Below are positions 1-27,108 of a DNA stretch of 27,108 nt, piece after piece. Numbering within the stretch: position 1 is the stretch's first letter; each line of letters opens with the position of its first letter. The position numbers and the translations under genes are program-made. Below the pieces are notes generated by a model. It was not told the origin of the DNA and did not search any database. It saw only the letters and a program-made list of their open reading frames with translations. This stretch comes from a virus. The stretch spans positions 1-27,108 of IMG/VR virus record IMGVR_UViG_3300031963_000785; one strand, given 5' to 3'.

Positions 1-200
1 CGTTTAGTAGAACCACCTTTACCATCCCAACAAATAACAACTCTATTTGGATTAATAAATTTACAAAGCTTTTGTAAGCTTTTAATAAAACCTAAAACAC
101 CACCAATAGGATTACCATTGGTGGCGATGGAAGGATTAACTGTATAATTTCTTAAATACAAATTATTTGCATCTATAACTAATACTTTTTTCTTATCCAT
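1..200 (-). CDS. 5'-3' exonuclease / RNase H-like (FEN family), N-terminal part only
   Basis: The first 66 codons of a gene running off the left edge. The N-terminus reads MDKKKVLVIDANNLYLRN, then a glycine-rich stretch (GNPIGGVLGF) and RVVICWDGKGGSTKR. This is the usual start of phage FEN/PIN-type 5'-3' exonucleases (T4 RNase H, T7 gp6, PolA 5' nuclease): the first metal-binding Asp sits in VIDANN and a second in CWDG. Such enzymes remove RNA primers and flaps during lagging-strand synthesis, which fits the polymerase, gp32 and UvsX genes upstream. The ATG at 200 follows a GAGGATTAA ribosome site that begins inside the stop codon of the deaminase gene, so the two are probably co-transcribed. 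Catalytic residues further downstream cannot be checked. Confidence 0.8.
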   Translation of the reverse strand, partial: MDKKKVLVIDANNLYLRNYTVNPSIATNGNPIGGVLGFIKSLQKLCKFINPNRVVICWDGKGGSTK

Positions 201-207
201 TTAATCC

Positions 208-570
208 TCAAAACTTATAAGTACCAATAACCTCATTATCAACAGTATAATAAACCTTACGAATACCACGTTCTTCCATAACCGCATGACACATAGCGCA
301 AGGCTTACTCATGCGAGCGTCTTCGCCATTCTTTGAGCATCGTGCGACATACATAACAGAACCTTTTGTTATATGTCTAGGAATATTCAAGATCGCCTTG
401 ATCTCGGCATGGTACGTTGCATTTCCTTTTTCTTCTGGGCGGTAATCCTTTCCAACTGAACAATACCGCTCTGAATTGATTCCCATGCCAACAATGGCAC
501 CACCGCGCACAAGAACCGCACCATGTCTAAAATTACCATAAGTAGAATTTCCAGCGAGTTTTTTAGCCAG
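208..570 (-). CDS. Cytidine/deoxycytidylate deaminase-family enzyme, catalytic part (start unclear)
   Basis: Zinc-dependent deaminase of the CDA/dCMP-deaminase superfamily. It has the HAE signature (HAEIKAIL: His ligand, catalytic Glu) followed about 35 residues later by PCAMC (two Cys ligands) and RKVYYT. The likely job is supplying dUMP for dTTP synthesis, or deaminating free cytosine nucleotides. The conserved N-terminal stretch LAKKLAGNSTYGNFRHGAVL is encoded upstream of the GTG at 510, back to about position 570, but this frame has no ATG, GTG or TTG there. The frame immediately upstream (676 to 563) has a strong ribosome site and ATG, and joins smoothly to this frame by a single +1 shift near CTT-C (about 575 to 578), giving a protein of about 155 residues. 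So this is either a frameshifted gene (mutation, assembly error or programmed shift), or it starts at CTG 570 after GGAGG. The gene is more GC-rich than its neighbours. Confidence 0.75.
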   Translation of the reverse strand: MAKKLAGNSTYGNFRHGAVLVRGGAIVGMGINSERYCSVGKDYRPEEKGNATYHAEIKAILNIPRHITKGSVMYVARCSKNGEDARMSKPCAMCHAVMEERGIRKVYYTVDNEVIGTYKF

Positions 571-676
571 CTGGAAGATACCTCCGTACTTTCTTTGATG
601 CTTCTCCTCCCTTCATCTGGCTGTCCTCAATGTTGCTGTGCTTCTTCACATAGCTCGTCGTCGCATCGGTATCCAT
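563..676 (-). CDS. Short ORF, probably the displaced N-terminus of the deaminase
   Basis: A 37-codon frame from an ATG at 676, preceded by an excellent AAAGGAG ribosome site 5 nt away and by a TTGACA/TATTAT promoter. Its end, SKKVRRYLPAG, overlaps the open deaminase frame. Skipping one base at CTT-C gives KKVRRYLQLAKKLAG, which reads like a normal deaminase N-terminus. The stretch is about half G+C (56 of 114 bases counted), clearly above the AT-rich neighbours, suggesting recent acquisition. Residues 1 to 26 resemble no family I recognise. It could instead be an independent small peptide gene; the continuity across the shift makes that less likely. Confidence 0.5.
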   Translation of the reverse strand: MDTDATTSYVKKHSNIEDSQMKGGEASKKVRRYLPAG

Positions 677-701
677 ATCTTTCTCCTTTGAAAGTGTAAG
701 C

Positions 702-730
702 ATAATAGTACAACTAAACTGCGATGTCAA
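702..730 (-). promoter_or_regulatory. Sigma70-type promoter for the deaminase/exonuclease genes
   Basis: TTGACA at 730-725, a 17-nt spacer and TATTAT at 707-702: a perfect -35 and five of six matches at -10. It overlaps the last codons and stop of the UV endonuclease gene. The predicted transcript starts near 695, 18 to 20 nt before the ATG at 676. Confidence 0.6.
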
Positions 731-1643
731 ACTGTCTACGCATTTGTAGTACAGCAAGATTTTTCATCTTAGCCTCAACATCAACATCAATTAGATTATC
801 ACGAATAGCTGCCAGCTGTATATCAGGAACATAATGAATAAAATTAGAATGCGCTCTGCGCTCTGTATATGAACCATTTTCCATTCCCGGTTCAGTATTA
901 GAAAGGTGCTGCAATGGCTTAATCTTACCCCATGTTTTGCTGGTTTCATAAAATGCATCTATGAAAGATAGATCATCACTTCCAAAAGTATGGTGATGAG
1001 AATCAAGGACAATAGGAATACCGGTTTTTTCATGAACTTGAAGTAGTTGCTTAACATTATAACACCTTTCATCATTCTCAAGAGTAAGACGGTTTTTTAC
1101 GCTTTCTGGAAGCGTTCTAAAGATATCAACAATTTTGCTATTTCTATCTTTTTTGCCACCATGAATATTGATTGCATAATAGGGAGTTTTTTCAAAACCC
1201 ATCATATCAAAAATCCATGCATGATATTCAAGTTCACGAATAGAGTTTTGGATAACCTTATCGCTATCGCTTGAAATAACAGTAAATTGACCGGGATGAC
1301 AAGTGACACGAATATTATGCGAATGAAACAAGCCACCAAGATATGCAAGCTTGTTTTTTAGCGATGCATCATCTTTTGCAAGATGAGAACAAAACTCAAA
1401 TAGAGGGAAAAGAGTGCTAGTAAGCCTGAAGGATTTAATATTATTTTCAATTAGTTTTGGAAATATTTGAATATGCTGATCTACGTTATTATGATAAGTA
1501 TCAATAATTCTTTGATCATTGTATTTGCCGTTTTTATAAGCTCCGAGTTGCAGCATTTTTTCATCAATAAGATTGATAATTTCTTTATTGCCATTTCTTT
1601 TCGTTTTTTCTTCAACCCACTGGCAGCAAATACTAAGACTCAT
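714..1643 (-). CDS. uvsE: UV DNA damage endonuclease (UvdE/UvsE family)
   Basis: A 309-residue TIM-barrel endonuclease that nicks 5' of UV photoproducts and some other lesions. Family hallmarks run through the protein: an N-terminal segment with two adjacent Cys (SICCQW), FRLTSTLFP, HNIRVTCHPGQF, YAINIHGGKKDR, LENDER, IVLDSHHHTF and the C-terminal DVDVEAKMK. The His, Asp and Glu of these motifs are the metal ligands in known UvdE enzymes. I choose the ATG at 1643, behind GGAGG and 4 nt, over the upstream ATG at 1691, which would lie inside the uvsX terminator. Length is normal for bacterial UvsE. The gene has its own promoter and follows uvsX, so it is probably a virus-encoded repair function that complements recombination repair. 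T4 itself uses an unrelated glycosylase (DenV) for UV repair. Confidence 0.92.
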   Translation of the reverse strand: MSLSICCQWVEEKTKRNGNKEIINLIDEKMLQLGAYKNGKYNDQRIIDTYHNNVDQHIQIFPKLIENNIKSFRLTSTLFPLFEFCSHLAKDDASLKNKLAYLGGLFHSHNIRVTCHPGQFTVISSDSDKVIQNSIRELEYHAWIFDMMGFEKTPYYAINIHGGKKDRNSKIVDIFRTLPESVKNRLTLENDERCYNVKQLLQVHEKTGIPIVLDSHHHTFGSDDLSFIDAFYETSKTWGKIKPLQHLSNTEPGMENGSYTERRAHSNFIHYVPDIQLAAIRDNLIDVDVEAKMKNLAVLQMRRQFDIAV

Positions 1644-1652
1644 ATAGCCTCC

Positions 1653-1688
1653 AAAAGAAAACCGCTCCAGTATTCTACACTGGAGCGG
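1653..1688 (-). terminator. Intrinsic terminator after uvsX
   Basis: Perfect 10-bp stem (1662-1671 with 1679-1688, CCGCTCCAGT arm) and a 7-nt loop, followed on the minus strand by TTTTCTTTT (1661 to 1653). It lies 18 bp after the uvsX stop. Confidence 0.9.
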
Positions 1689-1701
1689 CAATATATGTCA
1701 A
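1672..1701 (-). promoter_or_regulatory. Sigma70-type promoter for the UV endonuclease, nested in the uvsX terminator
   Basis: TTGACA at 1701-1696, an 18-nt spacer and TAGAAT at 1677-1672. The -10 box occupies the terminator loop. A start near 1665 would exclude the 5' arm of the hairpin, so the uvsE transcript would not be terminated by it. Confidence 0.5.
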
Positions 1702-1706
1702 CCGAC

Positions 1707-2852
1707 TTAGTTTAGATTTTCTTCTGCCTCTTCGCCTTCAATATTATAGTAATTCTTTGCATCGCCTTCACGGGTATCAAATTTTACAATTACTTCTCGA
1801 TCCATGATGTCAAGAACTGATTTTTTGAAAGCTTCGTCTTTGCTCATTAGTTCTTCCCAACCGCTTTGTTGGAATTTCTTTGGCGTACCTGCAACATCTA
1901 ATTCGTACCATGCGCCCATTTGTTTAATAAACGGTTTAATGGCTTCAAAGATGCTTTCGTTATCCAATACACCAACACTTCCGCCCCACATGATTTTGAA
2001 AAGACATTCACGACCAGCAGTACCAAAACGAGATTTTTCTAATCTTGCTTTGACTTCACTACCAATCTTATAGCCGCGCTCATCAATAACATAGCTATCT
2101 TTTGCTTTTCTTCCAGTTAGCCAAACACGCAAGCTATAGGAATAGCTTAATGCTTTACCACCGGGAGTTGTGTATCTTTCACTATCTGTAGCATACTTAA
2201 TATTTTGAACCTGTAGATTGGTCTTTAATTGATTTAAAATCAGAAGCGTGCTTTGACTATTGGCAATTGGTTGAATCAATTTAGATAAACCCTTTGCTAG
2301 AATGCGCGGTTTAACTGCCATAGAAGACTGTGGATCAAAATCACCTTCTAGATCTGTTTTACTTGGAGTTAATGCCATAGAATCCCAAATAAACAACATT
2401 CTATTTTGATTATTCTTTAACAAGTCTTCGATACTTTCCAAAACAAATTCTACGCTTTCTGCTTGTGTATAAAGAACTTTAGAAATGTCACAACCAGCCT
2501 TAGTTAAGAACTCTGGATCGATTGCACTTTCACTATCAAAATAAATAACATCAATACCCATTTTTTGTGCATTAGCTGCAATCTGTGCAGCCATGTAGGA
2601 TTTACCAGAACCTTCCAATCCTGCAAGTTCTGTTACTTTACCTACTGGAATTCCTGCCAACTTTCCACGGCAGATAATTGAATCAAGCCATCTTGAACCA
2701 GTAGAGATCCAATCATTAACTTCTGTTGGATTATCTTCTTGTAAGTCAAAAGAAACTTCACGACCACTTTTTTTATTTAATAGTTCACGCAATTGATCAA
2801 TTGATACTTTACCAGCAGATTCTTTTTTATTTTTTCCCGTTGCCATTGACAT
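1707..2852 (-). CDS. uvsX: UvsX/RecA-like recombinase
   Basis: A 381-residue RecA-fold ATPase that forms filaments on ssDNA and drives strand exchange for recombination-dependent replication and repair. Walker A is GLEGSGKS (about residues 78-85), the following strand ends in VIYFDSESA, and Walker B is MLFIWDS (about 152-158). The LILNQLKTN and YTTPGGKALSY segments correspond to the DNA-binding loop L2 region. The N-terminus (SIDQLRELLNKKSG) is short and helical, as in T4 UvsX, and the C-terminus is acidic (EGEEAEENLN). The start at 2852 follows AGGAGAT with good spacing. It lies directly downstream of the gp32-like gene; in T4, gp32 and UvsX act together with UvsY. Intrinsic terminators flank it on both sides, so it probably depends on read-through from gp32. 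Confidence 0.93.
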   Translation of the reverse strand: MSMATGKNKKESAGKVSIDQLRELLNKKSGREVSFDLQEDNPTEVNDWISTGSRWLDSIICRGKLAGIPVGKVTELAGLEGSGKSYMAAQIAANAQKMGIDVIYFDSESAIDPEFLTKAGCDISKVLYTQAESVEFVLESIEDLLKNNQNRMLFIWDSMALTPSKTDLEGDFDPQSSMAVKPRILAKGLSKLIQPIANSQSTLLILNQLKTNLQVQNIKYATDSERYTTPGGKALSYSYSLRVWLTGRKAKDSYVIDERGYKIGSEVKARLEKSRFGTAGRECLFKIMWGGSVGVLDNESIFEAIKPFIKQMGAWYELDVAGTPKKFQQSGWEELMSKDEAFKKSVLDIMDREVIVKFDTREGDAKNYYNIEGEEAEENLN

Positions 2853-2864
2853 ATTATCTCCTAT

Positions 2865-2898
2865 AAAAAATGGGGAACAGAATTTTCTCTGTTCCCCA
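2865..2898 (-). terminator. Intrinsic terminator between gp32 and uvsX
   Basis: Perfect 11-bp stem (2871-2881 with 2888-2898, TGGGGAACAGA arm) and a 6-nt loop, followed on the minus strand by a run of six T (2870 to 2865). Only 12 nt separate it from the uvsX ATG, so uvsX is either expressed by read-through or from a promoter I could not identify. Confidence 0.9.
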
Positions 2899-2924
2899 AG
2901 TATACTCTACATATTACACTTTGT

Positions 2925-3689
2925 TTAGTTAGACATTAGCTCTGCAAACGCTTCATCTACTGGGCTTTTTGCCTTAACAGCAGCAGCATACTTTTCAGTA
3001 GTAGAAGAACCTTCTTCTGCCTCTTCATCAGTATTACCAGCTAGATGTTCATCTAAAATCTTGCCTACTTCATCACTATTCTTACGTGTGTGAAGAGTTT
3101 CAAAATCTGGCAAAGATTCTAGAAGTTCTTTACACTCTGCGTCACTACCTTGACAAAGCTTACTTGTCTTACGTGCAGGAGTTACCTTGGTAGTAGGATA
3201 TGAAGCACCGGGAACCTTATTAGCAGCAATGGTCAAATCTGTACCATTAGCTGGATCTGTAATATCTCCATAATCTGGATTTAGTACAAGATTGATAAGA
3301 TCTTGGTACACAAGCTTACCATAGCCCCAGATCTTGATTCCTTCCTTCTCTTCTCCACGAACTACTACTGGAGAGAAAAAGCGTTGGCGTGGAAGAAACT
3401 TCTTAGCCATCTTTGCACTTTCTTCAGTCTTTTCTCTGTAGAGCTTGCTAGCAAAATCGCAAACCGCGCATTCATCACCAAAGTTTTTCTTTGGGCAAAG
3501 GAATCCACCTTGTGAACCTACTTCGTAGTGAAACCAGTATTCCTTAAATGGATCGCCATCTGATGTTGGAACGATTCGGAGAGAATACGTTTGCCCCTCT
3601 TTTGGACTCCAGAAGTTTGTTTTAGAACCGCCACCCTTGTTTTGCAATGCATTAAGCTTAGACTTCATTTTCTTTAGATCAATACCCAT
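2925..3689 (-). CDS. 32: gp32-like single-stranded DNA-binding protein
   Basis: A 254-residue homologue of T4 gp32, which coats ssDNA and organises the replisome and recombination. The basic N-terminal segment (DLKKMKSKLNALQNKGGGSK) corresponds to the cooperativity domain. The zinc site is visible as His54, Cys65, Cys74 and Cys77 (H-x10-C-x8-C-x2-C), close to the T4 H-x12-C-x9-C-x2-C pattern. The core has FWSPKEGQTYSLRIVP and the aromatic KIWGYGKLVYQDL segment. The tail after residue 205 is acidic (EEAEEGSS and a final DEAFAELMSN), as expected for the protein-interaction tail. The ATG at 3689 follows AAGGAG. The leader contains two hairpins, and a strong terminator follows the gene. Confidence 0.93.
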   Translation of the reverse strand: MGIDLKKMKSKLNALQNKGGGSKTNFWSPKEGQTYSLRIVPTSDGDPFKEYWFHYEVGSQGGFLCPKKNFGDECAVCDFASKLYREKTEESAKMAKKFLPRQRFFSPVVVRGEEKEGIKIWGYGKLVYQDLINLVLNPDYGDITDPANGTDLTIAANKVPGASYPTTKVTPARKTSKLCQGSDAECKELLESLPDFETLHTRKNSDEVGKILDEHLAGNTDEEAEEGSSTTEKYAAAVKAKSPVDEAFAELMSN

Positions 3690-3708
3690 TTTACTTCTCC
3701 TTTATATA

Positions 3709-3732
3709 TCAACCGGCAAATCTCCCGGCTGA
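3709..3732 (-). promoter_or_regulatory. Leader hairpin next to the gp32 ribosome site
   Basis: 8-bp stem (3709-3716 with 3725-3732, one G-U on the minus strand), GC-rich core CCGG, 8-nt loop. It ends about 20 nt before the ATG, just before the ribosome site. T4 gene 32 is controlled by gp32 binding to a structured leader; a similar role here is inference. Confidence 0.45.
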
Positions 3733-3739
3733 TGGTTAG

Positions 3740-3764
3740 ACTCTAACACGGTTTGTGTCGGAGT
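3740..3764 (-). promoter_or_regulatory. Second leader hairpin upstream of gp32
   Basis: 10-bp arms (3740-3749 and 3755-3764) with one C-A mismatch and one G-U on the minus strand, 5-nt loop. No T-run follows, so it is not an intrinsic terminator. It lies between the stop of the upstream gene and the first hairpin. Confidence 0.4.
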
Positions 3765-3774
3765 TACAACATGC

Positions 3775-4605
3775 TTATAAACTTTGTATAAATTTGCTGT
3801 GTGCTACAACATAGCAATAATTAGTTTGATTTTTAGTTGAATATATTCTATATGATATTTTTGTATTGTCAACTGCTTTATTTTTTAGTTGTTCTTTTAT
3901 TACTTTAAATAGTTTGTTATCTGTTTTTAACACATTCTCATTTATGAAAAAATTATAACATTTATCATTTATATTTTTAATATCAAAAAACATTTTTTCA
4001 ATATTATTTTCTAGATCATACATACCAAAAGTAGAAATCCTAGATATGTCACTAGGTGGAAAATAATTTTCTATAATAGAATTCAAACTTTTTAATGAAT
4101 TTATAGCACTATATGTTTTATAAATTAAATTCAAATGTTCTTCATACCAATCAGCAATTGGTATATCTCCCAAAAAAGTTTCTAATGTTTTAGAATCAAA
4201 TAAAAATATTTCTTTAAAGACGCCAGATCTAGCATATTCTTGAAAAACATTAAATACAACTTTGTTTATTAACAAACTTTCATTTCTTAAATAATCAATA
4301 TCGGGTATAAGATATAATATAGATATATTTTTTTGTTTTATTTGTTTTAAAATTCTCAATGAAGCAGAAACAACATCGCAATCACCGCTTGTAATAAAAA
4401 GAATATCATCACTAATATCAGAAAAAAATTCTGTCATATCTGGACAGTTTTTTTCGTATTCTTCGGGTGTCTTTTCTGTCTGTAAAGAAAAACAATTTTT
4501 ACCGTCAATATTTTTATCAATTAATTTTACTTTGAAATTTTCATTATTTTCAAATAGCTCACCTATATCACATGATTTATTTCCTAAACAAATAATAGTT
4601 TGCAT
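3775..4605 (-). CDS. Conserved-looking protein of unknown function, coupled to the DNA polymerase
   Basis: A 276-residue protein I cannot assign. Its ATG overlaps the polymerase stop codon by one base (TAATG), so the two are almost certainly translationally coupled. The N-terminus alternates short hydrophobic strands and glycines (TIICLGNKSCDIGELF, then DDILFITSGDCDVVSASLRIL, then ISILYLIPDIDYL), a Rossmann-like layout. A helix-rich middle follows (FQEYARSGVFKEIFLFD, then DIPIADWYEEHLNLIYKTYS). The order of strand, GNxxCDIGELF loop, SGD/S-A-S loop and long helix faintly recalls tubulin/FtsZ proteins, but the diagnostic GGGTGTG loop is absent. I treat that only as a hypothesis. No signal peptide or membrane segment is seen. 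A candidate promoter for gp32 lies within its last codons. Confidence 0.75.
   Translation of the reverse strand: MQTIICLGNKSCDIGELFENNENFKVKLIDKNIDGKNCFSLQTEKTPEEYEKNCPDMTEFFSDISDDILFITSGDCDVVSASLRILKQIKQKNISILYLIPDIDYLRNESLLINKVVFNVFQEYARSGVFKEIFLFDSKTLETFLGDIPIADWYEEHLNLIYKTYSAINSLKSLNSIIENYFPPSDISRISTFGMYDLENNIEKMFFDIKNINDKCYNFFINENVLKTDNKLFKVIKEQLKNKAVDNTKISYRIYSTKNQTNYCYVVAHSKFIQSL
3845..3872 (-). promoter_or_regulatory. Candidate sigma70-type promoter for gp32
   Basis: TTGACA at 3872-3867, a 16-nt spacer and TAGAAT at 3850-3845, inside the 3' end of the 276-residue gene. The same two hexamers occur at the UV endonuclease promoter. The transcript would begin near 3838 and carry both leader hairpins ahead of gp32. 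Confidence 0.4.
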
Positions 4606-5819
4606 TATTCAACCTTTAAATTTAATTTTTTCATTTCACCAAAATTTTTTCCCGCTTTTACATTTACAGGAAAAATTCCATAAGGAGTGCTTTGAAGAAT
4701 TTTAATGATATCAATAATTTGATTTTTTTCATCTTCTGTTAGATCCAAAACTAATTCGTCATGAATCATGAATGCAACAAATGATTTTTTATTTTGTAAA
4801 TATTCGTCTATCTTAATAGTTTGTCTATGAAACAAATCAATAAATGTTGATTGATTTAGATATGAAATAGCATGGTACTCATCGGATTCAATAATTCTAT
4901 TGTAAGGAGTATATACTTTATTGTCAATCCAGTATTTAGATTTTAATTTATTTTTATCAAATATTTTTGATAAAATAAAATCATATTTAATAGCATTATA
5001 TGAATTAGAGTTATATAGCCAAGAAGTGGTAGTTTCTTTTGCTTCTGCTCTAGTCAATTCGTTATTATAAATATTTTCTACAGTCCATTGATGAAAATCA
5101 CCAGATGGCTGCTCAACTCCAGCAAGAGCTAATGCAGTACGTATTTCAGCAGCATTCATATCAAAACTTATGAACCAATCATTTGTTGGGATGAGTATGT
5201 TTCTAAATTGTTTTGGAAAAGTTAAAATTGGAAAACTATCTTTCTTAACCGTTAATCTTCCTGTGATGCTACCAAAAATATTATAATCAATATGTCCTTG
5301 ATTTTGAGAAATCTTTTTAAAAAAAGAATTTGCAGATTCTTTATAAAGTTTAGAATGCATATTTTCTATATTAATATTTAATTTTCTGTATTTAATATCG
5401 GTAGTTAATTCAATAAACTTTTTATAAAACTCATATTCTACTGGTTTTTCATAATTTTGAAAAACATATTTAGTAATTTTATTTTTTATATCACAATAAT
5501 TAATAAAAAATTTTGCAGGTATTAAATCAAAAAAACAATTTTCTTTAAAATTAATTTTAGATTCCTTACAAGCATTAATATGACACTTAAGCATATTATT
5601 TATTTTGTTCCAATCATTTTTTAAATGATCTGGGCAGACTTCATCTAGTGATTTTCCTTCACAAAAGATGTTTGCATAATCAATGTTTTTATTTTTTAAA
5701 AATGCAGAATAAGACCAAGTAGAAGAGATATCTTCTGGTAATTCTGAATTAAAATTTAATTTATCATTATAGTAAATACCAACACAGGTCTTTTTATTAT
5801 CGAGTGTTTGAAATATCAC
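4605..5819 (-). CDS. Compact family-A DNA polymerase (no exonuclease domain)
   Basis: A 404-residue protein with the polymerase-domain signatures of family A (PolA/T7 gp5 type). SITGRLT is at about 184-190. Motif A is FDMNAAEIRTALALAG (219-234), keeping the metal Asp220, Glu225 and Arg227. Motif B is TRAEAKETTTSWLYN with R257, K261 and Y269. The helix ISYLNQSTFIDLFHRQ (318-333) matches the QGSAAD region. Motif C is MIHDELVLD with HDE at 353-355, and the ending is VNVKAGKNFGEM. The usual 3'-5' exonuclease is missing: the first 150 residues hold none of its DxE-type motifs. Motif A lacks the usual SQ, and the Gly after the motif-B Tyr is Asn. The start is GTG at 5819, 6 nt after AGAGG; the ATG at 5821 is followed at once by a stop. 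T4 uses a family-B enzyme, so this is a different replication solution. Confidence 0.87.
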   Translation of the reverse strand: MIFQTLDNKKTCVGIYYNDKLNFNSELPEDISSTWSYSAFLKNKNIDYANIFCEGKSLDEVCPDHLKNDWNKINNMLKCHINACKESKINFKENCFFDLIPAKFFINYCDIKNKITKYVFQNYEKPVEYEFYKKFIELTTDIKYRKLNINIENMHSKLYKESANSFFKKISQNQGHIDYNIFGSITGRLTVKKDSFPILTFPKQFRNILIPTNDWFISFDMNAAEIRTALALAGVEQPSGDFHQWTVENIYNNELTRAEAKETTTSWLYNSNSYNAIKYDFILSKIFDKNKLKSKYWIDNKVYTPYNRIIESDEYHAISYLNQSTFIDLFHRQTIKIDEYLQNKKSFVAFMIHDELVLDLTEDEKNQIIDIIKILQSTPYGIFPVNVKAGKNFGEMKKLNLKVE

Positions 5820-5827
5820 ATAAACCT

Positions 5828-7108
5828 CTAAAAAATAATATTATTTTCTGTTTCATTGCTAGCAGAATCAATGGAAACATTTTGCTGCTGATTATTAGAA
5901 AAACCGGATATAAAACTGTAATGTTTGAAATAATTATTTATATATCTTGCTGCTGATTCAACTCTATTTATTTTTAATAATTCACCAGCTTCTCTAACTA
6001 TATTATTGAACTGTGTTTGTGTCAAGTTCTTGTTTGTCTCGTAATTTCTAAAAAAAGTGTATAGTCTTAGCCAAAATTGGTTTGGAAAATCATTTATAAA
6101 TTGTTGAAATGTTACAGCTGGACGAGAAAAGTATTTTACATTAGAACTACAGAGTTCTTTATGAGATTGTTCATAGATATTATTATTCTCAATAAAAAAA
6201 TTATAAGCTTTAAAAAATACAGTTTTTAATTCTAAAAGATCTTCTAAATATACTTTTTTATATCTAGTAGCAAACAATAAATCTAAACTGTCTATACCAT
6301 AATCATCTAAATAGACTTTTGTGGCTGGAGAATTTAAATTAGCATATAATCTCCAAGGAACATTTTCGTCTATACTAAAACCATGTCTTAAACAAGCTTC
6401 TGTAAATAAACTGAATCCCTGATCAGTAAAATAATTTTTAAATTTAATTTCATCATTATCCGCAGAATCAAATGCTACATCAAAAACTAATCCACTTGGA
6501 AAAGAAAAAAAGTTAAAACAAATTACTGTATGTGATTTTGTTATAGGTAAAATTTTAACTTTATTAGTTAAAAAATTAATATATTCATGAACAAAAGTTT
6601 TGTGATCTTTTACTTTTGAATTAAGAACTCCATTCTGTTGTAAATTAAGTTTAAATTCTCTAGAAAGATATTCGTGATGTAAATAAAATATATTATTAAA
6701 ATCTTCATATGATTTATATATTTTTAAATCTTTATACGGGGTTGATAAACGAATTTTTTGCGAAAGAAGACCATCATTTAACACTGTTTTCATATCAAAA
6801 AAAGCATCAGCAACAAAGTCTTGAATTTTTTGTTCTTGATTATTAAATGTACCAAAAGATTTAAAGTTTCTATCTACATTTATAGGTAATATAACATCAC
6901 CTTCATTGTCTATAAAGCCATATAAAGCGTTGTTTTTATATAAATTACCAAAAGGTATATTGTAAACAGAAGAGTCTTTAATATATCTTAAAGTTACTTG
7001 CTCATAAGCTGCTCTAGCTTCAAAAAGTATAAAAGTGCTTTGAGTACTATTTTTACTTAAAGCAGGAAAATTATTTTTTTCAAAAGTAAAATCTATTGGT
7101 CTAGACAT
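5828..7108 (-). CDS. Unknown protein at the end of the tail/baseplate cluster, probably virion-associated
   Basis: A 426-residue protein I do not recognise. It is rich in Asn, Phe and Tyr, with no signal peptide, membrane segment or catalytic motif that I can see. The middle contains HTVICFNFFSFPSGLVFDVAF and WRLYANLNSPATKVYLDDYG. The C-terminal third is helical (FQQFINDFPNQFWLRLYTFF) and ends in a low-complexity Asn/Gln/Ser tail. It sits 14 bp after the 1082-residue tail gene and 8 bp before the polymerase, so it is the boundary gene between virion and replication modules. Position favours a baseplate or internal virion protein. The ribosome site is weak, suggesting coupling to the upstream gene. 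A candidate polymerase promoter lies within its 3' part. Confidence 0.65.
   Translation of the reverse strand: MSRPIDFTFEKNNFPALSKNSTQSTFILFEARAAYEQVTLRYIKDSSVYNIPFGNLYKNNALYGFIDNEGDVILPINVDRNFKSFGTFNNQEQKIQDFVADAFFDMKTVLNDGLLSQKIRLSTPYKDLKIYKSYEDFNNIFYLHHEYLSREFKLNLQQNGVLNSKVKDHKTFVHEYINFLTNKVKILPITKSHTVICFNFFSFPSGLVFDVAFDSADNDEIKFKNYFTDQGFSLFTEACLRHGFSIDENVPWRLYANLNSPATKVYLDDYGIDSLDLLFATRYKKVYLEDLLELKTVFFKAYNFFIENNNIYEQSHKELCSSNVKYFSRPAVTFQQFINDFPNQFWLRLYTFFRNYETNKNLTQTQFNNIVREAGELLKINRVESAARYINNYFKHYSFISGFSNNQQQNVSIDSASNETENNIIF
5997..6025 (-). promoter_or_regulatory. Candidate sigma70-type promoter for the DNA polymerase
   Basis: TTGACA at 6025-6020, a 17-nt spacer and TATAGT at 6002-5997: perfect -35, five of six at -10. 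It is inside the upstream coding region, about 180 bp before the polymerase start. No terminator separates the virion genes from the polymerase, so this would give early expression independent of the late genes. Confidence 0.45.
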
Positions 7109-7122
7109 GATCTATTTTATCC

Positions 7123-10100
7123 CTAACAATTATTTGTATTAGAATTTGGAAGTCTGGTTTTTCCACCAACAACCCAAGCTTGATGATGGCAAGAAAGAAC
7201 TGTTTCATAGCTTGATGGATCAACTGAAGTATTTACTCTAATAACCATATAATAACCACCTATGCCAATATCATATTGAGCATTATTACCGAATATTACA
7301 GGATCGATATATATATAATCTCCCGGTCTAAATATATTATTACCAAATAATTTTATTTCTGAAGAGTACATTTGTCTCAATCTGTTTGTTACCTTGCCTC
7401 CCTCTTGTAATGCTCGCGCTTCAGCTGCCAAAGGAACATCCGTTTTAGAAAAACTGATTGATTTTATCAAACCGGCGTCTTTTCCAATTTGAAAATGATA
7501 TATACCAGAACTTACGTCTTTGTCAAAATCTCCATTATTAATTTGTATAATTTGTGGTGCCGATAAGGAATCAAAAATAAATAAATAATTTGCAAGAGCA
7601 CTATTAGTTATTTCTTGAGATACTGGTTTAGCAAGATTACTTTTTCTAGAAAAAGAAGCTAATTTTTCTTTATCTATTGCGCCAGAATAACTTGCGTCAT
7701 TAAAACGATTTAGTATCGGTTCTTGATTGATACTATTACAAGGTAATGAAAAACCAAGATGTGACATTCTTATTTTATTATTAATAGCTGCTTTTTTTCC
7801 AAAAACGCTTGGATTAATAGCAGGCTTTAATAAAAACTCTATTATGTCATTTATAAATTTTAATAAAGGATAATTAGCTCTTTTTGGTTTAATAACTTTT
7901 TGATAAAAGAAATCATCAAATGCATCCATAGATATTGGTATATCAGCAATATTAAGTATTACCTCTTCTACGTCTGCATCTACAGGAACCAAAAGATCAT
8001 TTTCTTCAGCAGAAATATTTGTTGGTATATTTATTGGTATCTCACCTAAAATTATTTTAGGTCTTTCACCTTTAGCCCTGATAGTTTGTAAACATTCTGC
8101 AGCGATATCTATAATATCTCCAAGATAAACATATTTTATAGTAACATATTCTGAATTGTCTTTCTCTAATTCTGCTTGTTCTCTTGAACCGGGAACAGAA
8201 TTAGATTGTTGAGGAGTAGATGAAAAACCAAGAACAGAACCTATAGATTTAACAGCAGTTATAAAACCACTTTCTTTTTTTTCTTTTTTTTGTTCTGGTG
8301 CATTAGTATTAGCAGTGGCAGAACCGTTTGGTAACTGTCTAACTGATATAGATTCATGATTTTTCAATCCAGCTTCTCTAATTTTTGCACCAGCTTGCAA
8401 TCTAAATTGTAGTGCTCCAGTTATAGGTTTACCTTCTTTATCAACTCCTACAGCACTATTATGAATACCTACTTTATATGCGTCTGGATAGCCAATATTA
8501 CCAACCATCTCATCAATACCAATTAATTTTCTAAATAACTCTTCTTGAGCTAAATTTTTTAAATTATCTAATTTTGTTTTTAAATCACCGGCTCTTTTAT
8601 ATATGTCATCATTAACTTTTTTTAAAGTTTCTTTATATATTGGTGGAGATAAATTTTGACATTTTATATTAGTAATTTTTGTTTGTCTTTCGGCATATAA
8701 ATCATCTATTTCTTTTTGAGCATTTACAATTTCAGGATCTTTTGAAGTTATAGAAAAAATATTTAAATTGTAATCAGATAATATTGAATCTATGGTTGCT
8801 TGATAATTAATTTTTAAAGTAACAGTACCATCTTCATTAAAACCGATATCATGAGTTACAGGAGATAAATAAAAAATAATTTTTGCATTTTTTATAGCTT
8901 TTATATATGCTCTAGCATCTTCTGGTTTAAAATTATTTTTTAATAAATTTTGATAAAAAATCTCTGAAGGCTCTGCGTAACCTATTTCTGCTTTAATTCT
9001 AAAATATTGATCATTAGCTAATAATTTACCACCATTTCTTATATATCTTGAAGCGCCATTGATTAAATCACTATAAGCAAAACTTCTATCTTTTAAACCA
9101 CTAGGTTCACCATCAATAAATCTTGTATCCTTTTCAGTAATAGGGATTGTTTTAGTAAGCAATGCAATATCTTGAAAAAACAGTTCTAAACTTGCTTCTA
9201 CGTGTGTGTTGGTTTCAGAAGGATTTGTGCCTTTATAAGCATATTGAAAAGATTTAATTCCACATCCATTCATTTTTCCTTCACCTTTTAAAATTTTGTC
9301 TATCGTATCCGAAACAAATAAGCTATTTTCATTTTTATCTTTATAATCAACTGGCAAATCATCAAATGGTATTCTCCAAGAATAAGATCTACCTATATTA
9401 GAATTTGAAGTCTTATATTCACCCATCAATTCAGGAAATAATACATAATATAATTTTATTGATGGTACCAAGCTGGATAAAATAACTGGTGGTATTTTAT
9501 CAAAAAATAATGAAGTTTCGGTAGTCTTAAACAGAGCATTAGTCAATTCTAAATGTCCAACTTGCTGTGTTCTCATAACGGCAAAATTATTATAAGACTT
9601 TTTTCTTCTATCAATGTTACCAAAGCTAACTCTTGCACTATCATTAAGTAATTTATCGGCCATTATCATCAAAGCTGCTTGATAACCTAAACGTAATTTA
9701 TTGGCTGCATCATCACCAGTAAGTTGTTCTTTAAGGGCCTCTTCTCTATCTTCTCTAGCTTTTTTTTGTTCTGGGGTTTCATCTAAAGAATTAGGAGCCG
9801 CGTTACTAACTACTGGTTGATTGTTGGGTGGCGTTGGAGGCGTACCGGGAACAACCGGGGGATTAATTGGTACATTACCGCCTGTAGATCTAAATCCTAA
9901 ATAGTTTTTTTGTTCTTCTGTTAAAGGTACATTTGCTGTTGCTGCTTGAAATATTTCATTTTGTTTTTTTTCAACCTTTACTTTACCTTCATTTATATCG
10001 ACTCTTGTGTTATTAGCAGCTTTTTGTAATCTAAAAATAATCTTTTCAGAAAGATCTATTTTTTCTTGATCATTTCCGCGAGCAAGAACTTCTAATTTTT

Positions 10101-10371
10101 CTTTTTCTGCTTTTATTTTTCGTTCAAAATTTTCTAATAATTTTTGATCAGCATCTAATTTTTTAAATTCCTGTGTTTCTCTTATTTGTTCATTAATTCT
10201 AACTCTAAGAGCACCTAAAGAATCAGCTGTAACCGCTGTAGAAGGTGTTTGTGGTTGTTCGGTTGGAGTTGTTGGAGGAGTATTTGCTTGTGGAGCAGCG
10301 TTCCCGCTACCGGGAGCAGGTTGTGGATTTGCATTTTGCGGTTGTTGAACGGGTTTTTTAGGTTCTGTCAC
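7123..10371 (-). CDS. Large tail/baseplate protein with Pro/Gln-rich N-terminus
   Basis: A 1082-residue protein starting at GTG 10371 behind GAGGTTAAAGC, 3 bp after the LysM gene. Residues 1-50 are a Pro/Gln/Asn/Thr-rich unstructured stretch. About 50-140 is a charged, coiled-coil-like region (KIKAEKEKLEVLARG), followed by another Pro-rich linker. The large middle has SLFFDKIPPVILSSLVPSIK and many mixed segments. The final part (FRPGDYIYIDPVIFG, GIGGYYMVIRV) looks like a compact beta domain of the kind found in baseplate or hub proteins. Its place after the tape measure, tube-like and LysM genes fits a baseplate hub or wedge component, but I see no lysozyme motif and cannot equate it with a specific T4 protein. 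Confidence 0.65.
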   Translation of the reverse strand: MTEPKKPVQQPQNANPQPAPGSGNAAPQANTPPTTPTEQPQTPSTAVTADSLGALRVRINEQIRETQEFKKLDADQKLLENFERKIKAEKEKLEVLARGNDQEKIDLSEKIIFRLQKAANNTRVDINEGKVKVEKKQNEIFQAATANVPLTEEQKNYLGFRSTGGNVPINPPVVPGTPPTPPNNQPVVSNAAPNSLDETPEQKKAREDREEALKEQLTGDDAANKLRLGYQAALMIMADKLLNDSARVSFGNIDRRKKSYNNFAVMRTQQVGHLELTNALFKTTETSLFFDKIPPVILSSLVPSIKLYYVLFPELMGEYKTSNSNIGRSYSWRIPFDDLPVDYKDKNENSLFVSDTIDKILKGEGKMNGCGIKSFQYAYKGTNPSETNTHVEASLELFFQDIALLTKTIPITEKDTRFIDGEPSGLKDRSFAYSDLINGASRYIRNGGKLLANDQYFRIKAEIGYAEPSEIFYQNLLKNNFKPEDARAYIKAIKNAKIIFYLSPVTHDIGFNEDGTVTLKINYQATIDSILSDYNLNIFSITSKDPEIVNAQKEIDDLYAERQTKITNIKCQNLSPPIYKETLKKVNDDIYKRAGDLKTKLDNLKNLAQEELFRKLIGIDEMVGNIGYPDAYKVGIHNSAVGVDKEGKPITGALQFRLQAGAKIREAGLKNHESISVRQLPNGSATANTNAPEQKKEKKESGFITAVKSIGSVLGFSSTPQQSNSVPGSREQAELEKDNSEYVTIKYVYLGDIIDIAAECLQTIRAKGERPKIILGEIPINIPTNISAEENDLLVPVDADVEEVILNIADIPISMDAFDDFFYQKVIKPKRANYPLLKFINDIIEFLLKPAINPSVFGKKAAINNKIRMSHLGFSLPCNSINQEPILNRFNDASYSGAIDKEKLASFSRKSNLAKPVSQEITNSALANYLFIFDSLSAPQIIQINNGDFDKDVSSGIYHFQIGKDAGLIKSISFSKTDVPLAAEARALQEGGKVTNRLRQMYSSEIKLFGNNIFRPGDYIYIDPVIFGNNAQYDIGIGGYYMVIRVNTSVDPSSYETVLSCHHQAWVVGGKTRLPNSNTNNC

Positions 10372-10374
10372 GCT

Positions 10375-10713
10375 TTAACCTCTTAAATAATTTACTACTA
10401 AATTCAATGGTTTGGGAATTAATATTATATCACCAGTTTTAACATGTGATTCAGTTGGTTTTTGGTTAAATTTGGCTATTACCCACCAATCTCTTGGATC
10501 ACCATAAAATATATCAGCTAATTTATAATATTTATCTCCTACCGACCAAATATGAGTAATAATTTGAATTTTTGATATCTCATTTCCGTTTGGAAATATA
10601 TATCTTGGAGTTTCAAAAGTATTAATAAATTTAACATTTCTATTTCTAAATAATTCTTTATAAATATCAAGATCATTTTTAAATATTTGTCTGTCTCTAT
10701 AGCGGCTAATCAT
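10375..10713 (-). CDS. LysM-domain baseplate wedge protein (gp53-like)
   Basis: A 112-residue protein whose C-terminal half is a LysM-type fold: ITHIWSVGDKYYKLADIFYG, then DPRDWWVIAKFNQ, then VKTGDIILIPKP. This 'W-V-G-D-x-Y-x-L-A ... G-D ... I-P' layout is shared by small baseplate proteins of contractile phages, including the T4 gp53 group. In virions these domains are structural; peptidoglycan binding is not implied. The N-terminus (SRYRDRQIFKNDLDIYKELF) is charged and helical. It lies 3 bp from the stop of the upstream gene and 3 bp from the next start, consistent with translational coupling in a baseplate operon. Confidence 0.8.
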   Translation of the reverse strand: MISRYRDRQIFKNDLDIYKELFRNRNVKFINTFETPRYIFPNGNEISKIQIITHIWSVGDKYYKLADIFYGDPRDWWVIAKFNQKPTESHVKTGDIILIPKPLNLVVNYLRG

Positions 10714-10716
10714 ATA

Positions 10717-11712
10717 TTATGTTCCTGAATTGTTTAGATTTATTTCTTTATTTTGATTATTACCAGTTACAACGAAAATTTTAACTGGTTGTTTAGATTT
10801 AACTTTGTTATATAAATAATCTTGAGCTTTTTTAGAAAGTGCCAGTTCTTCTTTGCTAAGTTGGCCTGCTGTTTCTTTCCCAACCGTTAAAGCAAACGAA
10901 TTGCTATCTGGATTATAATCATATCTAGAAATATCTACTGGGTTTTGACCAGTTGCATTACCACCAAGATTTTGTTTGAGGGCTTGCTGTATGGCATTTT
11001 CGGGAGTTATTTGTGGCGTAGGAGATGCACCTCTTTGTGCTCTTGCTCTATTACTCTGTTTTTGTTTTTCTAGTTCTTTTAAGTAATCTCCTAGTGTTTT
11101 ATTTTGAGTTTTAAAGTTATCACTAGATTGATTTAGTAATGTGTTAATATCTGAATTGCTAATATATGGAAAAGACTTACCAGTTCTAGATTGATGCGCG
11201 GTATTTCTACCAAGTGGATGTTCGTGCAAAACCGTAAATGCAAGAGAGGCTTTAAATAATTTTGGATAAATTTCATCTTTTGAATTAAATACACCAACAG
11301 TAAAATCAGGAGTAAAAGTAAATCCAGAATCAAAATAGCATAATAAACCTTGACTTGGACTTGTTGTATTAACTAGCAAATTTGCATATTTTATTCTAAA
11401 TAATGGTGGCGAAGATATTGTAGCTAAACCTTGTCTAGCAGTGTCATTATAAACTGGATAAAGTCCAGAGATAAGTTTTGAAATATTATCAAAATTATTT
11501 TTTGCTTCAAGAAAATCAGAACTTGGTACATCTATATCCATAGTAACTTTTCTAGCGGTATTTTGAAAAGTAGCTATCGCATCCATTTTACCAAAAACAT
11601 TTTCTGTTTTCCATGTAGAAGAATATGAATCATTAAAGCTAGTAATATAAGCTTTAAAATTAAAACTTTCGTTTAAAGTAAAAGAATAAATTTGTATATT
11701 TTCAGTGCTCAT
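10717..11712 (-). CDS. Tail tube-like baseplate protein (tube initiator type, gp48/gp54 position)
   Basis: A 331-residue protein. The first 200 residues read like a tube-fold baseplate protein: SSTWKTENVFGKMDAIATFQ, TARKVTMDIDVP, ISGLYPVYNDTA, PPLFRIKYANLL, LLCYFDSGFTFTPDF and SLAFTVLHEHPLG. This strand pattern is typical of distal-tube and baseplate-cap proteins that link the tail tube to the hub. Residues 205-260 are a charged, Gln-rich linker, and the C-terminus is a short KQPVKIFVVTGN segment. It follows the tape measure by 15 bp and precedes the LysM protein, the usual neighbourhood for the T4 gp48/gp54 group. Exact orthology is not claimed. Confidence 0.65.
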   Translation of the reverse strand: MSTENIQIYSFTLNESFNFKAYITSFNDSYSSTWKTENVFGKMDAIATFQNTARKVTMDIDVPSSDFLEAKNNFDNISKLISGLYPVYNDTARQGLATISSPPLFRIKYANLLVNTTSPSQGLLCYFDSGFTFTPDFTVGVFNSKDEIYPKLFKASLAFTVLHEHPLGRNTAHQSRTGKSFPYISNSDINTLLNQSSDNFKTQNKTLGDYLKELEKQKQSNRARAQRGASPTPQITPENAIQQALKQNLGGNATGQNPVDISRYDYNPDSNSFALTVGKETAGQLSKEELALSKKAQDYLYNKVKSKQPVKIFVVTGNNQNKEINLNNSGT

Positions 11713-11727
11713 TGTTTTTATAACCTA

Positions 11728-14367
11728 TTATTCTAATTCCTTACTGCCTCTGTTTACAGAGTCTGCTACTGTTCTATCTTTTTTATCAATTTTTATATTT
11801 TTTGCTATCTCTTTACCATCTAAATATACATTCACTTGTATATTTTGCATACCGCTTTGAGATTTATTGACATTAGCTGCGCCTTGATTAGAAGCAGTTT
11901 GAACTGTTTCTTTAATAAATTCTTTTGATATATTTATTTTTTCTGTTGTAACTTTAGAAGCAGATTCAAGTACTTTAGAAACAGAATTTATTGTTTCAAC
12001 AAAGCTTCCAACGTCGCCAGTTGGCAACACCATACTTTGACTTATGGTGCTAATTTGTGCTGAAAAGTCCGATATATTCGTATTTGTTTTAAAACCTGCC
12101 ATAACTGTTGATAATTCTTTTAATCCTGATACTACTCTAGCAATATTTGTTGCCATAGTAACAAATACTTCATTAACATTTTGCATATGTACCATGACAC
12201 CGCCAATATCAGAAAAAAGGTCCATAGCTTCTTTTATATCTGCTTTTTTATCTGCCAATGTTCTTATAGCATCAACAAATTTTGCCATACCAGCTGCAGC
12301 TAAAAATATACCGGCTCCTAACAACATTGCTCCAGCACCTATCGCCAACAAAACTAAAGAAGCTACATAGCCGGGTATCGTTAAAGCAGCCATGCCAGCT
12401 ACAAATAATGCGAAAGTTGCAAGAAACCCAAGTAAATAACCAGAAACTTTAAAAGCTTGATCTCCTAAATTTTTAAATGCTTCTATCAATAATACTATAC
12501 CCTTTGCTGCAAGCATTATGCCAGCACCAATACCAAGCGCAGCAAGACCAATTGAAACCATTACAGCAGCCAACGCTAATAAAACTATAGTCGCTATTAC
12601 TAAACCAACGGCAACTTCTGGTGCAGCCGCAGCAGTACCAATAATCTTTAAACCTGCGGCAAAAGCTGTACTAACTGTTGTTATTGTTGCAGCCAAACCA
12701 GCGCTTGCAACAGTACTCTGACCTGCAAAAGTTAAAAGACTTGTACCAGCTGTAATTATTGGAGCTATTATAGAAGCAAAAGCTATTCCCATTGTTACAA
12801 CAACGACAACTATAGCAGCAATTACTCCTATTATACCTCCGCTCATATCATTTAATTCGCTGAATGCGACAACCATCTTTTTTACAAATTCTATGGCCGG
12901 TTTTAACCCTATAACAATTTTTGAAAAAACATTTTCTAATTGTTTACCTATTTCAGCTGCTTGTGTCATAGCTTCATTTAACTTTGCTTGAGTGGCTTCA
13001 GTCTTCATCTGTTCAATACGCATATCGCTAGTAGATGAATTAAAGTATCTAGCAGCATCACCAGCGTTTTTAAAACCTAGTGTTTGTGCGATACTTTTTT
13101 GTGTAGCGCGATCTAAATCTTCAAATTGTTTTCCAGATAAATCAAAACCTTGCTTTATCAAATCTATTCTTTCTTCTTCGGATGCTTGTACAAGTTCAAG
13201 AGAATTTAGATAGTTACCTCCTAACATAGAATTTAAAACTGCGGTTTTTTGTGCAGCGTTTTCAAAAGTGTCAAAACCTTCTGCTATAGATACTAAGTCA
13301 TTTATTGACATACCAAGAGATTTTGCTTGCTTTTCTAAGCTATAAAATACATCAAGCGCTCTTTTACCGTTTGCAGCTAATAGTGGCATAACAGAAGAAA
13401 AATCTTTAATCATGGCTGCTGGTGCCATGCCGATTCCCTGTGCTGTTTTAGCCATCGTTTCTAATGTTGCAGATGCATCTTGACCAGCAATATTTAAAGT
13501 CTTAGTAAAGATATCAAAAACAGCACCAGATTCTGCAGCACTAACATTTAAATTCTCAAATTTAGCAGCGGTAGCCGATAATTGACTTTGTACTTGCGGT
13601 GTTTGATTAGTAAAACTAGCCATACTACCTACTAAAGCACCAGTAGATTTAGTTAAATCAGCGATTCCAATGCCATATTGACTTAAATTCTGAACAGCAC
13701 TGGCGTCTACCATGTCTTGCGCCAACATACCAGTTGTTCTAGCAAATTGTTCATTTGCACTAACTATACTAAGTAATTGACCTTTAATATTTGAATATAT
13801 ACCAGATAAAGTAAATGTTTTAACAATTTGACTGTTTAAAATATCATTTACAAATGAACGTCCAACTTGAGAAATTTCTTCTTGAGCTTTTTTTTGCAAC
13901 AAAAGATTATCAAGATTTTTTTTAAGTTCTTTTAATTTATTTTTTTCTGTTTCTACTTGATTATTAGCATTTTTTATTATTTCTTCTTGCGCTACTATTT
14001 CTTCACTTGTAGAAGCATATCCTTGATCTTCTAATTCTTTTTTTCTTTTCAATGCCGCTTCCATAATCGGCATTTGTTCACTAGAAATTTTTGTTAAATT
14101 TCCTAATTGCTCATTAATTTTGTTATTTGTTTCTGCTATTTGCTGTTTTGTTTTAGCAAAAGCAGAAATAGTTAACTCTAACTCTCCATTTATATTACGA
14201 TATAAACCAGCAGTATTACCAAGAGATTGATTAATTTTTTCATTTTCAGATAAATTTAATGAATTTAATTCAAGAATCTCTTTAATAATTTTTTTTGTTT
14301 TTTCTGCTTGCTCATTTGAAGCAGCTGCAGCATTTGGATCTACGGTGGTTGGAGTCGTTGGAGCCAT
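11728..14367 (-). CDS. Tail tape measure protein
   Basis: An 879-residue protein with the usual tape-measure layout. A short Ala/Thr/Pro start precedes a long charged coiled-coil region (about 20-170, for example KNKLKELKKNLDNLLLQK). Ala/Gly/Ser-rich helical sequence follows, then strongly hydrophobic segments at about 510-545, 585-625 and 640-695, which may insert into the host membrane during DNA delivery. By the usual 0.15 nm per residue the tail would be about 130 nm long. It follows the frameshifted chaperone-type gene, as tape measures typically do. The ribosome site is CAGGTAA. A strong terminator sits between the two, so its transcript is attenuated or starts separately, in keeping with the few copies needed per virion. 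Confidence 0.87.
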   Translation of the reverse strand: MAPTTPTTVDPNAAAASNEQAEKTKKIIKEILELNSLNLSENEKINQSLGNTAGLYRNINGELELTISAFAKTKQQIAETNNKINEQLGNLTKISSEQMPIMEAALKRKKELEDQGYASTSEEIVAQEEIIKNANNQVETEKNKLKELKKNLDNLLLQKKAQEEISQVGRSFVNDILNSQIVKTFTLSGIYSNIKGQLLSIVSANEQFARTTGMLAQDMVDASAVQNLSQYGIGIADLTKSTGALVGSMASFTNQTPQVQSQLSATAAKFENLNVSAAESGAVFDIFTKTLNIAGQDASATLETMAKTAQGIGMAPAAMIKDFSSVMPLLAANGKRALDVFYSLEKQAKSLGMSINDLVSIAEGFDTFENAAQKTAVLNSMLGGNYLNSLELVQASEEERIDLIKQGFDLSGKQFEDLDRATQKSIAQTLGFKNAGDAARYFNSSTSDMRIEQMKTEATQAKLNEAMTQAAEIGKQLENVFSKIVIGLKPAIEFVKKMVVAFSELNDMSGGIIGVIAAIVVVVVTMGIAFASIIAPIITAGTSLLTFAGQSTVASAGLAATITTVSTAFAAGLKIIGTAAAAPEVAVGLVIATIVLLALAAVMVSIGLAALGIGAGIMLAAKGIVLLIEAFKNLGDQAFKVSGYLLGFLATFALFVAGMAALTIPGYVASLVLLAIGAGAMLLGAGIFLAAAGMAKFVDAIRTLADKKADIKEAMDLFSDIGGVMVHMQNVNEVFVTMATNIARVVSGLKELSTVMAGFKTNTNISDFSAQISTISQSMVLPTGDVGSFVETINSVSKVLESASKVTTEKINISKEFIKETVQTASNQGAANVNKSQSGMQNIQVNVYLDGKEIAKNIKIDKKDRTVADSVNRGSKELE

Positions 14368-14401
14368 AATAGTTTACCTGTTAATGATATAATTAGTAAG
14401 T

Positions 14402-14431
14402 AAAAAAAAAGTGAGCAGCATAGCTGCTCAC
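14402..14431 (-). terminator. Intrinsic terminator between the tail-chaperone region and tape measure
   Basis: Perfect 9-bp stem (14411-14419 with 14423-14431, GTGAGCAGC arm) and a 3-nt loop, followed on the minus strand by nine T (14410 to 14402). It lies 4 bp after the frameshift extension stop and 35 bp before the tape measure ATG. Confidence 0.92.
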
Positions 14432-14435
14432 CTAG

Positions 14436-14625
14436 TTATTTTCTTGAAGCTTTTTTTATTTCATCCGATTCTTTTTTAAGTTGATCGGTTAGTTTTTCAA
14501 CAAACCACTTTCTTAAACCAACTGGTAAATTGTAGCTTTCAAAAAGACTAAAGCCGCCATAATATTTAAGATAAAAAAATTGTTCATAAATATTTTCTTG
14601 GTATTCACTACTTAAACCAAAAAAA
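14436..14625 (-). CDS. Frameshift extension of the T4_baseplate-family protein (gp51-like tail assembly chaperone)
   Basis: An open frame of 60 codons after the slip site, GLSSEYQENIYEQFFYLKYY then GGFSLFESYNLPVGLRKWFV and a charged end (KKESDEIKKASRK), with no ATG, GTG, TTG or CTG anywhere in it and a stop just upstream. It can only be read as a continuation of the 288-residue protein. The T7 run at 14625-14619 (GAC-TTT-TTT-TGG) lets the ribosome move +1 or -2 into this frame, three codons before the zero-frame stop; a -1 shift would hit TAA at once. The fused product would have 345 or 346 residues. Position directly upstream of the tape measure is exactly where G/GT-type frameshifted tail assembly chaperones lie. 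The sequence also resembles the small gp51 family of T4-like phages, though that comparison is from memory. Confidence 0.75.
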
Positions 14626-15474
14626 GTCTGCTGTCAGCGGAACCTCCATCTCGGTGGAATATTCACATTTAGAACAAGTAAATGTATGATTTAAATCAAC
14701 ATTTGGAATAGTTTTTTGATATGTATTTCTTAGAAATTTAGCATCAACAGCAGGCATAGCATCAATTGCTTTATTTATTATATCTCTATCAATAAGCCCT
14801 TGAATACTAACGATCATTAGCTTTAATTGATCTAATAGAATGCTATCGTTAGTGTTATTTAGTTTCTTTTTATTTTCTGATATTCTTATCAATTCTTTTT
14901 CATCATAACCATTTAATGCTCTGCAGACAACATTCCATTTTGTATTTGGAAGATCAAAAGAAAAAGTTCCATTATCACTAATGTTTGCAACAACAGCTGT
15001 TTCTTCAGAAATTATTTTTTCTAGTTTTTCATTTAAATCAAATGAGTTTTTAACTTTTTCATAACACGATGGGCACGTAACTTGAGTTACATATATATTT
15101 CCATAAGCAGATATTCTTGCAGCTACAAGAATAGCATTTCTATCTTCTGTAGTTAAAGTATCTGAATTAATATTTTTATCTAAAACTAGTGATTGTATAA
15201 GTTTATCTAATACAACACCTTTTTTTAACAAATTACGAGAAGAAAGTATGTCTTCCTCCTTAGCTGTCATCTGTTTTATTTCTATACTATCCTTTCTATG
15301 CAATGGATGATGTTGAGGATAAAACATACCCTTTGAAGGTAGCAAAACAACCTCTGTTGGATTCATAAATTCCAATGGAGCTATTTTGTGTCCTTCAGAA
15401 TTAATTGATTGTTGTAGGGGATTTGAATCTTGTTTTAATGGATTAGTACCCAATCTGTCTTCATTATTTCTCAT
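14608..15474 (-). CDS. T4_baseplate-family (gp26-like) tail assembly protein, upstream frame of a frameshifted pair
   Basis: A 288-residue protein with the conserved LLPSKGMFYPQHHPLHR, IEIKQMTAKEEDILSSRNLL, KKGVVLDKLIQ and DRNAILVAARISAYG blocks of the T4 base-plate protein family (gp26 group). Two CxxC pairs (CPSC at 134-137 and CSKC at 267-270) look like a zinc ribbon split by an insertion. The protein ends in TADFFWFK, where a T7 run gives access to the downstream extension, so it is probably made in a short and a long form. The ATG at 15474 follows TAGGT. It sits between the tail tubes and the tape measure, the standard place of tail assembly chaperones. Confidence 0.82.
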   Translation of the reverse strand: MRNNEDRLGTNPLKQDSNPLQQSINSEGHKIAPLEFMNPTEVVLLPSKGMFYPQHHPLHRKDSIEIKQMTAKEEDILSSRNLLKKGVVLDKLIQSLVLDKNINSDTLTTEDRNAILVAARISAYGNIYVTQVTCPSCYEKVKNSFDLNEKLEKIISEETAVVANISDNGTFSFDLPNTKWNVVCRALNGYDEKELIRISENKKKLNNTNDSILLDQLKLMIVSIQGLIDRDIINKAIDAMPAVDAKFLRNTYQKTIPNVDLNHTFTCSKCEYSTEMEVPLTADFFWFK

Positions 15475-15494
15475 TACAACCTACGCTTTCTTAT

Positions 15495-16052
15495 TTATAT
15501 ATCTTTATTAACTACAGTAGCATAATCATATGTTATTGTTAATGATACATCTACGAATTCATCACTAGCATAATCTAGTTTACCATAATCTATGTTAGAA
15601 ATAAAAGGATTAATTAAAGACCAAGTTTCTAAAATATTACCATTTTCATCAATTTGTATTAATTCTAATTTAGAACCAAAAGGTAAAGATGAAAAAGTTT
15701 TTGATAAACCGGGATTTAATATTTCTGATGTTTCTCCAGCCTGTGGTTGATTATTGGGCTGATAACCTCCAACAGCAATTATTAAGTTTTGTAATACACT
15801 AGATAGAGATAAATTACCCTTTCTACTAACCACAGAAGCAAATTTAACGTTTATTGGTTTCCACTTTAAAATACCGGGATATTTATGAACGTTATTTAAT
15901 AATGTATGCTCGGTAACATTAATATCAAAGGATGGTTTATCGCATGATTTAAGCGCAAATTGCGATGAATCTAAACCATTATCAGTAAAATTAATGTACC
16001 ACCTATACTGTCTTAATGGTTCAGGTAAAAAACTATTATTCCAAAAAGACAT
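15495..16052 (-). CDS. 19: Tail tube protein, second paralogue (gp19-like)
   Basis: A 185-residue member of the T4 gp19 tail tube family. Shared landmarks with its upstream neighbour are SFWNNS, EPLRQYRWYINF, the YPGILKWKPINV block, LELIQIDENGN, and the C-terminal DYGKLDYASDEFVDVSLTITYDYA. The overall length fits a tube subunit. It starts 12 bp after the first paralogue with almost no ribosome site, suggesting coupling and perhaps lower yield. It may be a minor tube or tube-end protein, or the two may co-assemble. Confidence 0.87.
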   Translation of the reverse strand: MSFWNNSFLPEPLRQYRWYINFTDNGLDSSQFALKSCDKPSFDINVTEHTLLNNVHKYPGILKWKPINVKFASVVSRKGNLSLSSVLQNLIIAVGGYQPNNQPQAGETSEILNPGLSKTFSSLPFGSKLELIQIDENGNILETWSLINPFISNIDYGKLDYASDEFVDVSLTITYDYATVVNKDI

Positions 16053-16064
16053 ATTTAACCATTA

Positions 16065-16676
16065 TTAGTTTGATGTAGGTTCGGCTACTTCATCTAAACT
16101 AGCGCCGGGAGAAGTGCCATTACCATCTGCGGAGCTTTGTTTTAATTGAGCGCTATCATATCTAATGGTACATTGAATATCCACTATTTCTTCGCTTGCA
16201 TAGTCAAGAGCACCAAACTGTACGCTAGTAAAGAATGGTTTTTTTAGAAGCCATTCTTCAATTGGCTTACCATCAGAGCTAATCTGAATTATGGATATAG
16301 TATCACCAAGCGCTTTATTAAATTTTGGTTTACTAATGGTTCTATCCTCGCTATAGCTTGCTGGATATTGATAACCTGCGCCCAATAAAACATTATATAA
16401 AACATCATCTACAGATGGCTTAAGAGTAGCAGCAATTGTCATATTAATGCTTTCCCACTCAAGACGACCGGGATAGTAATAAAAATGATTAAGGTATTTA
16501 TGAGTTATTTCTGCAACTTTTGCTTTTGGTTTGTCAACCTTTTTTAATGCATATCTAACACTATCAATTGAACTGTTATTAGATGTAGATACTGGACCAC
16601 CGGCAGTATTGCCACCGAATACCATATACCATCTAAACTGTCTTAAAGGTTCTGCACCTGTATTCCAAAAACCCAT
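16065..16676 (-). CDS. 19: Tail tube protein, first paralogue (gp19-like)
   Basis: A 203-residue gp19-family tube protein, the likely main tube subunit because it directly follows the sheath gene and has a strong AGGAGA ribosome site. Landmarks are GFWNTGAEPLRQFRWYMVFG, YYYPGRLEWESINMTIAA, ISIIQISSDGKPIEEWLLKK and FGALDYASEEIVDIQCTIRY. Compared with the second paralogue it has an extra loop (GGPVSTSNNSS) after the first strand and a longer, disordered C-terminal tail (SSADGNGTSPGAS). Confidence 0.9.
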   Translation of the reverse strand: MGFWNTGAEPLRQFRWYMVFGGNTAGGPVSTSNNSSIDSVRYALKKVDKPKAKVAEITHKYLNHFYYYPGRLEWESINMTIAATLKPSVDDVLYNVLLGAGYQYPASYSEDRTISKPKFNKALGDTISIIQISSDGKPIEEWLLKKPFFTSVQFGALDYASEEIVDIQCTIRYDSAQLKQSSADGNGTSPGASLDEVAEPTSN

Positions 16677-16697
16677 TTATTTTTTCTCCTATGCTAT

Positions 16698-16712
16698 TAT
16701 ACTATATAGTAT
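16698..16712 (-). promoter_or_regulatory. Palindrome and TATAAT-like box upstream of the tail tube genes
   Basis: A 14-bp perfect palindrome ATACTATATAGTAT (16699-16712) overlaps a TATAAT reading on the minus strand. No good -35 is present at 16-18 nt. It could be a late promoter or only AT-rich chance. Confidence 0.2.
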
Positions 16713-16722
16713 GTATTTAAAA

Positions 16723-19461
16723 TTAATCTTCAAAACTTGCACCAGTAGGAGCAATTACGAAATCTATTGCTATATATTCGATTGCGCGAGCTGGCTTTAA
16801 CAATACTTTAGCATAAACAACATTTCTATCAATTAAATCAGGAGTAGTAGTAGTTTCATCTAATACTAATCTATAATCAGTTAAACCAAAACCAGCTTTT
16901 ACACTAGCTAAGAACGGTTCTGCTTGATTCAAGAAACGTTTCCAAGTAACTTGAGTGTTTTGATCAAACAAAACAGTAGCAGCAAATCTGCTGATTTCTT
17001 TTTTAACATAGATCATCAAACGACGAACATTAATGCGGTCAAGGGCGCTTGGTGTTACTTGTAAAGTCTTTTGACCAAATATTACAATTCCTTCTGCGGG
17101 GAATGTTGCAATAGGATTAATGTTAGCATCGTAAAGTGTATCACGATCTTTAGAGGTTAATCTAAGAGCAGTTTGCAATACTGGTATACCAGCTGCACCG
17201 TTTGATAAACCACCGCGATTAAACCCTGCTGGTGCAAACCATAGCTCTGTAGAACGTTGTGCGCTTGAGAATGTGCCCAAGGCTGCAATAGAAGGTGGTA
17301 ACCAAACTTTATTACCAGTAGCAGTATCTTGTGCTAATACCCAAGGGAAGAAGGCACAACCATAGCTGCTATTAATAGATCTTTGTTTTAAGTTACTTAC
17401 AACAGTGCTAACCAATGGCTTAATACGAGGTGTTTCTGGGTCATAATCACCTTTAAGATCGATTATTGCTAATGCATCACCACGGGCTTCGCACTTTTCT
17501 AACATTAGGGATGTTAAACCTTCATTTTCAATACCGGGAGCAGTAAGTAGGTTCATTTCTACTACCTCTGGATCTGCAACACTCTCTATAGCTACTTTAA
17601 TGCTATTATAGGCGTAGTTATTAATGTCTGTAGCGCCAGTTGGCAATTTGCGTTTGCAGAATGGATCTTTTTCTACTATGTCAACACCATCTGAACCACC
17701 AACTAATGGTAACACAAACTTATTAAATTTATTCAATACAGCATTAGATAAGCTATAAGAAGAACTGACAGCAGTTAAAGCTGAACCGGAATATCTATTA
17801 CCTTCTGCCCAAGCAGCGTATTGATCATTAGAGCCAGTTAGTTTTACATCATCCAAACTAAACATAAATGAATATTTAGATGTGGTAGAGGGTGCTGATG
17901 GGAAATTTACATGTTTTTCTTTTAATAGATCACGTAAATCTTCGTTGTATCTTCTTGTATCAGAAACGTTTGTTTTTAAACCCCAATAAATATCTAACAA
18001 TGAAGGAGAAAGACTTTCTTGGCTAGATTCTAACAAAGGAATTTTTGGTAATGCAAAACTAGCAGTATAAGCATTATTACCAGTAACGGCAGTATTAATG
18101 AAACCAAATGCAGCAACATTAGAACCGTTATTACCGGCAACTGGTGAAACGTTATATTGTATTGGACCATAGAAACCAAATGGTAATAACGCTTGATCTA
18201 ACAATCCAGCTTCTAAGTCAGCGTTTAATTCAATGCGTATATACTTGGAAAGATTATTGTATGTTCCATATTCTACAAATGCTTTTTTAGTATAATCCCA
18301 AGTGGTATATTTATCACCAATACGTTTTGTTATAAAGTTTGGAGAATTAGCGTCAAGAGACAAACCAGTAAATCTTTCAACATATACTGGTGAATTGTCT
18401 CTATCATCTATTTTTCTAATGCCTAATGTAAATGTACCATATTTATAAAACAAGTTTGGTGATTCTTTGACATCTTCAATAACTATCTTTAAGTTTTGTG
18501 CATTCCATTCACCTTCAGATAGTGCCTTTACTTTAAATAATTTTTGTACAGGGTATTCGCCAGTGCTGCTAGCAACGAATGACGAACTTAATCCAGTATG
18601 TTGCGAGACAACCCAACCACTTTCGGCAGTGGTAGCACCTTGTTTGTGATCAGAGAACTCTACGCTGCCAGTAACTAATTTAACTATAATACCAGCAACA
18701 TTACTGGTAGTGTAGTTATTTAAGTTTTCTTTTACCCAAGTATAATAGGTATCACCTAAGAAATAATTTTTTACATTAGAACTTAAATTAGAGTTAGTAG
18801 CAACAGGGTTTGTATTTAATACACTACGGATATATCTCTTTTCACCTTCAGCGAAATTAATACTAGCGGTTTCGCTTTGTTGTGGATGAATTCTAAATTG
18901 TAAGTTTGGACCTTCCGCTCTAATCCAATTACCAACTACGTTAGTTAATTCAGATGTTCCATTTAAAGGTAAGCCACTAAGACCAACAGAATTTGTAGAG
19001 TAAATTATTGCAGCTAATGCGGCGCTGGCAGTGCCATTAGTTACAAAGCTATTTGTAGAGCTTTGTGAAATATCCATTACAAACAAACCATAAGCATCGC
19101 CGTGTTCCCAACCAGCCTTACCATCTGTATCACGATTGTCGTTTTCAAAACCACCTAAACGAACAAATGTTACAGGATTAGAGTTTCTTAAGTAAGCTTG
19201 TGCGGCATAGGCACCATAAGTAGCACCCAAACGATTGCCTTCGCGCCAAACATCGCCTACTTGTCCACCAGCTACTGGTTCACCAAATACTTCAACAAAG
19301 TCTGAGTAACTTTGTACTTGTACTGGACGCATTATTGGTCCACGTAGAGAACGACCAATGATTACTGGTCCCATAGCTGCTGGTAATACTGGCAACTGTG
19401 AATTATCTATTTCATTTACAAATACGCCGGGGGATACAAATCTAAACTTGGACACTGACAT
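16723..19461 (-). CDS. 18: Tail sheath protein (gp18-like), unusually long
   Basis: A 912-residue contractile sheath protein. The N-terminus FVSPGVFVNEIDNSQLPVLP followed by AAMGPVIIGRSLRGPIMRPV and SYSDFVEVFGEP is classic. The C-terminal 130 residues (NPIATFPAEGIVIFGQKTLQ, DRINVRRLMIYVKKEISRFA, FLASVKAGFGLTDYRLVLDE, ARAIEYIAIDFVIAPTG) form the conserved sheath core and the strand that interlocks neighbours. T4 gp18 has 659 residues; the extra length lies in the middle (roughly 120-560), presumably as outward-facing domains. It has an AAAGGAG ribosome site and a possible promoter with a 5' hairpin. Confidence 0.95.
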   Translation of the reverse strand: MSVSKFRFVSPGVFVNEIDNSQLPVLPAAMGPVIIGRSLRGPIMRPVQVQSYSDFVEVFGEPVAGGQVGDVWREGNRLGATYGAYAAQAYLRNSNPVTFVRLGGFENDNRDTDGKAGWEHGDAYGLFVMDISQSSTNSFVTNGTASAALAAIIYSTNSVGLSGLPLNGTSELTNVVGNWIRAEGPNLQFRIHPQQSETASINFAEGEKRYIRSVLNTNPVATNSNLSSNVKNYFLGDTYYTWVKENLNNYTTSNVAGIIVKLVTGSVEFSDHKQGATTAESGWVVSQHTGLSSSFVASSTGEYPVQKLFKVKALSEGEWNAQNLKIVIEDVKESPNLFYKYGTFTLGIRKIDDRDNSPVYVERFTGLSLDANSPNFITKRIGDKYTTWDYTKKAFVEYGTYNNLSKYIRIELNADLEAGLLDQALLPFGFYGPIQYNVSPVAGNNGSNVAAFGFINTAVTGNNAYTASFALPKIPLLESSQESLSPSLLDIYWGLKTNVSDTRRYNEDLRDLLKEKHVNFPSAPSTTSKYSFMFSLDDVKLTGSNDQYAAWAEGNRYSGSALTAVSSSYSLSNAVLNKFNKFVLPLVGGSDGVDIVEKDPFCKRKLPTGATDINNYAYNSIKVAIESVADPEVVEMNLLTAPGIENEGLTSLMLEKCEARGDALAIIDLKGDYDPETPRIKPLVSTVVSNLKQRSINSSYGCAFFPWVLAQDTATGNKVWLPPSIAALGTFSSAQRSTELWFAPAGFNRGGLSNGAAGIPVLQTALRLTSKDRDTLYDANINPIATFPAEGIVIFGQKTLQVTPSALDRINVRRLMIYVKKEISRFAATVLFDQNTQVTWKRFLNQAEPFLASVKAGFGLTDYRLVLDETTTTPDLIDRNVVYAKVLLKPARAIEYIAIDFVIAPTGASFED

Positions 19462-19480
19462 TCTCTAATTCTCCTTTGGG

Positions 19481-19502
19481 AGTCTACAAAAAATTGTAGT
19501 CT
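19481..19502 (-). promoter_or_regulatory. 5'-leader hairpin of the sheath transcript
   Basis: CTACAA/TTGTAG stem extended by two pairs beyond one A-A mismatch (19481-19489 with 19494-19502), 4-nt loop. It would start 1-3 nt from the predicted transcript start and end just before the ribosome site. A stem-loop at the mRNA 5' end can slow decay. Confidence 0.35.
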
Positions 19503-19510
19503 AAATACTT

Positions 19511-19539
19511 ATTATAAATAGTAGTTCTTTTTTTGAAAA
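19511..19539 (-). promoter_or_regulatory. Candidate promoter for the sheath gene
   Basis: TATAAT at 19516-19511 with a 17-nt spacer to TTTTCA at 19539-19534 (four of six at -35). It lies in a 95-bp gap, the longest in this part of the virion module. Confidence 0.35.
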
Positions 19540-19556
19540 TACTATAATTATTGTTT

Positions 19557-20072
19557 TTATTTGGAGTTAAATACACTTTCACGCGCTCTAATACATTTAG
19601 CAGAAATCTCAAATAAATTATCGACTTGACCAAATAATAATTTTTCATCAATTGTATTAACTATCTCATAAAACTCTTTACCATACAGCACATAATCACC
19701 TATTCTTACATATAAATCTTGATCTTCGGTTAATCTGCGTTTATGAAAGTGAATAGTTAAAGAATTAACGCGATCAACTCCAAAAACATCAGTAGTAACT
19801 TTTGTTTTTTCCCAATTTATAAGTGCTTGAACTTTTACTGGATTTAAAAAAGTTTTTTTAATTGATTCACCATATAAATTATATTCTGTATACTCACGAC
19901 TTATTGGATAGTAAACAATAGTTTGACCTATTACTCGCTCAATTAACTCATCATTTACTTGTTTTACAAGATCTCTTTCTTTTTGTCCAAGAAAGAGAGG
20001 TGGTGGAGGGGCTTCTGGTTGAGTAGAGATATTCTCTTCTTCTGGTGTTTTTGTTTTTTTATTTCTTGGCAT
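19557..20072 (-). CDS. Neck / head-tail connector protein
   Basis: A 171-residue protein. Residues 1-27 are charged and Pro-rich (KKTKTPEEE, APPPPLFLG), followed by a helical KERDLVKQVNDELIERVIGQ and a beta-rich body (TIVYYPISREYTEYNLYGES, NSLTIHFHKRRL, LYVRIGDYVLYGKEFYEIVN). The small barrel-like fold, size and place between the larger neck protein and the sheath gene suggest a head-completion or neck protein in the role of T4 gp13/gp14. It begins 4 bp after the upstream stop, with no strong ribosome site, implying coupling. The orthology is a positional inference. Confidence 0.65.
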   Translation of the reverse strand: MPRNKKTKTPEEENISTQPEAPPPPLFLGQKERDLVKQVNDELIERVIGQTIVYYPISREYTEYNLYGESIKKTFLNPVKVQALINWEKTKVTTDVFGVDRVNSLTIHFHKRRLTEDQDLYVRIGDYVLYGKEFYEIVNTIDEKLLFGQVDNLFEISAKCIRARESVFNSK

Positions 20073-20076
20073 TTAT

Positions 20077-21369
20077 CTATCCAACATAAATAATATTAGG
20101 ATTAAATGCTTGAGTTTTAGAAGCATCATCCATCATTTTTGCACTATCTTCACCAATTTTCACATAAGTCATTTCTGCTAACTGTGTTTTTAATTCTTCA
20201 CGTAATTCTTTTTGTTCTTCCTTGCCTTCACTTATTAATTTATCGCCATTTAATGTAACATTTTCACCGGGAATAGGTATAGTTGCAAACTTGCTTCTAA
20301 CTTGTCCTAGCATTTCTTTACAAAGAGCTAAACAAAAACGACGAATCCATTGTTTACCAATGCTATTAATTTTATCATATGCAATATTCTGAAATGGTAA
20401 AGTATTCATGTTGTTTACACCATAAACACCGCTATCTATTGTGCTACCATCTGAATTCTTTGTATTTTCACTCCAAGCATCTGAAGAAACACTAAAGTCA
20501 AACCAAAATGATGAAGGTGAGGAAGCATTAGGAACAGGGAATATTCTTACTTTATTATTTCTTATTTGATATGACCAATCGCTAACGCGAGTTTTTATTG
20601 CATCTTCATAAGCCATAGCTTGTAATTTATTTTGCCATGCTGGAATGATTTCAAATGTGCTATCGTCGGCATATTGACCATATGTAGATAAATTACCAAC
20701 TACATTAAGACCACCAAAATAACCATAAAAATTCCAAGAAGCACCAATTGTTTTATAATAAACTTTGTGTATATTAATTCTTTTACCTTTTAAATCCCAA
20801 CCATTTAATGCGGCTGATGCAGATACAGCGGCTTGTAGATCATAATCTTGAATGTCTGGCTGTGGAGCAAAAGATGCAGAATATATTGGCTCATTGCTGT
20901 TTAATGATGCAACGGTATTAACGCCCATAGCAATATTTTTAGCATATGTAAATTGCATTTTTGGAAATGCTAAATTTGCATTTAAAACATCATCTTTGTT
21001 GCTACCAGTTAATTGACCGTCGCTATTAAAAGAACCTGTGCTTTGTCCTAAAGCAAAAGGTAGAGCATTTTTTGATTGATGTAAATTAATTAAATAAGAA
21101 TATTCTAAACATGCCTCTTCATAAGCTGTATGCACTTGATTTTCTACTAATTCTATATCTATAACATCTCCACCAAGTTTTTTATAAACAAATGCAACCT
21201 GTTCAGCAGAACCTGTTTTATAAGAATTTATCTGTTCATTGGTCCAATAATTAGATGATATATAAACTGAAAAAGGCAAATTACCAGAAACAACGTTTGC
21301 CGTATTACCTGTAACTGGTAATATAACTTTACTAGATTTTGACGCTGGAGAAAACGTTGGTAGAGCCAT
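20077..21369 (-). CDS. Neck / head-completion structural protein
   Basis: A 430-residue protein. It contains SDWSYQIRNNKVRIFPVPNA with a Trp/Phe-rich strand after it (SFWFDFSVSSDAW), and near the end a helix-rich block: GKQWIRRFCLALCKEMLGQV, SKFATIPIPGENVTLNG, then EEQKELREELKTQLAEMTYV. This arrangement is familiar from neck proteins of T4-like phages, which join the portal vertex to the tail. An early segment, HTAYEEACLEYSYLINLHQ, looks like the helix seen in connector proteins. GAGGAA precedes the ATG at 21369. A terminator after the capsid gene separates it from the head genes, and it is tightly linked to the next neck gene. Confidence 0.7.
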   Translation of the reverse strand: MALPTFSPASKSSKVILPVTGNTANVVSGNLPFSVYISSNYWTNEQINSYKTGSAEQVAFVYKKLGGDVIDIELVENQVHTAYEEACLEYSYLINLHQSKNALPFALGQSTGSFNSDGQLTGSNKDDVLNANLAFPKMQFTYAKNIAMGVNTVASLNSNEPIYSASFAPQPDIQDYDLQAAVSASAALNGWDLKGKRINIHKVYYKTIGASWNFYGYFGGLNVVGNLSTYGQYADDSTFEIIPAWQNKLQAMAYEDAIKTRVSDWSYQIRNNKVRIFPVPNASSPSSFWFDFSVSSDAWSENTKNSDGSTIDSGVYGVNNMNTLPFQNIAYDKINSIGKQWIRRFCLALCKEMLGQVRSKFATIPIPGENVTLNGDKLISEGKEEQKELREELKTQLAEMTYVKIGEDSAKMMDDASKTQAFNPNIIYVG

Positions 21370-21425
21370 TAAAATAATTCCTCACGAATATAATAAGTAG
21401 TTTTATTTATTAGCTTTTTACAAAT

Positions 21426-21456
21426 AAAAAACCCCTGCAACTACAGGTTGCAGGGG
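21426..21456 (-). terminator. Intrinsic terminator after the major capsid gene
   Basis: Perfect 10-bp GC-rich stem (21432-21441 with 21447-21456, CCCCTGCAAC arm) and a 5-nt loop, followed on the minus strand by six T (21431 to 21426). It would isolate the highly expressed capsid transcript from the neck genes. Confidence 0.93.
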
Positions 21457-21482
21457 CAAAGAATTTCTTCTTTAATTATTTA

Positions 21483-23261
21483 TTAACCAAGCAAGTCGGT
21501 TACTACTACAAGACCATACATGTCTGGACGAACCATTGCCTTACCATAACGGGTCAAAACAGCCTTACGTGGTGTAAAGTTGTTTGGATCGAAGATGGTT
21601 GGTGTGGATTGTAGTGGTACGTATGGTGCATATACATAACCGCTTTCAAGGAAGCTACCGCCCTTGCGACCTACGAGAATTACGTTACGTAGGAAGTATG
21701 GGTGTACGATTACATCCCATTTCTTGTTCAAATCACCTACTTTAACAGCACCTACAGAACCTTTTTCTGCATCATTGGTTACTGAAGCGCGGAAACCAGC
21801 AGTGAATTCAAGAATGTTAGCAACTTCTGGTGAGCAAACAAGGAAGTTTGCACCGCCACGAAGAGTCTTTCTGTGAATTAGAGCAGAAACATCATTGATT
21901 GTTTCAACGAGTGTTTCATACCACATGCTGACGTTACCAGTGAAATCTGGTGGAGCAGCATAACCACCTACTGCACCTAAATCACCACCAGTGTCACGGT
22001 TTACAAACTTACCGGGACGGCGGCTCCAGTACTTAACACCAGCGGTTTGACCCTTGACAAGATCGTTTAGGATTTCTTGATCAATTTCAAGACCGATTTG
22101 TTCAGACAACATGGAGGTTAATTCTACTTCTGCATCCAAGTTGTGATATGCATTCAAGTCTTGACCTAATTCTGGGGTCCATTGAGCCTTGAGCTTGCGG
22201 GTACGAGCAGTGATAGAGAATGAATCAACCTTCAATTCGATCTCTGGAATATTTGCTGAACCTTCAAAGGTCCAAGGAGTTGCACCTACAGTTGCACCAA
22301 GAGCATTGGTACCAACGTTTTGGAGATTATCCTTGATTGGGTAAGAGATAGCTACCATCTTACCAAGACCTTGTGCCAATTTTACATCGCCATCAGCAGA
22401 ACCAACAAGAACAAGTTTAATCTTATTGTTAGCTTTATCTATTTCAGTCAAACGACGAACAACAGTGAAAGCTTGTGACAAGAAAGAACCAGTTACTACG
22501 TCACCAGCGCCATTGCTAGTATTTAGTACTGAAGAAGATACTTGTGCTAGTGAAGTTGCAAATACATCTTGTTCAGCTAATAGCGAAGGATATGACAATG
22601 CCGAGAATGGAATGGTGACTACAGAAGCATAGGTATATGCAGAACCAGATACAAGATCTGGATCCCAGCGTAGTTTCTTTGCTTGTGCTTCTGTTAATGT
22701 AGCTAAAGCGAATTGTGCTTCATTAATTTCTACGTTTGCAGCAGAACCGGTAAATACGTTGTGCCAACGAGAAGTATTATAACCATTGGCTAAGTTATAG
22801 AAACCTTTTTCTGCTTGTGCGCCATCAACGCGGATACCACCAGTGATTTGAACGCCTAAACGATCACCAAATAAAGATTCGCCAGATGCAAATACTACAT
22901 CGCCAGTATTACCAACGCTAGTACCACGCTTGAAATCCATGAAGAATACAAGACCAGATGGTAAGCTCATTGGTTGTACGGATACGAGATCGTTAGCAAT
23001 TAAGCCAGCGAATACGCGGCGTACTATTGGGAAAGCTACTGCAGCAAAACCTTGAACATCACCTCCTGCCATTGTGGTTGCTTCGCGGAGTAATTCTTTT
23101 GCTTGGTTTTCAAGCAATACTGCCATTGTTGACTTTTCACGTTCAGTCTTTAGACCTTCCAAAAGACCAGACTTTTCCCACTTACCTACTACTGCTTTTG
23201 TTTCAGTTAACATATTGCGTTCTACAACGCCTTCTGTTAATCTTTCTAATACGTTACTCAT
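21483..23261 (-). CDS. 23: Major capsid protein (gp23-like)
   Basis: A 592-residue capsid protein of the T4 gp23 group (HK97 fold). Characteristic stretches are AVLLENQAKELLREA, DVQGFAAVAFPIVRRVFAGL, IANDLVSVQPMSLPSGLVFF, SITARTRKLKAQWTPELGQD, HNLDAEVELTSMLSEQIGLE and the C-terminal YGKAMVRPDMYGLVVVTDLL. The first 60 or so residues are charged and probably removed by a prohead protease, as in gp23; that protease is not in the window. A strong AAGGAGATATAAA ribosome site, well-behaved codon use and a flanking terminator fit very high expression. It follows the scaffold gene by 20 bp, the T4 22-23 order. Confidence 0.95.
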   Translation of the reverse strand: MSNVLERLTEGVVERNMLTETKAVVGKWEKSGLLEGLKTEREKSTMAVLLENQAKELLREATTMAGGDVQGFAAVAFPIVRRVFAGLIANDLVSVQPMSLPSGLVFFMDFKRGTSVGNTGDVVFASGESLFGDRLGVQITGGIRVDGAQAEKGFYNLANGYNTSRWHNVFTGSAANVEINEAQFALATLTEAQAKKLRWDPDLVSGSAYTYASVVTIPFSALSYPSLLAEQDVFATSLAQVSSSVLNTSNGAGDVVTGSFLSQAFTVVRRLTEIDKANNKIKLVLVGSADGDVKLAQGLGKMVAISYPIKDNLQNVGTNALGATVGATPWTFEGSANIPEIELKVDSFSITARTRKLKAQWTPELGQDLNAYHNLDAEVELTSMLSEQIGLEIDQEILNDLVKGQTAGVKYWSRRPGKFVNRDTGGDLGAVGGYAAPPDFTGNVSMWYETLVETINDVSALIHRKTLRGGANFLVCSPEVANILEFTAGFRASVTNDAEKGSVGAVKVGDLNKKWDVIVHPYFLRNVILVGRKGGSFLESGYVYAPYVPLQSTPTIFDPNNFTPRKAVLTRYGKAMVRPDMYGLVVVTDLLG

Positions 23262-23281
23262 TTTATATCTCCTTAAGATAG

Positions 23282-24712
23282 TTATTTTTTAATACCCGCT
23301 AGGGCTTTCATTCTTTCTGCCATAATATCGCTGATACTATTAGCAGCAGTTTTCTTTACTACAAATGGCGACTGTGCTCTATTTAACGTTTCGCGCAGAG
23401 CTTGTGGTGCTTCTTTAGGAATTGAAGCTGTCTCTACAGCATTTTGAAGCGTTTCATAAATTGTTTTCGCCGCTAATACACTATCTGCTTTGGAAATTGA
23501 TTCGACAATTTGATTTTTTTGTCGCTCATTCAAGGAGATATTTCCTAGAGCTTTGTTTGTGTATAATAGTTTTGCGTTAGAAATATTAATTTTTTGTACT
23601 TCTTCTTTTAATCCTTCTAACAAAGACATCATTTTATTATTTAAATCTTTAAGCTGCTTGTTTTCTTTTACAAGATCGCCCATTCTCTCCATTTCTTCTT
23701 CGCGCTTTTTAGTTTCTTCATCATCACGGGCAGCAGCACGTTCAACATCTACCAATTTTTGTCTTTCAACAGTTGTAGAACCCATGTAACCACGACCTTG
23801 ATGTTCGGGATTTAAATCAACGCGCAATTCTTCTGCTAATTCTGTTAATTCTTCTTCAGTTAATTCAATTTCTTCTTCTACTTTTGCTGTAGTAGACGAT
23901 TGCGGGGTTGATGGAACTGGCAAATTAGCTGCTCTAGTTTGTAAATCAGCAATTTTCTTATCAATGGTTGAAATTTCTGTAGTTTTAGCACCAGATAATT
24001 GAGCTTTTTTTGCTTGTAAAACAGCTATTTCTCTTTGAATAGTGGAAGAGTCGTTTGCCTCTTCTAATTCATATTCTTCAAGATTTTCTTTTCCTTCATA
24101 TTCACCAGAATATGTGGCACCTTCATCCATTTCTTCTTCTTCTTCTTCTTCTTCTTCTTCTTCTTCTTCGCCGTCCGTTTTGATATCTAACTCAAGCTCT
24201 ACATCCATTTCTGTCAATGGAGCGCCGGGATCTACTTCGTCAAGAGGATTAGCAGGCTCTCCAGCACCACTAAAGCTGTCTCTTTCATCAAGTTCTTCAA
24301 CTTCTTCTAATTCTTCTAATTCTTCTTCGGTTGTATGACCCATCATTTCCATCATGGTGCTTTTGATTTGATTAAAATTGATAGTTATTAACTCATCATC
24401 TGGACCATCTAAGAAAGCGCTTGTAACTTTTGAAAATGCATCTTTTTTATTTGTTTCTGGAGTTTGGGCTGCAGCGGCATCCATAGCGGCATCTGTTGGG
24501 GCAGCAACGGCAGCAGCAGGATCCATTACAGGAGGCGCAGCAGCAGCGGGATCAGCTGGTTGTGCGCTCATGTCTTCTTGTTCAAGTAATTTTTGTACAG
24601 TATCTTTAAATTCTTGAGAATATTTTTCTACTAGTGTATTTTCTGCGTTTTTAATTGCAGCCTCTTTAAGAGCAGCCGCATCAATAATCGCTTGTTGTAA
24701 CAAATCTGACAT
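23282..24712 (-). CDS. 22: Scaffold / prohead core protein (gp22-like)
   Basis: A 476-residue, very acidic and helical protein directly upstream of the capsid gene, the position of T4 gp22. The N-terminus is helical (LLQQAIIDAAALKEAAIKNA). Residues 48-85 are Ala/Pro-rich. Residues 128-145 are Glu-rich, and a pure 13-Glu tract occupies 182-194. Coiled-coil sequence follows (REIAVLQAKKAQL, EEMERMGDLVKENKQLKDLN), and the end is typical of core proteins (SLNERQKNQIVESISKADSV and FVVKKTAANSISDIMAERMK). It would assemble the internal core and then be degraded by the prohead protease. The start at 24712 has an AGGAG ribosome site. Confidence 0.82.
   Translation of the reverse strand: MSDLLQQAIIDAAALKEAAIKNAENTLVEKYSQEFKDTVQKLLEQEDMSAQPADPAAAAPPVMDPAAAVAAPTDAAMDAAAAQTPETNKKDAFSKVTSAFLDGPDDELITINFNQIKSTMMEMMGHTTEEELEELEEVEELDERDSFSGAGEPANPLDEVDPGAPLTEMDVELELDIKTDGEEEEEEEEEEEEEMDEGATYSGEYEGKENLEEYELEEANDSSTIQREIAVLQAKKAQLSGAKTTEISTIDKKIADLQTRAANLPVPSTPQSSTTAKVEEEIELTEEELTELAEELRVDLNPEHQGRGYMGSTTVERQKLVDVERAAARDDEETKKREEEMERMGDLVKENKQLKDLNNKMMSLLEGLKEEVQKINISNAKLLYTNKALGNISLNERQKNQIVESISKADSVLAAKTIYETLQNAVETASIPKEAPQALRETLNRAQSPFVVKKTAANSISDIMAERMKALAGIKK
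24131..24169 (-). repeat. (GAA)13 trinucleotide tract coding poly-Glu
   Basis: Thirteen uninterrupted GAA codons on the minus strand (TTC on the plus strand) inside the scaffold gene, encoding Glu182-194. The lack of GAG interruptions suggests recent expansion by slippage; in-frame length changes would leave the protein working. Confidence 0.95.
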
Positions 24713-24758
24713 TAAAAAATCTCCTGTAATCAGGACAAATAACTAATACTTTTACTTA

Positions 24759-24770
24759 ATTAGTACTAAT
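24759..24770. other. 12-bp palindrome in the scaffold leader
   Basis: ATTAGTACTAAT, a perfect inverted repeat in the 95-bp gap between the bS21-like gene and the scaffold gene. The rest of the gap is AT-rich and holds the scaffold ribosome site and a weak TTGTCA box. No clear promoter or terminator is visible. Confidence 0.3.
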
Positions 24771-24807
24771 CAAATCAAAATGACAATTAATATGATGCAT
24801 GTGCTTG

Positions 24808-25089
24808 CTATTGCACAACTTTTTTCTTTTTCTTAGTAGCTTTTTCTTCTGCATGTATTTCTAAGTTAGCAATTTGTGCATTTCTTTTATATTTTAATTG
24901 TCTTTGTCTTTCAAGAACACTTGACTTAGTAAATCTTTTTGTATAAGAACTATAATCATAAAGGTATTGAACAAGTGATTCTTTACTGCAAGATTTTAAA
25001 AACTTATTAATTAACAATTCATTATTTTCTAGAGATGGTTGTAAGCCTCTTGGTAATTTTGTTTCTAAGTTTATTGGACGTTTACTCAT
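24808..25089 (-). CDS. Small basic protein resembling ribosomal protein bS21
   Basis: A 93-residue basic protein. Residues 22-70 (NNELLINKFLKSCSKESLVQ, then a KRFTKSSVLERQRQLKYKRN block) follow the bS21 pattern of L-x-x-F-x-x-x-C-x-K, a helical spacer, T/K-P/S-S-x-x-R-x-R and a basic helix. The C-terminus is a poly-Lys segment (KATKKKKKVV). Viral bS21 homologues are known and are thought to enter host ribosomes. On the other hand it lies between two head-region genes, where T4 has the small core proteins gp67 and gp68, so it may be a virion-core component that happens to look similar. The start is 5 bp after the upstream stop. Confidence 0.5.
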   Translation of the reverse strand: MSKRPINLETKLPRGLQPSLENNELLINKFLKSCSKESLVQYLYDYSSYTKRFTKSSVLERQRQLKYKRNAQIANLEIHAEEKATKKKKKVVQ

Positions 25090-25094
25090 TTATA

Positions 25095-25496
25095 TTACTT
25101 CACTTTCTTGCCATTAAGGGCATTCATTGTAGCTTTCATTTTTCCACTCATTAAGCCACTAATATCTACACCGGGATCAGAAGCATTAAATGAAGTTACA
25201 GGAACTGATGGGGCTGAAGAACTACCACCCTCATTCAGAGGTCTAGTTCCAGCAAAAGCATCAAAACCACCCATACCAATTTCATCTAATAGTTTTTTTC
25301 TTGCTTCTGATAAATTTTGTTTATTTATTTGTTTATTTTCTTGTTTTAATTCTTGAACAACTTTTGGTTGTTGAACAGCAGGAATATTTTGTATGGATTC
25401 ACTTAACATTTTTGTGAACCCTTCTTCGATTAGCACTTCTGTAAGACATTCTTTTATTAATGGCTTAATTAATTTTTTTAGTTCTTCTTTTTTCAT
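25095..25496 (-). CDS. Small head-region protein, unknown function
   Basis: A 133-residue protein with an amphipathic helical N-terminus (KKEELKKLIKPLIKECLTEV), a Gln/Lys-rich middle (QELKQENKQINKQNLSEARK), a Gly/Ser linker and a short C-terminal helix (SGLMSGKMKATMNALNG). The N-terminal pattern is common in small genes beside the head genes of T4-like phages, but I know no function for it. Position next to the scaffold suggests a prohead core or assembly role. It starts at 25496 behind GAGG, with a candidate promoter upstream. Confidence 0.6.
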   Translation of the reverse strand: MKKEELKKLIKPLIKECLTEVLIEEGFTKMLSESIQNIPAVQQPKVVQELKQENKQINKQNLSEARKKLLDEIGMGGFDAFAGTRPLNEGGSSSAPSVPVTSFNASDPGVDISGLMSGKMKATMNALNGKKVK

Positions 25497-25507
25497 ATAA
25501 ACCTCGT

Positions 25508-25532
25508 ATCTATAAATAGATTTTACATTATA
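25508..25532 (-). promoter_or_regulatory. Candidate promoter and 5' inverted repeat upstream of the head genes
   Basis: TATAAT at 25532-25527 followed 5 nt later by an inverted repeat (ATCTAT 25508-25513 with ATAGAT 25516-25521) close to the expected transcript start. The -35 region is poor, so the promoter call is weak. Confidence 0.3.
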
Positions 25533-25544
25533 AAAAGAAAATAT

Positions 25545-26483
25545 TTAAATACCCAATCTCAATGTTCCAGTTGCAAATGTAACGTTGCCATTAATTATTG
25601 CATTTCCTAAACAATTTAAAGTTCCAGAACAATTAATATCATTATTAAATAAATTTGCGTTAGAATTTAATATAAATTTTCCTTCATCAATATTTATATT
25701 TTTTGTTGAAAAATTAGTTCTACTACCAGATAAAAATAAAATACCAGAACCTGATTTAATAATATTATAATTTCCACCTAAATTAGTATTAATATTTGTT
25801 CTACCGCTACCATTAAATGTCATATCAGCGTCAAGTGAAAATGTATCATTAAAGTTTGCTAATCCATTAGATGTTACAGTATTATCTGAACTAAAAGTAT
25901 TATTAAAACTAGCAGTATTGTTAGATGTTACCAACAAAGTACCACCAAGTTGTATTGTTGTTGGACCAGCTATTGTAGAATTTGCATTTAAAGTTAAACT
26001 ATCTCTAATATAATTTGTTATAGCGCTTGAAGTAGCATCAAAAGTACCAGAAATAATAACTGGATTATCTAAAGTAAAACCATTACAATAAAAACCTTTT
26101 TTAAAAGTTAAATTATTATTTACTAACGCTTGAAAACCATAAACGGTGTCAGCAGAAGAAGTAACTGGGATATTAGCAACCATTGTTACATTAGAAACGC
26201 TATACCCAATGTTTAGTGTATAAGAACCAGTTAAAGTTATATTACTAGATACAATGTCTCCGGTAGTGATATCTGTCTGTAGAGTTAATGTTGCTGTACC
26301 AATATCTGCTGACAAATCAGTTGAATTACTCCAAGCTGTTCCTCCTGTTCCATCGCCATTTGTGCTCCACAAAACAGAAGTAGTATCCCAATTGCCATCA
26401 CCACCCTGACCGGAATTTGATGGATTAAATGCAGCACCTGTTACTTGTTGGGGATTCCAATATCTTGGAGAAAGCGATGGCAT
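25545..26483 (-). CDS. Beta-repeat virion surface protein (autotransporter-associated-repeat-like)
   Basis: A 312-residue protein rich in Asn, Thr, Ser and Gly, with short beta strands throughout. The N-terminus has a GGDGNWDTTSVLWS ... GTAWSN motif, and near the end comes KSGSGILFLSGSRTNFSTKN followed by IDEGKFILN. Both match the style of autotransporter-associated beta-strand repeats (G-x-G-x-L-x-L-S-G ... G-x-L). Residues about 190-230 hold two similar units (SFNNTFSSDNTVTSNG and NFNDTFSLDADMTFNG). The likely shape is a beta-helix or solenoid exposed on the head or a fibre, possibly for adhesion. Its ATG overlaps the upstream stop (TAATG), linking it to the two preceding fibre-type genes. 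No signal peptide is seen. Confidence 0.65.
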   Translation of the reverse strand: MPSLSPRYWNPQQVTGAAFNPSNSGQGGDGNWDTTSVLWSTNGDGTGGTAWSNSTDLSADIGTATLTLQTDITTGDIVSSNITLTGSYTLNIGYSVSNVTMVANIPVTSSADTVYGFQALVNNNLTFKKGFYCNGFTLDNPVIISGTFDATSSAITNYIRDSLTLNANSTIAGPTTIQLGGTLLVTSNNTASFNNTFSSDNTVTSNGLANFNDTFSLDADMTFNGSGRTNINTNLGGNYNIIKSGSGILFLSGSRTNFSTKNINIDEGKFILNSNANLFNNDINCSGTLNCLGNAIINGNVTFATGTLRLGI

Positions 26484-26746
26484 TATACTAATCTCACTTT
26501 AATTGCTTTATTATTAGAAGCATTTATAATTTCAGATACTGTTAATCCAGAAGGAGGAGTTACAGAAAGATAATTAAAACCACTTAATGTACCAGTATAT
26601 GTAATAATCACATAAGTTCCGGGTTTATTAAACACAATATTACTTAATTCTATATCTGTATTATTATTAAACGTTAAATTACCATTTACGTCTAAAACAA
26701 CTTTTTGTATATCTGAATTAATATTTTTTATTGATATTAAAGGCAT
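26483..26746 (-). CDS. Small beta-rich protein in the fibre/decoration cluster
   Basis: An 87-residue protein of alternating strands (KVVLDVNGNLTFNNNTDIEL, KPGTYVIITYTGTLSGFNYL). It matches no family I can name. The compact beta-sandwich-like pattern, and its place between a fibre-type protein (2 bp gap) and the beta-repeat protein (1-nt overlap), suggest a small virion surface or fibre-associated subunit. Confidence 0.6.
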   Translation of the reverse strand: MPLISIKNINSDIQKVVLDVNGNLTFNNNTDIELSNIVFNKPGTYVIITYTGTLSGFNYLSVTPPSGLTVSEIINASNNKAIKVRLV

Positions 26747-26748
26747 GA

Positions 26749-27108
26749 TTACACCGTATCAGCTTTAAAAGTAAAATATAAATCTGCTAATGTTGCGTCT
26801 TGAGTGCTTGGAGCAACGATACTCAATAATTGTCCTGCGGTGAATGATGCAGAATTAATTGTTACTGATCCGACTCCATCATTAGATCCAAACGATATGT
26901 CACCAATTAAAGTCGCATCTCTGTAAATGTCAAATGTTTTAGAATTGCTACTTGTTATGGCAGAATTAAAATAATGATTTGCGCTTGTAAGCGATAAATT
27001 ATAAGATCTCACTGCGATAAATCTAAAAATTGTTTCGGAAGCAAGTGGTTTACCACTGTATTGTCCAGCAATATCGTATGCAGTGCTACCGCCTCCACCA
27101 ACAGAACC
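26749..27108 (-). CDS. C-terminal part of a fibre-type virion protein (runs off the right edge)
   Basis: The frame is open from 27108 to the stop at 26749, 119 codons with no start needed; the GTG at 27012 is internal. The sequence has a Gly-rich hinge (GSVGGGGSTAYDI), then AGQYSGKPLASETIFRFIAV, KTFDIYRDATLIGDISFGSN, FTAGQLLSIVAPSTQDATLA and a final strand. This Gly-hinge plus 'G-x-P-x-x-x-E-x-x-F-R-F ... DATLADLYFTFKA' domain recurs at the C-termini of phage fibre and tail-associated proteins. It is likely an exposed trimerising or receptor-facing beta domain. Confidence 0.72.
   Translation of the reverse strand, partial: GSVGGGGSTAYDIAGQYSGKPLASETIFRFIAVRSYNLSLTSANHYFNSAITSSNSKTFDIYRDATLIGDISFGSNDGVGSVTINSASFTAGQLLSIVAPSTQDATLADLYFTFKADTV

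Follow-up and report, generated by a model that had tools for sequence, protein, structure and literature searches.

A stretch of viral DNA of 27,108 nucleotides (IMG/VR record IMGVR_UViG_3300031963_000785, hereafter the window) carries on its minus strand a gene for a 288-residue protein, at 14608..15474, whose 3' end overlaps an open frame with no possible start codon. Does this frame encode protein and, if so, how do ribosomes reach it? An earlier note, made from the letters alone, had suggested that the frame is the hidden second half of a frameshifted tail assembly chaperone, and that the gp26-like and gp51-like baseplate factors are one chaperone system in this phage. Our analysis indicates that, very probably, one gene here gives rise to a short and a long tail assembly chaperone through programmed +1 frameshifting, in the manner of lambda G/GT.

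The 288-residue protein belongs to the T4_baseplate family PF12322 (E 1e-15, 58.4 bits, above the curated cut-off of 24.5) and also matches phrog_150, 'baseplate hub' (E 1.3e-14). It would be the gp26-like short form (TAC-N). The PF12322 alignment runs to the final position of the profile, at residue 286, and thus the end of the gene is the end of the domain. In the 0 frame this end reads GAC TTT TTT TGG TTT AAG TAG, with the minus-strand stop at 14610-14608. The putative frameshift site GAC TTT TTT TGG (14617..14628) contains seven consecutive T (14625-14619, same strand), and three further codons follow its second TTT before the stop is reached. Behind a TGA at 14636-14634, the +1 frame contains no stop from 14633 to a TAA at 14438-14436. 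The 60 codons that follow the T run (GLSSEY...ASRK) occupy 14436..14618 together with the TAA and encode GLSSEYQENIYEQFFYLKYYGGFSLFESYNLPVGLRKWFVEKLTDQLKKESDEIKKASRK; ATG, GTG and TTG are absent among the +1-frame codons in the window. Coordinates and codons thus agree with the start-less frame of 60 codons, behind a T run three codons before the gene's stop, which the earlier note had described. Joined to the gene, this extension would give a gp51-like long form (TAC-NC) of 345 residues. A +1 or a -2 shift enters the frame and a -1 shift does not, as had been stated; the -1 frame contains stops, and the window has no -1-type extension. An intrinsic terminator with an 11-pair stem lies just 3' of the extension stop (14402..14433, minus strand; hairpin with its T-run at 14433-14409), which bears out the remark that the extension ends at a terminator.

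Is the extension translated? In single-base shuffles of the stretch, 62 open codons at the junction occurred in 130 of 20,000 cases. Therefore the length of the +1 frame alone is only moderately unlikely, and conservation is the decisive evidence. We searched IMG/VR with peptide patterns from the 60 extension residues, leaving the slip site out of the query. The patterns matched 428 stretches, 408 of which encode a relative; the best 80 of the 408 were kept. Of the 94 loci from the first searches, 93 had the extension in the +1 frame relative to the gene (the remaining locus, L007, was cut off; some loci share a contig). Likewise, a scan of junctions by an out-of-frame pattern returned at least 120 stretches, and in 80 of the 80 that were taken as loci the extension was present and in +1. 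Altogether 173 loci with a +1 extension were read. Three of these, L159 among them, ran off the contig, and dropping duplicates left 123 distinct junctions out of 170.

In every one of the 123 distinct relatives the +1 frame continues for 53 codons or more without a stop, whereas the other two frames contain 514 and 638 stops in total. Across the extension dN/dS is 0.077, and third positions take a 65% share of the substitutions; these numbers come from pairs of related sequences and so are not independent. The extension frame is coding. The earlier note had asked for a comparison of relatives to see whether the T run and the frame are conserved or the two frames fused: both frame and slip site turned out to be conserved. 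A search of viral_contigs for an in-frame ADFFGL fusion gave a single match, which has stops around it and looks unrelated; junctions with other residues escape this pattern. A conserved coding frame that was found fused in no environmental relative, and that always lies +1 to a conserved slippery site, fits programmed frameshifting. The cases that the note had named as fatal to its proposal were not seen, the frame showing no decay; in some relatives, though, a codon inside the frame could serve as a start. Many extensions of one environmental clade, named TGG-CCT (for example at L062, L087 and L120), end in a SQTLTxxNQPxxP-like tail, possibly a binding motif; the close relatives of the window are without such a tail.

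The slip site itself is conserved. TTT TGG occurs in 123 of 123 distinct relatives, including 62 of 62 in a subset not selected on the site, so that TGG would be the A-site codon in all of them. The first Phe codon is TTT in 116 relatives and TTC in 7. The codon before the slip site is GAC in 121 of 123, compared with 30% of Asp codons elsewhere in these genes. Named phages vary the site: AAC TTT TTT TGG in Mel-JY01, AGC TTT CTT TGG in Flavobacterium phage immuto, AAC TTT CTA in LR756508, GAG TTT TTT AGT in Listeria phage LIS04 and GAA TTC TTT CGT in Streptococcus phage SagM-GXN1. Re-pairing of a P-site tRNA one base forward is kept throughout these variants (UUU on UUU, UUU on UUC, CUU on UUU); in LIS04 it works if the slip falls on the first TTT.

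We suggest the following course of translation. Normal translation would yield the 288-residue short form. At UUU_UGG, with TGG in the A site, part of the ribosomes would slip forward by one base, tRNA-Phe moving from UUU onto the overlapping UUU. GGU would then be read, followed by the rest of the 60 codons, to give the 345-residue long form. By analogy with lambda G/GT, coating of the tape measure protein would fall to the short form, and recruitment of the tail tube protein to the minor long form with its extension.

Other routes into the extension have to be weighed against this one. A programmed -2 frameshift at the same site enters the same frame as +1, adds one extra Phe at the junction, and would let the A-site tRNA re-pair with TTT on the run of seven T; phage Mu uses a -2 frameshift. 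The natural variants argue against it here. TTC TTT T (7 of 123), CTT T (immuto) and TTT C (LR756508, SagM-GXN1) keep the +1 re-pairing and spoil that for -2, and therefore +1 is favoured. After a -2 slip the A-site tRNA would have to re-pair on TCT in the TTC TTT T forms, on TTC from CTT in immuto and on ACT in LR756508, and the preceding tRNA would land on ACT, AAT, AGT, GCT or CGA. The earlier note had left the choice between +1 and -2 to be decided; from these variants we infer that the direction is +1, and a -2 shift now appears improbable. The same variants bear on transcriptional slippage, by which RNA polymerase would produce a mixed mRNA pool, with the frames fused in some molecules. 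Such a process would be favoured by the seven consecutive T that 116 of 123 relatives have. Efficient transcriptional slippage needs long runs, however, and TTCTTTT (the only form in 7 of 123), TTTCTTT (immuto) and TTTC (LR756508) are too short, yet the extension is present in all of these. Short-run variants that keep the extension speak against transcriptional slippage, to which we give very little weight.

An equally small chance attaches to the extension being a separate small protein, made from a non-standard start or by reinitiation after the TAG. The -1 version of the extension is annotated in public records as a separate small gene, and in 57 of 123 relatives the ninth codon, counted from the first Phe, is ATG, GTG or TTG, so that internal initiation is conceivable there. 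But the frame in the window has none of these codons, 25 of 123 relatives have no start codon in frame up to residue 20, the conserved FFGL(S/T/N) at the beginning of the extension precedes the ninth codon, and in T4 gp51 the tail is fused to the same domain. A sequencing error, or decay of the gene by a one-base insertion, could also have brought the frames out of register: homopolymer runs are error-prone, and six T instead of seven would put both frames into phase. Yet the out-of-frame state is common to the 123 distinct relatives, the TTCTTTT forms included, it recurs in the isolate genomes of Mel-JY01 and immuto, and a related ADFFGL fusion was not found in viral_contigs. In our judgement conservation refutes error or decay. 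Programmed +1 frameshifting thus remains by far the best account of the junction.

Does the protein look like a chaperone? We modelled the 288-residue protein from an alignment of 73 sequences (mean pLDDT 87.9); three of 15 fusions were left out of the fold alignment. Foldseek against BFVD ranked an uncharacterised phage protein first (E 2.8e-18), followed by baseplate hub subunits and hub assembly proteins. Among PDB entries Foldseek had no significant match: the best E was 1.3, and the HK97 tail assembly chaperone 2ob9 appeared at E 2.3. In a second structural comparison with the PDB 2ob9 came first (Z 5.4, rmsd 5.6, 87 residues aligned; next chain 2.5), a Z that falls in the tool's range that may mean only a common arrangement. 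Sequence searches of the PDB did not yield a chain that could be assigned with conviction to the gp26/gp51 family; the best match, at E 0.017, was not from a phage. Two CxxC pairs are invariant in the 73 sequences and likely form a zinc ribbon. A review of T4 lists gp26 and gp51 as hub assembly chaperones and also cites genetic work that places gp26 inside the hub.

The gene lies directly before the tape measure gene, as the earlier note had supposed: the next gene, at 11728..14367 on the minus strand, encodes 879 residues and matches the tape measure family phrog_167 (E 6.8e-10). Its product is the presumed client of the chaperone. We chose 12 relatives, and in all 12 the longest ORF downstream encodes a homologue of the tape measure protein in the window (E at most 1e-24). 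It lies 51-104 nt from the chaperone gene in nine relatives and 393-930 nt in three. Of 10 downstream ORFs scanned in relatives, only 1 matches the tape measure PHROG directly. Just upstream on the minus strand are genes for two tail tube proteins (15495-16052 and 16065-16676; both phrog_4542, E 7.7e-22 and 2.3e-21), presumed partners of the long form. These adjacent genes are of one family and likely arose by tandem duplication.

Further minus-strand genes of the window include a UvdE-type UV-damage endonuclease at 714-1691 (PF03851, E 1.8e-51). A 404-residue protein at 4605-5819 matches DNA polymerase family A over residues 311-376 only and is short for such a polymerase. Three large proteins near the tail genes (7123-10371, 5828-7108 and 10717-11712) had no Pfam or PHROG match at the cut-offs used.

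Sequences upstream of the slip site are conserved as well. A Shine-Dalgarno-like GGAGGT at 14642..14647 (minus strand) starts 22 nt before the first TTT. GGAGG occurs within 30 nt upstream in 113 of 123 relatives, against 0.02 expected, and GGAGGT stands at -22 from the first TTT in 108 of 123. Mel-JY01 and immuto have no GGAGGT at -22 and carry G-rich stretches further upstream. For Glu, GAG is used in 114 of 115 (32% elsewhere). Met, Leu or Val mostly precedes this Glu, and 36 of 44 of the Leu and Val codons there have G as their last base (26% and 15% elsewhere). The Pro codon is CCG in 106 of 122 (13% elsewhere) and the Ala codon GCG in 73 of 114 (14% elsewhere), 9 of the 123 sites being other than Ala. 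Thus bases, not only residues, seem to be under selection upstream of the junction. A possible role for GGAGGT is that of frameshift stimulator, which we consider uncertain.

Between GGAGGT and the T run, CCGC and GCGG can pair into a small hairpin. In the window the corresponding block is CCG CTG ACA GCA GAC (14626..14640, minus strand); codon choice and folding point to a hairpin there in many relatives, and in the window itself it is weak. The native sequences fold at a mean of -4.0 kcal/mol against -0.28 kcal/mol for synonymous versions, and in 86 of 123 relatives fewer than 5% of the synonymous versions are as stable. By synonymous resampling the native mean is -4.7 against -0.27 kcal/mol in the TGG-CCT clade (89 sequences) and -2.1 against -0.30 kcal/mol in the window's own type (34 sequences), where the support is weaker. 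Covariation in the hairpin is not above that of shuffles (1 pair with a double change against 0.8 expected; 75.1% of cells paired against 75.2% when shuffled). When the partner strand is slid, pairing drops to 15-49%. The pair between columns 11 and 21 is absent in 42 of 97 distinct stretches, that of the window included, and an alternative, longer fold is possible in which GGAGGU pairs with ACUUUU. We regard the 5' hairpin as a lead. Downstream of the slip site, samples of 40 sequences revealed no RNA structure (mean z between -0.6 and 0.03).

How does this junction compare with those of other members of the family? Leaving T4 and Erwinia phage FBB1 aside, we read it in 22 further phage records with the gene. 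In 16 of the 22 the extension lies in the -1 frame. The site is T TTT TTC or TTT TTT in 12 of these 16 (P-SSM2, P-RSM4, S-RIM8, HTVC008M, phiM7, AS-zj, Mendera, Desulfovibrio phage 7757, Astolliot, IG49, Paride and Atu_ph07) and weaker in K393, YC, Menlow and Vi01. Weak sites (CTT TTC, ATT TTC, GCT TTC) accompany the -1 extension in the Vibrio and Ackermannviridae relatives (L107, L109, L111 and L112). Five of the 22 records are +1, namely Mel-JY01, immuto, LR756508, LIS04 and SagM-GXN1. In LR756511 (L238, 2180-2420) the 0-frame gene continues for about 20 codons beyond the FFF motif and an extension-like peptide lies in the -1 frame; neither direction was assigned to it. The gp26 genes of T4 and FBB1 have no such extension, and the next frame there runs into gp25. 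At the nucleotide level the region had no match among the phage records searched.

In public records the -1 extension is annotated as a separate small gene, 'baseplate hub assembly catalyst' (L101 2223-2396, L102 2223-2405, L103 2262-2399, L104 2214-2375 and L100 16366-16503). Such a gene is probably the second half of the gp26-type gene. For annotation this means that small 'gp51' or hypothetical ORFs after a 'gp26' are probably the second half of one chaperone.

T4 gp26 and gp51 are paralogues. Both match PF12322, gp51 over residues 1-201 of 249. Among 21 records searched with PF12322, 19 match. T4 has two such genes, and one each was found in Syn9, HTVC008M, P-SSM2, phiM7, AS-zj, Mendera, K393, Vi01, LR756508 and LIS04, as well as in the window and seven IMG/VR records (in two of these the frame was matched in two pieces, and further copies may be hidden by fragmentation). 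PF12322 misses Mel-JY01 and immuto, which phrog_150 detects.

Is the +1 extension related to the tail of gp51? We compared by hhalign the +1 extensions (58 distinct environmental sequences and four named phages), the -1 extensions (14 sequences) and the gp51 tails of T4 and FBB1. The +1 set matched the -1 set at 94.5%, and at 84.6% with the four named +1 phages removed. The -1 set matched the gp51 tails at 85.9%; reversed controls stayed at or below 0.9%. Directly compared, the +1 set and the T4/FBB1 gp51 tails gave 0.1% or less, so the link runs through the -1 set. PHROG searches agreed with this in part: two families, phrog_634, 'baseplate hub assembly catalyst' (2e-29), and phrog_150 in its final part (1e-8), were hit by the P-SSM2 extension, and T4 gp51 belongs with these two families as well. 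Five +1 extensions that were scanned had no match to phrog_634 or phrog_150; the PHROG matches of +1 extensions are weak, the best (E 0.001) being to phrog_20255, of unknown function. The proposal that the gp26-like and gp51-like factors are one chaperone system holds as well: the two T4 proteins are paralogues, and gp51 has a tail tied to the extension in the window, though only via the -1 relatives.

In a tree of the shared domain, built without the junction residues and including 11 environmental rows, the +1 rows cluster apart from the -1 rows and two changes are needed; a single +1 clade, although the tree does not show it, is not rejected (p-AU 0.363). T4 gp26 and gp51 adjoin each other (93/72, moderate support) inside the -1 part. 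This topology suggests one switch of direction, together with a duplication in the T4 line that replaced frameshifting, with long branches making the details unsure. We can imagine, with considerable doubt, a fuller course of events: the T4-type chaperone gene would have switched between -1 and +1 with the logic of the proteins kept; in the large environmental clade GGAGGU would pair with 16S rRNA while the CCGC/GCGG hairpin shortens the effective spacing as in RF2, pushing the ribosome onto UUU_UGG; and T4 would have lost the frameshift by duplication into gp26 and gp51.

The T4-type chaperone system is already known; what looks new is the +1 form, its spread in environmental phages, the switch of direction at one locus and the conserved 5' element. 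Vladimirov, Gautam and Davidson reportedly dealt with the tail assembly chaperones of T4-like phages in 2022 (Virology 566:9), and we infer that the two genes concerned are gp26 (short) and gp51 (long). Some T4-like phages have a short gene and a fused longer gene, according to a passage in PMC10885494, and polyT stretches are mentioned as known -1 signals in TAC-N genes of T4-like phages in a passage of PMC12846349. Among the literature matches listed, a +1 version of the T4-type chaperone family did not appear; most subscription papers were outside this scope. A section of a 2016 review describes G-T frameshifting as widely conserved, with T4 as the exception (PMC5009743). Members of the T4 family appear to frameshift either way near the same protein motif, T4 being that review's exception. 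Because -1, +1 and duplicated versions occur at a single orthologous locus, the family offers a natural experiment in the evolution of frameshift signals, and phages with named hosts exist in which the direction can be tested.

With T4 gp26/gp51 the window shares the family (PF12322/phrog_150), the logic of a short and a long protein and an extension related through the -1 relatives, but T4 uses two genes whereas the window has one, with a predicted +1 frameshift. The -1 chaperones of T4 type in cyanophages, Ackermannviridae and others are the same gene with an extension homologous by profile; they differ in a -1 slip, at T TTT TTC or TTT TTT in 12 of the 16 records read, whereas the slip predicted for the window goes in the +1 direction at UUU_UGG. 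In lambda G/GT, a section of the same review explains, one gene yields by frameshifting a short and a long chaperone that bind the tape measure protein (PMC5009743). As there, the window has two overlapping frames that a predicted slip would join; the conserved slippery site lies where the first of them ends, and the tape measure gene comes next. Lambda shifts by -1 whereas the window would shift by +1, and the 288-residue model resembles the HK97 counterpart, gp13, only weakly. For the archaeal virus HSTV-2, a passage of the review considers it very likely that the G-T system works by +1 (PMC5009743). That virus would share the +1 tail chaperone frameshift and, unlike the phage of the window, is an archaeal myovirus. 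In RF2 (prfB), a U-rich P-site codon slips by +1; the A site there holds a stop codon, and a Shine-Dalgarno-like element precedes the slip codon by about 3 nt. A forward slip on U-rich codons and an upstream Shine-Dalgarno-like element are features that the window would share with RF2, immuto even having CUU_U, but the A site would hold UGG, which is not a stop, and the distance from the start of GGAGGT to the first TTT is 22 nt, which sets this site apart from the RF2 type.
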